Part shown: piece by piece, positions 1 to 64,000 of the stretch
Position numbering within the stretch: position 1 is the stretch's first letter
How the letters are laid out: every line of letters starts with the position of its first letter
DNA from: Paludisphaera borealis
GTDB taxonomy: Bacteria; Planctomycetota; Planctomycetia; Isosphaerales; Isosphaeraceae
Direction of reading: 5' to 3'
Assembly (NCBI RefSeq): GCF_001956985.1
Contig: NZ_CP019082.1
Coordinates: forward strand, 3,534,001-3,598,000
DNA length: 64,000 nucleotides
The notes under the pieces: generated by a model
The model's input: only the letters and a program-made list of their open reading frames with translations
Database searches by the model: none
Told to the model about the DNA's origin: nothing
Program-made: the position numbers and the translations under genes

Positions 1-173
1 CCTGCTTAGCTGCCTCCGATCGCGGTCCGGCGGTGAGGCGATGGAGGCCCTCGAGATCTCGTTTCGGACGGGAGGACCGTACCCCTTCCCGGGGCGCCGA
101 TCCGTTGACTCGGATTCCGGCCGAAGCCGTGGGGTTGAACTGATGGATCTCTTCAGTCAGGAGGGTCGCTACC

Positions 174-1148
174 ATGAGCGGCGATAGAGTGGGCGTTCGC
201 CATCCGGCTATCGTTCTCGCCTGTCTGTTGGGCTGCCTCGCGATCCGGGGCAGCTCATACGCAGGCGACCTCGAACCGTACCCGTTGCCGCCCGAAGCGA
301 GGTCCGCCATCGAGCATCTGGCGGCGCGCTGCGACGTCCTGATCCTCGGCGAAATCCACGGCACCCGGGAGGTACCGGGGCTCGTCGCGGGTCTGCTGGC
401 AGCCCTGAATAAACAAGGTTATCGGGCCCTGGCGATCGAGGTGCCCAACGACGCTCAAGCCCCCTTGTTGGCGTGGGCGCGCGGGGAGACCAAGAGGGTC
501 CCGGATTTCTTCGCGAACCCCAACGGAGATGGTCGTGGGAACGTCCAGCTCCTGGAACTGGTCCGCACCGCGGTCTCGCCGCCATTCCGGTGGCAGGTCG
601 TCTGCTTCGACGAGAGCGAGGCGATCCTTGAAAAGAGGTATGCGGCCCTGGTCCAGAAGAGACGGACTGGGGATGCGGATTCCCCTCAATTGCAGGCCGA
701 CGATGAGATCTCCCTGTGGCGGGAGGGCGACGCTGCGATGGCGGCGAACCTGCTGAGGGAGGCCAAGTCGCTCAAGTCGACGGACAGGATTCTGACGATC
801 TGCGGAAACGTCCACGCCCGCACCGAGCGCGACGCGAAGGACCCGATGCTCTCCAAATTGTGGCCCTCATTCGCGGGGATGGTGAAGCAGGGGCAACCCG
901 AATGGCGCGTGAGTTCCGTGGACATCGGATTCTCGAGTGGGGCGTATTTCAACGAGGGAGAAGTCAAGACGATCCGGGGACGGCCCATCGAGCATGCCGA
1001 AGTCCGATCGGCGGGTCAGACCGGCTGGGATCTCGTGCTGAGCCTGCCTAAAGCGAGCCCGGCAAGGTTTCTTTCCCCGAACCCCAGCTCGCCCGACGGC
1101 CCTGCCGCGAGGTCGCAAACGGCTGCCCCTGGCGCCGGACAGAAGTAA
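174..1148 (+). CDS. ChaN-like (haem-binding uptake/TraB-like fold) secreted protein
   Basis: A signal peptide (about residues 1-30, ending SSYA) is followed by a ChaN/DUF399-type domain. The family motif LGEIHGTREV lies at residues 58-67, and a second conserved block, ICGNVHAR, lies in the C-terminal half. ChaN relatives bind haem or act as esterase-like enzymes; the substrate here is unknown. The start is supported by an AGGAGG ribosome site about 10 nt upstream. The last codons and the TAA stop lie inside the left inverted repeat of the adjacent insertion sequence, so the native C-terminus (a low-complexity Pro/Ser/Ala tail) has probably been altered by the insertion. Family assignment is fairly sure; function is inferred only. 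Confidence 0.8.
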   Translation: MSGDRVGVRHPAIVLACLLGCLAIRGSSYAGDLEPYPLPPEARSAIEHLAARCDVLILGEIHGTREVPGLVAGLLAALNKQGYRALAIEVPNDAQAPLLAWARGETKRVPDFFANPNGDGRGNVQLLELVRTAVSPPFRWQVVCFDESEAILEKRYAALVQKRRTGDADSPQLQADDEISLWREGDAAMAANLLREAKSLKSTDRILTICGNVHARTERDAKDPMLSKLWPSFAGMVKQGQPEWRVSSVDIGFSSGAYFNEGEVKTIRGRPIEHAEVRSAGQTGWDLVLSLPKASPARFLSPNPSSPDGPAARSQTAAPGAGQK

Positions 1149-1158
1149 TGCAAGGAAT
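1130..1158 (+). repeat. Left terminal inverted repeat of the IS630-type element
   Basis: Contains CGCCGGACAGAAGTAATGC followed by AAGGAAT, an exact reverse complement of 2331-2356. It carries the TAA stop of the upstream ChaN-like gene. Confidence 0.85.
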
Positions 1159-1214
1159 GCGGGGCCACCGAGTACGCTGGGATCCACCACAACCCGGCGA
1201 GACGAGGTGGCCCG

Positions 1215-2363
1215 ATGCGCGGACGACGACCCCGACGGCTCTCGATCGAACCGGGCGACCTGCCGATCCTCCAGCGGGTCGCCCGGAGTGACTCATTGCC
1301 CTGGTATCAGGTCCGGCGGGCCCGGATCGTCCTGGCCAACGCCCAGGGCGTGCCGACCAGCACGGTCGCCTTGCAGATGCAGTGCGACGAGGCCACAGTC
1401 TGGAGGACCTGCCGGCGCTACGAGCACGGCGGCCTGACCGGACTGCTGGCCCCACCGGCCCGACCCGGCAGCCCCGGGCGGATTTCCCCCCTCCAGCGGG
1501 CGCAGATCGTCCGGCTCGCCTGCATGGAGCCCGTGGCCAAGGGCCTGCACATCACCCACTGGTCGAGTGAGGACCTGGCCCGCCAGGCGGTCACCGACGG
1601 CGTCGTCCCGAGCATCTCGCCCCGCACCATCCGGCGGATCCTCGACCGGGTCGATCTCCAGCCGCATCGGACCCGCTACTGGAGGACGTCCCGGCTGGAT
1701 GAGGAGTTCAAGGACCGGGCCGAGAAGGTCTTCTGGTGCTACGCCAACGCCGAGCGGTTGGCCGAGCGGGGCATCTGGGTCGTCTGCCTCGACGAGATGC
1801 CCAACAAGCAGGCGCTGGAGCGCTGCCAGATCCGCCGGGCGATCCCCGGCTCGATCGAGCAGCAGGAATTCGAGTACACCCGGCATGGGACGGTCAACAT
1901 CCTGACCTTCCTGGTGGTCCCCACCGGGCGGATGGAGGCGGCCATCCTGGAGACCAACGGCGCCGAGCACCTCATCCCGGCGCTGGAGGCGTTCCGGCGG
2001 GGGCACTATCGGCTCCGGGGCGTCTTCCTCGTCCTGGACGGCGGTGGGAGCCATATCGCCGGCGAGACGGCCGATTATTTCGCCGGGTGCGAGGAGTGGT
2101 GGCGTCCCCGCCTGACGCCGGCGCATGCCTCGTGGCTCAATCAGGGGGAGATCCTCAACCACGCCTTCGGGCTCCGCTACCTGAAGCGGGGGTCGTGGAC
2201 CAGCCGGGAGGCCTACATCGCCCATGTGATGGCCTCCTGGCCGGAGTACAACCGGCTGTACGCCCACCCCATCGAGTGGACCTGGACGAATCCGAAGATG
2301 CGCCGCTGGTTCGACGAGCATGCCCCCCGAATTCCTTGCATTACTTCTGTCCGGCGACACTAG
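1215..2363 (+). CDS. IS630-family transposase
   Basis: This 382-residue DDE transposase has an N-terminal helix-turn-helix/homeodomain-like region (residues about 15-150: a Psq-like HTH, then a winged-helix block). The catalytic core carries D193 (CLDEMPN), D275 (VLDGGGSHIA) and E312 (ASWLNQGEIL), matching the IS630 spacing and the family motif SWLNxxE. The frame is intact and the ATG is preceded by GAGGTGG, so the element may still be active. The stop codon lies two bases beyond the right inverted repeat. Confidence 0.92.
   Translation: MRGRRPRRLSIEPGDLPILQRVARSDSLPWYQVRRARIVLANAQGVPTSTVALQMQCDEATVWRTCRRYEHGGLTGLLAPPARPGSPGRISPLQRAQIVRLACMEPVAKGLHITHWSSEDLARQAVTDGVVPSISPRTIRRILDRVDLQPHRTRYWRTSRLDEEFKDRAEKVFWCYANAERLAERGIWVVCLDEMPNKQALERCQIRRAIPGSIEQQEFEYTRHGTVNILTFLVVPTGRMEAAILETNGAEHLIPALEAFRRGHYRLRGVFLVLDGGGSHIAGETADYFAGCEEWWRPRLTPAHASWLNQGEILNHAFGLRYLKRGSWTSREAYIAHVMASWPEYNRLYAHPIEWTWTNPKMRRWFDEHAPRIPCITSVRRH
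2331..2359 (-). repeat. Right terminal inverted repeat of the IS630-type element
   Basis: Exact reverse complement of the left repeat over 26 bp. The transposase reading frame runs through it and stops at 2361-2363, just outside. Confidence 0.85.
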
Positions 2364-3107
2364 GGCGCCGCCGGTGACCCTGGCGACCCCATAGTGCCAG
2401 ACCGGGAGGGAGTCGCCAGTGGATCGCGCCTCGACAGCCAGGAACGCCTCCAGGTTCGTCCCGTACGCGAAGACGAAAATCGCGCCATCTCGCAGGCCCG
2501 AAGTCTTGTCTGAGTAGCGATGGATCGGGTTGGGAAGGAGCCGCAGCTGTTTCATGCCCTTCACGGGACCAGCGTCCTCGCGAAGGACGAACTTGCGGGT
2601 GATCGTCTTCATCTGGCGTAGCCTTGCGGACTCCGACTCCGCGGGGGCCGCGATATCAGCGACTGGACTCATCGTCAAACCGGGGGCGGAAGACTGCCAT
2701 TGATGGCCGTCGTCCCACGTCGCCGTGATCAGATCGGGCGAAAACGACGTTACGCCCTCGACCCATCGTACGGCATTCGACCCGGCCTTCTCCTTCGATA
2801 GTTCATGGATCGCCAGCGGCCTGCCCGGGGCACCCCAAGCCCAGAGCGACCCACTCTGCGTCGTCCCCGCGGGATCGGTGAAGTTGAGCAGGGAATCGGG
2901 GATCATCTCCGCGGCGCGAGGCCGACCGACCGTGACGGATTCGATCCGAACGAGCCCGGCGTGCTGCCGCATCTCCCCGTCCTGGCCGAATGATCGTTCC
3001 GCCATCACCGACCCCATGACTGCCAATGCGATCAGGCAGTGCAACGGGTGCCGCACCTGGCTTCCTTCAAAGCGCATGGACAGATACCGTTCAACTCGTG
3101 TCTTCAT
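2360..3107 (-). pseudogene. Secreted protein of unknown function, 3' end cut off by the insertion sequence
   Basis: The start ATG at 3107 is preceded by GGAGA. An N-terminal hydrophobic signal (about residues 12-40) leads into about 210 residues with no domain I recognise. A motif GAIFVFAYGTNLEAFLAVEAR near the C-terminus is typical of planctomycete proteins with a predicted carbohydrate- or tissue-like fold, but I cannot name the family. The frame enters the insertion sequence at VTGGALV and would read on through its non-coding strand to about 1293, which is not a genuine protein. A short C-terminal piece is therefore missing. The left flank of the element does not obviously supply it. Confidence 0.65.
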
Positions 3108-3365
3108 TGCGATCTCCGAAAGAGAGTCGGGAGCCCGCGAGTCGCGTCTCAGTTCCTGTGTCATACGCCAAATACTTACACGATCCAAGTACGGATAGAA
3201 GAGTTGACTCCATGAGGCGGAAACGGGTTAGGGGCGGAAAGAGGCGCTTTTCAATAGACGAACCAAAGACGTTTTGGCGAGATTCCTGCCCAAGCCCACG
3301 GCTTTCCTCCACTCCCCGGCCCAACGGGCGAGATCAGGATGGGCCGACGCGGAGCACGCGTCGCC

Positions 3366-3965
3366 TCAAAGCGACACCCGCGCCAGGATCTCGCGGCAGC
3401 AGGCGGAAAGCCGTTCGAGGCGGGGGTCGTCGCGGCCGCAGCAATCGAGGATCGCCTGGTAGTACCAGAGCACCTCGGCGCGGTCGGCGTGGAAGGCGGG
3501 CCAGACGTCGCGGCCCAGGCTGAGGTCGTATTCGATCGACGTCAGGTTGTGGATCTTGTCGGCCAGGATCACGGCGCGGGCCTCGACGGGGGCGTCGGCC
3601 AGCGCCGCCAGGTGGTCGCGCTTGCGATCGATCCACGGCCGCATCCGACCCGTCGCGTCGTTCTTGATCTCCGAGCAGCGCTCCACAAGGTCGGCGACGA
3701 CTGGGCCGAACCGGGCCGCAACCTCCTCGATCGTGACCGCCGTATCCTCGACGACGTCGTGCAACAGCCCCGCGATCACCACGTCCTCGCCGAATCCCGA
3801 GCGACCGAGAATCCAGGCGACCGCGACGACGTGCTGCACATAGGGCGTTTCGCTCGCGCGTCGCGTCTGCCCCTCGTGGGACGTCGCCGCGAACCGCAGG
3901 GCGTCCTCGAAGCGGAGCGAGAACAGGGGGGCTCCCGGCGACGACGAGAGACTGAGATCCGACAT
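3366..3965 (-). CDS. HD-domain phosphohydrolase, small alarmone hydrolase (MESH1/SpoT-HD) type
   Basis: This single-domain protein of 199 residues resembles the hydrolase half of RelA/SpoT, which removes the 3'-pyrophosphate of (p)ppGpp in the cytoplasm. The metal-binding HD signature is GLLHDVVED (H69, D70, with E73-D74), the upstream His is in SHEGQTR (H30), and the downstream Asp is in ADKIHNL (D136), the order expected for this family. There is no synthetase, TGS or ACT domain, so it is a stand-alone small alarmone hydrolase or a related nucleotidase. AAGGAG precedes the ATG. It is transcribed away from the secreted gene at 4146. Confidence 0.82.
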   Translation of the reverse strand: MSDLSLSSSPGAPLFSLRFEDALRFAATSHEGQTRRASETPYVQHVVAVAWILGRSGFGEDVVIAGLLHDVVEDTAVTIEEVAARFGPVVADLVERCSEIKNDATGRMRPWIDRKRDHLAALADAPVEARAVILADKIHNLTSIEYDLSLGRDVWPAFHADRAEVLWYYQAILDCCGRDDPRLERLSACCREILARVSL

Positions 3966-4145
3966 CGACGACGGCTCCTTGCTCGTAAGGATCGACCCCC
4001 TCAGCCCGTGATCGCCGGATGATTCTACGGTCCGCGCGCCCGACTCCTCAAGCCGCGCCGGCCTCTTGCTCGCAAGCGGCTTCGGCGAACATCATGGTCG
4101 TCTCGACGGAGTCCTTCCCCCATTCCCTGACGACGAGGCGCGACG

Positions 4146-5273
4146 ATGGCGCGAGTACCGGCTTACCTTGGCGGCGTGCTGCTCACCGCCGCGATCCTCC
4201 AGACCGTGGCGACGGAAAACTGCAAGGCGGCCGAACCGAGGCCGTGGATCGCGATTCGAGGTGTCTACGGGGGCGTTCCCAGCCAGGTTTTCGACCGCAA
4301 GCAGACCCTGGACGACTACGGCGTGAACGCGGTCTGGATCGGCTCCGGCGGCGTCACCCGCGAGGTCGTCGAGCGATTGAAGCAGCAGAGCCCCGGCCTT
4401 CGTGTGTTCGCCGAGTTCAACACGATGCACGAGGCGGGCTATCTCGACGAGCATCCGGACGCCGCGCCGGTGGGCGCCGATGGCAAGCGTTGCCCAGCCC
4501 CCGACGGCTGGCAAGGAGTCTGCCCGACCCATCCGGGCTATCGCCGCGAGCGGATGGAGGCCTTCCGGCGCACGCTGGCCGCGGCCCCCATCGACGGGAT
4601 CTGGCTCGATTACCACCATGCCCACGCGAGCTGGGAACAGGCCGAGCCGAACCTTCCCGACACGTGCTTCTGCCCGCGCTGCCTCGCCCTGTTCAGCAAG
4701 GAGACCGGCGTCGTGCTGCCGGACAGCCCCACTCCCGAACTGGCCCGACGGCTGCTGGGCCCCGAGCGCGCAAGCTGGGTGAAGTGGCGGTGCGACGTCT
4801 TCACAGCCTGGGTTGGCGACTTCCGCGCGATCCTCGACGCGACCCGCCCGCAAGCCCTGCTCGGGACGTTCCATTGCCCCTGGTCCGACGACGAGCGCGA
4901 CGACGCCCTGCGCGCCAAGCTGGCCATCGACCTGGTCGGTCAGGCGAAATATCTGGACGTGTTCAGCATCATGACCTACCACGCGCGGTTCGGGCACGCC
5001 GACGACCCCGCATGGATCTCAAGGCAGACCGCCTGGCTGGGCCGCCATCTGGGGATTCGCGGCGTCGCCGGCGAACGGCTGAAGATCTGGCCGATCGTCC
5101 AGCTCTCGGACTGGGACGAGCCGCGGGTTCCGACTTCGCAGGTCGCGGCGGTTCTCGACCATGGCGCGCGAAAGCCGGCAACGGGCGTCACGGTCTTCGT
5201 GTGGTCGACCCTGCATCCCCAGTGGCCCAAGGTCGAGGAGATGGGCCGATTTTACAAGGCGATCAAGCCCTGA
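4146..5273 (+). CDS. Secreted TIM-barrel, glycoside-hydrolase-like protein
   Basis: A signal peptide (residues about 1-29, ending CKAAE) precedes a single barrel-like domain of about 345 residues. Blocks that look like successive beta strands are GVNAVWIGSG, RVFAEFN, DGIWLDYHHAH, ALLGTFHCPW and DVFSIMTYHARFGH, the pattern of putative glycosyl hydrolases of the DUF4015/GH-like group. WLDYHH near residue 155 contains acidic and His residues that could be catalytic. A CPRC pair (in CFCPRC) could bind metal. The substrate is unknown. GAGG precedes the ATG. The gene is followed by a tandem hairpin repeat that could end its transcript. Confidence 0.65.
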   Translation: MARVPAYLGGVLLTAAILQTVATENCKAAEPRPWIAIRGVYGGVPSQVFDRKQTLDDYGVNAVWIGSGGVTREVVERLKQQSPGLRVFAEFNTMHEAGYLDEHPDAAPVGADGKRCPAPDGWQGVCPTHPGYRRERMEAFRRTLAAAPIDGIWLDYHHAHASWEQAEPNLPDTCFCPRCLALFSKETGVVLPDSPTPELARRLLGPERASWVKWRCDVFTAWVGDFRAILDATRPQALLGTFHCPWSDDERDDALRAKLAIDLVGQAKYLDVFSIMTYHARFGHADDPAWISRQTAWLGRHLGIRGVAGERLKIWPIVQLSDWDEPRVPTSQVAAVLDHGARKPATGVTVFVWSTLHPQWPKVEEMGRFYKAIKP

Positions 5274-5290
5274 ACCCAACCCTCGTAAAA

Positions 5291-5415
5291 ACAGAAAGCT
5301 CCCCTCCGAAGGGGCCGAATCCGACGGAGGGGAGACTTCCTGAGGATGTCTGGAGAACAGAAAGCTCCCCTCCGAAGGGGCCGAATCCGACGGAGGAGAG
5401 ACTTCCTGAGGATGT
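5291..5415. repeat. 66-bp tandem repeat with internal hairpins
   Basis: Two copies (5291-5356 and 5357-5415, nearly identical over about 59 bases) lie between two convergent genes. Each copy contains CCCCTCCGAAGGGG, a self-complementary hairpin, and the wider pair CCCCTCCG...CGGAGGGG (interrupted in the second copy). It may act as a bidirectional terminator or be a REP-like repeat. Confidence 0.7.
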
Positions 5416-5436
5416 TTCGTTGCGGTCCTGGCGTCG

Positions 5437-6315
5437 TCAGACCGACGCCTTGACGCGCTGGAAGTGGTCGTGGACCTGGCGGACGACGGCGTCGGCGTGG
5501 GTAACGAAGCCGATGTGGCCGGCACCTTCGATGCTCTCGAAGCGGGCGCCGGAGATTCCCTGGGCCAGCCGCTTCTGGCGGCTCGCGGGGATGATCGCGT
5601 CTTTCGAGCCGGCGAGGACGAGGGTCGGCACGTCGATCCGCCAGAGTCGATCGGCGACGTCGAACTGCCGGAGCTGGCGGAGCCGCTCGGCCATCACGGC
5701 CTGCGGCGTCTCCCAGATCCGATCGACGACGAAATCGGTGCGCGGCCCCGGCTCGGGCTTGGTCCCGTACAGCAGATTCAGGAACTGATTGAGGAACGGG
5801 CTGTTCGCGGGCAGCGGGTATCGCTCAAGCACGTGCTGGGCGATCGTCGAGCCGATCGTCGTCCGGAACCGCTCCTCGATCCCCTGAACGATCAACGAGC
5901 CAAGGCAGCCCGGCTGCTCGACGGCCAGTTCGAGAGCCACGGCCGCCCCGAAGGAGACGCCGAAGACCGCGGGGCATTCCATGCCGAGCCGATCGATCAA
6001 GGCCGCGAGGTCGTCGGCGTGGCCGCCGACGTCGACGTGCCGCCGGCGCGAATCGCCAGGCCCGCCCCGTCCCCGCGACCGATCGCCGCGAAGACTGTAG
6101 CTGACTACCTCGTACTCGCGAGCCAGCCGACGGGCCAGCGGCATCAACAGCTTCCAGCTTCCCGCCAACCCCGGCACCAGGACGAGCGGCTCGCCGCGAC
6201 CCATCCGGACGACATCGAAGACGTCGCCTTCGATCGTGACGCGCTCGCTGCGCCGTGAATCGACGTCGGACGCGATCGTCGACCAGGTATCCCGCCACTT
6301 GGTTGAAAGCCGCAT
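5437..6315 (-). CDS. Alpha/beta-fold hydrolase
   Basis: This 292-residue cytoplasmic hydrolase has the nucleophile elbow GVSFGA (S121), acid D239 in VLAGSKDAIIP and base H267 in GAGHIGF, a complete catalytic triad. The oxyanion region is VLVPGLAGSW. It resembles esterase/haloperoxidase-like hydrolases; the substrate cannot be read from the sequence. I chose the ATG at 6315 because GGAGAGG lies just upstream and the alpha/beta homology begins soon after. An in-frame extension to 6495 looks non-coding. Confidence 0.83.
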   Translation of the reverse strand: MRLSTKWRDTWSTIASDVDSRRSERVTIEGDVFDVVRMGRGEPLVLVPGLAGSWKLLMPLARRLAREYEVVSYSLRGDRSRGRGGPGDSRRRHVDVGGHADDLAALIDRLGMECPAVFGVSFGAAVALELAVEQPGCLGSLIVQGIEERFRTTIGSTIAQHVLERYPLPANSPFLNQFLNLLYGTKPEPGPRTDFVVDRIWETPQAVMAERLRQLRQFDVADRLWRIDVPTLVLAGSKDAIIPASRQKRLAQGISGARFESIEGAGHIGFVTHADAVVRQVHDHFQRVKASV

Positions 6316-6915
6316 GCTGCCTCTCCAGACCCGCGTCGGTCCCGTCGTCGGAATCCAAGAATCGGGCTGCTGAACACCACCGAAGTCGATGCGAAGATTC
6401 GAGCGGGTCGGCCTGACGCTTTTAAAAGCCCCGACGACCGCGATTGCGACAGACCCTAGAGAGCACATGGCGTGCCCAGTTCTTTTTTCGCACAAAGATC
6501 GACGAGGGACCTACGACCCGACCGGCCAAGAGTCCTAATTTCGCCGTCGAGCCGTCGACGGCCTATCGAGCTTTCAGCGCCGAAATAGACCTCGATCGGC
6601 ACTGAAACCGACCCGACACCCACCCTATTTTATCTACATTCTTCAAATTAACGTCTAAAGCCGATTTCCGAGGCGAAACAGCTTCATGACACCCCAGAAC
6701 CCCGACCGCGAAAGTCGCGCAGCCCTAGTTGGAATAAAGCCACTCGCCGAGCCGCCGAAACCTCGTCAGCGCCGACGCCTGACGAGGTTTCGTTAACGAC
6801 AGCATTGCGTTTCAGCGCCGAATCGATAGACTAAATCGTTGCGACCGCATGAGTGACACGCCAACGAACCATCCCACGCGATCAGGATTGAGTCGCTCGC
6901 CACGACTTTCGATCG
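6316..6915. other. Intergenic region between divergent genes
   Basis: About 600 bases without a credible gene. It is more AT-rich around 6600-6660 (CCTATTTTATCTACATTC) and contains one strong stem-loop (6758-6790). It must hold the promoters of the hydrolase and the sigma-54 activator, but I see no clear -35/-10 or -24/-12 pair. Confidence 0.5.
6758..6790. terminator. Perfect 12-bp stem-loop, terminator-like
   Basis: AAACCTCGTCAG (6758-6769) and CTGACGAGGTTT (6779-6790) are exact reverse complements around a 9-base loop. The A-stretch and T-stretch at the two ends give a terminator shape on either strand, yet neither neighbouring gene ends here. It could end a small RNA or leader transcript. 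Confidence 0.5.
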
Positions 6916-10170
<3,255 letters not shown>

Positions 10171-10203
10171 CGCGTCGAACCCGGCCGGCCGCGGCTGTTC
10201 GAT

Positions 10204-11196
10204 TCACTTGGCGGCCGACGGCTCGGGCGCCAGCTTCATCTCGATCTTGTTGACGATCGTCTGCTCCAGCTCCTGCCCTTGCGCCTTGATCGACTGGGTC
10301 ATGGTCATGTCGACGTGCGACGAGATGATCCGTCCCTTGGCCGCGTCGAACACGAACCTCCCTTTGCCGTCCTGGTTCTTCATCGCGAATTCGATCTGGG
10401 CGTTCGCGTCCGGCTCCAGGGTCGTCTTGGAGGTCAGATCGATCCGAACGCGCGAGGCGTCGGCGGCTTCGGGGCCCTCGAACGTGTAGGTCTTGTCAGT
10501 GACCATCGTGCCGAGCTGGGCGGCCGGAATCTTGGATTGCTCCTTCCAGCTCTTGCCCTTGGCGACGGCCTCCTCGGGCAGGACCAGGCTCGACTGGCCG
10601 ACCATGTTCTTGAGCGACTCTTTCGTGAACAGATTGCCGAGCCCCCCCTGGAAGCTCTTCTGGAGCGATTCCACCACTTTGTCGGCGATCCGGACGTCGC
10701 GAATCTCGCCGCGCGCATCCATCATCAGCGTGCACTCAAGTCCCGCCAGCGCCCTGAAGACCGGGACGAGCTGCGCCGCGACGGGGCCTTCCGGGGCCGG
10801 ATCCTTCGAGGCGGAGTCGAATTCGAAAGGGGGCTGACCGGGCACCGAATCCATCCGAACCCGGACGCGGTCGATGGTCTGGGTCATCTCGGCGACGCCC
10901 TCGGGCGATACGTTGTTGACGGTCCAGTGGATGTCGCTGTCCTGGCTGACTTTCGAGCCTCCGGTCCGACCGTCGGGCAGCTTCATGGTCGTCTCGGTCT
11001 TCTGCACCAGACTGTAGCGAACGGTTTCGCCGGTCTTGAATTTCCATCGCAGGGGGGCGTCGGCCGTCGCCGCGCCTTGGAGGCCGACCGTCAGGAGGAG
11101 GGTCGCGACGGCCAGTCGGCCGGCGTTGAGGCGACGGAAGGCCGCCGGGCGCGCCGGGCGGGAGTGGTGGGGGGCTTTGGCGGTCGTTGAAGGCAT
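10204..11196 (-). CDS. DUF6263-type secreted protein, copy 1
   Basis: A 330-residue exported protein. An N-terminal hydrophobic signal (about residues 25-46, ending TADA) is followed by the domain beginning PLRWKFKTGETVRYSL, with blocks such as DIHWTVNNVSPEGVAEMTQTIDRV and MKNQDGKGRFVFDAAKGR. These match planctomycete DUF6263 proteins, whose function is unknown. It is paralogous to the adjacent upstream gene at 11296-12273 in the same orientation, so the pair looks like a tandem duplication and probably one operon. The ATG at 11196 is preceded by AGAGG; an in-frame extension upstream lacks a ribosome site. Confidence 0.8.
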   Translation of the reverse strand: MPSTTAKAPHHSRPARPAAFRRLNAGRLAVATLLLTVGLQGAATADAPLRWKFKTGETVRYSLVQKTETTMKLPDGRTGGSKVSQDSDIHWTVNNVSPEGVAEMTQTIDRVRVRMDSVPGQPPFEFDSASKDPAPEGPVAAQLVPVFRALAGLECTLMMDARGEIRDVRIADKVVESLQKSFQGGLGNLFTKESLKNMVGQSSLVLPEEAVAKGKSWKEQSKIPAAQLGTMVTDKTYTFEGPEAADASRVRIDLTSKTTLEPDANAQIEFAMKNQDGKGRFVFDAAKGRIISSHVDMTMTQSIKAQGQELEQTIVNKIEMKLAPEPSAAK

Positions 11197-11295
11197 AGAT
11201 CGAACCTCTTGGGGTGAATCCACGGGTCGAATCCGCGACACGACGTCGGGACGGACCATCGCGATCAAACGGCGGTTGCGGTTGGAAACGTCACG

Positions 11296-12273
11296 TCACT
11301 TCGACGTCTTCTCGGGCGACAGTTTCATTTCCGTGACGGTCTTGGTCGTCTGCCCGATCTCTTGCCCCTGGACCGAGAGCGTCATGGCGAGCAGGTCTTC
11401 GACGCGCGAGGAGACGACCCGGCCGCGTTCCAGGTCGAACGAGAAGACGCCCTTCCCGCCCTGGCTGTCGATCTTCATGGTGATGGCGGCATCGGCGGCG
11501 GGCTGGATGGCCACCTTGGTGTCGAGGGCGATCTTGACTCGCCCCGCCTCGGCCTCGTCAGGCCCCTGGAACGTATAGGTCTTGTCGAGGATCATCACCC
11601 CCAGCATCGGCAAGGAAAGCTTGGACTGCTGGGTCCAGGTCTTCCCCGGGTCCAGGGCGGACTCGGAGAGGGTCAGGCCCGACTGGGTGATCAGGTTCTT
11701 CATGCCCTCGTCGGAGAACATCGAGCCGCCGCCGGGGTTGGCCTGGCGGACCGATTCCATGAGCTTCTCGGGGACCTTGATGTCGCTGAGTTCGCCGCGA
11801 CCGTTCAGCTTGAACGTGAATTCGGCGCCCACAAGGGCCTTGAGCAGGGGGACGAGCTGGGCGGCGATCGGGCCTTCGGGGGGCGGCAGCTTCGCGTCGG
11901 AGTCGAACTGGAACGCCGAGGGCTGCGCCGCGCCCTCGATCCGAATCTGGACGCGGTCGACAGCCTGGGCGACCTCGGCGACGCCGTCGGCGGAGACGCT
12001 CTTGACGGTCCAGTGGAGGTTCAGCACCTGGCTCATCGCGGTGCTCGCCTCTTGCCCGTTCTTCGGCTTGTAGGCGTTGGTGGTGTTCTGAGTCATGGTG
12101 TAATGAAGGACCTCGCCCGGCTTGAGCTTCCAGCGCAGGGTCGTGGCCGCGCGGGCCGTCGCGCCGCCGACGGCCGTCCAGGCCAGGGCCAGGAGACACC
12201 CGGCGGCGAGCAGCCGGAACGACGAGGAGCGGCGGGGGGGGGACGCGGCGATTCCCGTGGTCGTCAGCTTCAT
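11296..12273 (-). CDS. DUF6263-type secreted protein, copy 2
   Basis: This is the paralogue of the next gene downstream: 325 residues, signal peptide about 1-43 (ending ATARA), then TTLRWKLKPGEVLHYTM and the same ordered blocks (NLHWTVKSVSADGVAEVAQAVDRVQ, PEGPIAAQLVPLLKALVGAEF, DKTYTFQGPDEAE). The domain is probably a periplasmic or surface beta-rich module; no enzyme motif is visible. The ATG at 12273 has AAGAGGA upstream. It is separated from copy 1 by about 100 bases, compatible with co-transcription. Confidence 0.8.
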   Translation of the reverse strand: MKLTTTGIAASPPRRSSSFRLLAAGCLLALAWTAVGGATARAATTLRWKLKPGEVLHYTMTQNTTNAYKPKNGQEASTAMSQVLNLHWTVKSVSADGVAEVAQAVDRVQIRIEGAAQPSAFQFDSDAKLPPPEGPIAAQLVPLLKALVGAEFTFKLNGRGELSDIKVPEKLMESVRQANPGGGSMFSDEGMKNLITQSGLTLSESALDPGKTWTQQSKLSLPMLGVMILDKTYTFQGPDEAEAGRVKIALDTKVAIQPAADAAITMKIDSQGGKGVFSFDLERGRVVSSRVEDLLAMTLSVQGQEIGQTTKTVTEMKLSPEKTSK

Positions 12274-12518
12274 CAAACGATCCTCTTAAGAACGACTCGA
12301 CGATCCGAACCCGCGACTGCGAGCCGGACCACCCAGACCGTCGTGGGCAAGGGCCGACGTCCGGGGCGCCGCGACCAGCTCGGATCGGGGAGAGTTCACG
12401 AACCGCCGCCGCCGGAGACGTCGACGCGCCGGTTCGGTTGGCGGGCGCCTACCAGGGCCCGGCGGCGAAATCAACATGAATCCCCCATCAACCATAGTCG
12501 CCGCGACCGCGGAAATCA

Positions 12519-13208
12519 TCAAGGGCCGCCGTAATCGTCGATCTTCCGATCCGAGTCGACCTCGGCGATCGGGTTGCTGGCGGGCCGGCCGAAATTCTTG
12601 ATGCGCAACAAGTAGGCCATCAGGATGAAGTCGTAGAGCCCGTGCGTCACCATCGCGGTCAGGAGGTTGTTGGTGAACAGGAACAGGCCCCCGAGGTACA
12701 TTCCCATCGCGAACGTGACCAGCGCGTAGGGGACCGAGATCGGATGGAGCATGCCGAATAGGAGGCTGGAAATGACCAGGCCCGACGCGACGCCCGTTGA
12801 TGCGGACAGAGCCGACTGAAAGACGCCGCGGAACAGCATCTCCTCGCCGACGCCGGCCGACAGGGCGATCAAGGCGATGTCCGCCCACGAGCTGTTGGCC
12901 AGCAGGGGGACGAACTCCTGCTCGCAAAACGTCTTCAGTTTCGCGAACGGCCCCAGCGGCCAGCGGAGCATGGCCAGGAAGCAGAGCACCGGCGGAATCG
13001 CCGCCGCGGCGCCCATCCAGGCGTCCGAGACGCTCCAGGTGAAATGGAGCAGCGGGGTGTGGCCGAACCACCACCCCATCAACAAGGCGAGCGGCGCCAG
13101 CCCGCCCTCGAAGAAGACCGCGAACAAGACGATTACGTCGTGCCCCGGAGGATCATCGTCAGGTCCCATGAGCACGTCAGAATCCATCAGATCGCTGCGC
13201 TTCTCCAT
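12519..13208 (-). CDS. CPBP-family intramembrane metalloprotease
   Basis: A polytopic membrane protein with the CPBP (Abi/CAAX-like) motifs in order, numbered from a possible GTG start at 13244: EExxxR in GVGEEMLFRG (E134, E135, R139), an FGMLHP motif (H167) and a MVTHGLYDF motif (H201). These residues form the intramembrane zinc site of the family, whose members cleave or process membrane peptides. Substrate unknown. The exact start is uncertain: ATG at 13208, ATG at 13187 (GGAGAAG about 14 bases upstream) or GTG at 13244. It lies downstream of the HtrA-like protease on the same strand, separated by a stem-loop. Confidence 0.82.
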   Translation of the reverse strand: MEKRSDLMDSDVLMGPDDDPPGHDVIVLFAVFFEGGLAPLALLMGWWFGHTPLLHFTWSVSDAWMGAAAAIPPVLCFLAMLRWPLGPFAKLKTFCEQEFVPLLANSSWADIALIALSAGVGEEMLFRGVFQSALSASTGVASGLVISSLLFGMLHPISVPYALVTFAMGMYLGGLFLFTNNLLTAMVTHGLYDFILMAYLLRIKNFGRPASNPIAEVDSDRKIDDYGGP

Positions 13209-13392
13209 TCCGCGTATCCACAAGCCCGATGGAATTCGTCGCACGGCGACACGGCAATGAGCACGGCCTCACGGCTCACCCTCCAATCCTAGCTCACCCT
13301 CCAAACTAGCGGGTTGGATCGCGACTGTCGATGCTCAACCCAAAGGCGGTTCCGACGCTTCGGGCGATTCGAGCGGGGGAGGGGGCGAAACG

Positions 13393-13438
13393 CGACGGTC
13401 CCGGACGCTTCGTCGAGACGAGAGCGCCGGGACCGTCG
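13393..13438 (-). terminator. Stem-loop downstream of the HtrA-like gene
   Basis: CGACGGTCCCGG and CCGGGACCGTCG are exact reverse complements (12 bp, 22-base loop). Read on the minus strand the stem is followed by GCGTTTCGCC. It ends or attenuates the protease transcript before the CPBP gene. Confidence 0.5.
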
Positions 13439-13467
13439 TGGGAACGTAAATCAAGCGTCCGGGAGCG

Positions 13468-14973
13468 TCACTGGCTGATGATGTTCTTGACGCGTGGGTC
13501 GGCGAGGCTGATCCGCCGCGATTGGAGGCCGTTGCGGCGGATGACGTAAAGCAGGGCGCTGTCGGTCTGCACCGCCTCGGGCTGGCGGAGCACGTAGAGG
13601 ATGTTGTCGGTCCGAATCGTCTCCCAGTTGCGGTCGCCCACGTTCATCCCCACCAGAATGTCGCCCTTCTGAAGGGCCGCGGCCTCGGCGGGGCTGCCGG
13701 GGGAGACGGCCTGGATGAACAGTCCGCCTCGCAGCTTGGGATTCACCGCCGAAACGTCCTCGCCGGAGACCGGCAGAGTCTTCATTCCCAGATAATCCCA
13801 GACAGCGTCGGTCGGCGCGGGGCCGGCCAGTTGGCCCCCTTCGGGAAGCGGCTGGACGTCGAGGGCCAGAGCGGCTTCGGCGCCGTTGCGGCGGATCACC
13901 AGCTTCGACGGCTGCCCAGGGCGGGCGTCGAGAAACGCGCGCTCCACGTCCAGGGCGTTGCCCACCGGCATCGAACCGATCTTCACCAGTTCGTCGCCCG
14001 TCTTTAGACCAGCGGCCTCGCCAGGGCTCCCGCGCTGAACGTCCGAGACCACCAGCAGATGCTGACCGCCCCGGTTCACCTCCGCGGCGGCGAGCCCATG
14101 CCAGGTGGAGGTCAGCCGGCGAATGCTGAGCATCTCGGCGGCGACCCGCTTGACCTCGTCCATCGGCAGGGCGAAACCGATCCCCTGCGCCCCGGCCCGG
14201 ACGGCCACGTTGATGCCGATCAACTCGCCCTCGATGTTGATCAGCGGCCCCCCCGAGTTGCCGGGATTGATGCTCGCGTCGGTCTGGATCAGATTGCGGT
14301 AGACCTGGTCGTCCGAGAGCGTCACGTCGCGGTGCAGAGCGCTGATGATCCCCACCGAGACCGTGTTCTCGTACCCGAACGCGTTGCCGATCGTGATCAC
14401 CGGCTCGCCGACCATCAAGTCGGCCGAGGTGCCGATCGCGATCGCCGGCAGCAAGGTCGTGGGCTCGATCTTGATCAGCGCCAAGTCCATCACCGGATCG
14501 AACTGAAGGACGCGAGCCGGATAGCTCGTGCCGTCCAGGAGCTGAACCTGAACGCCCTGAACCTTGTCGACGACGTGGTGGTTGGTCAGGATGTACCCCC
14601 GACCGTCCACGATCACGCCGCTGCCCATTCCGTTGACTCGCGGCCGCTGGTTCTCCTCGGGCGAGAACGGCCAGCGACTGCTCGACGCGGCCTTCTTCTC
14701 GCTCGAGATGTTCACCACGCACGACTGCGTCTTGCGAACCGCCTCGACGACGGCCGTCTTCCGCACCCCGACCGCCGCGATGTTCCCCGCGTGTGTCCTC
14801 GCCGCGGGAACCGCCATCGCCAGTACGCTCAGGATCAAGCCGGAGCTCACGTAGGGTGCAATCAGGCTCAGAGGTCGATGCCCCTCTTTCCGGCGAACCC
14901 AGGGTAGTGGCACGGTGATCGTCCCCAATGCGTTGGACCAAGGGTGATCTTCGGCATCCCATCCGCAGACCAT
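13468..14973 (-). CDS. HtrA/DegP-like trypsin-type serine protease with two PDZ domains
   Basis: This 501-residue envelope protease has a hydrophobic N-terminal helix (about residues 36-60), a chymotrypsin-fold domain with H133 (TNHHVV), D163 (DLALIK) and S240 (GNSGGP), and two C-terminal PDZ domains (about 300-385 and 400-490, with RGSPGEAAGLKTGDELVKI and PGSPAEAAALQKGDILVGM). HtrA proteases degrade or refold damaged exported proteins. The triad is complete. The start at 14973 is plausible, but the first about 30 residues are atypical, so a later start just before the hydrophobic helix is possible. Confidence 0.88.
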   Translation of the reverse strand: MVCGWDAEDHPWSNALGTITVPLPWVRRKEGHRPLSLIAPYVSSGLILSVLAMAVPAARTHAGNIAAVGVRKTAVVEAVRKTQSCVVNISSEKKAASSSRWPFSPEENQRPRVNGMGSGVIVDGRGYILTNHHVVDKVQGVQVQLLDGTSYPARVLQFDPVMDLALIKIEPTTLLPAIAIGTSADLMVGEPVITIGNAFGYENTVSVGIISALHRDVTLSDDQVYRNLIQTDASINPGNSGGPLINIEGELIGINVAVRAGAQGIGFALPMDEVKRVAAEMLSIRRLTSTWHGLAAAEVNRGGQHLLVVSDVQRGSPGEAAGLKTGDELVKIGSMPVGNALDVERAFLDARPGQPSKLVIRRNGAEAALALDVQPLPEGGQLAGPAPTDAVWDYLGMKTLPVSGEDVSAVNPKLRGGLFIQAVSPGSPAEAAALQKGDILVGMNVGDRNWETIRTDNILYVLRQPEAVQTDSALLYVIRRNGLQSRRISLADPRVKNIISQ

Positions 14974-15463
14974 CGGGAGTCGCCAAGCCTCGTCGCCGAT
15001 GCTCGCCTCGTCCTGACTGCTTTTGGATCGGTTACCCTCCTTTCCAGCTTGAACTTAGTCGTGCCAAACCCACCTATCTTCCCCTCGTCCCGCATTTATC
15101 CATACGATAGATACTTCTTGCCCATTTTATCACCCCTAAGAGAGGCGCAGGCCTCCAGGTCGGTTGTTCGATTGCACGATTTTCCTGTTGGGGACGGGGT
15201 CCGAAAAAAACCGTCCTGCCGAAAACCCTGGGGCGGTGTACAACTTATAAAGCGAGTCTTTTCAGGTTGGGGCTCACGCCCCGACACTTTTACTGCGACC
15301 CATCAGGGCCGAATACAAGCCCGAAGCGCCAGCGAGTGCATTCTCCCAGCCAGCGTGCTGAATCAGCGAACGCAAAACCATGCACTCGCTGGCGCTTCGG
15401 GCTTGTATTGCTAGGGCTCGGGACATGTGTCGGGCGGTCAGAGGTTAGCGGAGGAGTGGTCGA
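14974..15463. other. Intergenic region with a large inverted repeat
   Basis: About 490 bases, locally AT-rich (15040-15260), with no credible gene. The right part holds the 30-bp perfect inverted repeat at 15312-15409. Confidence 0.55.
15312..15409. repeat. 30-bp perfect inverted repeat (MITE/REP-like)
   Basis: The left arm 15312-15341 begins AATACAAGCCCGAAGCGCC; the right arm 15380-15409 is its exact reverse complement, ending GGGCTTGTATT. The 38-base loop has no gene. From memory, elements built on CCCGAAGCGCCAGCGAGTGC-type arms are scattered through planctomycete genomes, so this is probably one copy of a dispersed family. Confidence 0.8.
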
Positions 15464-15787
15464 ATGGCGGAGAAATCGGAACGGCGCGTCAAACTGGAAG
15501 CGAGCCTGCAAGAGGACCCCAGCGATACGTTTCTCCGCTACGGCCTGGCGCTTCAGTGCCTGCGGGAGGGGGACGTCGAGGAGGGCCGGGCGCGGCTGCT
15601 GGCGTTGATCGCCGATCACCCCGACGATCAGGTGGCGGCCTATCAGCAGCTCGGCCAGTCGTACGCCGAGACCGAGGAGGTCGACGCGGCGGCCTCGACC
15701 CTGCGGACGGGGATCGCCAAGGCCCTGGCGCGGGGCGACGATCACGCGGCGGCCGAAATGGGGCAGTTGCTTGACTCGCTCGACTAA
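15464..15787 (+). CDS. Tetratricopeptide-repeat protein
   Basis: A 107-residue helical protein with about two TPR-like repeats: PSDTFLRYGLALQCLREGDVEEGRARLLALIADHPDD and QVAAYQQLGQSYAETEEVDAAASTLRTGIAKALARGD. It has no signal peptide, so it is probably a cytoplasmic adaptor. It starts at ATG with a GCGGAGGAG site close upstream and is followed 40 bases later by the alcohol dehydrogenase gene, with which it may be co-transcribed. Partner unknown. Confidence 0.75.
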   Translation: MAEKSERRVKLEASLQEDPSDTFLRYGLALQCLREGDVEEGRARLLALIADHPDDQVAAYQQLGQSYAETEEVDAAASTLRTGIAKALARGDDHAAAEMGQLLDSLD

Positions 15788-15826
15788 GAACGGCGACGGG
15801 GAACGCGGGCCTCGTCGTTTCACGGC

Positions 15827-17068
15827 GTGTCGGGAATTCAGGGCGAGAGGAGCAAGGTAGTGATCGAGCCATTTCCGACGGGCGACGGCCCTCCCTCGGC
15901 CCAGCCGTCGTCCGACGCTCCAAGCCCGCTTCCGCCTTCGATCTTCACCTTCCCGAATCGGATCGTCTTCGGTGCCGGCAGCCTGCGCTCGCTGCCCGGG
16001 GAGCTTCGCCGCCTGAAAGTGGCCTGCCCGCTGGTGGTGACCGATCCCGGCCTGATCGAATCGGGCTTGGCCGACGCGGTGCTCGACTTGCTGGAATCCC
16101 CCGTGCTGTTCACGGAAGTCCAGGCCAACCCCACCGAGGACGACGTCCTGGCCGGCGCGGAGCGGTTTCGAGCGTCGGGCTGCGATGGCGTGATCGGCCT
16201 GGGAGGGGGCAGCCCGATCGACGCGGCCAAGGCGATTCGCCTCGTGCTCGCGCATCCCGGCCCGCTCGCCGATTACGACGTCAACCGAGGAGGCATCGAC
16301 CGGATCAAGCCCGACATGGTCCCGATGGCCGCGATCCCGACGACGGCCGGAACCGGCAGCGAGGCCGGCCGGGGGGCGTTGATCCAGATCCCGGCGACCG
16401 GTCGGAAGACCGCCGTCCTCAGCCCGTACTTGCTCCCCAGCGTCGCCGTCTGCGACCCCGACCTCACCCTCGGCCTCCCGCCGGTCCTGACGGCCGGAAC
16501 CGGCATGGACGCCTTGACGCATTGCCTGGAAAGCTACCTCTCGACGACCTTCCACCCGATCTGCGACGGGATCGCCCTCGAAGGCTTGCGATTTATCTTC
16601 CGGGGGCTCGAAGCCGCCGTCCACGACCGCTCGAACCACGAGGCGCGCACGGCGATGATGATGGGCGCCTTGCTCGGCGGGATCAGCTTCCACAAGGGGC
16701 TCGGCGTCGTCCACGCGCTCTCGCACGCGATGGGGAGCGAGGGCCGGGTCCATCACGGAACGCTCAACGCCGTGCTCCTGGCGCACGCCCTGCGGTTCAA
16801 TCGCGAGGCGGCCGAACCGCGGATGACCGAGCTGGCCTCGCGGGTCGGCCTGGGAAGGGCCGGTGACGGGCCGGGCCACCTCATCACCCTGGTCGAGCTG
16901 ATCATGGCGCGGATGCCCTTGCCCCGACGCCTCGGCCAGATCGACGGCCTGGAGCGCGACCGGATCAGCGCGTACGCGCGCCTCGCCATGCTCGACCACT
17001 GCCGGCTCACCAACCCCCGCCCTTGCACCCAGGCCAATCTCGAAGAACTGCTCGACCGCGCCTGGTAG
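15827..17068 (+). CDS. Iron-containing (group III) alcohol dehydrogenase
   Basis: A 413-residue NAD(P)-dependent dehydrogenase of the Fe-ADH family, which oxidises alcohols or reduces aldehydes in the cytoplasm. Features seen: cofactor motif GGGSPIDAAK; the TTAGTGSEA signature; and the metal ligands in GMDALTHCLESY and GVVHALSHAMGS, with a further His in HHGTLNAVLL. The family signature is complete, so it is probably active; the substrate cannot be told. The first about 40 residues are low-complexity, so translation may begin slightly later than 15827. Confidence 0.9.
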   Translation: MSGIQGERSKVVIEPFPTGDGPPSAQPSSDAPSPLPPSIFTFPNRIVFGAGSLRSLPGELRRLKVACPLVVTDPGLIESGLADAVLDLLESPVLFTEVQANPTEDDVLAGAERFRASGCDGVIGLGGGSPIDAAKAIRLVLAHPGPLADYDVNRGGIDRIKPDMVPMAAIPTTAGTGSEAGRGALIQIPATGRKTAVLSPYLLPSVAVCDPDLTLGLPPVLTAGTGMDALTHCLESYLSTTFHPICDGIALEGLRFIFRGLEAAVHDRSNHEARTAMMMGALLGGISFHKGLGVVHALSHAMGSEGRVHHGTLNAVLLAHALRFNREAAEPRMTELASRVGLGRAGDGPGHLITLVELIMARMPLPRRLGQIDGLERDRISAYARLAMLDHCRLTNPRPCTQANLEELLDRAW

Positions 17069-17105
17069 CGCACCGACGCCTTTTTCGAGCCCAACGAGCG
17101 CGTGA

Positions 17106-17138
17106 ACGAGACCGACCCGTCGCAAGGGCCGGCCTCGT
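17106..17138 (-). terminator. Stem-loop downstream of DUF1559 gene no. 1
   Basis: On the minus strand a 13-bp stem (two G-U pairs) closes a short loop, 25 bases after the DUF1559 stop. It lies between convergent genes. No long U-run follows. Confidence 0.4.
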
Positions 17139-17162
17139 CAAGCTCGCGACCGAACGAGCGAC

Positions 17163-18197
17163 TCAGTAGCTGTCGGACGAGACGACCTCGCCCCCTTCCT
17201 TGGTTCCGAGCTGCCAGTAGACCTGCCACGCAATCGAATCCTTGATGTACCGCACGCTGCCGTCGGCGAACAGGCAGTTGACGCCGCCGGGATGGTTGCT
17301 GCTGGCCACGACGTATTCGGCGTCGTCGACGCCGCCGCCGCCCGACTTGCAGGCGCCGAACTGGTACTGCTTGGAGTTCGGCGGGATGATCGTGTTGAAC
17401 ATCGTGTAGTTGGTGTCGCCGTTCGCCCACTGGTTCCCCTTGCCCCCCTGCAACTGCGCCCCCTGTACGCACATGGCCAGGGCGGAGGTCAGCGTGGCGC
17501 CGGGAGGGGATTGGCCGATCGGGACGGTCGAGAAGACGTCGAAGTACGTCGGCTCGCCGACGTTCATGATCGTCTGGCCCCGCTTCAACGTGTTGGTCGC
17601 GTTGCTCACCAACCCCTCGGAAGCGGCGATCGTGTTAGACGTGCCGTCGGAGACGTTCTGGATCCCGTACGACTTCTGAAACGTGAACAATCCCGTCGTA
17701 TCGTAGGCGACGGTGCTCGGCGTCAGCGAGGTCGTCCCTTCACTGAAGAAATAGGAATTCCGGTTGCCGGAAACCCTTCCCGCGTTGCCGTCGGACGGGC
17801 ACATGAACATGCCGACGAACGCCAGGTTGACGGTCGTGTTCGCTCCCGTGTTGGTCCCGCCGCCGTTGTCGACCCGCTGGCTGAAATTGCAGGAGGCGAA
17901 AAGCGGTTGCTGCTCCAGGTACGACAACATCATCGCCTGTCCGCTCCACTGCCCCCAGTAAGGAGGGTTGTTCGCGACCTCGGTGTACCCCACGCCGGGC
18001 GGAAAGGTATTGATCGCGCTGTGGTAATTGTGCAGTCCGAGGCCGAGCTGCTTCAGATTATTGACGCACTGCGCCCGCCTCGCGGCCTCCCGGGCCGACT
18101 GGACGGCGGGCAACAGCAACGCGATGAGAACCGCAATGATGGCGATGACCACCAACAACTCGATCAGGGTGAAACCACGACGCTCCGAAGACCTCAT
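17163..18197 (-). CDS. DUF1559 prepilin-like protein no. 1
   Basis: A 344-residue protein with a type IV prepilin/pseudopilin N-terminus: a short basic leader, cleavage site [14 protein letters not shown] and a hydrophobic helix to about residue 35, followed by the DUF1559 domain ([12 protein letters not shown]...[13 protein letters not shown]). The C-terminal H-X9-DG motif is present ([12 protein letters not shown]) and the chain ends GEVVSSDSY. Such proteins are abundant in Planctomycetes and are thought to be pseudopilin-like surface or secretion components; specific roles are unknown. ATG 18197 has GAGGAG 9 bases upstream. A small lipoprotein gene lies just upstream on the same strand. 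Confidence 0.92.
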
Positions 18198-18347
18198 GAT
18201 GGCGAACTCCTCGACAAGGATTGAGAGAATACCGACCGTCTCGAATGAGGGGCGATCACGGCCGCCCCGAGAACCAACGCTCAACACCTGATGGCGATGC
18301 GGGCGTCCCATCGTTCCAAAGCCGCGCGCCACCACATCCGACGGCTT

Positions 18348-18593
18348 TCATCGCTTGTTCCGACCGTAGTTTCCGAACGGCTTCGACTGGTCTTTCTTGC
18401 CCGGTTTGGTGGAATTCCCCGATTTCCCTTCGGCCTTGAGCTGAGCCCAGGCGTCGCTCTGGGCCTGACTCGACTGGGCGGCCGACTCCGAGGTCGTCCC
18501 GGCCCCCGTCTGATCGCCGCAGCCCGCCAGGAACGCCAGCGCGAGAGCCGCCGCGGCGAAGCGGGTCGTTGACGAGGTCTTCAAAAGATGCAT
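18348..18593 (-). CDS. Small lipoprotein
   Basis: An 81-residue protein with a lipoprotein signal (FAAAALALAFLAGC, lipobox LAGC) and a short polar, Gln/Ser/Lys-rich mature part without a recognisable domain, ending NYGRNKR. ATG 18593 has AAAGGA upstream. It is transcribed toward, and about 150 bases before, DUF1559 no. 1. Small lipoproteins often sit beside DUF1559 genes in planctomycetes, suggesting a functional link (inference). Confidence 0.7.
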   Translation of the reverse strand: MHLLKTSSTTRFAAAALALAFLAGCGDQTGAGTTSESAAQSSQAQSDAWAQLKAEGKSGNSTKPGKKDQSKPFGNYGRNKR

Positions 18594-19145
18594 GGAATCG
18601 TTTCCTTTGCGTTTCAAGTGCACGAACCCGGCGAGTTCCCAGGGCGCGGCGGTGAACGCTTGCGGCCGACGACCGCGAGACGGGCGCAGGTTGGCCCAAC
18701 GACCAGGACCAGGTGCGACTCGCGTCGCGCTCAGCCGGCCTGCTCGGGATCAGATCAGGAACGGAAACCAGGAACTCGCGATCGATACGACGTCGTCGTT
18801 CCGTCGTCGACACGGGCGGAAAATGCGCATGCAAGGGCACGCGCGTCCGCGGCAGTGGAGCGCACGATCATTTCGGTCCACCTCGATGACGGCGTCTCGT
18901 CTTCGGACGATGGATTAGTGACATTGTGGTGAGCCGCCGTGACCGGGTCAATGAAGATGAGCGGATTTAAATTACTCTCCTTTGCGGTCCGCAAACGATT
19001 TCCCTAGGAGCCGCGACGGCTTTCGCATCTGGCACTTCGACCGTATATAACGCCCCCACGGACGGCCTGAAGGCCGGCGAGAGGGAGGAAGGGGAACGGA
19101 CCGGTGCGGCGGAATGGGGATGGGTTGATCGTCTTTGCGCCGCGG
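18594..19145. other. Intergenic region, no gene seen
   Basis: About 550 bases between two minus-strand genes. It contains AT-rich DNA near 18955-19010 that could include a promoter for the lipoprotein/DUF1559 pair. I see no convincing small gene, RNA or repeat. Confidence 0.4.
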
Positions 19146-20321
19146 TCAGGAGTCGATGAAGGGGCTCGCCCCCTGGACTTTCCGGCGGTAGGCGCCGGGG
19201 GAGTCGCCGATCTCCTTCTTGAACAGGACGCACATATGTTCCTGGTGGCGGAACCCGGCGAGCGTGCTGATCCTGGCCAGGGTCAGATCCGTATCGACGA
19301 GCAGTTGCTTGACCCGTTTCAGCCGCGTCTGGCGGATCAGGGATTGGGGGGAGAGGCCGAGGTACTTGCGGAACCGCCGTTCGAGGATGCTCCGCGAGAT
19401 GGGGACGTCGTCGAGGATGTCCTCGACCTTCGCGCCTCGGCAGGCGTTCTCGCGAATGTAACGGACGGCGGCGGCGATCTCGGGGTCGTCGATCGCCAGG
19501 ACGTCGGTCGATTGGCGGGTGACGACCGCGATCGGCGGGATCTCCAGTCGCGGCTCGACGGCCTGGCCTCCGGCCATGAGGAGATCGAGGAGTTCGGCGG
19601 CCTTGTAGCCGACCATCTCGGCGTTGGGCACCACGCTGGACAGGGGGGGCTCGCAGAGCTCGCAAAGCTCTTCCTCGTCGTCGACCCCGATGACGGCGAT
19701 CTCCTCGGGCACGGCCAGATCGAGTCGGCCGCAGGCGTCGAGAACGTGCTGACCGCGGTAATCGTTGCACGCCATGACGCCGGCCGGCTTGGGCAGCGCG
19801 CTCAGCCAGGCCATGATCTGCTTCTGCTCCAGCTCCCACGGGTGGGCGTCGCGACCGAACCAGGGGGACTCGTAGATCCGGCATTCCGAGCCGGCCCGAC
19901 CGGCCGCCTCGACGAACGCGTCACGACGTCGGCCGGCCCAGATCTCATGAGAGAATCCGCAGAAGCCGAAGTTGCGGAAACCGCGTTCGATGAGGTGCTC
20001 CGCGCCCAGCCGGGCGATGGCCCCGTCGTTGGACCAGACCTGGTGGAGCGAGAGGGTCTCGTGACGGTCGGTCAGGTCGATCAGCGGGATCTTCAATCGC
20101 CGGGCGTCCTCGACCATGCCCCGGGTGGTGATCCGCGAGATGATCCCGTCGCCGTCCCAGTTCTTGATCCAGGGGGGCGGCTCACCCGACAGATCGCGCT
20201 GCTCCAGAAAAATGGACCAGGATTGATGGGTGTGCGCATACCGTCTGATGCCCCGAAGGATTCGCCGACCGTAGGAGGTGGAAGTTTCGATGACCAGGGC
20301 GACGCGGGATCGTTTAGCCAT
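19146..20321 (-). CDS. XylR-type regulator: sugar-binding domain plus AraC-family DNA-binding domain
   Basis: A 391-residue transcription factor. Residues about 1-270 form a LacI/periplasmic-binding-type ligand domain (VALVIETSTSYGRRILRGI, VMACNDYRGQHVLDAC, IAVIGVDDEEELCE). The C-terminal about 100 residues are an AraC-type double HTH (ILERRFRKYLGLSPQSLI; ARISTLAGFRHQEHMCVLFKKEIGDSPGAYRRK). In known XylR proteins the ligand is xylose; here no sugar-use gene is adjacent, so the ligand is unknown and control is in trans. Confidence 0.9.
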   Translation of the reverse strand: MAKRSRVALVIETSTSYGRRILRGIRRYAHTHQSWSIFLEQRDLSGEPPPWIKNWDGDGIISRITTRGMVEDARRLKIPLIDLTDRHETLSLHQVWSNDGAIARLGAEHLIERGFRNFGFCGFSHEIWAGRRRDAFVEAAGRAGSECRIYESPWFGRDAHPWELEQKQIMAWLSALPKPAGVMACNDYRGQHVLDACGRLDLAVPEEIAVIGVDDEEELCELCEPPLSSVVPNAEMVGYKAAELLDLLMAGGQAVEPRLEIPPIAVVTRQSTDVLAIDDPEIAAAVRYIRENACRGAKVEDILDDVPISRSILERRFRKYLGLSPQSLIRQTRLKRVKQLLVDTDLTLARISTLAGFRHQEHMCVLFKKEIGDSPGAYRRKVQGASPFIDS

Positions 20322-21057
20322 GACGATGCAAAGAAGGCTTCAACGAGAAGGCGGCGGGCGCGGTGGAATCCGCCGGACGGGAGACTGACGTGCATTCTCG
20401 ACCGCCACGATCCCTCATGCAAGCGGCTGCACCTTTCTTGAGCACGACGCGGGCGGCCTCGACGAGATTTTGCAACGTCCGTCACCAACGGCTTGAACGC
20501 GCGTACGATCCCAATAGACGGATCGGCCCGGGGCCTTGCGACGAAGACGGCCCCCCAGGCGATCCCTCCACCGGAAGGTCGCACACGCCTTCGCGGCGCG
20601 CCCTGGGCGAGCCGCCCCTGGGCGGCCATGCTGCCGAACATCGCCTGTTCTCTTGTCGCCGACCGAGGGGCGATTGCGACCCTGGAACACCGAAAGAATT
20701 CGTTTCAGCAGAACTTGGACACCCGGCAGCGGACGCTCGCAACACAAAGAAGCAAGCGGCGCGGGTTTTGCTCATCAAGGCGCCAGCCAGGGAAGACATC
20801 GAGAGGAGATCGACGACGGCACGACCAACGGCTGGCCCTTCGCCCGAGCGCCGAACCTGATCATTGGCAAACAGTTCCTTCGATCGGTCCGATCCGATTG
20901 ATCGGGGAAGGGGGGGCGGATCGAAAGCGAACGGGCGGTTGGCGCGGCGCGTCGTTCGATGGCCGGCGGTTTCGAGTGGACTTGAGAATCCCGGGCTTGA
21001 TGGCTAAAGATGCATCAGCCGTTCAGTCCTTTTTCCGCACCTGGTGGTACATCAAGC
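20322..21057. other. Intergenic region, no gene seen
   Basis: About 735 bases between the divergent XylR-like and ferrochelatase genes. Open frames here have atypical composition, no ribosome sites and no recognisable product. It may hold promoters or the remains of a lost gene. Confidence 0.45.
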
Positions 21058-22158
21058 ATGATTCGACCCGAACTCAGCGTCGACCAGCGGACGAAGTGCG
21101 AAATCGAGACGACCAGTGAGTACGACGCGATCTTGATCGTGGGCTTCGGGGGTCCGGAAAAACCCGAAGACGTGATGCCGTTCCTCGAAAACGTGACGCG
21201 CGGCCGCAACATTCCGCGCGAGCGGTTGGAGGAGGTCGCGGAGCACTATCATCATTTCGGCGGCGTCAGCCCGATCAACGAGCAAGTCCGCTCGTTGATG
21301 GCGACGCTCGGCCCCGAGTTGCGGCGACACGGCGTCGCGCTGCCGATCTACTGGGGCAACCGCAACTGGACCCCCATGCTGCCCGACACCCTGCGTGAGA
21401 TGGCGGCGGCGGGCGTCAAGAAGTCGCTGGCGATCGTGCTGGCCGCGTACAGCTCGTATTCGAGCTGCCGCCAGTACCGCGAAGACATCGGCCGAGCCCG
21501 CGAGGAAGTCGGCCCGACGGCCCCGGAAGTCGCCAAGACGCGCGTCTTCTACAACCATCCCGAATTCATCACCGCCAACGCCGATCGCGTCCGCGAGGCG
21601 CTCGCCAAGATCCCGGCCGAGGACCGCGGCGAGGTCCCGATCACGTTCACCGCGCACAGCATCCCGGCGGCGATGGCCGCCAATTCGCTCTACGAGGAGC
21701 AGCTTCGCGAGACCTGCCGCCTGGTCGCCGCCGAATTGAACGTCGATTCCCGGCGCTGGTCGCTCGTTTACCAGAGCCGGAGCGGCCGCCCCGGCGACCT
21801 CTGGCTCGAGCCCGATATTCTCGAGCACCTCCGCGACGTTCGCGAGCAAGGCGCCCGCGAGGTCATCGTCCACCCGATCGGCTTCCTCTCGGATCACATG
21901 GAAGTGCTCTACGACCTCGACGAGGAAGCGCAACAGCTTTGCGAGAAAATCGGCCTGAACATGGTGCGATCGAGCACTGTGGGCACCCACCGGGGTTTCG
22001 TCCGGATGCTCTGCGAGCTGGTCTGCGAGCGGCTCCAAGGCGCGCAGGAAGACGAAAAGCGGGCCCTGGGCCGATTCGGCCCCAGCCACGACGAGTGCCC
22101 TCTCAATTGCTGCCTGCCGCCGGTGCGCCCCCAGAACCTCGCCCACGCCCAGAGCTGA
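21058..22158 (+). CDS. hemH: Ferrochelatase
   Basis: This 366-residue enzyme inserts Fe(2+) into protoporphyrin or coproporphyrin in the last steps of haem synthesis. Family blocks: ILIVGFGGPEKPEDVMPFL; the catalytic His in TAHSIP (H200); the YQSRSG block; and GFLSDHMEVLYDLD (E282). The C-terminus carries three cysteines (ECPLNCC), reminiscent of the clustered cysteines of Fe-S-containing ferrochelatases but too few to be sure. I place the start at ATG 21058; an in-frame ATG at 21010 would add 16 atypical residues. No other haem gene is adjacent. Confidence 0.92.
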   Translation: MIRPELSVDQRTKCEIETTSEYDAILIVGFGGPEKPEDVMPFLENVTRGRNIPRERLEEVAEHYHHFGGVSPINEQVRSLMATLGPELRRHGVALPIYWGNRNWTPMLPDTLREMAAAGVKKSLAIVLAAYSSYSSCRQYREDIGRAREEVGPTAPEVAKTRVFYNHPEFITANADRVREALAKIPAEDRGEVPITFTAHSIPAAMAANSLYEEQLRETCRLVAAELNVDSRRWSLVYQSRSGRPGDLWLEPDILEHLRDVREQGAREVIVHPIGFLSDHMEVLYDLDEEAQQLCEKIGLNMVRSSTVGTHRGFVRMLCELVCERLQGAQEDEKRALGRFGPSHDECPLNCCLPPVRPQNLAHAQS

Positions 22159-22238
22159 CGGCGCCGGAGCCGGGGGTGAGCCACGATTCGGGCTGGACTA
22201 GCCAGCACCGCGTGTCCATACGTAACATGGATCATTCG

Positions 22239-22268
22239 ACCTGGCCGAAGGAACGCCTTCCGCCAGGT
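22239..22268 (+). terminator. Stem-loop after the ferrochelatase gene
   Basis: 13-bp stem with one mismatch and an AACG loop, followed by TGAATCGCTTTT. It separates the haem gene from the chemosensory cluster. Confidence 0.65.
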
Positions 22269-22343
22269 TGAATCGCTTTTCAGACAAGTCGCGCAGCCGG
22301 GCGCGTGCTGAGGTGAACGAGCCGGGTCGAGGAGTGCACGTCC

Positions 22344-23510
22344 ATGTCGTCGCGTCGCATTTTGTTGGTCGAAGACAGCTCCACGATGCGCCGGATGTTG
22401 AGCATGATGCTCCAGGAACAAGGCTACGAGGTCCGCACGGCCAACGACGGCGCCGAAGGGCTCGTCAGGGCCGGGGAAGAGCCTCGCCCCGAATTGATCC
22501 TGACCGACTACGAAATGCCCGAGCTCGACGGCCCCGGCTTCTGTCGCGGCATCAAGGCGAACAAGGACCTGCGGTCGATCCCGGTGCTCATGCTGACGAC
22601 GCTCGGCGAGTCCCACAACACGATCGCCGGTCTTGAGGCGGGCGCCGACGACTATATTCAGAAGCCCAAGAGCCCCGACGACATCCAGGTGATGTTCGCC
22701 CGCATCCGCGCCCAACTGCGGATCGCCGACCTCAATGCTGAGGCGATCGAGCGGAACCGACTGCTCGAAGCGGCCCACAAGAAGGTGACGTTCGAGCTGG
22801 AGCTGGCGCGCAAGGTTCAGTTCGCGCTCATGCCCCGGCCTCCCAAGCCTCGGGGGGTGCTCCAGGTCGCCGTCCGTTATACGCCGGCCAACCAGCTCGG
22901 CGGCGACGTCTACGACTTCTACCGGCTCGAGAACAACCGCCTGGGCATCCTGGTCGCCGACGTATCGGGCCACGGCGTCAACTCGGCCATGCTCTCGGGC
23001 ATGGTCAAAGCGCTCGCCGCCGGGCTGTCGATCGCCGTCCTCGAACCGGGCGAGCTGCTGGCGGGCCTCGACGTCGCCGGCGAGCAGTATTTCCCCGAAG
23101 GCTACTTCTGCACGGGGTTCTACCTGATCGCCGACGAGGAGACCGGCCTGGTCCGCTACGCCGGCGTGGGCCACCCTCCGGCGATCGTCATCGGCCCCAA
23201 CGGCCCGCGCATGCTCCAGTCGAATCCCGGGATGCTGGGGATCGGCATGGTCGACGGCACGGCCGGCGCCTCCGACCGCCTCGAACCCGGCGAGTCGCTG
23301 ATCATCTACACCGACGGCCTGACCGACGCGATGGACCCTTCCGACGTGATCTTCGGCGAGGACCGGCTCACGACCTTGCTCCAGAGCCACTTCGGCAACG
23401 ACCCCACCGAGATCATCAACCGGGTCGACGGCGCGGTCGCCGACTACACGGCGCCGGGACGTCCCGCCGACGACATCAACATCATCGTCGTCCAGCGTCC
23501 GGCCAAGTGA
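22344..23510 (+). CDS. Response regulator fused to PP2C-type (RsbU/SpoIIE-like) phosphatase
   Basis: A 388-residue two-domain protein. Residues 1-125 are a receiver domain (LLVEDSSTMRR, phosphoacceptor D55 in LTDYEMPE, Lys in IQKPKS). A helical linker (about 130-165) leads to a PP2C-type serine phosphatase (about 170-388) with metal-binding acidic motifs GGDVYDF, VADVSGHGVNSA, IYTDGLTDA and the C-terminal PADDINIIVV. Such proteins dephosphorylate anti-sigma antagonist (STAS) proteins when their receiver is phosphorylated. The next gene encodes a STAS protein, so the pair forms a plausible partner-switching module, with CheA as a possible phosphodonor. Confidence 0.93.
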   Translation: MSSRRILLVEDSSTMRRMLSMMLQEQGYEVRTANDGAEGLVRAGEEPRPELILTDYEMPELDGPGFCRGIKANKDLRSIPVLMLTTLGESHNTIAGLEAGADDYIQKPKSPDDIQVMFARIRAQLRIADLNAEAIERNRLLEAAHKKVTFELELARKVQFALMPRPPKPRGVLQVAVRYTPANQLGGDVYDFYRLENNRLGILVADVSGHGVNSAMLSGMVKALAAGLSIAVLEPGELLAGLDVAGEQYFPEGYFCTGFYLIADEETGLVRYAGVGHPPAIVIGPNGPRMLQSNPGMLGIGMVDGTAGASDRLEPGESLIIYTDGLTDAMDPSDVIFGEDRLTTLLQSHFGNDPTEIINRVDGAVADYTAPGRPADDINIIVVQRPAK

Positions 23511-23632
23511 AGTGATTGCTCCCTTTCCCGTCGTCGGCGTGATAGAATGAAGAGCACGGCGTCCGGCCGTTGCGACGGGTCCGCCCATCCGGGCCGGCGC
23601 GTCCGGACCTTGTCTCTTCGGTTCATGACCGC

Positions 23633-23929
23633 ATGACGAACTCAGCCGAGCCGAAAACAGTGGCCCTCGAAGGTCCGGTGACGATCTACGAAGCCGCCGC
23701 GCTGCGCGATGCGTTTCGAGACGCCCTGGCCGACCGGCAGGACATGCGGATCGAGCTGGAAGAATCCACGAAGTGGGATCTGGCCGGCCTCCAACTGCTG
23801 ATCTCCTGCGTCCGGACCGCACGCGCCGACGGCCGCTCGGTGGAAGTCGTGAACGTCCCTCGTGGATGCGCCGAAGCCTTCCAGCGGGCGGGACTTGCGC
23901 AGTGGCTCGATTCGATCACCGTCAAATGA
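23633..23929 (+). CDS. STAS-domain protein (anti-sigma antagonist/chemotaxis type)
   Basis: A 98-residue single STAS domain. The conserved strand-loop block is WDLAGLQLLISC. The usual phosphorylated Ser/Thr of SpoIIAA-like proteins (D-S/T-S-G) is replaced by Leu/Ala, although a Thr lies two residues upstream (STKWDLAG). DTAALQLL-type sequences of this sort occur in STAS proteins within chemotaxis operons. It sits between the PP2C phosphatase and a CheY-like gene. If it is not phosphorylated, it could be an interaction scaffold instead. ATG 23633 is preferred; longer in-frame starts lack homology. Confidence 0.75.
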   Translation: MTNSAEPKTVALEGPVTIYEAAALRDAFRDALADRQDMRIELEESTKWDLAGLQLLISCVRTARADGRSVEVVNVPRGCAEAFQRAGLAQWLDSITVK

Positions 23930-24073
23930 TGATTTCGGCAAGGTGCAGGGACGCCAGGGCGGTTTCGCCAGGGAGTGGGCCGGACCATGAAATCGGCTTC
24001 CTTCGACACAACGCCGTCGGTAAGACGTTCGCGGCTGGACGGCGCGAACCGCCGCGAGATCGCGCGTAAGCCC

Positions 24074-24439
24074 ATGACCAAAACCATCGTTCACGCCGAC
24101 GACAGCGCGTCGGTCCGGCGCTGGGTCGCCGAACAGCTTGGCGAGCTCGACCTGAAGGTCGTCTCCGTCGCCGACGGCGAGGCCGCGCTCCAGTACCTCA
24201 AGGAATCGGTCTGCGACCTCTTGCTCACCGACCTCGAAATGCCCAACCTCGACGGTCTCGGCCTGCTGGCCGCCGTCCGCGAGCTGCCGGCCCACCGGTT
24301 CCTGCCGGTTCTGGTTCTTTCGAGCAAGCATCCCACCGAATTCGACCCCCTGCGCCGCCAGGGGGTCACGGGATGGCTGGTCAAGCCGGTCGACTCGGAA
24401 CATCTTCGCCGCTGGGTCCGCCGCGTCTTGCCGGAATAA
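24074..24439 (+). CDS. CheY-like single-domain response regulator
   Basis: A 121-residue receiver domain: acidic pair D9-D10 (VHADDS), phosphoacceptor D53 in LLLTDLEMPNLDG, a Thr/Ser switch (LVLSS) and the conserved Lys in LVKPVD. It has no output domain, so it would act as a CheY-type messenger or phosphate sink for the CheA encoded 700 bases downstream. An earlier in-frame ATG (23987) would add a 29-residue non-homologous leader. The ATG at 24074 starts right at the first beta strand. Confidence 0.85.
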   Translation: MTKTIVHADDSASVRRWVAEQLGELDLKVVSVADGEAALQYLKESVCDLLLTDLEMPNLDGLGLLAAVRELPAHRFLPVLVLSSKHPTEFDPLRRQGVTGWLVKPVDSEHLRRWVRRVLPE

Positions 24440-24539
24440 GCTCAGCGCCGAAGGGAAGGTCGAGCTTCGCGCGTCCGATCGACCGCGCGAACGCCGTAGT
24501 TTCCTTGCGGCCGCGCTTCTTCCTGGAGCCAAGTGCATT

Positions 24540-24722
24540 ATGGAGACACTCATCCTATCGGCGGTCATCGCTACCAACGTATGGCTCTTGCTATTCACCT
24601 TGTCTAATAGAACCTCGCCCTCGTTGACGGGCAGAAGGGGCAGAGTGAGGCTCGTAATTCTGGTTACGGGTACGATCTTTTCGATACTTATATCACTTTG
24701 TGCGATTGTCCTGATTAACTAG
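24540..24722 (+). CDS. Possible small two-helix membrane protein
   Basis: A 60-residue frame with two hydrophobic stretches (about 5-22 and 38-58) separated by a basic loop (LTGRRGRVR), a credible small membrane hairpin. Its base composition is clearly less GC-rich than its neighbours and no strong ribosome site precedes it. It lies inside the chemosensory cluster, on the same strand. It could be real or chance; no homologue is known to me. Confidence 0.35.
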   Translation: METLILSAVIATNVWLLLFTLSNRTSPSLTGRRGRVRLVILVTGTIFSILISLCAIVLIN

Positions 24723-25095
24723 GGCGGCTTGTAAAGTTACGGTCGCGCCCGGCTGGGACGCTACTGGCAATGATCGCCCGGCGCGTTCCGACTGGGGGAA
24801 GCCCGCCGGTTGTACGACTCGGTTTCGCCGCTCCGACCCGTCGCCTCGACAAGTTGTCGTGTAGAGTTGGATCGGGCAGATTTCCGGGGCCGCACGTCTC
24901 CGCGAAGCCGCCCCGGAAGGGACCCGCGGCCGCCACGAGACGAACCACTTGAAATTCATATACAATAGAGACGCCAAGAACGCGGACGGCGAATCCGCCG
25001 GTCGGTGAACCTCGACGTCGTCAGGTCGAACTTGCGGCGGGCGATCGAGCCCGGCGTTTCGGAATGTTCCTCGAACCCAGGAAGCGAAACCGGTT
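24723..25095. other. Intergenic region upstream of cheA
   Basis: About 370 bases with no recognisable gene. An AT-rich patch (24950-24970, AAATTCATATACAATAG) may contain a promoter for the cheA-cheB genes. Confidence 0.4.
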
Positions 25096-27510
25096 TTGGG
25101 CAGCTCGGACGACCGATTCCGCGAGATGTTCTACGAGGAAGCGCGCGAGCTTCTCATCAGCCTCGAAGAAGGGTTGATGGAGCTTGAACGGCGGCAAGGA
25201 GACCGCGCGCACCTCGACAAGACGTTCCGCGCCGCGCACAGCCTCAAGGGGGCTGCGGCGATGGTCGGTCTGGGGTCCATCGCCGAATTCACCCACGGCA
25301 TCGAGGCCGTCCTCGAACGGATACGAAGCGGTGCGCTGACGGTCGATTCCGACATCATCACGACCCTGTTGGAATCTCGCGACCACCTCGCGGCGATGGT
25401 CGAGGGCGAAGCGGCCCACTCGCCGATCCCCGGCTCGGGCGACCTCAGCGGCCGACTCACCGCGCTGCTCGGCGGTCCCAAGCCGCCTCCGCCCGCGCCT
25501 CCGGCGGCCCCTCCCAAACCCCCGTCGGAACCCCCGAAAACGCCGCCTCCCGCACCGGCTTCGCCACCGCCGGCCGCCGCGCCTCCGAAAGAGACGCCGA
25601 AGCCGACCGCGACCGCCCCGACGACCGCCGGGCCGCCCCCCGAGCCCGATGAACCGCGGGCGTCGGCCAAGCCCAAACGAACGCGCCGGAAGCCCGAGGG
25701 CCAGGCCGAAGCGGGCAAGCCGAAAGCCCCGGCTCCCGCCAGGGGCAAGCGACAGGCGATGGATCTGGAGGCCGGCGAAGCGGAGCAGGGGGGCGCGGGC
25801 CGGCCCCTCTATCGGATCTCGCTGGAGCCCGGGCCCGAAGTCCTCCGGCGCGGCGTCAACCTGCTGGGGGTGCTCGACGAGATCCGCGACCTGGGCGACG
25901 CCGAGATCCACGTCGATCCCGAAGCCGTCCCCACCCTCGACGAGATCGACCCCGAACGCTGCTACCTGAGCTGGTCCTGCACGCTCAAGACCGAGGTCGA
26001 GCCCGAGCGGCTGGACGACGTCTTCCTGTTCGTGGCCGAAGACAGCACGGTCAAGATCGAGACTCGGCGGCCCGACGGCACGTTCGTCGCGCTCGAAACG
26101 CCGACGTTGCGGCAACCGCCCAAGGCGGCGGCTCCCGCAACGCGTCGCCCCGTCGAGCCGGCCGCGGCGTCAGCCCCGGTTCCCCCGACCGCCGATCAAG
26201 CCGCCAACGGAACCGCCGCTCCGACCGACGACGGTTCAGCCGCGTCGACCAACGGCGCGAAGCGCGGCGCGACGGTCGTCTCGCCGGGAGCGCCGGCCCC
26301 GCGACCGCACGCCCGGATTCGCGTCGACGCCGGACAGCTCGACGAGCTGGTCGGACTGGCCGGCGAGCTTGCGGTGATCTCCGACAATCTCCAGGGCCTG
26401 CGCGAAGTCAGCGGCGTCGCGTCCTGGGCGCTGGCGCTGGAATCGCTGTTGCGGGTCAGCCGACAGATCCGCGACACCACGCTCGACCTCCGGATGGTTC
26501 CGGTCGACGAGCTGTTTTCAAGGTTCCCGCGCGTCGTCCGCGACCTGGCCGACCGCTCGGGCAAGGAGATCGAGCTGCGGATCTCCGGCCAGGAGACCCG
26601 GCTCGACCGCACGATCGTCGAGCGGCTCAGCGACCCGATGGTCCACCTGATCCGCAACGCCGTCGACCACGCCCTGGAGACGCCCGACGAGCGACTGGCC
26701 AAGGGCAAGCCGAGGATGGGCCGGATCACCCTCTCGGCTGGCCACGAAGGAGACCGGGTCGCGATCAAGGTCGAGGACGACGGCCGGGGCCTGGACCGCG
26801 AGCGGATCGTCCGCAAGGGGATCGAGCGCGGCCTGGTCCCCCAGGGGACGTCGGCCGAAGACCCCCGAGTCGTCAGTCTGATCTTCGAGCCCGGATTCTC
26901 GACCCGCGACCATGTGAGCGACATGTCGGGCCGCGGCGTCGGGCTCGACGTCGTCCGCGACTCGGTGCGCGCCCTGCGAGGGAGTCTGGCCGTCGAGAGC
27001 GCGCCGGGCAAGGGGACCACGTTCATCTTCCGACTGCCGCTGACGCTGGCCCTGATCGACGGCCTCCTGGTCGAGACCGGCGGCGGCCGCTACGTCGTCC
27101 CGCTGGCCCAGGTCGAGGAGTGCGTGGCGCTCAACGTCATGCAGCCCGCCCTGTCGCGCGGACGGCCCTGCGTGTCGGTCCGGGGCGAGCTGATCCCGAT
27201 GATCTCCCTGCGGTCGCTGTTCCGGACCGAGGGCCCCGCGCCGGCCCGGGAGGAGTTGCTTTTGACCCGGCATTCCGGTCAACGCGTCGGGGTGGCCGTC
27301 GACCGCCTCGTCGGCCGCGTCCAGGCGGTCATCCAGTCCCTCGGCGAAGGCATGCACGGGCTGAACCGTTTCTCCGGCGCCACGATCCTCGGAGACGGCT
27401 CGGTCTCCCTGATCCTCGACCTGGCGGCGCTCGTCTCCGAATCGCGAATTGCCGAAAACGGCCTACGTAACACGCACGCGCCCGGCGTGAGGGCGGAGAG
27501 TATCCGATGA
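25096..27510 (+). CDS. cheA: Chemotaxis histidine kinase CheA
   Basis: An 804-residue kinase. HPt domain with phospho-His H48 (AAHSLKG) at about 1-105; a long Pro/Ala-rich linker (about 125-235); a regulator-binding-like domain (about 255-345); a second Pro/Ala linker; a dimerisation and HATPase region (about 410-660: N box NAVDHALE, G boxes DDGRGLD and GRGVGLDVV); and a C-terminal CheW-like domain. It receives signals from the MCP through CheW and phosphorylates the receivers of this cluster. The start is TTG at 25096, with AGGAAG upstream. Its stop overlaps the MCP start (ATGA), indicating translational coupling. Confidence 0.95.
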
Positions 27511-29399
27511 GATCATCACTTCGCTGGAAAGTCTCGATAGCACTGATCGTGTTCGGCTTGGTCCCCGCATTCGTCCTGGCCTTGTACTCGTACTGGGCGA
27601 CCGACGAATTCAAAGAGAAGTCGGACCAGATTCTCCGGCTGGCCGCGTGCACCATCAGCGACAAGATCTATGCCGAGGCGTTGGAAGCGCGGAAAAATTC
27701 TCCCGCCCCGACCACTCCGCCCGACTCCGAGGTCGATAAGGCCCCCAGGACTCTGCCCCCGTGGCCGACCGGCGACGCCTTCAAAAAGCGGGTGCAGGAC
27801 GAGATCGCGCGAGTACTCGGCGAGCGGTTCCGGCTCAACAATCTCGAAGTGCTCGTCTACGACCCCACCAACAAGGTCTTGATCCAACTGCACAGCGGCG
27901 GGCAGTTCGAGGCCAATCCTCAACCCAACGCCCGATACAGCGACATCCTGAGCCAGGCGGTCGGCAAGATCGGCACGGCCTCGCTGCCGTCCTCCAACGG
28001 AGACAAGTACGTCGGTCCCGAGCTTGTCGGCTTCTCGCAGATCCAGCTCGCCCCTCCTCCCGACGCGGACGCCAACAGCCGCCGCTACACCGTCCTCACC
28101 GTGCTGCCGCGAGCCTTGGCCTATGAGAATATCTTCTCGATCTGGGTCCAGCTCGGGCTGCTGCTGGTGCTCTGCGCGATACCGGTGATTTTCTTCGGCG
28201 TGCTGTTCGGGCGCTGGTTCATCCGCCCACTGACGGACATCATCCACGTCACCGAGGACCTGCACGCGGGGCACCTGTACAACCGCACGAACATCGTCCG
28301 GTCCGACGAGGTCGGCGAATTGGCGCATCTGACCGACTCAGTGATCGGCAAGCTGTCGGAGGTCATCAGCAAGATCCGCAACATGACCTCGTCGGTGTCG
28401 ACGGCCAGCAACGAGCTGAATTCGAGCGCCCAGCAACTGGCGCAGGGGGCTCATGAGCAGGCCGCGACGCTCCAGGAGATCGCCAGCAGCCTGCAATCGG
28501 TCGACAGCTCGGTCGCCCGCAACGCCCAGCACGCCCGCGACACGGCCCGCACCGCCAACGAGGCCAGCGCCCAGGCGGGACGCGGCGGCGAGGCCGTCCA
28601 CGAGACCGTCACGGCCATGCGTGAGATCACACAAAAGATCCTGATCGTCGAGGACATCGCCTACCAGACCAATCTCCTGGCCCTTAACGCGGCGATCGAG
28701 GCCGCCCGGGCGGGGACCCACGGCAAGGGGTTCGCCGTCGTCGCCGGCGAGGTCCGCAAGCTCGCCGAACGGAGCCAGGCCGCCGCCCAGCAGATCAGCG
28801 ACCTGGCCAAGAAAAGCGTGGCGGTCGCCGAGAACGCCGGTCAGCTCCTCGAACGGACCGTGCCGATGATCCGCGACACGTCCGACCTGATCTCGGAGAT
28901 CGCCGCCGCCAGCCAGGAGCAGATGCAGGCGATCCGCGAGATCAACGTGGGCGTCACCCAGCTTGAAGAGGTCGTGCAGCAGAACGCCGCCGCCAGCCAC
29001 CAGCTCGCGGCGACCTCCAACGACCTGGCGTCGCAGTCGACGAGCCTCCAGCGCGAAGTCGACTTCTTCCATCTGGATTCGGCCGGCGACGGATTTCACG
29101 GACCGTCCCAACCGCCGCCGGCGCGGCCGCTAAAGAGTGCGCCGCGGCCGCGCCCAAGCCTTTCGTCCCGCCCGGCGCACCCGCGAGGGACCACCCACCA
29201 CGCGACCGACCACTCGCACCACCCCGGCGGCAACTCGACGCCGGGGCTCGCTCCGCCGGCGCACGGCCACGGCCACCCTCAGCCGGGCCCCGCCGCGAGC
29301 CCTCCGCCGTCGTCGCCGCCGACCGGCGCCAACCCCCCGCTTCGCGGCGGCGTGGTGGTTAACCTTGACGACGACGACAATTTCGAGCGATTCTCATAA
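27507..29399 (+). CDS. Methyl-accepting chemotaxis protein
   Basis: A 630-residue transmembrane receptor: TM1 about 9-29; a periplasmic sensing region about 30-205 (no family recognised); TM2 about 208-232; HAMP about 235-290; cytoplasmic coiled-coil signalling domain about 295-510 with the conserved tip [21 protein letters not shown]. The C-terminal about 100 residues are an unusual Pro/His/Ser-rich tail ending [10 protein letters not shown], not a CheR-binding pentapeptide. It starts inside the cheA stop codon and is probably the sole receptor of this array. Confidence 0.94.
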
Positions 29400-29410
29400 G
29401 ACGTGACAAT

Positions 29411-29441
29411 GCGTCGCCCGGCCCGTTTCACCGGGCGACGC
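29411..29441 (+). terminator. Stem-loop between the MCP and cheW genes
   Basis: GCGTCGCCCGG and CCGGGCGACGC are exact reverse complements (11 bp, 9-base loop). No U-run follows, so it may be an attenuator or mRNA-stability element rather than a full terminator. Confidence 0.45.
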
Positions 29442-29509
29442 GCCGCGAAGCACGACGAACGAACCCCCTGCATGATTGCGGGAATGTCGACCGCGTAGAG
29501 GACTGGCCG

Positions 29510-30016
29510 ATGGTTGATGTGGTCGCCGACGCCGCAACCGACGCAAATCGGGATCGGGCTCAATCGTTCGTCGTGTTCCGACTGGGGGGCGAGGGCTATG
29601 CGCTGGAGGTGATGCGCGTTCAGGAAGTGCTGGACATGCTGTCGATGACCGAGGTGCCTGGGGCGTCGCGATGCCTGTTGGGAGTGATCAATCTTCGCGG
29701 CCACGTCGTCCCGGTGTATGATCTTCGTATTCCCTTCGGCCTGCCGGTCGATCCCAAACCCTTGCGGGCGCCCAGCGTCCTCATTGTGGAGACCGAGGAA
29801 GGGAACGACGCGGAGATCACGGGATTGCTGGTCGACCGAGTGTCCGACGTGCTGGAATTCTCTCCCGACGACGTCCAGCCGTCGCCGCAACTGGGGCTCG
29901 GCAAGACGACTCCGTTCGTGAGGGGCTTGATCCGTCACCAGGACGCCTTCCTGCTCGTATTAGATGTTGACCGAGTTTTTTCGGCCTTGGCTTCGATAAA
30001 CGGCGAGGGAGCTTAA
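29510..30016 (+). CDS. cheW: Chemotaxis coupling protein CheW
   Basis: A 168-residue single CheW domain (FRLGGEGYALEVMRVQEVL, GVINLRGHVVPVYDLR, GLLVDRVSDVLEFS, GLIRHQDAFLLVLDVD). It links receptor and CheA in the array. The ATG is preceded by GAGGA. It is followed after 1 base by cheR. Confidence 0.94.
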   Translation: MVDVVADAATDANRDRAQSFVVFRLGGEGYALEVMRVQEVLDMLSMTEVPGASRCLLGVINLRGHVVPVYDLRIPFGLPVDPKPLRAPSVLIVETEEGNDAEITGLLVDRVSDVLEFSPDDVQPSPQLGLGKTTPFVRGLIRHQDAFLLVLDVDRVFSALASINGEGA

Positions 30017-30017
30017 C

Positions 30018-30848
30018 GTGGACCCCGAGCCATGGTCGGAGAAAGATTTCGGCTCCATCGTCGTTTTTCTGCGCAACCAGATCGGGATCTCGTTGGAGTT
30101 GCACCGGATGGGCCTGCTCCAGGCCCGGCTGCGGTCCCGGCTTCAGAGTAAGGGGTTCGGCAGCTTCGCGCAGTTCCACGATCAGGTGCTCAAACCCGAC
30201 CCGACCGGCTGGGGCACCCAGCTCCTGATCGACCTGAGCACCGTCAACCACACCTCGTTCTTCCGCGAGCCGGCCCACTTCACCTTCCTGATCGAGCAGG
30301 TTTCGGCCTGGTTGAAGGAAGCGCCCACGAGCCCGGTGCGGATCTGGTCGGCGGGTTGTTCGTCGGGCCAAGAGCCTTACAGCATGGCGATGGCTCTGGC
30401 CGAGGCGTTGCCGCATCACGGGCTGTCGAAGGTGGAGATCTGGGGCAGCGACCTCTCGCTGGAAATGCTCAAGGTCGCCGCGGGGGCGATCTACACGACC
30501 CGCGACGTCCAGGGGGTCTCCCCGGCTCGACTCCGCCGCTTCTTCCTGCTCGGTCGGGGTCCGCGCGAGGGCTCGTTTCGGATCGTGCCGGAGATCCGCG
30601 ACCTGGTCAAGTTCCGGCACCTCGACCTCCGCAATTCGATCTGGCCGGTGCCGACCGACTTCCACGTCGTTTTCTGCCGCAACGTCTCGATCTACTTCTC
30701 CGACGACGAACGGCTGGCGCTGCTCGATCGGCTCTCGCAGCACCTGCGACCCAACGGCTGGCTCGTGATGGGCAACGGCGAGATCCTTCCCTACGTCCCC
30801 TCGATGCTCCGGAAGCATTCACCGTCGATCTTCCAGAAGGAGGGTTGA
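30018..30848 (+). CDS. cheR: Chemoreceptor methyltransferase CheR
   Basis: A 276-residue SAM-dependent methyltransferase that methylates glutamates on the MCP. The N-terminal helical domain is followed by the Rossmann domain with TSFFREPAHF, the SAM motif RIWSAGCSSGQEPYSMAM and VFCRNVSIYFS. It starts at GTG 30018, one base after the cheW stop, so it is probably translationally coupled. Confidence 0.94.
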   Translation: MDPEPWSEKDFGSIVVFLRNQIGISLELHRMGLLQARLRSRLQSKGFGSFAQFHDQVLKPDPTGWGTQLLIDLSTVNHTSFFREPAHFTFLIEQVSAWLKEAPTSPVRIWSAGCSSGQEPYSMAMALAEALPHHGLSKVEIWGSDLSLEMLKVAAGAIYTTRDVQGVSPARLRRFFLLGRGPREGSFRIVPEIRDLVKFRHLDLRNSIWPVPTDFHVVFCRNVSIYFSDDERLALLDRLSQHLRPNGWLVMGNGEILPYVPSMLRKHSPSIFQKEG

Positions 30849-30854
30849 TCGTTC

Positions 30855-31988
30855 ATGGCGCTGCGAGACCGTTCGAAACCGCCGACTCCGCCGACCCATC
30901 CCCCGTCGATCGAGGTGATGGTGGTGGACGACAGCGCCGTCATCCGGCAGCGTCTGAAATCGATCATCGAGTCCGACCCGCGATTCCGGGTGTCGCTCGC
31001 GGCCGACCCGTACGAAGCGGTCGCGATGCTGAGCAAGTCGGTGCCGGGCGTGATCGTCCTCGATGTCGAGATGCCCCGGATGGACGGGCTGACGTTCCTG
31101 CGCAAGCTGATGCGGCAGCACCCGATGCCGGTCGTGCTTTGCACGTCGGTCGCCGATCGGGCCGTCACGGCCCTTGAGATGGGGGCGATCGAGGTCATCG
31201 CCAAGCCCAACTGGCTCGACGCCGCCCGCCTTTCCGAGTGGTCGGAAAGCTTTCTGGAGAGCATTCGCAACGCCGCCCGCGCCGGCCGCCTGCCGTTCCG
31301 CGAGGACCGCGGTCCCAGCGGCGCCGACCCCCGGTACACGGCGGACGTCATCCTCCCTCCCACGCCGTATTCACCGCGAGGCGGGTCGACGACCGAGCCG
31401 CTGGTGGTCGTCGGCGTGAGCACCGGAGGCGTGCAGGCGATCCAGCAGTTGCTGGCCGGCTTCCCCCTCACCGTCCCGGGGATCGTCATCGTCCAGCACA
31501 TGCCAGCCGACTTCACCGGTGCGTTCGCCGACCGCCTCGACAAGGACAGCCGGATCAAGATCGGCGTCTCCGAGGCGAGGCATCACGACCCGGTCCGACC
31601 CGGCCACGCCTTGATCATCCCTGGCGGCACTCACGGACTCGTCAAGCGCACGGGGTCGGGATACCGCGTCGAGCTGCAGGAAGGCCCCCCGGTCTGCCTG
31701 CATCGCCCCAGCGTCGAGGTCCTCTTCCGATCGGCCGCCCAAGCCGCTGGGCCCCTGGCCGCGGGCGTCATCATGACCGGCATGGGCGACGACGGCGCGG
31801 GGGGGCTGCTCGAAATGCGCGAGGCCGGATCGCTGACGATCGCGCAGAACGAGGCGTCCTGCGTCGTCTTCGGTATGCCCCGCGAAGCCATCCGCCGGGG
31901 CGCCGCCAAGTACGTCGTCCCGCTCGACTCGATCGCCAACACCATCATGGCCTGGGTCGTCAATCCCGAGGCGGGCACCTGGCACTAA
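30855..31988 (+). CDS. cheB: Chemoreceptor methylesterase CheB
   Basis: A 377-residue protein with an N-terminal receiver (VVDDSAVIRQ, D70 in VLDVEMPRMDG) and a C-terminal methylesterase with the triad in GVSTGG (Ser), VQHMP (His) and MGDDG (Asp). It removes methyl groups added by CheR and is activated by CheA. It starts 6 bases after cheR and ends the cluster, followed by a strong terminator. No CheD, CheZ or flagellar gene is nearby. Confidence 0.95.
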   Translation: MALRDRSKPPTPPTHPPSIEVMVVDDSAVIRQRLKSIIESDPRFRVSLAADPYEAVAMLSKSVPGVIVLDVEMPRMDGLTFLRKLMRQHPMPVVLCTSVADRAVTALEMGAIEVIAKPNWLDAARLSEWSESFLESIRNAARAGRLPFREDRGPSGADPRYTADVILPPTPYSPRGGSTTEPLVVVGVSTGGVQAIQQLLAGFPLTVPGIVIVQHMPADFTGAFADRLDKDSRIKIGVSEARHHDPVRPGHALIIPGGTHGLVKRTGSGYRVELQEGPPVCLHRPSVEVLFRSAAQAAGPLAAGVIMTGMGDDGAGGLLEMREAGSLTIAQNEASCVVFGMPREAIRRGAAKYVVPLDSIANTIMAWVVNPEAGTWH

Positions 31989-32013
31989 GCTGAGCGAGCC
32001 TGGAAAGCGCGAG

Positions 32014-32046
32014 AGGCCGGCCGAACCGTCGCGGTTCGGCCGGCCT
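32014..32046. terminator. Bidirectional terminator between cheB and a DUF1559 gene
   Basis: AGGCCGGCCGAACC and GGTTCGGCCGGCCT are exact reverse complements (14 bp) around GTCGC. It lies between two convergent genes. Confidence 0.75.
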
Positions 32047-32070
32047 TCGTCTGGACGAGGAACGCGTCGA

Positions 32071-33147
32071 TCAGTACGCGTCGGCGCTGATGACTTCACC
32101 GCCGCTGCATGTGTTGAGCGCCAGCCAGATGGGCATGCTGAGGGAGTTCTTGACGAACCGCACTGAGCCGTCGCCGAACAGGCAGTTGACGCCCCCCGCG
32201 TGTCGGCTCCGCGCGCCGGCGTACGCCGGCTTGTCGCCCGCCAGGCCGGTGCAAGGCAGCCCCTGGGCCGGTTCCGTGACGCAGAAGATGGTCTGGTTGA
32301 GGAAGTCGCCGTAGATGCCGGTCTGGTAGTAGTCGACCGGGCTGTTGGGGGCCATCCGCGACATGAATGAGGCGCCGCCGGGGATCGTCGACCACATCAT
32401 CCCGCGCACGTCGTAAGTCTCGCCCTGGAGGATCTCCGACATCGCGACCGTATTGCTGCTGCCGTCGGTGATCGTGTTCAGGCCGGACGTATAAAAGCCG
32501 AAGACCGACTTCATGAACACAGGCGCCGTCTTGGTGATGGGGTCGATCATCGGCGCGGGGAAAGAGGCCACCGCCAACGTATCCTGGCCCCAGAACGTGT
32601 TGCCCCAGCTCGCGCCGTAGTTCCCCTTGCTCAAGACCGGACCGCTGAGGGCGCCGCCCGCATAGGCAGGGGTGATCTGGAACTGGTTCTGGCGATCACT
32701 CGGGCACTGGAACGTGCTGATCTTCGTGCTGGCCACGGTGCTGTTGGCGAAGTAGCCGAGCGGCAGGGGCATCATCGGCCCTTCCGCGCCCAACGCGTAA
32801 TTGTAGCTGTTCGCCAGGTTCCCCTGTTCGAAGTACGGGAGCATCAGCACGAACCAGGGCGTGTTCTGGCAACTGCTGAAGATGTTCGTCCCGCAGTTGC
32901 TCGCGCTGGGCATCATCGGCGACCCGACACCGCGGATGTCGCCGGTCGGAAAGCTCTCGCTCGCCGAGTGGTAATTATGCATGGCCAGGCCAAGCTGTTT
33001 CATGTTGTTGATGCACTGGGCGCGGCGGGCCGCCTCGCGGGCCGACTGCACCGCCGGCAGCAACAGGGCGATCAGAACGGCGATGATCGCGATCACCACC
33101 AGAAGCTCGATCAGCGTGAACGCGCGTACTCTCGAAGTTCTCGACAT
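32071..33147 (-). CDS. DUF1559 prepilin-like protein no. 2
   Basis: 358 residues with the usual layout: basic leader, [12 protein letters not shown] helix, DUF1559 domain, H-X9-DG motif ([12 protein letters not shown]) and C-terminal GEVISADAY. Unlike its relatives, the residue before the cleavage point is Ala (RVRA|FTLIEL) rather than Gly, which prepilin peptidases tolerate less well. ATG 33147 has GAGGAG 13 bases upstream. Longer in-frame starts (to 33303) lack the prepilin leader form. It is the downstream member of a tandem pair with no. 3. Confidence 0.92.
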   Translation of the reverse strand: MSRTSRVRAFTLIELLVVIAIIAVLIALLLPAVQSAREAARRAQCINNMKQLGLAMHNYHSASESFPTGDIRGVGSPMMPSASNCGTNIFSSCQNTPWFVLMLPYFEQGNLANSYNYALGAEGPMMPLPLGYFANSTVASTKISTFQCPSDRQNQFQITPAYAGGALSGPVLSKGNYGASWGNTFWGQDTLAVASFPAPMIDPITKTAPVFMKSVFGFYTSGLNTITDGSSNTVAMSEILQGETYDVRGMMWSTIPGGASFMSRMAPNSPVDYYQTGIYGDFLNQTIFCVTEPAQGLPCTGLAGDKPAYAGARSRHAGGVNCLFGDGSVRFVKNSLSMPIWLALNTCSGGEVISADAY

Positions 33148-33503
33148 GGAAGCACGACTCCTCACTGAATAGATGAGACGATGCGAATTGCGAGTTGTCC
33201 AGACACGAACACTCTCCCAGCGTCGGGAGGAGGCAGCACAGACAGTATCACTCCGCGAGCATTCTGGCGAGTATGCATTACAAGATTTCACATTCGGAAA
33301 CATCGGCCGATGGAAGCGACTCGGCCAACCCGCTTACTTATAAACACGCGGCGTTTTTAGTCTCGTGACGCGGCCAGGCAGTCCGTAGGAATTCGTTCCG
33401 GCGACGCCGCGCGTCGTGTTGATCCCAGGCGTCGCCGACGGGGGCGTGGACGTGGGTTTCGCCGGGTTGCGAAGCCGCCGACCCGCCCCGTTCTCGGCAT
33501 GGA
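33148..33503. other. Intergenic region between two DUF1559 genes
   Basis: About 355 bases. Nothing gene-like is seen. A short inverted repeat (GGCGACGCC at 33400 and GGCGTCGCC at 33428) may end the upstream transcript, and AT-rich DNA at 33260-33360 may hold the promoter of gene no. 2. Confidence 0.4.
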
Positions 33504-34631
33504 TCAGTACGCGTCGGCGCTGACGACCTCGCCCCCGCTCACGGAGCCGATCTGGACCCAGGTCATGGCGCTGACGCTGTTCTTGACGAACCGCACCGAG
33601 CCGTCGCCGAACAGGCAGTTGACGCCCCCGGGGTGCCGGCTCCGCGCGCCCGAGAAGCAGCCGCCGTCTTTCCCCTGCGAGAAGCAGGCCAGGCGCTGCG
33701 CCGGCTGGCTGTCGCAAAAGCTGCCCGGCTGAGCGGGGCTCGTACCGGGGGCGGACCCGCCGAAGGTCGGCAGGTTGTCCATGTTGTTTCCCTGCGTCGG
33801 AATCCCGGCGGTGCTCCAGGGGGCGACGAGGGGTACGTAATCGATCGATCCGTTGGGGGTGAACCGCGTCATGAACGACCCCGCGCCCGGGTTGTCGACC
33901 CAGAGCGTGCCGCGGATGTCGTCGATCGCCCCTTGCAGGACCTCGCTCATGAAGACCGAGTTGCTCAGCCCGTCGGTGATCGACGCCACCGACACCATCG
34001 CCGGCCCGCTGCCGCTGTTGTTGAGTCCGAACGCCGAGGGCAGGTGAAGCGATGCGGTGAAATAACTGTCATGAACCCCCTGGCCGAAATCGGTGTTGCC
34101 CCAGTTCACGGCGTAGTTCCCCTTGGTCGCCTGGAACGGCGGTAAGGACAACCCCAGCGACGCCAGCACCGTGGGCAGGTCGATGCTGTTCTGGTTGTCG
34201 CTGGGACACTGGAAGATGCCGATCTTGGTGGTCAGCACCGTCGAGTTCGCCAGGAAGCCCAACGGCCCCGCCCCGGTCATCGGGCCTTCCGTGCCGATGG
34301 AAAAATTGAACGCGTTGTACATGCCTCCCTGATCGAACAGAGGGAGCATCAAGACGAACCACGGCGTGTTCTGGCAGTTGTTGCCGAAATTGGTGTCGGA
34401 GCAGGGGGCGCGGTTTGAGTTGAAGATCTTCGAGGAGGGGAATGAATTGCTCGACTCATGGTAATTGTGCATGGCCAGGCCGAGCTGCTTGACGTTGTTG
34501 ACGCACTGGATGCGTCGGGCCGCCTCGCGGGCCGATTGCACGGCCGGCAGCAGAAGCGCGATCAAGACCGCGATGATCGCGATCACCACCAAGAGCTCGA
34601 TCAACGTGAACCCGCTGGGGCGGCGGAACAT
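33504..34631 (-). CDS. DUF1559 prepilin-like protein no. 3
   Basis: A 375-residue protein: leader MFRRPSG, then [12 protein letters not shown], the DUF1559 domain ([29 protein letters not shown]), H-X9-DG motif ([12 protein letters not shown]) and C-terminal [12 protein letters not shown] 34631 has AAGGGAG upstream. It is closely similar in layout to no. 2, including the block [10 protein letters not shown], so the two are paralogues that probably arose by tandem duplication. Confidence 0.93.
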
Positions 34632-34851
34632 GACGTGGCTCCCTTGCTGTGACCGGACAGTCGAAAAGCGTAACGACCGAACGAACCGCGAGAGCGAGAC
34701 AGGAGACAGGCGTTGTCATCAAGTTATCACGCATCGGACCGCTCATCGAGAGCATGATGAAAAAATCGTGAAATCGCCGATCAAGCGGAACACGATCGGC
34801 GCGCGGTCGATGCCGAACGTCGGGGAGGATCGTGAGCGACGCGACGTCGCG

Positions 34852-36183
34852 CTACTCGGTCGCGGCCGTCAGCGGCTTGGAGGCGTCGACGCCCAGCCAG
34901 CTCAGCGACGCGAGCGCGTAGCAGCACGAGAAGATGACGAAGACCCACGAGGGGTGGCCGTGCCCGAACAGATAGCCGGCGACCAGGGCGGAGACGGCGC
35001 CGCCGATGTTGGACATCATGTTCATGGCCCCGCCGAGAGTGCCGGCGGCCTGTTCTCCGATGTCGGCGCAGGCGGCCCAGGCCGGCCCCATGGCGACGTC
35101 GTTGCAGACGAACGTCAGGCAGAGCAGGAACGCCAGCAAGGGGACGCTCTCGACCCAGACCGTCGAACCCAGAGCCGCCGCCGCCATCGCCATGCCGATC
35201 GAGCCGTTGATCCGCCGGCCCCAGCTCCGGCTGCCGGTCCGGCGGATGATCCAGTCGGACAGCACGCCCCCCGAGATGCACGCCACCACCCCGAAGGCCA
35301 GGGGCAGGCTTGTCAAAAGCTTGGTGTCCGAATCCGAGAGATGCCGGTGGTCGCTCAGGTACGTCGGCAGCCAGCCGACGAAGAAGTTTGAGGCGAACCC
35401 GCCGAATCCGTAAGCCAGGCAGAGGCACCATGCGCTCCGGGAGGCGAACAACCGCGACCAGGGGACCGAATAAGCTCCCGCCGCCCGATGGGCCCGACCG
35501 GCGGTGATGAGCTTCCGCTCCGCCGCGTTGGCCTGCGGCATCTCCTCGGGGGTGTCGCGGAACCAGGGCCAGAAGGCCGTGCACCAGACGACACCGACGC
35601 CGGCCAAGATCCAGAACGGAGTCCGCCAGGTGCCGAAGGCCGCGAACATCGGCACCAGCGCCAGGGGAATCAGGGCGCCGCCGATCCGGCTCGACATCCA
35701 GATCAGCCCCTGCGACATCCCCCGCGTCGTCACCGGCATCCAGTCGGCGTTGATCCGGGAGAGGACCGGGAACCCTCCCGCCTGAAATACGCCGAACAGA
35801 AAGCGCAAGGCGATCAGATACCAGAGCTGGGCCTGAAAGCCCGGCACGTAGACCACCAGCGCGAGGGCCCCGGTCGTCAACGACCAGCCGAGCACCAGGA
35901 TCGTCAGCAGGTGCCTCGATCCGAGGCGGTCGCCGAGCCAGCCCCCGAGGATCTGGAAGCCCCCGTAGGCCCAGAAGAAGGTCGAGAGCAAATAGCCCAT
36001 CTGCTCGTCGCTGAGGCCGAGATCCTTCTTCAGATAGGGCGCGCCGGTCGCGAATCCCACCCGGTCGATGTACGTGACCAGCGAGACCGCGCACAGCGAC
36101 GCCAGCACGACGAACCGGACCCGGGTGGGCTGCTCGCCGGTCTTCTCTGTCGTCCCGGCGAATCCCTCGATGAGTTGCGACAA
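34852..36183 (-). CDS. Major facilitator transporter, anion:cation symporter (sugar-acid) type
   Basis: About 443 residues, about 12 TM helices. Family marks include YIDRVGFATGAPYL after TM1, the loop motif GWLGDRLGSR, and the second-half repeat VLSDWIIRRTGSR. Relatives in the ACS family carry glucarate, galactonate, hexuronate or phthalate with H+ or Na+. I prefer a TTG start at 36183 (GAGGGAGG just upstream); an ATG at 36225 would add 14 unconserved residues. It is the last gene of a likely SDR-cupin-MFS operon, suggesting import of a sugar acid. Confidence 0.88.
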   Translation of the reverse strand: MSQLIEGFAGTTEKTGEQPTRVRFVVLASLCAVSLVTYIDRVGFATGAPYLKKDLGLSDEQMGYLLSTFFWAYGGFQILGGWLGDRLGSRHLLTILVLGWSLTTGALALVVYVPGFQAQLWYLIALRFLFGVFQAGGFPVLSRINADWMPVTTRGMSQGLIWMSSRIGGALIPLALVPMFAAFGTWRTPFWILAGVGVVWCTAFWPWFRDTPEEMPQANAAERKLITAGRAHRAAGAYSVPWSRLFASRSAWCLCLAYGFGGFASNFFVGWLPTYLSDHRHLSDSDTKLLTSLPLAFGVVACISGGVLSDWIIRRTGSRSWGRRINGSIGMAMAAAALGSTVWVESVPLLAFLLCLTFVCNDVAMGPAWAACADIGEQAAGTLGGAMNMMSNIGGAVSALVAGYLFGHGHPSWVFVIFSCCYALASLSWLGVDASKPLTAATE

Positions 36184-36236
36184 GTCGAGCCTCCCTCTCG
36201 GCGGGGGGGCGCGACGGCACCCCATGCGATGCTACC

Positions 36237-36659
36237 TCATGGGTTGGGGGGCGACGTGGTGATCAGGACCACGAGGGTCTCGGTCCCCGTGTTCTCGATG
36301 CCGTGCTTGCACCAGGGAGGGAGGTAGACGAAGTCGCCCTTTTTGACCTCGCGCTGGAAGTTCGCGAAGGTCATCAACCCTTTTCCTTCGAGGATGACGT
36401 AGGTCTCCTCGGTCTCGTGCGAGCCGGGTTCGAGGACGACGTGCGGGGGGACGTAGAACATGACCAGGCCGAGGTTCTTGGCCGGGGCCTTGGGGTTGAC
36501 CGGGTGGACGACGCGGACCCCGACGCCGTGGCAGTTGGGATAAACGACCGGCACGCCGTCCTGCACCGTCACGATCATCGGATCGACCGGGGTGGACGGC
36601 TTGGGGATCGTCGGCGGCTTGTCCCCCTGGTAGCCCTTGAACTCGGTGATCTTGGCCAT
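36237..36659 (-). CDS. Cupin-domain protein
   Basis: A 140-residue single cupin barrel. Motif 1 is close to HVVLEPGSHETEETYVILEGKGLM and motif 2 is FVYLPPWCKHGIENTGTE, giving probable metal ligands His/Glu and His. Cupins of this size act as isomerases, dioxygenases or pectin/uronate-pathway proteins (KdgF-like). The link to a sugar-acid pathway comes from its neighbours (SDR upstream, MFS downstream). No start problem: the ATG at 36659 has GGAGGC near. Confidence 0.82.
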   Translation of the reverse strand: MAKITEFKGYQGDKPPTIPKPSTPVDPMIVTVQDGVPVVYPNCHGVGVRVVHPVNPKAPAKNLGLVMFYVPPHVVLEPGSHETEETYVILEGKGLMTFANFQREVKKGDFVYLPPWCKHGIENTGTETLVVLITTSPPNP

Positions 36660-36716
36660 GGAGGCGGTTCCCTTCGATTCGATTGAGTGCGGAGTGTTGG
36701 TCTCGATGCGGACGGC

Positions 36717-37505
36717 TCAGAACTCGCGGGTGTACCCGGCGGTCCAGCCGCCGTCGACGGTGAGGATGTGGCCGTGGACGTAGCTGCTCTCCGGGGCCGC
36801 GAGGAAGAGCACGGCGTTGGCGATCTCCTCGGGCTGCGCGGGTCTTCCCAGGGGGATGTGGGCGATCAACTGCTTGACCGAATCCTTGAACGTGCCGTCC
36901 TCGCCGTAGAAGAGGGCCTTCGTCCCGTCGGTGAGCGTCGAGCCGGGGGCGACGGCGTTGACGAGGATGCCGTGCGGCCCGAGTTCGAGCGCCATCGCCC
37001 GGGTCAGGTTGACGACCGCCGCCTTGGCCGCCACGAACGGCGATTGCAGCCGCAGAGGCACCAGGCCGGCGATCGAGGCGATGTTGATGATCCTCCCCGA
37101 GCGCTGGGCCTTCATAAGCTTCGCGGCGGCCTGGCTCATGTTGAAAACGCCGTTGAGGTCGACGTCGAGGATCCGGTCCCACTCCTCGCGGGGGAACTCG
37201 TCGATCGTGACCCGGTGCTTCAACGTGTTGACGCCGGCGTTGTTGACCAGGATGTCGAGACGGCCGGCCGAGCGGGCGATCTCGTCGACGATCTCCCGGA
37301 CCCGCGCGGCGTCGGTCACGTCAAGGGTTCGAGCCTGAGCCCCGGCGTCGGGCGACCTTTGGGCCGCCAGGGCGGCGCCGTCGCCGTCGACGTCGGAATA
37401 GACGACCCTGGCCCCGTTGGCGGCCAGCAGGTCGGCGATCGCCAGCCCGATGCCGCGGGCGGCGCCGGTGACCATCGCCACCTTCCCGGAGAGATCCACT
37501 TTCAT
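36717..37505 (-). CDS. Short-chain dehydrogenase/reductase-like protein with catalytic Tyr replaced
   Basis: A 262-residue Rossmann-fold protein: cofactor motif TGAARGIG (residues 13-20), acidic D38 after beta 2 (VYSDVD, NAD preference), NNAG (88-91), S144 and K161. The catalytic Tyr of the YxxxK motif is Phe (SPFVAAK, F157), checked at codon level (TTC). The protein otherwise resembles 2-dehydro-3-deoxygluconate 5-dehydrogenase-type enzymes. Without the Tyr, ordinary hydride-transfer chemistry should be weak, so it may have a different role. ATG 37505 has AAGGGG upstream; it leads the SDR-cupin-MFS set. Confidence 0.88.
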   Translation of the reverse strand: MKVDLSGKVAMVTGAARGIGLAIADLLAANGARVVYSDVDGDGAALAAQRSPDAGAQARTLDVTDAARVREIVDEIARSAGRLDILVNNAGVNTLKHRVTIDEFPREEWDRILDVDLNGVFNMSQAAAKLMKAQRSGRIINIASIAGLVPLRLQSPFVAAKAAVVNLTRAMALELGPHGILVNAVAPGSTLTDGTKALFYGEDGTFKDSVKQLIAHIPLGRPAQPEEIANAVLFLAAPESSYVHGHILTVDGGWTAGYTREF

Positions 37506-37789
37506 CGCTCGGCCCCTTGAAGTCCATCGCCCGCCCCAATCCGCCCCGGCATGATCGCCGGGCCTCGCTCTGACCACGACGGTGGGGCCGGGCGATAGAC
37601 AAGGCCGCCAAGATAGCCCGCCCGACGGCCCAACGCAAAGGGGGAGCGCCCAGGTCCTCAAGGGAATGGGTCGCGATTATCACAGCCCGATGAGTGGAAC
37701 AACTGGACCGAAAACGACATGATGCAGGGAAGAGAGTTCGGTCCCGCGCGCGTCGGGACGTTCGGTCGCGAGGCAGGTGGAGTGGATCG

Positions 37790-38710
37790 GTGGTCGACTT
37801 ACGTGTGACGCTGGGACGGTTGTCGCTTCAAAACCCCGTGCTCGTGGCCTCCGGCACCTTCGGCTACGTCCGCGAGATGGCCGGGTTCGTGCGGCTCGAC
37901 CGCCTGGGGGGCGTCGTCCCCAAAACGGTGACGTTCCGGCCGAGGGCGGGCAACCCGACCCCGCGCACAGTCGAAACGGCGTCGGGCCTGCTCAACGCGA
38001 TCGGCCTGGACAACGACGGCGTCCATCACTTCCGCGACCACCACCTGCCTTACCTCCGCACGGTCGGGACCGCCGTGATCGCCAACATCGCCGGCGAGGA
38101 CGAAGACCAGTTCGTCGAGATGGCCGAAATGCTCGGCGCCGAGCCGGGCCTGGCGGCCGTCGAACTCAACATCTCGTGCCCCAACGTCAGCCACGGGCTC
38201 GATCTGGGGGTCGATCCCGTCCTGGTCGGCCGCCTAGTGCGCCGGGTGCGGTTGGCGTGTCCTCTGCCGATCATCGCCAAGCTGACGCCGAACGTAACCA
38301 GCATCGTGCCCATCGCCGCCGCCGCCGCCGAGGCCGGAGCCGACGCCGTCTGCTTGATCAACACCCTGCGCGGGATGGCCGTGAACTGGCGGACGCGACG
38401 GCCGATCCTCGCCTACGACGTCGGCGGGCTCAGCGGACCGGCTATCAAGCCGGTCGCGTTGCGGATCGTCTGGGAAGTCGCGCGCGCCCTGCCGGGGCTG
38501 CCGATCATCGGTGTCGGCGGCATCGCCAGCGCCGAAGACGCGCTCGAGTTTCTGGTGGCCGGCGCCTCGGCCGTCCAGATCGGCACCGCGACGTTCTACA
38601 ACCCCGCCGCCGCCGAGAACGTGGTCGACGACCTCGGCCGCCTGCTCGACGAGGCCGGCGTCGCCGCCGTCGCCCCGATCGTCGGCACCCTTCGCTCGAA
38701 TCGTTCCTGA
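37790..38710 (+). CDS. pyrD: Dihydroorotate dehydrogenase, class 1B-like
   Basis: A 306-residue FMN enzyme that oxidises dihydroorotate to orotate in pyrimidine synthesis. The class 1 catalytic Cys lies in ELNISCPNV (C130); FMN-binding blocks include TVETASGLLNAIGLDN, INTLRG and GVGGIASAEDALEFLVAGASAVQIGT. Length and motifs fit class 1B, which in many bacteria works with PyrK (FAD/2Fe-2S); no pyrK is adjacent. The start is GTG 37790, supported by AGGTGGAG upstream. It is the last housekeeping gene before the metal-ATPase cluster. Confidence 0.9.
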   Translation: MVDLRVTLGRLSLQNPVLVASGTFGYVREMAGFVRLDRLGGVVPKTVTFRPRAGNPTPRTVETASGLLNAIGLDNDGVHHFRDHHLPYLRTVGTAVIANIAGEDEDQFVEMAEMLGAEPGLAAVELNISCPNVSHGLDLGVDPVLVGRLVRRVRLACPLPIIAKLTPNVTSIVPIAAAAAEAGADAVCLINTLRGMAVNWRTRRPILAYDVGGLSGPAIKPVALRIVWEVARALPGLPIIGVGGIASAEDALEFLVAGASAVQIGTATFYNPAAAENVVDDLGRLLDEAGVAAVAPIVGTLRSNRS

Positions 38711-38834
38711 AAACCGATTCAGAAAATTCAGGCATCGCATCGCACAGTCGCGATAAACTAGGTAAACTATGGGCAACCAAGCGGGTTCCGCGCGGGTCGT
38801 CCTTCTCCGTCACACTCAGTTCGGGAGCTGACTC

Positions 38835-39146
38835 ATGTCGGACGCTGCTTTTTCGGTGAACGCGGTCCCCAGTGAAAACGGCGTGGGAACGTTGGAACTC
38901 GCCACCCGCGCCGCGCGCGACGGCGCGGCCGACGCCAGCGTGGCGGCGGCCCGGTTCTGGGCGAATTCGAGCCTGATGGTTTCGCGACTTCTCTACAACA
39001 CGGCCTACACTTTGTCGTACGGCGTCGTGTTTCCCGTCGCCTATGTCGCCAGGGCGATCCCCAACGACAACGCGGCCGTTCAGGGCGTCGTTGAAGGGGC
39101 CGAGGCCGCCGCTCGAAAAGTCGACGACTTGCTCAATCGTCCCTGA
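38835..39146 (+). CDS. Small protein of the YTLSYGVVFP family, copy 1
   Basis: A 103-residue protein with no signal peptide. A polar Ala-rich N-terminus is followed by a strongly conserved, mildly hydrophobic core, LLYNTAYTLSYGVVFPVAYVARAIP, and an amphipathic Ala-rich helix (VQGVVEGAEAAARKVDDLL). The same core recurs in the protein at 40015, so these are paralogues. No known domain. The core could form a membrane-embedded or peripheral helix. The gene begins the run of small genes leading to the P-type ATPases. Confidence 0.7.
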   Translation: MSDAAFSVNAVPSENGVGTLELATRAARDGAADASVAAARFWANSSLMVSRLLYNTAYTLSYGVVFPVAYVARAIPNDNAAVQGVVEGAEAAARKVDDLLNRP

Positions 39147-39343
39147 TCCAGTCGATTCCCGACCCGCAACCACCGATTTCGTCGACTTTCACAATCGGCC
39201 CACCGATATCTTTTGCAACGACTGTCACGAAAAAGCAGAAGACCCGGCGTCCCTAGGCCGCCCACGCGACGGCCGACACGCTTCATCAGTCATCCGCATT
39301 CGCGGAACGGGTTGGCGCCTCCCTTGAGCGGGAGCTACCGAAC

Positions 39344-39658
39344 GTGCTGGCCACGCCTAATTGGACGTTTCGGATGGTGATTGGCGGGTTGATCGCCGTT
39401 TCGGGCTCGGGGTGCGCTTCCCCGGTCGTCCGCAAGCCCTCACGGTTCGCTCAGCAATCGGCGCGCGCGCCGGACGACGGGGACTGGAAGGCGGCCCTCC
39501 GAGGTCCCCGGATTCATGGCCTTGATCGCACGCCCCACTCGCTCACCACGCTCCGGGGACTACATCAATCTCCCCGGAAGCAAGGGCCCGACCTGGCCGG
39601 CTCGCGACCGGCCGCCATCGTCGGCAGCCGACCGCCCGATGAAGGAAGCCTCCAGTAA
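39344..39658 (+). CDS. Possible small lipoprotein
   Basis: A 104-residue frame starting at GTG (GGGAGC upstream). It has a short hydrophobic segment ending VSGSGC (a possible lipobox, C24), then a polar, low-complexity Arg/Pro/Ser-rich remainder with no domain. It lies between the two YTLSYGVVFP genes on the same strand. The composition is only partly typical of coding DNA, so this call is tentative. Confidence 0.4.
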   Translation: MLATPNWTFRMVIGGLIAVSGSGCASPVVRKPSRFAQQSARAPDDGDWKAALRGPRIHGLDRTPHSLTTLRGLHQSPRKQGPDLAGSRPAAIVGSRPPDEGSLQ

Positions 39659-40014
39659 GCAACTCAGGCGATAAAAAACAGAAACCTCATCGAACAGCCC
39701 GCGCCCGAGCGACTAATATGGCATTGCCAAGGACACCAACCTCGACACGAAGGTCCCAGAGGCCAATCAATCGATATATTCAGCATACTCGAGCAAACTC
39801 GCGCCAGACCGCATCAAGTTCCCAACTATCCCACGCTGCGCCAAGTGTTGTATGATATTCCTTGGCCGTGAAGACGATTGATTTCGTATAGTTCATGAAA
39901 AGAACTTCACGCTGCACTTCAATCCGTGTTCCGAGGGCTGGGGCCGAGCCGAGTCGAAGACTTGATGGCGGGATGGCCGCTGTTTGATTCTCCCCGAATC
40001 CATGGAGACAGCCG
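39659..40014. other. Intergenic region, lower GC, no gene seen
   Basis: About 355 bases, clearly less GC-rich than the genes around it (especially 39660-39900). A minus-strand frame (about 38 residues after an internal ATG, MNYTKSIVFTAK) is too short to trust. It may be a regulatory region for the gene at 40015 or a degraded insertion. Confidence 0.4.
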
Positions 40015-40362
40015 ATGACCGACGAGGTGACGACCGAAACGCAGACGACTGATCCGTTCAAGGGCATGGCCGACATGATGGTGAACGCGGCGCAGGCGGT
40101 GAAAGAGGGATCGCTGGACGCGCGAGCCCGGGTCGAGCAGACGCTTCCTCAAGTGAATCGCTTCGTCGCGCGGCTCGTCTACACGACGAGCTACACGCTC
40201 TCGTACGGGGTGGTCTTCCCGACGGTGTTCGTGGCGCGGTCGATCCCCCGGGAGAACCCGATCGTCCACGGCCTAGTCGACGGCGCGCACGCGGCCTTCG
40301 ACGCGATCGACGAGATGCGGAAACGGAAGCAAGACGCGGCGGCGCCCGAAGTGCAGGCATAA
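40015..40362 (+). CDS. Small protein of the YTLSYGVVFP family, copy 2
   Basis: A 115-residue paralogue of the protein at 38835. The shared core reads LVYTTSYTLSYGVVFPTVFVARSIP; the flanks are an acidic Thr-rich N-terminus and a Lys/Arg-rich C-terminus (EMRKRKQDAAAP). Strong conservation of about 25 residues between otherwise diverged copies suggests a binding or membrane-inserting element. Function unknown. It precedes the 88-residue membrane-like protein and the ATPase on the same strand. Confidence 0.75.
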   Translation: MTDEVTTETQTTDPFKGMADMMVNAAQAVKEGSLDARARVEQTLPQVNRFVARLVYTTSYTLSYGVVFPTVFVARSIPRENPIVHGLVDGAHAAFDAIDEMRKRKQDAAAPEVQA

Positions 40363-40510
40363 CGAGATCGAATCGAGAGGCCGAGCGGGCCGGCGAGGGT
40401 CGTCGGTCCACACCGACTCTCGACAGGCGAACAGCGTTTTCGATAGTGTTGAATACGTGGACGCTGCTTGCCGATTCTGTCTTGATCTTCGGCGCCAGAG
40501 GTGACTTTCG

Positions 40511-40777
40511 ATGCCCATGACCCGATCCGAAGCCATGTTCTTCACCGCCGGGCTGGTGATTGGCGCCACGGCCGGTGCGAACTTTCCGCTGCTCAAGGAA
40601 AAATTCGGCCCACTTCTCTCCGGCGCGCTGGCCGGCGCGGGCTCGGCGTTCGGCGAATCGTACGCCGAGATGGCCAAGAAGGTGGCTGAAAAGGTCGAAG
40701 CCGTGCAGGACGCGATGGCCGAGATGAAGCAATCCGAGACCGCCGCCGCGGGGGCCGCCGAGGCCAAGGCCACCTGA
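40511..40777 (+). CDS. Small membrane-anchor-like protein of the ATPase cluster
   Basis: 88 residues: an N-terminal Gly/Ala-rich hydrophobic helix (MFFTAGLVIGATAGANF), a second weakly hydrophobic Gly/Ala stretch (LLSGALAGAGSAF) and a charged C-terminal helix (MAKKVAEKVEAVQDAM). Its shape resembles YtxH- or DUF5132/DUF6110-type small proteins that, from memory, accompany P1B ATPases; I cannot confirm the family. AGAGGTG precedes the ATG. The ATPase gene follows by about 190 bases. Confidence 0.65.
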   Translation: MPMTRSEAMFFTAGLVIGATAGANFPLLKEKFGPLLSGALAGAGSAFGESYAEMAKKVAEKVEAVQDAMAEMKQSETAAAGAAEAKAT

Positions 40778-40968
40778 CCATCGACGCCGCGGCGTCTCGT
40801 CCGGGGACGGTCGCTCGCGTCCGGGTCCGCTTTCGCGCCTTGCTCCGGCTCTCCAATTGGTGACGGTCGGTTCCCTCGCTCCCAGGCATTTTTCTCGTTC
40901 GCGGCCGGCGGCGAATTCGCCCGGCCTGAACGGATTTCCTCCGCGGAACGGAACGGACGAGCAAGCCC

Positions 40969-43563
40969 ATGACAGAGACCACCGCCCCAACTCCGATGGA
41001 CCTCGCCGTCAGCTTCCCGGCGCGCGGGGCGATCCGGCTCCAGAGTCGCTCCCTGTTCGCCGAGCCCGGCAACGACGCTTGCCGACGGTTCCTCGAACGG
41101 GTCTTCCAGGCCGCCGAGATCGAGGACGTCACCATCAACTCACCGCGCGACGGCGTCGAGGTCCCCCACGCCGACCTCCGTTTCCGCGCCGAGGCCCACA
41201 AGCTCAACGACGTCGTCAACCGGATCTCCGGCTTCCTCGACCCGGACCGGGTCAAGAACGGGCAGGCGACGACGGCCCCCGCGAACGGCCGCGCCCCGCA
41301 CAGCGCGAACGGCCGGGCGGCGGCCGACGGTCGAGAGCATCACGGCGTCGCGATCACCAAGGTTACGCCGGTCCGCAACGCCCAGGGGCGGGTCCGGTTC
41401 TTCCGGTACGGGTCGGTGGTCACCGACTGGGAGATCAAGCACGAGCTTCCCGGCCGGCTCCGGCTCATGAACCCGGCGATCCACCGCAAGGCCGAACTCT
41501 GCCAGGCGATCGAGCGCGAGCTGATGAGCGTGCTGGGGGTCGATTCGTACAAGACGAATCCGCTGACCAGCACCGTCCTGGTCAAGTACGACATTCACGC
41601 GCTGACCCGCGACCAGGTGATCGAGATCATCGACGGGGCGCTCGCCGCCGCCGACCATCCCGAGACGAAGGACAAGCCCGACCTCCACCTGCCGATCTGC
41701 ACGATCTCGATGCCGGTGGCGGCCGTCGCCCAATTCGCCGCGCCGGTGTTGCTGCCGGCGGCGGCGGTCCTGTTCGCCTACACGTCGATCCCGACCTTCA
41801 AGAGCGCCCGCGCGGTGATCGTCGAGGAACGGCGGCTGGGAGTCGACGTCCTCGACGCGATCGTCGTCCTGGGATGTCTGGGGACGATGTCGATCTTCCC
41901 CGGCGCGGTGCTTTGCTGGTGCCTCGGGTTCGGCCAGGTCCTGGTCAAGAAGACGCAGGACGACAGCAAGAAGCTGCTGCTGAACGCGTTCGGGAAGCAG
42001 CCGCGGTTCGTCTGGCTCTATCGCGACGGCGTGGAAGTGCAGGTCTCGCTCGACCGGCTGCAAGCCGGCGACGTGATCGTGGTCAACACCGGCGAGGTGG
42101 TGCCGGTCGACGGCATCATCACCGAGGGGCTGGCGATGGTCGACCAGCACGCCCTGACCGGCGAGTCGACCCCCGCCGAGAAGGGGGTGGGAGACCGCGT
42201 CTTCGCCTCGACCCTGATGGTCGCCGGCAAGATGCTGGTCTCGGTGGAGAAGTCGGGCAGCGAGACGGCCTCGGCGAAGATCAGCCGGATCTTGACCGAT
42301 ACCGCCGGCTACAAGCTCAACTCCCAGCACAAGGGGGAGCGGCTGGCCGACCGGGCGGTGATTCCGACCCTGACCATCGGCGCAATCGGCATGGCCACGA
42401 TGGGGCCCGCCGGCGCCGTCGCGGTGCTCAACAGCGACTTCGGCACCGGAATCCGGATGGCGGCCCCGCTGGCGATGCTCTCGACTCTGGCGTTGTGCGC
42501 GAGCAAGGGCATCCTGGTCAAGGACGGCCGCGCGCTCGAGCTGATGAACGAGATCGACACCGTCCTGTTCGACAAGACCGGCACCCTGACCCGCGAACGC
42601 CCCGAGGTCGGCCTGATCGTCAGCGGCCCCGGCTGCACCGACGACCAGATTTTGCTGTACGCGGCCGCGGCCGAGAAGAAGTTCCACCACCCGATCGCCC
42701 TGGCGATCCTCCACAAGGCCCAGGAGCGGAACCTCGAACTCCCCGAGACCGACGACAGCCAGTACAAGGTGGGCTACGGCATCACCGTGAACGTCGACGG
42801 CCGGACGATCCGCGTCGGCAGCAAGCGGTTCATGGAGCTGGAAGGCCTGCCGATGTGCAACGCCATCCGCGAGGCGCTCGAAGAGGCCCACCGCGAAGGC
42901 CACACGATGGTCATGGTCGGCGTCGACGACCAGGTCGGCGGCGCAATCGCGCTGCACGCCGCCGTCCGCCCCGAGGTCCGCGACATCATCAAGGGGCTTC
43001 GCGACCGGGGGATCAAGCACATCGCGATCATCTCGGGCGACCACGAAGCGCCCACGAAAAAGCTGGCCGAGTCGCTGGGCATGGACCGCTACTTCGCCCA
43101 GGTCTTGCCGGCCGACAAGGCCGACTACGTCGAGAAGCTCCAGAAGGAAGGCCGGAAGGTCTGCTTCGTCGGCGACGGCATCAACGACTCGATCGCCTTG
43201 AAGAAGGCCAACGTGTCGATCTCGCTGCGGGGCGCGTCGTCGATCGCCACCGACACGGCGCACATCGTCTTCATGGAGCAGGGGCTCTCCAAGCTCTGCG
43301 ACCTCCGCGACATCTCCCGCGACCTCGACCGCAACGTCAAGCGAAGCTGGAAGATGATCCTCGTCCCCAACATCGCCTGCATCGCGGGGGTCTTCACGAT
43401 GGGCTTCGGGATCATGGCGTCGGTGCTCACCAACAACGTCGCGGCCATCGGCGCGCTGGCCAACGGTATGGCGCCGCTGCGGAAGATCGCCCAGATCGAG
43501 GCCGAGAAGAAGCACGAACAGGAGCTGAGGCAAGCTTATGGCCTGGAAAGAGAAGCTCTATGA
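40969..43563 (+). CDS. P1B-type metal-transporting ATPase with two N-terminal HMA-like domains
   Basis: 864 residues. Two HMA-like regions (about 10-90 and about 150-220; the second, with LPGRLRL, looks like HMA type 2) precede TM helices, then an actuator domain with TGES (397-400), a phosphorylation site DKTGT (D535), the HP motif (FHHPIA) and GDGIND (735-740), so ATP-driven metal transport is expected. The membrane metal motif normally holding Cys (CPC, SPC or SCA) reads DFGTGIRMAAP (490-500) with no Cys, so the metal and transport mode are unclear. It overlaps the next gene by 26 bases and stands at the centre of the small-protein cluster. Confidence 0.92.
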   Translation: MTETTAPTPMDLAVSFPARGAIRLQSRSLFAEPGNDACRRFLERVFQAAEIEDVTINSPRDGVEVPHADLRFRAEAHKLNDVVNRISGFLDPDRVKNGQATTAPANGRAPHSANGRAAADGREHHGVAITKVTPVRNAQGRVRFFRYGSVVTDWEIKHELPGRLRLMNPAIHRKAELCQAIERELMSVLGVDSYKTNPLTSTVLVKYDIHALTRDQVIEIIDGALAAADHPETKDKPDLHLPICTISMPVAAVAQFAAPVLLPAAAVLFAYTSIPTFKSARAVIVEERRLGVDVLDAIVVLGCLGTMSIFPGAVLCWCLGFGQVLVKKTQDDSKKLLLNAFGKQPRFVWLYRDGVEVQVSLDRLQAGDVIVVNTGEVVPVDGIITEGLAMVDQHALTGESTPAEKGVGDRVFASTLMVAGKMLVSVEKSGSETASAKISRILTDTAGYKLNSQHKGERLADRAVIPTLTIGAIGMATMGPAGAVAVLNSDFGTGIRMAAPLAMLSTLALCASKGILVKDGRALELMNEIDTVLFDKTGTLTRERPEVGLIVSGPGCTDDQILLYAAAAEKKFHHPIALAILHKAQERNLELPETDDSQYKVGYGITVNVDGRTIRVGSKRFMELEGLPMCNAIREALEEAHREGHTMVMVGVDDQVGGAIALHAAVRPEVRDIIKGLRDRGIKHIAIISGDHEAPTKKLAESLGMDRYFAQVLPADKADYVEKLQKEGRKVCFVGDGINDSIALKKANVSISLRGASSIATDTAHIVFMEQGLSKLCDLRDISRDLDRNVKRSWKMILVPNIACIAGVFTMGFGIMASVLTNNVAAIGALANGMAPLRKIAQIEAEKKHEQELRQAYGLEREAL

Positions 43564-43852
43564 GCGCCCGCTCCGGCGCCCGCTCGACGACGGCGCGCTC
43601 GAGGCGGTCCGTTCCGAGTATCACAAGCGGCGGCACGAGATCCCCGTCCCCTCCGAGCTGGTGCTTCACCCGAGCAAGCCGGAGCTGATGACCATCAAGA
43701 CGAAGTGGCTGTCATTGGTCATCCAGTTCCACCAGGAGAAGCTGACGGTCGACGCCGAACTCTCACTGGCCGCCAAGATGATGGCCACCGATCAAAACCG
43801 CAAGCTCGCCGTGCAGTTCATCGACAGCATCGCCGACGACCTGAACCTCTAG
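43538..43852 (+). CDS. Small conserved-looking protein overlapping the ATPase gene
   Basis: 104 residues; its start overlaps the last 26 bases of the ATPase gene in another frame, implying coupled translation. It is soluble and rich in basic and helical segments (YERPLRRPLDDGALEAVRSEYHKRRHEI; FIDSIADDL at the end), with no signal peptide and no domain I recognise. Position suggests a partner or assembly factor of the ATPase. Function unknown. Confidence 0.65.
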   Translation: MAWKEKLYERPLRRPLDDGALEAVRSEYHKRRHEIPVPSELVLHPSKPELMTIKTKWLSLVIQFHQEKLTVDAELSLAAKMMATDQNRKLAVQFIDSIADDLNL

Positions 43853-43871
43853 CTCGCGATAGGAAGAGGCC

Positions 43872-44405
43872 ATGGACCCAACATCTGAGCACCCCAGCGA
43901 ACCCCGAAAACGGTTCCGCCTCCGGGCGCGAAAGCCCCTGGAGGCGCTGAACTCGGAGAACCCGCGGTTCCATGTCTTCCTGGTCGACACCGGCTGGAAC
44001 ACCCACCTGTCGCGGGTGCTCCAGGCGCATCTGCCGCTGATCCACGAGTTCCATCCCCAAGATCCGCTGTACGTGCTCACCCGCGAGCAGTCGATCAAGA
44101 TCCTCAAAAGCGCGCCCGAGCACATCGGGCTCGACCCGATCCTGGTCGTCTACGACCTCCACTGCCCCGAGGACGCCGATAGCAGGAAAGGCGAGCGCTA
44201 CCGGGGGTTCCGCCTCAACCTCGGGCTCCTCAAGAACCCCGACCAGGCGCTGCACAAGCTTCAGCAGTTCCTCCGCTTCATCTCGTGCCACCGCACCAGC
44301 CAACGCCTCGATCAAGAGGTCCAGCGCGAGCTGCACAAGGAGGGGCTGAGCAACATGGTCCGCATCCTCAAGGAGGCCTCGGAAGCCTCGATCGAGCTGA
44401 TCTAG
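43872..44405 (+). CDS. Unknown soluble protein of the ATPase cluster
   Basis: 177 residues, starting 19 bases after the previous gene with AGGAAGAGG upstream. A basic N-terminus (RKRFRLRARKPLEAL) leads into an alpha/beta-like region (RFHVFLVDTGWNTHLSRVLQAHLPLI, LYVLTREQSIKIL, GLDPILVVYDLH) and a helical C-terminus. It contains several His and two Cys residues, but not in a known metal-site spacing. No family recognised. Confidence 0.7.
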   Translation: MDPTSEHPSEPRKRFRLRARKPLEALNSENPRFHVFLVDTGWNTHLSRVLQAHLPLIHEFHPQDPLYVLTREQSIKILKSAPEHIGLDPILVVYDLHCPEDADSRKGERYRGFRLNLGLLKNPDQALHKLQQFLRFISCHRTSQRLDQEVQRELHKEGLSNMVRILKEASEASIELI

Positions 44406-44450
44406 TCGTTTCGACCGCCCCCCGCACGCTCCGTCTGAAGGACGAACGCC

Positions 44451-44660
44451 ATGAATGAGTCGGAAGTCCCGGTCCTGCCTCTGCTCCTCGGCTCGCTGAT
44501 CCTCGTCTACTTCGGGATCGAAGTGAATCGCCAGCGGAACAAGCTCCGCAAACTGTTCAACGTCTTCGACCGCGAAGAAAGCCAGATCGCCAGCCTGCTG
44601 GAAACCTGGGTCGACTCCGGCGAGTTGACGGCCTACAAGCCCGCCCACCACGGCGGCTGA
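44451..44660 (+). CDS. Small single-helix protein of the ATPase cluster
   Basis: 69 residues: one N-terminal hydrophobic helix (VPVLPLLLGSLILVYFGIEV), a basic stretch (NRQRNKLRKL) and a soluble tail ending AHHGG. It is probably anchored in the inner membrane with the tail in the cytoplasm. AAGGACG precedes the ATG. Same strand and close spacing as its neighbours; function unknown. Confidence 0.6.
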   Translation: MNESEVPVLPLLLGSLILVYFGIEVNRQRNKLRKLFNVFDREESQIASLLETWVDSGELTAYKPAHHGG

Positions 44661-44730
44661 GACGGCGGCGCGACTCGCGAACGACCGCGAATCCGGCCAC
44701 GGTTCCTCCTGAATACGTCGAGCGTGCTCC

Positions 44731-47280
44731 ATGGTCGTCGATGCCGCCCAGTCCGCGTCCGCAAACCCTTCGAGCCCGATCGACGTCGTCTGGAGCGACC
44801 GGACCTTGACGCTCCGCGATGAGGATCTCTTCGGGATGCGCGCATCCGCGCTCTCCGAGCAGTTCCTGAGGCGCGTCTTCCACGTCGAGGACGTTCGCAG
44901 CGTCGAGGTCGATCGCAGCCAGGCGACGGCCCTGGTCCGCTACAAGCCGGGCCGGCGCGGGGCGGTCGACATGCTGCAACGGATGGCGACGGCAATCCGA
45001 TCGGCCGCGACCGAGTCGACGCTCGACCTGATCGCGCCCGACCCGGCGAGCCCGAAATGGACGCTCCACCGCTGCCACGACCTGATCTCGTCGTGGGAGG
45101 TCGCCAGCGACCGCCCGGGGCTGGCGCGGCTGCGACACGCGGCGATGAGCGCCGACCCGGCGTTCGCCGTCCGGATCGCCCATCAGGCCGAGAAGCTGCA
45201 AGGGGTCCTGCACATCCGCCGGGGCCTCTTGACCGACGACCTGACGATCCGCTTTGACCCGTCGCGGACGCGGGTCGAACGCCTGGTCCGCGAACTGGAA
45301 CTCGCCGCGCGCGAGGGCCACGACTCCGACGCCGGCCTCACGGAGGCCAGCTACAAGGAAGCCGCCGCGCCCTCGCCGGTGAAGTTCGGCGCGGCCAACG
45401 CGGCCATCGCGCTGGCGACGGTCAGCGACTTCGTCTTGCCCGCCGCGTGGCCGGTGACGGCGGCGCTGCTGATCGGGACCAACCTTCGCACCTTCGGCCA
45501 GGCCGCCCGGCAGGTGTCCGAAGGCCGCGTCGGCCTGCCGGTGCTTTACACGGGCATCGCCGCCGCCACCCTGGCGACGAATCGGTTCCTTCCCTGGGCG
45601 ACGATGAGCTGGATGATGCGGTACTGGAAGCACCGCTCCCACGAGCAGAGCGCCGCCGCCCAGCGAGGGCTGCTGGGCGAGGTCGTCCACCGCCAGCCGT
45701 TCGCCCGCCTGGCCGCCGGCGTCGGCGTCGAGATTTCGGCGCCGGTGCACGGGCTCGGCCCCGGCGACGTCGTCCTGGTCGGTGCCGGCGAGCGAATCCC
45801 GATCGACGGAAAAATCGTCCGGGGCCACGCGCTGGTCGACGAGCGGATCGTTCGGGGGGTCTCGGGCCGAAGCCGGAAAAAGCCCGACGACCTCGTCCAC
45901 GCGGGGTCGATCGTCACGGCCGGCGAGATCGGCGTCGAGGTCGGCGCGGCGGGACGGGGTGAGCGGTCGCGAGCGACGCTCCTGGCCCGCGCGACGACCG
46001 CCGCGACTCGGGCGGGGGCTCATGCCCAGACTCAGGCGACGGCCGGCCAGCGGTTCGCCGAGCGCGCCGTGGTCCCCACCCTGGCCACCGCCGGGCTCGG
46101 CCTGCTCGTCGGAGGCGCGCCAACCGCTCTGGCCGTGATGCGGACCGACTACGCCTCGGGTCCCGGGCACGCCTCCTCGATCGAGAACCTTCAGGCGATC
46201 GCCCAGTGCGTCCGCGAAGGGATCGTCGTCCGCGACCCCGACGCCCTCGGCCGGCTGCTCGACGTCGACGTCTTCCTGATCGACCACCACCCGGCGCTCG
46301 AAGCGACCGAGCCCGAGATCGCCTCGGTCCGCGTCTTTCCCGGCCACTCCGAATACCAGGTCTTGCGGTTCGCCGCCTCGGCGCTGCACGACCTCGACGA
46401 CGAGCGATCGCCGGCGCTTCGGGCCGCGTGCGAGGCGCGTCGCATTCCGCCGCTCGAAGGCGTCGCGATCGAGTACGGCGGCGACCTGACCTTGCGGGTC
46501 GAGGACCAGACCGTCAAGGTCGGCAACCTCGGCGGCGACCTCCCCGAACCACCCGCCGGCCCGCCCGAGAGAGACGACGAAACGGACTCGCCCGCCGCAG
46601 CGCCGCTCGACTCGCTGATGGTCGGCGTCGACGGCCAGATCGCCGGCCTGATCCACTTCCGGCGCTCGTCCCGGCTGACCGCCGCGGCGGCGATCCACGA
46701 GCTGCGAGGCTGTTCCGAGCGGTCGCTGGCGATCGGCCTGATTTCCGAGCGCGCCGATGCGCGGCTGGGCCGGCTCGCCGACGCGATGGGCGTCGACTTC
46801 CATGAAGCCGGGCTCTCGAACGACGACGTCGCCCACCTGATCCGGGCCTGCCGCAAACGGGGGCTGACGATCGCCTACGTCGGCGACTGCCTGGCCCGTC
46901 CCGCCGCCGCCCGCGAGGCCGATTTGGCCATCGGCCTCGACGCCCGCGACCTCCTGGACCTCGACTGCAATCCGGCCGTCGCCGTCTTCCTTCAACCCGA
47001 TCTCGACAAGCTCGCCGCGCTCTACGACGTCGCCGGATCGCAGCTCGAAGGCATGCGGGCGGCCCAGAGTTCAGCCCTCTTGCCGAACCTGTTCTGCGTC
47101 GCCGGCGCGTTCCTGCTGGGCTTCACGTCGATGACCACCGTGATCGTCACCAACCTGGCGACCTACAGCACTTACGCCCGCAATGCCTCCGCGATCCGCG
47201 GCCTGGAACACCGACTCTCCCAGTTCACGCCCCGGCGTCGTTCGCGGCGGGCTCGCCCGGACGCGCCGCGGACGCCCTGA
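44731..47280 (+). CDS. Catalytically degenerate P-type ATPase paralogue (pseudo-ATPase)
   Basis: 849 residues, collinear with the ATPase at 40969: two HMA-like N-terminal regions, TM helices, and actuator-, P- and N-like regions. Every catalytic motif is altered. TGES is now RGVS (375-378, catalytic Glu to Val); DKTGT is now DHHPA (D518 kept, KTGT lost); the HP motif is ERSP; GDGIND is GDCLAR (718-723). The membrane motif aligns as DYASGPGHASS. The frame is long, intact and typical in composition, so it is selected as a protein, not decaying. It probably serves as a structural, regulatory or metal-binding partner of the active ATPase. Confidence 0.88.
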   Translation: MVVDAAQSASANPSSPIDVVWSDRTLTLRDEDLFGMRASALSEQFLRRVFHVEDVRSVEVDRSQATALVRYKPGRRGAVDMLQRMATAIRSAATESTLDLIAPDPASPKWTLHRCHDLISSWEVASDRPGLARLRHAAMSADPAFAVRIAHQAEKLQGVLHIRRGLLTDDLTIRFDPSRTRVERLVRELELAAREGHDSDAGLTEASYKEAAAPSPVKFGAANAAIALATVSDFVLPAAWPVTAALLIGTNLRTFGQAARQVSEGRVGLPVLYTGIAAATLATNRFLPWATMSWMMRYWKHRSHEQSAAAQRGLLGEVVHRQPFARLAAGVGVEISAPVHGLGPGDVVLVGAGERIPIDGKIVRGHALVDERIVRGVSGRSRKKPDDLVHAGSIVTAGEIGVEVGAAGRGERSRATLLARATTAATRAGAHAQTQATAGQRFAERAVVPTLATAGLGLLVGGAPTALAVMRTDYASGPGHASSIENLQAIAQCVREGIVVRDPDALGRLLDVDVFLIDHHPALEATEPEIASVRVFPGHSEYQVLRFAASALHDLDDERSPALRAACEARRIPPLEGVAIEYGGDLTLRVEDQTVKVGNLGGDLPEPPAGPPERDDETDSPAAAPLDSLMVGVDGQIAGLIHFRRSSRLTAAAAIHELRGCSERSLAIGLISERADARLGRLADAMGVDFHEAGLSNDDVAHLIRACRKRGLTIAYVGDCLARPAAAREADLAIGLDARDLLDLDCNPAVAVFLQPDLDKLAALYDVAGSQLEGMRAAQSSALLPNLFCVAGAFLLGFTSMTTVIVTNLATYSTYARNASAIRGLEHRLSQFTPRRRSRRARPDAPRTP

Positions 47281-47300
47281 TCGAAAGTCTTCCGAATCCC

Positions 47301-47627
47301 ATGAACGCCCCAGCGGACCCCATCAACGACCCGACCGCGACCCCGGACGCCGAAGCCGCGTACGCCCACCGGATCGAAGACCTTCCCAAAGAGGTCGGCG
47401 TCATGCTGATAACAGTCGGCGTGCTCGGCATGGCGCTCCCAGGCGTCGTCGGCGGACCGGCATTGATCGCCGGCGGCCTGGTCCTCTGGCCGAAGACCTT
47501 CGGCCGGGTCGAGAGCTGGTTCGAACGGCGGTTCCCTAAAGCCCATCTCCACAGCATGCAGCAGATTAACCGCTACCTCGACGACCTCGAAAAGCGGTTC
47601 CCCGAATCCGATCAGCCCAAGGGCTGA
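47301..47627 (+). CDS. Small two-helix membrane protein ending the ATPase cluster
   Basis: 108 residues; a polar N-terminus, then two close hydrophobic segments (VGVMLITVGVLGMALPGVVGGPALIAGGLVLW) and a charged C-terminal helix (INRYLDDLEKRF). It resembles PGPGW-type small transmembrane proteins, but the match is weak. It starts 20 bases after the pseudo-ATPase, and its last 16 bases overlap the convergent methyltransferase gene. Function unknown. Confidence 0.65.
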   Translation: MNAPADPINDPTATPDAEAAYAHRIEDLPKEVGVMLITVGVLGMALPGVVGGPALIAGGLVLWPKTFGRVESWFERRFPKAHLHSMQQINRYLDDLEKRFPESDQPKG

Positions 47628-48322
47628 GCGAAAACGCGGTAGATCGTTCCCGGCTGGCTCGCGCCGGTCTCGGTGGTGGTGGCGACCGCCTCGGCGCGAC
47701 AGCTCAGGCCGACTTCCGCCGCGGCCGCCGGAAACGCCTCGGCCGAGACGCGGTAGGGGGTGGCGAGCAGGGCTTCGCCTCCCGGGGCGAGCATCCGGGC
47801 GAGGACGTCGGCGACCAGCGGGACCAGTCGACGCTCATAGAGGACGTCGGCCCCGATGATCCGGGGGAACCGCCTCGGCGGCGGGCTCCGCCAGTCGAGC
47901 ACGAGCGTCGAGCACCGATCGGGGTCCAGGCCGTTCTCGCGGACGCTCCGACCGACGAAGGCCAGGGCGGCGGGGTCGTAGTCGCTGAAGCAGACGCGAA
48001 ACCCCAGGCCCATCGCGGCCAGGCCGGCGAGCCCCAGGCCGCAGCCGAGTTCGAGCACCTCCGACTCCCGCGCATCGACGACGCCTCCCCAGCACCGCGC
48101 CACGGCCTCGGCCAGCATGTTGGCGCCGGGCCAGAGGTAGGCCCAGTAGGGCATGTAGTCGTCCTCGCGGTTCCAGGCGTGGACCGAAGGATCGTCGAGC
48201 AGCCGGTCGGGGTCGGAGGGCCGGACCAGCCGGATCGCGCGGCCCTCCACGCCGAAGGTCGAGACCGTCACGGGTCCGTGATATTCCGCGCCGATCTGTC
48301 GATCCGCCTGGTCCGTCGCCAC
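47612..48322 (-). CDS. Class I SAM-dependent methyltransferase (METTL/ETFB-lysine-methyltransferase-like)
   Basis: A 236-residue seven-strand methyltransferase: motif I VLELGCGLGLAGLAA, acidic end of beta 2 CFSDYDP, and post-motif GADVLYERR. The pre-motif WPGANMLAEAVA matches the METTL-type protein-lysine or nicotinamide methyltransferase group. Substrate unknown. It overlaps the convergent membrane-protein gene by 16 bases. ATG 48322; a GTG/ATG further upstream is not supported. Confidence 0.85.
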   Translation of the reverse strand: MATDQADRQIGAEYHGPVTVSTFGVEGRAIRLVRPSDPDRLLDDPSVHAWNREDDYMPYWAYLWPGANMLAEAVARCWGGVVDARESEVLELGCGLGLAGLAAMGLGFRVCFSDYDPAALAFVGRSVRENGLDPDRCSTLVLDWRSPPPRRFPRIIGADVLYERRLVPLVADVLARMLAPGGEALLATPYRVSAEAFPAAAAEVGLSCRAEAVATTTETGASQPGTIYRVFAQPLG

Positions 48323-48343
48323 GTTGCGATCCTTCCTTCCTCG

Positions 48344-48883
48344 TCAAACTTCCAGGAACGGCACGAATCGGCGGAAGTGCTCGCTGAAGGCGTCGGCGAG
48401 CCGCTCGGCCTCGGGAAACAGCGCGTCGGCGCTGGTCGCCAGGGCGAACGAGGCCGCCTCCTGGCCGAGGTTGAGCCGGAACAGGCCGAACGGCACCGCG
48501 CGGAGCCGTCGGTAGGGGCCCGCCAGCACTCGGCCGAGCGTCTCGTCGTCGCCCGGCGCGATCGGCTCGGGAGTCAGCACGACCACCGAAAGGCCGATCG
48601 CCAGACCTCGCCAGGGAGAGAACCGGCTGCTCGCCGCCATCGCCGCGCGGGTCATGAGCTGGCCATAGCCAGCCTCCGAAAATCCGATGTCCACCGGCTG
48701 CCGCACCACGACCGTGACGCTCTGCGCCTTGCCGACGACTGGCGGCCAGCTCACGCGGACCTGCCGGCTGTAATAGCGGAGCACGTCGAGCGCGGGCTGG
48801 CGGAACTCCTCGCCCGGTTCGAGCGAACAGCCGGCCTCAAGCAGCACCGAGTCGAGCAACTCGTCCAACTGATCTTCGAGCAT
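48344..48883 (-). CDS. Unknown protein upstream of the methyltransferase
   Basis: 179 residues, no signal peptide or TM helix, no domain I recognise. It has hydrophobic strands (SVTVVVRQPVDIGF, GLAIGLSVVVLTPEPI) and a C-terminal helical part. The ATG is at 48883, and it reads toward the methyltransferase start 22 bases away, so the two are probably one operon. Divergent from the thioesterase gene. Confidence 0.65.
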   Translation of the reverse strand: MLEDQLDELLDSVLLEAGCSLEPGEEFRQPALDVLRYYSRQVRVSWPPVVGKAQSVTVVVRQPVDIGFSEAGYGQLMTRAAMAASSRFSPWRGLAIGLSVVVLTPEPIAPGDDETLGRVLAGPYRRLRAVPFGLFRLNLGQEAASFALATSADALFPEAERLADAFSEHFRRFVPFLEV

Positions 48884-48982
48884 GCGCGCCTGGGGCTCCC
48901 GGCCGATTCGTTTGACGGTTCCGTTATACTACAACGACCAGCCGGCTGTCTCTCTTCGACGACCCAAGGAGTCCAACCCGCG

Positions 48983-49510
48983 ATGGATGCGCCGCTCAGC
49001 GACGACCTCAAGGCCCCGCGCCCGGCTTCCGCGTCTCGTGTTTCCCTTTCGATCATCACCCAGCCGGGGCAGGCCAACCCGTTCGGGACGCTGCACGGCG
49101 GCGTCATGCTGCGGATGGCCGACGAATGCGGCGCGGTGGCCGCCCTGCGACACGTCGGCCGGGGGCTGATCACGACGGCCGCCATCGACTCGATGACCTT
49201 CCTCAGCCCGGTCTACGTCGGCGAGCGCGTCGAGATCGTCGCCGAGGTCACTCACGTCGGCCGGACATCGATCGAAGCCCTGATCGAGATCTACGCCGAA
49301 TCCCTCGTCCACCCCAAGCGGCGCAAGGTGGGCTCGGGTTACGGCCTCTACGTCGCCCTCGACGACGAGGGCAAACGCCCGCACCCGGTCCCCCGGCTGC
49401 TTTCGGAAACCGAGGCCGACCGCGTCCGCGACGAGGCCGCCGAGGCCCGTCAGGTCGTCCGGCTCGCCCGCCGCGAAGAGGCCCGAGCCCACCGCGCCGA
49501 GTACCTCTGA
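48983..49510 (+). CDS. Acyl-CoA thioesterase, hotdog fold (YciA/acyl-CoA hydrolase type)
   Basis: A 175-residue hotdog-fold enzyme that hydrolyses acyl-CoA to fatty acid and CoA. Signature: NPFGTLHGGVMLRMADECGAVAALRH, with catalytic Asp in MADE; TFLSPVYVGERVEIVAEV is the long-strand block. A basic C-terminal extension is present. AAGGAG lies upstream of the ATG at 48983; a longer in-frame reading from 48179 would cross two genes on the other strand and is not real. Confidence 0.9.
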   Translation: MDAPLSDDLKAPRPASASRVSLSIITQPGQANPFGTLHGGVMLRMADECGAVAALRHVGRGLITTAAIDSMTFLSPVYVGERVEIVAEVTHVGRTSIEALIEIYAESLVHPKRRKVGSGYGLYVALDDEGKRPHPVPRLLSETEADRVRDEAAEARQVVRLARREEARAHRAEYL

Positions 49511-49545
49511 GCGGCGAACCTCGGGCCCGTTGATTCGATCGACGG

Positions 49546-49872
49546 TCAGTTCGACGCCGGCGGCTGGTATTCGACCGCGCCGGTCGCCGCGGTGGTCGAC
49601 GCCGCGCCGGGGACCTCGAACTTGGGAGCGGCTTCGGTGTACGTCGCCTCGGCCTTGGGCGCGTCGTAGGTCTTGGGCGCGCTCTGGTAAGGCGAGGAGT
49701 AGCTCGAGATCGATGCGTCGTCGAGGCCGCTGGTGACGTCGCTGAGCCCCTTCTTGAACTCGACGATGCCCTTGCCGAGCGAACGGCCCACTTCGGGGAG
49801 CCGCTTGCCGAACAGCAAAACGGCGATCCCCATCACGATGATCATTTCCATCGGACCGAGATTGGGAAGCAT
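49546..49872 (-). CDS. TatA/TatB-like protein no. 1
   Basis: 108 residues: an N-terminal TM helix (MEMIIVMGIAVLLFG), the Tat hinge and amphipathic helix (KRLPEVGRSLGKGIVEFKKGL), then a long Pro/Thr/Ala-rich tail. This is the pore or receptor subunit of twin-arginine export, moving folded proteins across the inner membrane. Last of three consecutive TatA-like genes; no TatC is in the window. Confidence 0.88.
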   Translation of the reverse strand: MLPNLGPMEMIIVMGIAVLLFGKRLPEVGRSLGKGIVEFKKGLSDVTSGLDDASISSYSSPYQSAPKTYDAPKAEATYTEAAPKFEVPGAASTTAATGAVEYQPPASN

Positions 49873-49939
49873 GGTGCAAGCTCCGTGATCGACGGGGTTC
49901 GTCGCGTGATTTCGGTGAACTCGGATCGAAACGTCGCGA

Positions 49940-50158
49940 CTACGCCAGGTCGTTCGGCGGCGTGATCTTCTTGTCGGCGGTGACGGCCTGATCGATCTCG
50001 TCCTCGATCCCCGCCACGCCCTTCTTGAACTCGGTGACGCTCTTGCCGAGCGACCGCATCACGCTCGGCAGGCGGTTGCCGAACATCAGGAGGGAGACGA
50101 AGGCGACGATCACGAGTTCGGTCGTGCCAAGGTTCGGCAGGAAAGCGAAAGGCAGCAT
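49940..50158 (-). CDS. TatA-like protein no. 2
   Basis: 72 residues: LVIVAFVSLLMFG helix, hinge NRLPSVMRSLGKSVTEFKKGV and an acidic C-terminus. ATG 50158 has GAGGA upstream. Shorter than no. 1, close to a standard TatA. Same strand, 67 bases upstream of no. 1. Confidence 0.85.
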   Translation of the reverse strand: MLPFAFLPNLGTTELVIVAFVSLLMFGNRLPSVMRSLGKSVTEFKKGVAGIEDEIDQAVTADKKITPPNDLA

Positions 50159-50257
50159 GGTGGTGTTCCTCGGGTCAGGTCGGGGCAGGGCCAGGCGGTC
50201 TCTTTCGTATCGATTCACGCGAAGGGCGACGGCGTCAGGTTGGCGGCGACACACGTT

Positions 50258-50542
50258 TCAATGCGAAGCGCCGGTGGAGATCAGGGTTCGGGTGACGATC
50301 CAGGCGCCGACGGCGGTCGCGGCCAGGATCGTCAAGGCCCAGTAGAGCTTGTTCCCCCGCGTCAGGAAGGCCCCGGCGATCCGGGAACGGCTCCTTTTGG
50401 GCGGCGCCCCCGGGCGCGGGCGACGACGGACTGGCGAGACCCACGGGAGGACCGTCTGGGCGCGCTCGCTCTTGAGCACGCCCGAGCGTCCGTAAAGAAC
50501 CAACGTGACCAGGGCGATCAGCACCAGTTCTTTGAGCCCCAT
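50258..50542 (-). CDS. TatA-like protein no. 3, divergent
   Basis: 94 residues. The N-terminal helix (LVLIALVTLVLYG) and following RSGVLKSERAQTVLPW keep a TatA-like outline, but the usual Pro-Glu/amphipathic helix is weak, and a second hydrophobic helix (YWALTILAATAVGAWIV) near the C-terminus is unusual. A GGAGAGG site lies upstream. It leads the three-gene Tat set and may be a modified or specialised TatA/B. Confidence 0.65.
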   Translation of the reverse strand: MGLKELVLIALVTLVLYGRSGVLKSERAQTVLPWVSPVRRRPRPGAPPKRSRSRIAGAFLTRGNKLYWALTILAATAVGAWIVTRTLISTGASH

Positions 50543-50935
50543 GCTTGCTACGCGCCTCTCCGTTGCGAGGACCCCGCGGCCCGCCCAAGCACGACGCGAC
50601 TCGCGCGGCAGGACGCTCCGGCCCGGTCGATGAGACGACGTGGGCGGCCGGTCGGCCCGAGGGCCTCTTCACATAGGATGCCTGAAGTATTTCGCACACG
50701 GTGGCGATGTCGCGTTCATCGGGGGCCGACAGCTCGGCGCCAACCGCAGGCCAATGCGTCTCGACAGGGACGACGCGGGGTGGGACTACGTGTCTTTATC
50801 GTACCGTCCCAGCCCAGCGTGTCAAACGAATTCTCAAGCCGCGCCGACCGAACAATTGACCGCCGCCGGAGCGAAGGCTACCATGCGACAGATGTCGGAC
50901 TCCATCGCTCGGATTGACAACGCGGAGGCAGTGAG
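50543..50935. other. Intergenic region between divergent Tat-like and thioredoxin-like genes
   Basis: About 390 bases with no credible gene; it should carry both promoters. No repeat or RNA element stands out. Confidence 0.45.
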
Positions 50936-52354
50936 ATGCTCACTTCCATCGTCCGGTCCTGGTTCGCGGCGGGGTTGTTGGCGGCGGTCGGAGCGGCGGG
51001 CGCCGGGGAGGTTCCGCGGTACGTCCTGAAGCCCGGGCAGGTCGTCGACTACGAGGAGCGGCAGTCGTACGACGGAGTCAATGAACACAGCGAGACTACG
51101 TGGATCTCGCGGATCTGGGTCGTCGGCCGCAACGACGACGGCAGCGCCCGCGTCGTCATACGGCAATCCATGGACTCCAAGAGCAAGCAGGGCTCGACGA
51201 ACGAGTCCATATCGACGAGTCTCGCCCGCTTCGACGTCTTTCCGGACGGCAAGATCACGCCCGGCCACTCATTCGGCTTCCCCGTCGATCCCTCCCTCAT
51301 CTTTCCCCGCCTTCCTGAAAACGACCAGGAACTCGCAGGCGGCTGGCGATCGATCGACTCGCGGGACGAGACGACGATCCAGTACAAGTCGACCTCGGGC
51401 GTCAACGAGCCTTTCACCTTCGAAGCCGACCATTCCAAGTTCATGGAGAGGGCCTACGAAGGCAAGAATCACCGTGTTTATCAGTTCGATCGCGCGAAGG
51501 GGCTGATCACCCATGCGAAGATCGCCCGAACATTCGGCTATCGACTTCTGGCCGGGAAAGGGGAGGGGAAGCTGGAATTGAAGGCCGTGAGCGAGATGGC
51601 CCCCGCCAGGCTGCCGACTTTCCGCGCCGAGATGGATCGCTACTTCGATGCGAACCTCGCTTACCAGGAACTCACGGCCAAGGTCACGAAGGCGGGCGGC
51701 GAGGCGGAATCGCTGATCAAGAAGGCCCGCGTGATCCTGGCCGACGCTCGCGCCAAGTTGACGGAACCCGACCCCGCCTCCGCCCTCGACAAGGCGATCG
51801 AGGATCACGACAAGTACTCCAAATACCAGGTCGACGAAGCCAAGCGGTTCGCCGGCCTGCTCGGCAAGCCGGCCGCAGCGTGGGGATCACTTGAGACCAA
51901 GAGCCCCGCCGTCAACCGAGTCGTCAGCGCCCTGTCCAAGTCGAACACGGCCTCGGAGATCAAGGACCTTGACGGCCATTCGCACTCGCTGGCGCAATAC
52001 CGGGGCAAGGTGGTCGTCCTCGACTTCTGGTATCGCGGCTGCGGCTGGTGCATGCGGGCGATGCCGCAGGTCAAGCGGGTCGCCGCCCATTACCACGACA
52101 AGCCCGTCGCCGTCTTCGGCGTGAACAACGACCAGGAGGAAAAAGACGCCCGGTTCGTGGTCAAGGAGATGGCCATCGCGTACCCCGTGCTCCGATCGAT
52201 GGATCTCGCCGGGAAGTATGGCGTTCAGGGCTTCCCGACCCTGGTGATCATCGACCAGGAAGGCAAGGTCGCCGACGTCCACGTCGGCTACTCCGACCAC
52301 CTCTACGAGGACGTCACGGCGACCATCGACCGCCTGATGGCGCAGGCCAAATAG
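50936..52354 (+). CDS. Secreted TlpA-like thioredoxin-fold protein with a long N-terminal domain
   Basis: 472 residues: signal peptide (about 1-23), an unknown beta-rich domain (about 25-220) resembling the DUF6263-like YVLKPGQVVDYEE start, a helical segment, then a TlpA/redoxin domain (about 330-470) with the redox pair C369-GW-C372 in YRGCGWCMRAMPQ and the cis-Pro segment GFPTLVIID. It should act as a periplasmic disulphide reductase or oxidoreductase. The combination of an N-terminal unknown domain with a C-terminal TlpA domain is common in Planctomycetes. Confidence 0.85.
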   Translation: MLTSIVRSWFAAGLLAAVGAAGAGEVPRYVLKPGQVVDYEERQSYDGVNEHSETTWISRIWVVGRNDDGSARVVIRQSMDSKSKQGSTNESISTSLARFDVFPDGKITPGHSFGFPVDPSLIFPRLPENDQELAGGWRSIDSRDETTIQYKSTSGVNEPFTFEADHSKFMERAYEGKNHRVYQFDRAKGLITHAKIARTFGYRLLAGKGEGKLELKAVSEMAPARLPTFRAEMDRYFDANLAYQELTAKVTKAGGEAESLIKKARVILADARAKLTEPDPASALDKAIEDHDKYSKYQVDEAKRFAGLLGKPAAAWGSLETKSPAVNRVVSALSKSNTASEIKDLDGHSHSLAQYRGKVVVLDFWYRGCGWCMRAMPQVKRVAAHYHDKPVAVFGVNNDQEEKDARFVVKEMAIAYPVLRSMDLAGKYGVQGFPTLVIIDQEGKVADVHVGYSDHLYEDVTATIDRLMAQAK

Positions 52355-52517
52355 GCGATCGAGCCTGGCGGCCAGCAGCTTCCGCGCGGCCCTCGCCTTG
52401 GACTCCTACGACTCCCTCTTGAGGTCGCTCTGAAACCTGAACGAGTCACTGACGCGGGCCGCAAGGTCTTCATAGACGCTTGGATGGCGCGATGAACCAA
52501 CACGCCGCTCCAAGGAT

Positions 52518-55500
52518 TTACTTGCCGCCGTCTTTCTGGGGGCCGCTCGTTGCATCAAGGGGGATGTTCTCCGCATCCAACACCCCTGGGACGGAACTTG
52601 CGACAGGACGATAAGGGAAACCTTCCCCTGGGACGGGTAGCTCCGGGAAGGTCAAGGGCGCCGCCTGGCCCGGAAAGTATTGTCGGGACTCGGCCTGAGC
52701 GAGGTTGCGCCCAGCGATCATCCCAGCGATTTCTAGCAGGTCTTTGATCCCTGTGTGCCAAAAGCCTGTCATGCCGTTCAGATCTGTGGCTATCAACCAC
52801 CGCACGTCGGGACTGAACGAGATCCGATTGACTGTCGTATCCAGGGTCCCGATGTACCGGGCCGACTGCGACGGGTCGGCGGCGTGGAGGTCCCAGAGTC
52901 GGATGACTTGGTCCTGGCTCCCACTGGCGAGCCATCGGCCGTCAGGACTTATGCGTATCGAGTCGATCGGCAGTTCGTGCGCTTTCAAAATCCAGCGTCT
53001 GCCTACCCCGGGCTCCCAGATCTGGACGGTGGCATCGTCGCCGGCCGTCGCCAGAATTCGTCCGTCCGGGCTGAAGTCCGCAGTCCTCACGATCCCGAGG
53101 TGGCCTTGAAGAACCATGGGTTCGCCCCGCCCCCATCCTAGCGATGCATCCCATAGTTTGGTTTTATCCCCATACGCCACGAGCCACCGACCATCCTTGC
53201 TGCTCTGCAGTCCCGTGACGCGAGTTCCTTGGGCGATCGTCACGGGATGGGAGATCGACTCTGCATTGGTCAGATCCCTGACCATGATCATGCCGCCCCG
53301 ATCGGCCGTAACGAGCCAACCGTCGCCGAGGAACGTGCAAGATGCGACGCTAGTCCGATGGCCGCGCAGCTCGACACGTCCCGGCGGTGCGGTCGAGCCC
53401 GGCAGTCCCCATAAGCTTGGGACGACGACGGCGCCCCAAGCCACGATCCAGCGGCAATCCGGGGCGATCGTCAACTGACCGACGGGATAGCGGTGGCCGA
53501 CGAGGACCGTCGCCTCGCGCGCCGAGGCCGGATTCTGCTCGTCCAATCTCCAGGTCTTGACCGTTCCGTCGCGAAAACCGGCCGCGACGAGCCGACCGTC
53601 ATCGGCGATGCGAATCTTATCGGCTCCGAGGCCGGCGAGGTCGCCAAGACCGGCCAGCTTGGTCCGGGAGGCGACAGTCCAAGGTTTCGCAAGCACGCGA
53701 GTCTCAACGCCTCCGTCGGAATCCACGGTGATGAAGCGATCGGCCGAGGCGATGTTTCGGTCGGACACATAGTTCGTGTTTCGGAACGTCACCGGTGAGG
53801 ATGCAGGTCCTCCGCCTTCCAGATCATAGGCCCGGATGATCCCTTCCCCACCGGCCGTGGCCAGCAGCGGCGTGGCCCCGGCGATCGTCAGGTCAACCAG
53901 GCTCAGGTCGTGCCCGTTGAGGCGGGTCACCCCAAGGAACCCGAGATCCTCGGGGAGGAATGGGGCGGCGTTCGCGTTTCTCGCATTCTTCTCGGCCTGA
54001 GCCAGGTGGTTCGAAATCCGGCCGAGGTCCCATACGCGAAGTCCGGCGCCCTGGTTCTCTTCGCCGGCGACCAACCAGCGGGCGTCGCTGCTGGTCGCGA
54101 GGTAGCGCGAAGGTAGATTCTGAACCGCTCTCAAATCTCGACCTGCCGGCGAGGCCAGACGGGAGGCGGTCAACGGGCCGGCGGCCTTCACACCGCTCCA
54201 GAGGAGGAACAGCCCATCGCGGCCGATGGTCAGGAGCCGTTCGCCCTCGCCCGTGAACGTCATTCCGACGATCGGGAATCCATGCCCGACCAACTGGCGA
54301 GGCTGCCAGGAAGGAAGGAGCGACTCGAGATCCCAGAGGAGGACCCGGCCGTCCCCGCCGCCGCCCGCCAGGTATCGGCCGTCCGGACTGAAGGCGATCG
54401 AGGTCACCACGGCGTTCTGACCGGGCAGGATGATCATCTTGGAAGCGGGGGTCGTCGCGCCGAGCCGCCAGACCCGCACCGCCGCCTCCGAATCGCTGGC
54501 CGTCGCCAACCATCGGCCTTGTCGATCGAAGGCGAGCTGCGAGAGGAGCCCCTTCGGATGTTTCAACACCTGAGGTCTCGGCTCCCCGCCGCCGCCGACG
54601 GGCCACAGACGCGCCTCGGTCTTCAAACTGGATTCGCCCCAGGCCACGAGCCACTTCCCGTCCGGGGAAAAATCGATTCGATCGAATGACCAGTCGGAGG
54701 GGTCGTAAGCCTTGCTCTCGATCCGCGCAAGGACGCGGGAACCTGACTCGGCGTCTTCACTGGCTGTGTCCCACAGCCGTAATTCGACGACCTCTTTGCT
54801 CACGTCGACAAGGTATTCCCGCGATGCGGCCGCCAGCCATCGATCTCCTGGATCCATGGCCACCGTCACCGCGCTCGATCGCAAGCCGGAGTATTTCTTG
54901 GCTCGCGTAAGTCCAGGACCTTGGCCCGAATCCCAAACGAAAACCGGCCCCTCGCCGCTGCCGATGACGAATTTCCTCCCAGCCGGCGCCATGCCCAGCG
55001 AAGTGGCGACGCCCGGAAGGCCTGGGACGTCCAAGGGGCGGCTGGTCGGGCGAGGCGCCCCCAGGTCCCACGCGCGACAGGCCCCTCTGGCGTCCCTACT
55101 GACCGACCAACGGCCGTCGGCGCTCACAACCACTTGACGGACCTGCGCGTCGTGAATTCCGATCGTGCGACCGCCGACGCGGGCGACTGCGACGCGGAGG
55201 GCCTGCTCCGCTTCGGGCTGGGGAGAATCTCCCGCTCGCAAATTCGCCAGCACGGCTTCGGATGCGAGTAGCACGGAGCGCTGGGGGAATGGGGAGAGGG
55301 CGACCGTCGACTCCGCGGCCAGGCGTCGAGACTCGGCGACGCGCGATTCATACTCGGCGACGGATCGCTGCCACAACGCCACCCCGGCGAGGCCGGTCAT
55401 CGTGACCAGGAGGAGCGAGAGCACTCCGCTCAAAGCGATCAATCGGCGCATGCGCCGCTCTTGCTCCCGCCGACGCAGGTCGTCGAACGAGCACCCCAGA

Positions 55501-56093
55501 ACAGCCGCCAACACTTTGAGTTTGGCCAGGGATCGGGTGCGCCACAGGCTGCTCCCTTCCGTCGGCCGAACGTCCGCGGCGAGAGGCTCGACGTGAGCCG
55601 TCACGCTCCCCTCGGCGTGAAGATCGCCTACTTCAATCAGCGAATCCGGGAACGATTCCCCGGGCTCGCCCTCAATCAAAACCGCGAAGATGCGATCGTG
55701 CCGACCCAACCGGCGGAATCGCAAGACTTCTTCGTTGACCCACCGCGATTCGCGCGTCCTCGGCGAACAAATGACAATCAAGCACTTCGATTCCTTCAAG
55801 GCGGCGTCAATCGAGAAGCTCAGGTCGCTCGACGCCGCCAACTCCTCCTCGTCGCGGAATACGCGGCGGACACGCGGAGGGATCCCCAAGTCCGCCACCA
55901 GCTTCCGCGGGACGCGGTAGGATTCCATCGCAGAATGCAGCCACTTCGCCCAGGAGCGATCCGGCTCGATGTGCCTGTAACTGATGAAGGCGTCATAGCG
56001 GGGAGCGTTCGCCGCACTTCCGGCGTCGCCAGGGGCGGGCGGACCGTCGAAAGCTCCGGCATTATTCAATTCCATATCATCTTCCGACATCAA
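52518..56093 (-). CDS. TIR domain - transmembrane helix - WD40 repeat protein
   Basis: 1191 residues. A TIR_2-type domain (about 32-150: YDAFISYRHIE, RRVFRDEEELAASSDLS, CLIVICSPRTRESRWVNEEV with a W...E pair typical of TIR NADases) is followed by a basic region, a TM helix (about 218-241) and a C-terminal array of about a dozen WD40 repeats (about 300-1150; for example FSPDGRILATAGDDATVQIWE and ISPDGRWLASGSQDQVIRLWD), enough for two propellers. TIR domains make or cleave NAD-derived signals in immune and other systems; the WD40 part probably senses a partner. It could be antiviral or a general receptor. A few extra residues at the N-terminus are possible. Confidence 0.88.
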   Translation of the reverse strand: MMSEDDMELNNAGAFDGPPAPGDAGSAANAPRYDAFISYRHIEPDRSWAKWLHSAMESYRVPRKLVADLGIPPRVRRVFRDEEELAASSDLSFSIDAALKESKCLIVICSPRTRESRWVNEEVLRFRRLGRHDRIFAVLIEGEPGESFPDSLIEVGDLHAEGSVTAHVEPLAADVRPTEGSSLWRTRSLAKLKVLAAVLGCSFDDLRRREQERRMRRLIALSGVLSLLLVTMTGLAGVALWQRSVAEYESRVAESRRLAAESTVALSPFPQRSVLLASEAVLANLRAGDSPQPEAEQALRVAVARVGGRTIGIHDAQVRQVVVSADGRWSVSRDARGACRAWDLGAPRPTSRPLDVPGLPGVATSLGMAPAGRKFVIGSGEGPVFVWDSGQGPGLTRAKKYSGLRSSAVTVAMDPGDRWLAAASREYLVDVSKEVVELRLWDTASEDAESGSRVLARIESKAYDPSDWSFDRIDFSPDGKWLVAWGESSLKTEARLWPVGGGGEPRPQVLKHPKGLLSQLAFDRQGRWLATASDSEAAVRVWRLGATTPASKMIILPGQNAVVTSIAFSPDGRYLAGGGGDGRVLLWDLESLLPSWQPRQLVGHGFPIVGMTFTGEGERLLTIGRDGLFLLWSGVKAAGPLTASRLASPAGRDLRAVQNLPSRYLATSSDARWLVAGEENQGAGLRVWDLGRISNHLAQAEKNARNANAAPFLPEDLGFLGVTRLNGHDLSLVDLTIAGATPLLATAGGEGIIRAYDLEGGGPASSPVTFRNTNYVSDRNIASADRFITVDSDGGVETRVLAKPWTVASRTKLAGLGDLAGLGADKIRIADDGRLVAAGFRDGTVKTWRLDEQNPASAREATVLVGHRYPVGQLTIAPDCRWIVAWGAVVVPSLWGLPGSTAPPGRVELRGHRTSVASCTFLGDGWLVTADRGGMIMVRDLTNAESISHPVTIAQGTRVTGLQSSKDGRWLVAYGDKTKLWDASLGWGRGEPMVLQGHLGIVRTADFSPDGRILATAGDDATVQIWEPGVGRRWILKAHELPIDSIRISPDGRWLASGSQDQVIRLWDLHAADPSQSARYIGTLDTTVNRISFSPDVRWLIATDLNGMTGFWHTGIKDLLEIAGMIAGRNLAQAESRQYFPGQAAPLTFPELPVPGEGFPYRPVASSVPGVLDAENIPLDATSGPQKDGGK

Positions 56094-56294
56094 AATATTC
56101 TAATCATCAATTCGTTGGGCCGGATACCGTACGTCGACCGAGCCGCTCCGACGTCGCCGCTCCAACAGGCCTCCGCCGAAGCGGACGATCAGAGCAAAGC
56201 GTGCGGCAGCCGCGAAGCGCAGGCATCGCCAGAATCGCGATGGGCGGGGACCGTCCGCCTTGGACCGCTCGAGTAGGCGCTCAAGTCTTGGGGG

Positions 56295-57044
56295 TCAGGC
56301 ACCGGCCATGGCGTCGAGGAGCAATTCGAGGCTGGCCATGAATCGGAGCAGCCTAACGGCGTCGGGGCGGCTCTCGCGGTTCAGGTCGCGGAGGGCCGGC
56401 TTGCCGTAGGCGTAGAGCCGCTCCTTGGCCTCGCTGACGCTGGCGATCGTGGCCCGGCGGGTCGAGGCGAACTCCTTGACGACCGTGAGAATCGCCGCCT
56501 CGGCGGCGTCCCGTTCCTTGCCTAGTTCGCCGGTCGCGGGGGCTCCACTCGGCCAGATCACCTTGCCGTCGGGCGAGAAGACCTGGCTCTTGGGAAGCGG
56601 CTTGAAGCCCTGGTTGTCGTCGGTCGTCGCGGCCGTCGACGCCGGCTCCTGGGTCCGGACGTCGTACCGGGGCGCCATGGTCGCCATCATCTTCTGGTTC
56701 TGGAGCGCCTGGGCCACAGCCTGCTGGTTGTACAGGTTGGCGGCCTGGTAATTCGAGGCCGTCCAGGCGTTGTACATGTTGTACCGGGCGGTCCGCATCC
56801 CCAGATTGAGCTGGGCCTGCACGATCGGGTTCCACGGCGAGACGCCCACGCCCGGCAGGCCGTAACTCATGGCGCTGGCGTTGTAGTTGATCCCGTATGG
56901 ATCGATCCGGCTCTGGAAGCTCGGCGTGTCCGTGTACGGCAGGTTCGCCTGGGCCGAGGCTTCGGGCGAGCCGCCGGCCAGCATCGCGAGGAGAGTCGCC
57001 AGGGCGAGCGTCGGACGGGCCGAGGAACGAAGAAGCGACCGCAT
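56295..57044 (-). CDS. Secreted protein of unknown function
   Basis: 249 residues, signal peptide about 1-31 (ending ASAQA). The mature part starts with a Tyr/Asn/Gln-rich, aromatic region (IDPYGINYNASAMSYG, NLGMRTARYNMYNAWTASNYQAANLYNQQ) and ends in a helical domain (AAEAAILTVVKEFASTRRATIASVSEAKERL). No recognised domain. It may be a surface or cell-envelope protein. Downstream of the aminotransferase on the same strand. Confidence 0.7.
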   Translation of the reverse strand: MRSLLRSSARPTLALATLLAMLAGGSPEASAQANLPYTDTPSFQSRIDPYGINYNASAMSYGLPGVGVSPWNPIVQAQLNLGMRTARYNMYNAWTASNYQAANLYNQQAVAQALQNQKMMATMAPRYDVRTQEPASTAATTDDNQGFKPLPKSQVFSPDGKVIWPSGAPATGELGKERDAAEAAILTVVKEFASTRRATIASVSEAKERLYAYGKPALRDLNRESRPDAVRLLRFMASLELLLDAMAGA

Positions 57045-57105
57045 GCAAAGTCTCCCGTGACGAGGTGTCGATCAACCCGCTTCGATTGTGCTCGACAGGC
57101 CCGGC

Positions 57106-58275
57106 TCAGACAATGACCCGGAGGGCGCGAAGGCGCTCGGCGGCGGCGTCGAGGGTGGCGTCGCGCTTACAGAAGCAGAACCGGGTGTACGCGCGGCCCA
57201 GCTCCTTGTCCTGGAAGAAGCTCGACCCCGGCACCGTCGCCACTCCGATTTCTCGAACCAGGCGACGGGCGAACTCGACATCGTCGACGGCCCCGAACGG
57301 CCCGATCCCGGCCATGATGTAATACGCCCCCTCGGGCGCGTCGAACTCGAAGCCGACCTCCCAGAGCACCTTGCAGAAGCGGTCGCGGCGGGCCTGGTAG
57401 TCGCTGGCCAGATGGTCGTAATACGCCCGAGGCAGGCGATAGGCGACCGCGCCGGCCTCCTGAAGCGGGGCCGCCGCGCCGATCGACACGAAGTCGTGGA
57501 TCTGCCGGAACGTCTTCGTGAGCGTCGGGTTCGCGAGGATTGTGCCGACCCGCCAGCCGGTCACCGAGTAGGTCTTCGACATCCCGCCGACCGTCACCGC
57601 CCGCTCGTGCATGCCGTCGAGGCTCGCCAGCGCGACGTGCTCGCGACCGTCGAAGAGAATATGCTCATAGATCTCGTCGGTGATCGCCACCACGTCCCAC
57701 TTGCGGCAGAGGGCGGCGATCGGTTCGAGGTCCTCGCGAGTGAAGACCGCGCCGGTGGGGTTGTTCGGGTTGCAGAGCACGATGGCCTTGGTCCGGTCGT
57801 TGAACGCGGCGGCCAGCTCGTCGGGGTCGAACTTCCAGTGCGGCGGGCGGACCGGCACGAACCGGGGCGTCGCGCCGGCGAGCACGCAGTCGGGCCAGTA
57901 GTTCTCGTAGAACGGCTGCGACAGGATCACCTCGTCGCCCGGGTTGATCAAAGAGATCAACGTCACGAGCATCGCCTCGGTACTACCGCACGTCACCGTG
58001 ATCTCGGTCTCCGGATCAACCGTCAGCCCCAGGTGCCAGCCGGCGTGGTCGGCGATCGCGTGCCGAAGGTCGTGCGCCCCCCAGGTGACGGCATACTGGT
58101 TGACGTCGTCCTGGATCGCCCGGCACGCCGCGTCCTTGAGGATCTGAGGCGCGGGGAAGTCGGGCATCCCCTGCGCCAGGTTCACCGCGTCGTACTTCTT
58201 CGCCTCGATCGACATCCCCCGGATCACGCTCTCGGTGAACCGCGCGGCCTTCGTCGAAATCAACGGATACTGCAT
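57106..58275 (-). CDS. PLP-dependent class I/II aminotransferase
   Basis: A 389-residue fold-type I aminotransferase (aspartate aminotransferase superfamily, methionine/kynurenine or MalY-like). Motifs: CGSTEAML, the PLP-binding NPNNPTG (N172), D200 in AITDEIYEH, lysine K234 in [11 protein letters not shown] and a C-terminal Arg (RFCFCKRD). The substrate is not determined. ATG 58275 is preceded by AAAGGCGG. The frame extends further upstream only with non-homologous residues. Confidence 0.9.
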
Positions 58276-58425
58276 CGCCCGCCGCCTTTCCGAATACCCA
58301 TCGACCCCGTTGCGCCCCAAGAAATCGACCGCCGGAGCCTGGCCCCTGGAAGACCCGCCCAGGATTTGTTATTACGAATTCCTAAGACTTCACACTCAAC
58401 CGGACTTTTCCCGAGGTCCTCAGTC

Positions 58426-59202
58426 ATGATCCGACGCGGCTTCACCCTCATTGAGCTTCTGGTCGTGATCGCGATCGTCGCCGTCTTGATCGCGCTCTTG
58501 CTGCCGGCTGTGCAGGGGGCCCGCGAGGCGGCCCGGCGGATGGACTGTCAGAGCCACATGCACCAGATCGGCCTGGGGTTCATGCAATATTTCGACGACT
58601 GGAACGGCCAGTTCTTCCTCCATCATCCGTTCAACGCCGACGTCCTGTCCGAGACCAGCGCGGCCGAATCGTTCGCCGAGATCTACTGGGAGGACAAGAT
58701 CATGCCGTACGTCAATTCGGCGTACGCCAACGACGCGATCGCCCACGGGGGCGTGCAGGTCGCCGACGCCAAGATCTTCCGGTGCATGTCCGACATCTCG
58801 TACCCTCAGCCGTTCACCGACCCCGACACCCAACTGGTCGACGGCGTGTCCGACCGCACCAGCTACCTGATGAACTCGCTGCTGACGCACAAGACCCGGC
58901 GGTACGGACGGTATTCGTTCCAGAGGTTCCAGTACGAGATGGGGACCTCGAACTTCGTGATCATGAACGAGCGGAACGCCGCGGGCATCCTCGCCAGCCC
59001 CGTGGCCGGCGACCCGCGCCAGGACGATTACGACATCTGGCTGGGCACCGACGTCCTCGACACCTGGATTCCCTGGGACCGGCACGGCAGCTCGAACGTC
59101 TTGTTCCTGGACGGCCACGCCAAGAGCATCAACAAGCCCGACGCGCTGACCGGCATGTACCCCGGCGGGCAAAGCTACCGCGAGAGCCGCTTCTACCCCT
59201 GA
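58426..59202 (+). CDS. DUF1559-like prepilin protein no. 4 (short)
   Basis: 258 residues, shorter than the other four. Leader MIRRG, then [16 protein letters not shown], the [12 protein letters not shown] block, and a C-terminal H-X8-DG motif ([12 protein letters not shown]; one residue shorter than the usual H-X9-DG). The middle differs from nos. 1-3. GAGG precedes the ATG at 58426. A long frame from 57088 runs through the aminotransferase in antisense and is not part of this gene. Confidence 0.87.
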
Positions 59203-59248
59203 TCGGTTCGGTGCCGGTCGCAACGGGAGTGGCTCATGCCCTTGAATC

Positions 59249-59332
59249 GGGGTGGCACGGGTTCGATCGAACCCGTGGACGCCAGCCGCAGCCCGTCAAA
59301 CACGGGTTCGGCGAACCGACCCCGTGCCACCC
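59249..59332. repeat. Inverted-repeat element (GGTGGCACGGG type)
   Basis: GGGTGGCACGGG (59250-59261) and CCCGTGCCACCC (59321-59332) are exact reverse complements. Inside lie further palindromes (CGGGTTCGATCGAACCCG at 59259-59276). This is a non-autonomous, REP- or MITE-like repeat, probably dispersed. Confidence 0.7.
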
Positions 59333-59381
59333 ATCAGTCGTTGCCTATAAAACAAACTCTCGACTCGCCACACGAGCGGGG

Positions 59382-59804
59382 TCAGTCTTCCGGCTTGTGC
59401 GCGTCGTGGCAACCCTTGCAAGACTTGCCGATCTTGGCGGCCGTCTCGCGGACCGACTTGAGGTCTTCCTTCTTGGCGGCCGTCTCGAGCTCCTTGGAAG
59501 CGTCGGCGAGGGCCTTGGTCAGCTTGTCCCACGACGCCTTCTCGCCGCGCGGCGCGTCGTTCTTGCCGAGGGCCGGGCCGTACTTGGTGAACGTCTCAGC
59601 CGCCTTCTTGACCTTCGCCCAGTCGGGCTTCTCGCCCTTCAACTCAGCCTTCAGAATGCCGCTCGCCGAGGTCTTCCCCGCGAACAGCTTCTTCATGACC
59701 ACTTCCGAAGTGACCGACTCGTCGGCCGCTCCGGCCTGCCGGGAAACCAGTCCACCCGCGACGACCAGGGCCAGCATGCTCACACCGCAGATCAGGCTCT
59801 TCAT
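59382..59804 (-). CDS. Small exported c-type cytochrome (CXXCH at the C-terminus)
   Basis: 140 residues: signal peptide (about 1-26, ending QAGA), a helical domain, and one haem-attachment motif C129-K-G-C132-H133 nearly at the C-terminus, as in class II/cytochrome c-prime-like proteins. It may carry electrons or bind small ligands in the periplasm. ATG 59804 has GGAG upstream. Fold assignment is inferred from length and motif position. Confidence 0.8.
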   Translation of the reverse strand: MKSLICGVSMLALVVAGGLVSRQAGAADESVTSEVVMKKLFAGKTSASGILKAELKGEKPDWAKVKKAAETFTKYGPALGKNDAPRGEKASWDKLTKALADASKELETAAKKEDLKSVRETAAKIGKSCKGCHDAHKPED

Positions 59805-59967
59805 CCAGTTTCTCCACTTGGGAAGATCGAGAAAAACCGCTTCGCTCATCGAAGCCAAGCGGTTGCGTCGTTGGGAGAGCGAGGTTCGAGGACGCTCCAC
59901 CGAACCGATTAGATTACCTACAACGATTCTCCCGGGCTAGCAGAGCTTAACGAAAGCTCATGTCGAG

Positions 59968-61086
59968 TCACGTCGCTCGCTCGCGCGGCCCGCGCGCTTT
60001 TTGAAGCGAGCCGGTCGCCGAGGCGTCGTAGCCGGGGAGGTCGGCCAGGAGGCGGCGATAGGGGGTCGACCGGACGGCCTTGACGAGCGCCCGGATGCGC
60101 GGGTCGGCGTCGAGCGAATCGGGGAAGCAGAGGTCGTAGGCCTCGCGGCGGACGGTCAGGAACGCGAGGTCGGCCTCGTCGCTGGCCAGTCGCAGGCAGA
60201 CGCCGGCGTCGGCCCAGCCGTCGCGGATCGCGGCGGCCACGCCCCGGTGGTCGCGGGCGGCCCCCAGCGACGGCGGCGGCGTTCCCCCCTCGGCCTCCAT
60301 GAAGACCTCGTCCAGGCAGGCGCGGGCGCCCGAGCCCGCCTCGCGGCTGATCCAACGGATCGGCGACCGGACGGCCTCGCGGAACGTCGAGACCCGCAGG
60401 GACGGAGCCAGGGCGATCCCCTCGTCCCAGTCGGCCACTCGGAGCAGGCGGAACGCGCCGAGATCCGGCTCGGCGGCTCGCACCGCGTCGATGTTCCCAG
60501 CCGCGTCGTCGGCCCGGACCAGGTGGACGCCCGCCGCGTGGACCAGGCCGCGGGACAGCAGATCGAGGGCCGAGCGGCTCGACCGACTCAGGACGATCAG
60601 CCGGACGCCGTCAGTCCGGGCCAAAGCCTCGGCCAGCAGCCCGACGGCCGGATCACAGCAGGCCACGACCAGCGTCCGGTCGGCGTCGACGTGCGGCAGG
60701 TCTTCGAACACGCCGTCGCGGAACACCCCGTCGTGCGCCGGCAGTCCCAGCGGCGAGACCTCGACCGGATACGCCAGGGTCCGACCTCCCAGCGTCGCCC
60801 GCCAGTAGCGGCAGGCCGACCGCGACGGCGGCGGGGGCCAGGCCCAGGGGCCGTCGCCGACCTCGACCGTCGAAGCCGACCGGAGCCGGAACAGGTCCTC
60901 GACCGCGCAGCCGAGCGCCTTCGACAACGCCAGGGCCGCCGCCGTCGATGGCGCCAGCCGGCCCGTCTCGATCGCACTGACCCCCGCGCGCGACAGCCCG
61001 GCCCGGGCCGACAGGTCTTGCTGCGACCACCCCCGGCGCTCGCGGAACGCCCGAACCACGTTCTCCAGCCTCGGCTCCTCGCTCAT
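59968..61086 (-). CDS. XRE-HTH regulator with periplasmic-binding-like sensor domain
   Basis: 372 residues: XRE-type HTH (about 5-65: RRGWSQQDLSARAGLSRAGVSAIETGRLAPS), then a PBP_like ligand domain (about 140-350: VVACCDPAVGLLAEAL, LLSRGLVHAAGVHLVR, ISREAGSGARACLDEVFMEA, AIRDGWADAGVCLRLA). The latter is like molybdate/molybdopterin-type substrate-binding domains, which sense oxyanions. ATG 61086 has GAGGGTGG upstream. Divergent from DUF1559 no. 5; the ligand is inferred only. Confidence 0.85.
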   Translation of the reverse strand: MSEEPRLENVVRAFRERRGWSQQDLSARAGLSRAGVSAIETGRLAPSTAAALALSKALGCAVEDLFRLRSASTVEVGDGPWAWPPPPSRSACRYWRATLGGRTLAYPVEVSPLGLPAHDGVFRDGVFEDLPHVDADRTLVVACCDPAVGLLAEALARTDGVRLIVLSRSSRSALDLLSRGLVHAAGVHLVRADDAAGNIDAVRAAEPDLGAFRLLRVADWDEGIALAPSLRVSTFREAVRSPIRWISREAGSGARACLDEVFMEAEGGTPPPSLGAARDHRGVAAAIRDGWADAGVCLRLASDEADLAFLTVRREAYDLCFPDSLDADPRIRALVKAVRSTPYRRLLADLPGYDASATGSLQKARGPRERAT

Positions 61087-61232
61087 CCAACCACCCTCGC
61101 CCGGACCTTGAACATCCTCGTGACAGGTCATACAATCTTCATCTCGTCCATGATCCTGGCGCAACGCTGATAGAATCGTGCCTCCAGGGCAGGGGGATTA
61201 CAAGGGGCTCGCCGCTCCGAAAGGGAACGTCG

Positions 61233-62279
61233 ATGAAGTCGGATCGAGCCGTTCGCGGGTTCACGTTGATCGAGCTTTTGGTGGTGATCGCGATCATCGC
61301 GGTCTTGATCGCGCTGTTGCTGCCGGCCGTGCAGTCGGCCCGTGAGGCCGCCCGGCGGGCGCAGTGCTCGAACAACCTCAAGCAGATCGGTCTGGGGCTG
61401 CACAATTACGTCTCGGCTCACAATGCATTCCCTCCCGGCCGGATCAACAGCCACATCGCCGGCCGGGGCAACACCTGGGGCGCCTACGCCCAGATGCTGC
61501 CGCAGCTTGAGCTGACGACGGTGTTCAACGCCTTCAACTTCAACCTATCCCCCGACATCGACCTGGCCAACACCACCGGGGCCGCGATCTTCATCGCGAG
61601 CTTCCTCTGCCCGAGCGATCCCAGCCCTCCGCAGTACGCCCAGGCCAACTTCGGGATGCACAATTATCTCCTCAACGTCGGCAATGTGTATCCGGTGACG
61701 ACGAGCCCGCTCGACGGCTCGGGCCAGCCGCTGGGGATCACGCCCAATGGGGTCTTCTATGAGAATACGGCGGTCAAGATCTCGAACCTGACCGACGGCC
61801 TGTCGAACACGGCGGCGATCAGCGAGTCGCTTCGATCGACGCCCGGGATCGCCTTCGCGGCCGATCCGCTCAACGGCTTCGTCATCACCGGCGACAACAA
61901 GACGAACGGGGCGCCGATCACCAACGACGCCGACTACCAATCGCTTTGCGTGGCCCCCGCCGCGTCGCTCGTGTTTCAGGTTACGCGGGGGAGCAAGTGG
62001 CATTACGGCGCGCCCGGGCACAGCATGTACAACCATCGGCGCGTCCCCAACGACGCGCGGGTCGACTGCCGCGGCGGCCTGCCTCACAGCGACAAGAGCG
62101 ACCCGTTCTGGAGCCAGCTCTCCCTCAACATCACCTCCCGCAGCAAGCACCCGGGCGGAGTGCAAACGCTCTTCGCCGACGGCCACGTCCAGTTCATCAA
62201 AAACTCGATCAGCCTCCCGACCTGGCAGGCGCTCGGCAGCGCCAACGGCGGCGAGGTCGTTTCGTCCGATAGTTATTGA
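61233..62279 (+). CDS. DUF1559 prepilin-like protein no. 5
   Basis: 348 residues: leader [21 protein letters not shown] helix, DUF1559 domain ([25 protein letters not shown]), H-X9-DG motif (HPGGVQTLFADG), C-terminal [18 protein letters not shown] precedes the ATG. Same end as no. 1. Followed on the same strand by a lipoprotein gene. Confidence 0.94.
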   Translation: MKSDRAVRGFTLIELLVVIAIIAVLIALLLPAVQSAREAARRAQCSNNLKQIGLGLHNYVSAHNAFPPGRINSHIAGRGNTWGAYAQMLPQLELTTVFNAFNFNLSPDIDLANTTGAAIFIASFLCPSDPSPPQYAQANFGMHNYLLNVGNVYPVTTSPLDGSGQPLGITPNGVFYENTAVKISNLTDGLSNTAAISESLRSTPGIAFAADPLNGFVITGDNKTNGAPITNDADYQSLCVAPAASLVFQVTRGSKWHYGAPGHSMYNHRRVPNDARVDCRGGLPHSDKSDPFWSQLSLNITSRSKHPGGVQTLFADGHVQFIKNSISLPTWQALGSANGGEVVSSDSY

Positions 62280-62300
62280 CGAGATGAAAGACGAGACCCG

Positions 62301-62657
62301 ATGCGGCGGCTCCTCCTCCCGTTTCTCCTGATTTCGATGATGGTCGGCGGCGGCTGCTCGCAGCCGGTCGGCCACGGCCTCTGGAACCTCAAGGTCGGCG
62401 GCAAGGCCCGGCTGATCGCCGAGCCCGGCGAGGCGGAGGTCAAACTGACCGATCTGGCCACGCCCGCCGCCGGTCGCCGATCGAGCCGGAAGGCCCCGGC
62501 CCAGCCCAAGATCGAGACGACGACCGTGGCGGCCGGGACGACCGGCGTGGTCCTGGCCGTCGACGGCGACGACGCCCGCTTCCAGATCGCCGACGGCCCG
62601 CACGCGGGATCGATCCACTGGGTCGAATGCAAGCGGCTGGAACCCATCGCGGATTGA
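62301..62657 (+). CDS. Lipoprotein of unknown function
   Basis: 118 residues with a lipoprotein signal (LLLPFLLISMMVGGGC). The mature part is a small beta-rich domain with Lys/Arg-rich loop (GRRSSRKAPAQPK) and a C-terminal GSIHWVECKRLEPI. It starts 21 bases after DUF1559 no. 5, so it is probably co-transcribed, echoing the lipoprotein next to DUF1559 no. 1. Confidence 0.75.
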   Translation: MRRLLLPFLLISMMVGGGCSQPVGHGLWNLKVGGKARLIAEPGEAEVKLTDLATPAAGRRSSRKAPAQPKIETTTVAAGTTGVVLAVDGDDARFQIADGPHAGSIHWVECKRLEPIAD

Positions 62658-62807
62658 GCCCGGCGCCCTTGCCTCCGGCGATGCATGGAAATACCTTTCA
62701 AATGAGAAAGATTTCCGTGGCGGCCCGACTTTCGCTTGAGCTTCCCTCCATGCGAAAATGCGGACCGTCGCCGCGGCTTTGATCGAGCAACCTGGGGAGT
62801 CGACTTC

Positions 62808-63673
62808 ATGCGCTGGCAAGGTGAACGTGAGAGTGAGAACGTCGAGGACCGTCGCGGGCTCTCGACGGGCGCCATGGTCGGCGGCGGGATCGGGACGCTG
62901 ATCATCATCCTTCTGGGCTTGTTCTTGGGGATCGACCCCCAACCGCTGCTCCGGGTGATGCAGGGGGCCGGCGGTCCGGCGGGGGGGGAGGCGCCCAGCA
63001 GAAGCAGCGCGACCTCACGCCCGAGGAAATCGAGCAGGGCAAGTTCGTCAAGGCCACGCTGGCCATGACCGAGGACGTCTGGAACGAGCAGTTCGCCAAG
63101 ATGGGGCGGAAATATCAGGAGCCCACGCTCGTCCTCTTCTCCGACCAGGTCAGGACCGAAGGCTGCGGGTTCGCCAGCTCGGCCGTCGGCCCGTTCTACT
63201 GCCCGGGCGACCAGAAGGTCTACATCGACCTGACCTTCTACGACGAGCTGAAGCGCAAGTTCAAGGCGCCCGGCGAGTTCGCCCAGGCGTACGTGGTCGC
63301 CCACGAGATCGGCCACCACGTCCAGAACCTGCTGGGGATCAGCGAGAAGATCTCGAGCATGCAGCGCCAGGCCGACAAGGCCGAGGCCAACCGGCTGTCG
63401 GTGATGCTTGAGCTTCAGGCCGACTTCTTCGCCGGCGTCTGGGCCCACCACATCGAGAAGAAGCGGCACGTCCTCGAAAGCGGCGACATCGAGTCGGGCC
63501 TCCGCGCCGCGACGGCCATCGGCGACGACGCGCTCCAGAAGCAGGCCCAGGGCTACGTCGTGCCCGACTCGTTCACGCATGGAACCTCGGCCCAGCGGGT
63601 CAAGTGGTTCAGCAAGGGGCTCCAGACCGGCGACGTCAACCAGGGCGACACCTTCAACGCCCCCGACCTGTAA
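62808..63673 (+). CDS. Neutral zinc metallopeptidase (YpfJ-like), interrupted by a frameshift
   Basis: The family layout is recognisable: N-terminal WQGERESENVEDRRG, TM helix (about 24-44), then (in another frame) the metallopeptidase domain with AHEIGHHVQN (HExxH), ELQADFFAGVWAHHIE and GDVNQGDTFNAPDL. The frame changes near 62981-62988, where eight G are present. A ninth G there (or ribosomal slippage) would restore one protein of about 288 residues, the length expected. I annotate the whole region. It is either a sequencing error, a phase-variable/slippage site, or a broken gene. Family function: putative membrane-anchored protease. Confidence 0.8.
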
Positions 63674-63979
63674 GTCCCGGCCCCGCCTCGTTCCTTTCGG
63701 GCCGAACGCTACACCCGTCACAATCGCCCCCCTGAGAACAACCCTCGCGCGACGACCAGGGGGCTCTCCGAGGGGGTTGTTTGGAAGGTCCCCGACCCGA
63801 TTCGGGGCCGATACCAGAGACCAGTGCGGGATTCGGCGGAGGATAGCGCCGAACGTCCCGCGCGGTGCTCGGTCCTGGCGGACCTGGGCGGGCGAAGTCG
63901 ATTCGCCCGCCTCGCCGGTTCGTCCCGCCAGGGAAGGAGTTTCTCCGAGCCCGCCACCGCGACCACGGAGGATCGTCGC
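63674..63979. other. Intergenic region before the last partial gene
   Basis: About 300 bases; no gene is seen apart from chance frames. It contains one terminator-like inverted repeat (63737-63781). Confidence 0.45.
63737..63781 (+). terminator. Stem-loop downstream of the metallopeptidase
   Basis: AACAACCCTC and GAGGGGGTTGTT pair with one bulged base and a 23-base loop, ending in TTT. Confidence 0.4.
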
Positions 63980-64000
63980 ATGTCGGTCTCACGCACGAAC
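63980..64000 (+). CDS. Start of a gene running off the window
   Basis: ATG at 63980 preceded by GGAGGA at good spacing, encoding MSVSRTN before the window ends. Only the start is visible; the product is unknown. Confidence 0.45.

Follow-up and report, generated by a model that had tools for sequence, protein, structure and literature searches.

A recurrent gene cluster pairing an intact P1B-type ATPase with a catalytically dead paralogue in Paludisphaera borealis and other bacteria

Why would a bacterium encode, within a few kilobases, both an intact cation pump and a duplicate of that pump that has lost its catalytic motifs, and what might such a pair transport? The question is raised by a stretch of 64,000 nucleotides from Paludisphaera borealis (NZ_CP019082.1, positions 3,534,001 to 3,598,000; hereafter the window), in which positions 38835-47627 of the + strand (Table 1) encode seven small proteins together with an intact P1B-type ATPase (A) and its dead paralogue (B). 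A sequence-only reading of this DNA had noted that all of these genes lie on one strand, that two small proteins share the core YTLSYGVVFP, and that one pair of genes overlaps by 26 bases; each observation holds, the core being present in g1 and g2 and the overlap falling exactly between A and g5. The same reading, with ferrosome (fez) clusters as its model, had suggested a compartment that stores iron or another metal, or a new variant with a dead ATPase partner. Comparison across genomes supports a conserved multi-gene system comprising an HMA_2 P1B ATPase with a dead ATPase partner, and what the cluster most resembles is a pump of two parts that would carry a hard cation, perhaps calcium, rather than an organelle for storing iron.

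Table 1. Genes of the cluster, in window coordinates
Gene	Coordinates	Strand	Length	Features
g1	38835..39146	+	103 aa	g2 paralogue; contains core YTLSYGVVFP
g2	40015..40362	+	115 aa	opens core; contains YTLSYGVVFP
g3	40511..40777	+	88 aa	hydrophobic segment 10-28, then Ala/Glu-rich stretch
ATPase A	40969..43563	+	864 aa	intact P1B-type ATPase; HMA_2 domain
g5	43538..43852	+	104 aa	26-base overlap with A
g6	43872..44405	+	177 aa	without hydrophobic segment; motif DTGWN
g7	44451..44660	+	69 aa	single hydrophobic segment (7-25) and small C-terminal part
ATPase B	44731..47280	+	849 aa	catalytically dead P1B-type paralogue (pseudo-ATPase)
g9	47301..47627	+	108 aa	single hydrophobic segment; PGPGW/DUF454-like by family

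Recurrence of the cluster and its small proteins

The cluster recurs in the core order g2-(g3)-A-(g5)-(g6-g7)-B-g9 in Isosphaeraceae, in another family of the same class, and in Pirellulales, Acidobacteriales and Rhodopila MAGs. B lies downstream of A on the same strand in 23/23 testable loci including the window, and g2 precedes A in 20 of 22 (window included); g3 is present in 13 of 23 loci, and g6 and g7 occur in the same 16 of 23. Some loci lack g3, g6, g7 or g5, and two of them (L077 and L079) also lack g2 and g9. A g1-like copy lies downstream of the cluster in several genomes besides this one. The 26-base overlap is seen again in L064, L070, L071, L072, L074, L075, L080, L085 and L086, the remaining separate g5 genes overlapping A by other lengths. 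Because A is followed by B in all 22 of the other testable loci and the 26-base overlap recurs in nine, the cluster is not a product of chance. Gene order across relatives, which the sequence-only reading had put forward as a check, shows the small genes co-occurring with the ATPases; the result that this reading had named as refuting it did not arise.

At the level of whole genomes, A is present (E up to 1e-120) in 31 of 118 relatives. All 31 also match B, at a site distinct from A, the matches in G334 (weak, 227 bits) and G336 being fragments only. B (E up to 1e-50) was detected in one of the 87 relatives without A at 1e-120, G327, on a 6.8-kb contig that also bears a partial A-like match. 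A second Rhodopila locus (L106) encodes A, g2, g6 and g7, but the 19.5 kb of sequence examined there yielded no B. Left out of the counts were L061 and L062, which duplicate the contigs of L071 and L074; a CPC-type ATPase found in L062/L074; a pair of HMA-DUF454 proteins matching B; and B matches of 400 aa or less (the truncated L064 copy). A plasmid search returned no B match at 1e-30 and two distant A matches at 1e-80; on a Methylobacterium plasmid, a CorA gene comes directly after that of an A-like ATPase with 46% identity. An Rfam scan of the window and seven related loci detected no riboswitch and one tRNA.

None of the seven small proteins in the window itself matches Pfam or NCBIfam above curated cut-offs. 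When the g3 and g6 families were scanned against Pfam, the matches were weak and scattered (best 0.016 and 0.033, respectively), while scans of g2, g5 and g7 covered the window proteins. The g9 family scan gave PGPGW and DUF454, with 5 of 20 members matching PF09656 (best 2.3e-5) and the window g9 without a match. A structure model of g6 is weakly thioredoxin-like, a likeness that is not significant. In four genomes (L073, L077, L079 and L084) g5 is fused to the C-terminus of A. In shape alone, without a Pfam match, g3 is PacL-like. Two candidate identities were set aside: g7 as FeoC, the match being sub-threshold (0.0031; 18 bits, with the cut-off at 21), and g2 or g3 as DUF5132-type proteins, profile comparison with two such partners of relatives being negative or very weak.

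An intact ATPase and its dead paralogue

The apparently active ATPase of the earlier reading is intact in sequence: A passes the Pfam gathering thresholds for E1-E2_ATPase, Hydrolase and HMA_2 (1.6e-11), and its TIGR01525 score exceeds the NCBIfam cut-off, with TGE, HP and GDGxND in 26/26 aligned rows and DKTGT in 25/26. The claim of two HMA-like N-termini stands in part, in that Pfam HMA_2 calls only the second (155-238) in A, and an AlphaFold model of B shows two HMA-like domains. The CoBaHMA domain of calcyanin was considered for these N-terminal domains, and no claim is drawn from it.

TM4 motifs of soft-metal P1B ATPases carry a cysteine (CPC, SPC or TPC). None of these was found in the 26 rows of A, all of which read N[SA]D[FML]GTGIRMAAP without cysteine, and TM6 reads NN in 25/25 rows reaching that motif (NSDFGTGIRMAAP and TNN in the window). 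In the tree, P1B6-like ATPases of G396 (DYSC/THN) and G543 (DYSC/LHN) branch just outside the A group, with these motifs where A reads DFGT/TNN; relative to them, the TM4 cysteine of A has become threonine and the TM6 histidine asparagine. An HN motif in TM6 is given for P1B6 ATPases in PMC9374683, and it was not found in the A rows. That paper also describes a DUF6110 partner protein as typical of P1B6 ATPases; no match to DUF6110 was detected among 15 g3 members, which leaves room for a distant relation. Intramembrane residues D490 (26/26), N801 (26/26) and N823 (25/25) are kept throughout A. The TM residues by themselves do not fix the transported ion.

B, described from the outset as a pseudo-ATPase paralogue, matches E1-E2_ATPase above the Pfam cut-off (4.7e-17), and its AlphaFold model has a P-type fold (pLDDT 82.5) whose best Foldseek matches are P1B ATPases (1.2e-31). 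Complete TGE, DKTGT and GDGxND motifs occur in 0/24 B rows; the intramembrane Asp/Asn of A are kept, with D490 in 24/24, N801 in 22/24 and N823 in 24/24. Conserved membrane residues of B include Asp473 and Asn808. B is monophyletic (12/12 rows, SH-aLRT 100), pointing to one origin. As judged from codon substitutions, B is under purifying selection, with dN/dS of 0.26-0.40 vs 0.075-0.21 for A over five pairs, a range that excludes the G327/G337 pair of B, whose silent divergence of 0.01 makes its ratio of 3.0 unusable; the window/L089 pair of B, which has no A counterpart, gives 0.317. The rate of evolution of B is two to three times that of A, a difference compatible with weak constraint no less than with a new role.

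A candidate pump and its rivals

The commonest recurring neighbour of the cluster is a gene of the sodium/calcium-exchanger family (Ca2+/H+ antiporter-type; 3.1e-38 for one such gene), which 11 of 24 genomes carry no more than 3 kb from the A-B cluster and a twelfth carries next to a second A copy. No antiporter gene was found near either A copy in 12 of the 24, some contigs being short, and in the window's own genome the only one found is ~109 kb from the cluster. The antiporters that adjoin the cluster are not one clade in a tree that took in all 18 distant genes, four of which sit on very long branches and are placed with doubt. Members of this antiporter family can also transport other ions.

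We tentatively propose that the cluster encodes one membrane machine, a hetero-oligomeric pump of two ATPases whose substrate would be a hard divalent cation, with Ca2+ the likeliest. A would be the working subunit, and B an ancient, catalytically dead duplicate that retains the membrane part and the Asp/Asn ion-site residues and would partner A through a shared or regulatory ion site, or in assembly. That A and B work as a complex seems probable; that the ion is calcium is a plausible guess, somewhat short of an even chance. g5 would be a detached C-terminal domain of A, and g2, g3, g7 and g9 small membrane-associated proteins that, like PacL, may help the pump to assemble or to find its place. 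The cation would leave the cytoplasm, either into the periplasm or into some internal membrane space, and the pump may be functionally tied to the Ca2+/H+ antiporter. Speaking for this proposal are the linkage of B to A, the single origin, selection and retained membrane residues of B, its P-type fold, the g5 fusions, the TM4 and TM6 replacements in A, the antiporter neighbourhood and the CorA gene on the Methylobacterium plasmid; speaking against it are the genomes with no antiporter nearby, the mixed clades of the antiporters, the loci short of small genes, L106 and the pace at which B evolves.

Other readings divide over B and over the metal. B might instead be a free-standing sensor or passive channel derived from a pump, with A working alone. 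This seems rather unlikely given how closely B is tied to A in presence and order, but it would suit the faster evolution and long branches of B, the scarcity of conserved columns (>=90%) in its P/N region (3% vs 18% in TM3-4), the missing N-domain motif region in L084, L085 and L086, and L106, with A and no nearby B found. Decay into a pseudogene, to which the loss of all catalytic motifs and the short L067 copy might point (559 aa, the shortest B, assigned by position and matched better by BLAST to A than to B), is barely credible against frames that are long in 24 loci (559-888 aa), a single origin and the dN/dS range above.

As to the metal, it is distinctly unlikely that the cluster is a PacL-CtpC type platform for the efflux of soft metals (Zn/Cd/Cu), in which small membrane proteins serve as scaffolds and the dead ATPase as one more: the small protein g3, with a TM and an Ala/Glu-rich stretch and encoded beside a P1B ATPase, does resemble PacL1 beside CtpC as portrayed in PMC9374683, but 0/15 g3 members match DUF1490 or DUF6110, the g3 alignment shows no conserved C-terminal metal-binding motif, and A lacks the TM4 cysteine in 26/26 rows. 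More improbable still is a planctomycete ferrosome, in which A would be a FezB-like P1B6 pump loading iron into a membrane-bounded store. FezB is described, in PMC10979944, as a putative ferrous iron transporter; in favour of this reading, A has the HMA_2 domain and a place near the P1B6-like relatives, and small membrane proteins flank the pump. The comparison covered these P1B6-like relatives; HMA_2 was found in 1/195 genomes of the phylum holding the Erysipelotrichaceae locus, which gave no FezB-type set. Against a ferrosome, no window gene matched DUF4405 (FezC-like); the DUF4405 matches of 13 cluster-bearing genomes all lie away from it (the window genome has a single match, at 7.185 Mb, with its cluster at 3.57 Mb); the TM4 Cys and TM6 His of the P1B6-like relatives are replaced in A; and the recurring neighbour is of calcium-exchanger type. 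Membership of the cluster among ferrosomes is not supported, nor is the earlier suggestion of fez-type iron storage.

A bolder form of the two-ATPase pump, which we regard as doubtful, would make it an obligate heteromer of live pump and dead twin with two ion sites, from a P1B lineage that switched from soft metals to a hard cation (Ca2+), was passed whole between phyla and possibly fills an internal calcium store.

Comparison with known systems

P-type pumps with accessory subunits include KdpFABC, Na,K-ATPase and P4-CDC50. We know of no multi-subunit P-type pump with a dead paralogue of itself as a subunit, and a search of open-licence papers found no P-type ATPase with a dead paralogue as a constant neighbour; P-type ATPases are textbook pumps, and a dead one retained as a partner would be unusual. 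Should B prove to be a subunit, nature would here have separated ion-site from catalytic functions; should the ion prove to be Ca2+, the cluster would show how pumps of a heavy-metal lineage can switch their chemistry via a few membrane residues, and would offer a handle on planctomycete calcium handling.

Like the fez clusters, as presented in the citing papers PMC10979944 and PMC12016538, the locus groups a P1B-type ATPase with small membrane proteins; unlike them it is without FezC/DUF4405, differs in TM residues from P1B6-like relatives, and has a dead ATPase and a calcium-exchanger type neighbour. With the PacL-CtpC platforms, or effluxosomes, of mycobacteria (PMC9374683 and PMC13043812) it shares a small membrane protein gene adjoining a P1B6-like ATPase, and it departs from them in having no DUF1490 match, no CPC, several small proteins, a dead ATPase partner and a calcium-type neighbourhood. 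P1B6-like HMA_2 ATPases share with A their domain order, its catalytic motifs, a TIGR01525 score above cut-off and a place in the tree, where A falls inside relatives with DYSC/HN; A differs from them by Thr for the TM4 Cys and Asn for the TM6 His, by a separate C-terminal g5, and by the dead paralogue encoded downstream.

Linkage and distribution of the paired ATPases

The intact P1B-type ATPase of the cluster (A) is followed on the same strand by its catalytically dead paralogue (B) in all 23 loci whose downstream DNA could be checked (the window, L065, L067, L068 and L070 to L088), and a putative partnership of A and B is well supported by this gene order. In a tree of 41 ATPases, built by a quick method and with two long rows flagged, A and B are each set off from the rest by a branch with support of 100. 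A is present in 31 of 118 relatives (E up to 1e-120), every one of which has a B match at a place separate from A, this match being a fragment in G334 and G336 and a weak one in G334; B (E up to 1e-50) was detected in one of the 87 relatives without A (G327). Over 294 genomes sampled across the phylum, with no more than three candidates in each being scored, the B query gave no match better than 7e-27 except in the window's own genome, and among 337 genomes of the Rhodopila class A occurs in one, Rhodopila itself, with more distant relatives in five (at most two scored per genome). From these counts the system is sporadic outside the window's family and common within it (29 of 45 members searched, window included). 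A second Rhodopila locus (L106) carries a second A copy with the small genes g2, g6 and g7, adjoining an opposite-strand P1B ATPase of DYGTGIR/SNG type; B was not found around this copy within 19.5 kb.

Copies from Rhodopila and Acidobacteriales fall inside Isosphaeraceae in the A part of the tree and are sisters in the B part, which suggests that the cluster may have been transferred between phyla. Because both are on MAG contigs, wrong binning has to be considered; matches to one flanking protein per contig, in searches within the respective order, favour the contig assignments. Relatives of the Rhodopila protein are encoded at other places in the same genome (60% identity) and across the order (52%; 23 of 40 genomes match), and for the Acidobacteriales protein the order yields partial relatives of up to 60% identity (in 30 of 41 genomes).

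Sequence features of A and B

A scores above the Pfam gathering thresholds for E1-E2_ATPase, Hydrolase and HMA_2, and passes TIGR01525. TGE, HP and GDGxND are kept in 26 of 26 orthologues and DKTGT in 25, the exception being the L088 copy, whose DNTGT would reflect either an error in sequencing or another loss of activity. The fourth membrane helix (TM4) is free of cysteine and has the sequence N[SA]D[FML]GTGIRMAAP across the 26 orthologues, and the sixth has NN in every one of the 25 rows extending that far. At the equivalent positions, two relatives showing P1B6-like features carry DYSCALK and THN (G396) or DYSCGVR and LHN (G543), so that the soft ligands Cys and His of such relatives appear as Thr and Asn in A. 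The GTGIR and NN signature also occurs in a distant A-like ATPase on a Methylobacterium plasmid, which is followed, across the record's start, by a CorA gene; a wider P1B family in which GTGIR replaces the TM4 cysteine is seen on a Gloeothece plasmid (L117) and in L112, adjoining DUF5132-type and HMA_2 proteins.

None of 24 B sequences has a full TGE, DKTG or GDGxND, and a few retain a partial motif (e.g. GDG without ND). The L067 copy, assigned to B by its place in the locus, has only 559 aa, and the N-domain motif region is also missing from B of L084, L085 and L086. Retained in B, in A numbering, are Asp490 (24/24), Pro800 (23/24), Asn801 (22/24) and Asn823 (24/24); these residues are not the only ones shared, being four of 57 columns common to A and B in at least 80% of rows. 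Columns at 90% identity are most frequent in the third and fourth membrane helices of B (18%, with 3% in the P/N region and 3% in the N-terminal part), the values for A being 66% in these helices and 58% in the P/N region. The structure predicted for B (pLDDT 82.5) is that of a P-type ATPase carrying two ferredoxin-like domains at its N-terminus, and is best matched by P1B pumps. Five pairs give dN/dS values of 0.26-0.40 (B) and 0.075-0.21 (A), at dS from 0.5 to 1.6.

Small genes and neighbourhood

Nine genes, all on the plus strand, occupy the cluster in a genome of 7,651,896 bases on three contigs. From g5 through g6, g7 and B to g9, neighbouring genes are separated by 19 to 70 bases, a spacing that fits a single operon. 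The g2 gene lies upstream of A, and the PGPGW-like g9 downstream of B, each in 20 of 22 testable loci, window included (both are missing from L077 and L079); by counts that depend on BLAST limits, the g6-g7 pair is present in 16 of 23 loci and g3 in 13 of 23. In the window and nine other loci the overlap between g5 and A is exactly 26 bases, and in others it has other lengths. L073, L077, L079 and L084 have g5 fused to the A C-terminus, and no g5 was found in L065, L067 or L068; given this overlap or fusion, g5 is best interpreted as an A domain. Foldseek with the moderate-confidence g6 model (pLDDT 80.6) returned thioredoxins and KaiB on top, none significant (best E 0.15).

When flanking genes were clustered, 10 of 25 loci proved to carry a protein of the sodium/calcium exchanger family (Pfam match 3.1e-38 for the one protein scanned). 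A genome-wide search of 24 cluster-bearing genomes gave 79 exchanger-family matches, mostly two per protein and hence about 40 genes; by coordinates, 11 of these genomes, which are related and hence not independent, have one no more than 3 kb from the A-B cluster (G298, G311, G320, G322, G325, G328, G359, G382, G391, G393 and G394), against an estimated chance expectation of about 0.1 genome (assuming 40 genes, targets of 15 kb and genomes of 7 Mb). Represented among the 11 are genomes of Rhodopila, Pirellulales and Acidobacteriales and another family of the class; in G302 the exchanger is at most about 1.2 kb from a second copy of A. Of the 12 neighbouring exchangers, a tree of 30, in which four distant rows are too long to place, puts ten in a group of 17 rows along with seven distant copies. 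Another seven, taken for a housekeeping type, stand apart from this group, and the neighbours from Rhodopila and Acidobacteriales form a separate pair. The window's own genome has one exchanger gene, 109 kb from the cluster.

DUF454-domain proteins, some with an HMA-like part, also recur near the cluster, as do EcsC and AraC-type genes. Among the loci searched, the gene directly upstream in the window has a match likewise upstream only in L061/L071 and L070, and the downstream pair of short proteins belongs to a two-gene family also downstream of the cluster in L070.

Coordinates of the cluster, its ATPases and associated features
Sequence	Positions	Strand	Feature
Window	37694-38710		Upstream gene, presumably dihydroorotate dehydrogenase-like
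Window	38835-47627	+	Cluster, g1-g2-g3-A-g5-g6-g7-B-g9
Window	40969-43563	+	A
Window	44731-47280	+	B
Window	49546-49872	-	Short protein, which we take to resemble TatA-type translocase subunits
Window	49940-50254	-	Adjoining short protein, presumably of the same kind
L067	4560-5831		DUF454 protein
L076	2030-3169		DUF454 protein
L082	19517-20000		Putative DUF454 protein
L088	6759-9467		A with DNTGT
L088	14435-15295		DUF454 protein
L106	7016-14306		Second Rhodopila locus
L112	5180-8327		GTGIR-type ATPase region
L117	9926-15408		GTGIR-type ATPase region, Gloeothece plasmid

Proposed function and comparison with known systems

The simplest account would be a two-ATPase machine moving a hard divalent cation, in which B would serve as dead partner subunit of A and small membrane proteins would assemble the whole; calcium as the ion, suggested by residue chemistry and neighbourhood, is the weaker step. 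The sequence-only reading had suggested that the cluster could be a planctomycete version of a compartment storing iron or another metal, or a new variant with a dead ATPase partner. Iron storage of the fez (ferrosome) type, as described in extracts of PMC10979944 and PMC12016538, is less likely: no FezC-like (DUF4405-related) gene was found near the cluster, and A does not carry the HN motif given for P1B6 in PMC9374683. Among the papers listed by searches of an open-licence library, none describes a dead P-type ATPase partner, this cluster or related ones. The g3 protein resembles PacL1, the small membrane protein of PacL-CtpC efflux platforms: it has no DUF1490 or DUF6110 match, but its one hydrophobic segment and Ala/Glu-rich tail are features likewise described for PacL1 in extracts of PMC9374683.
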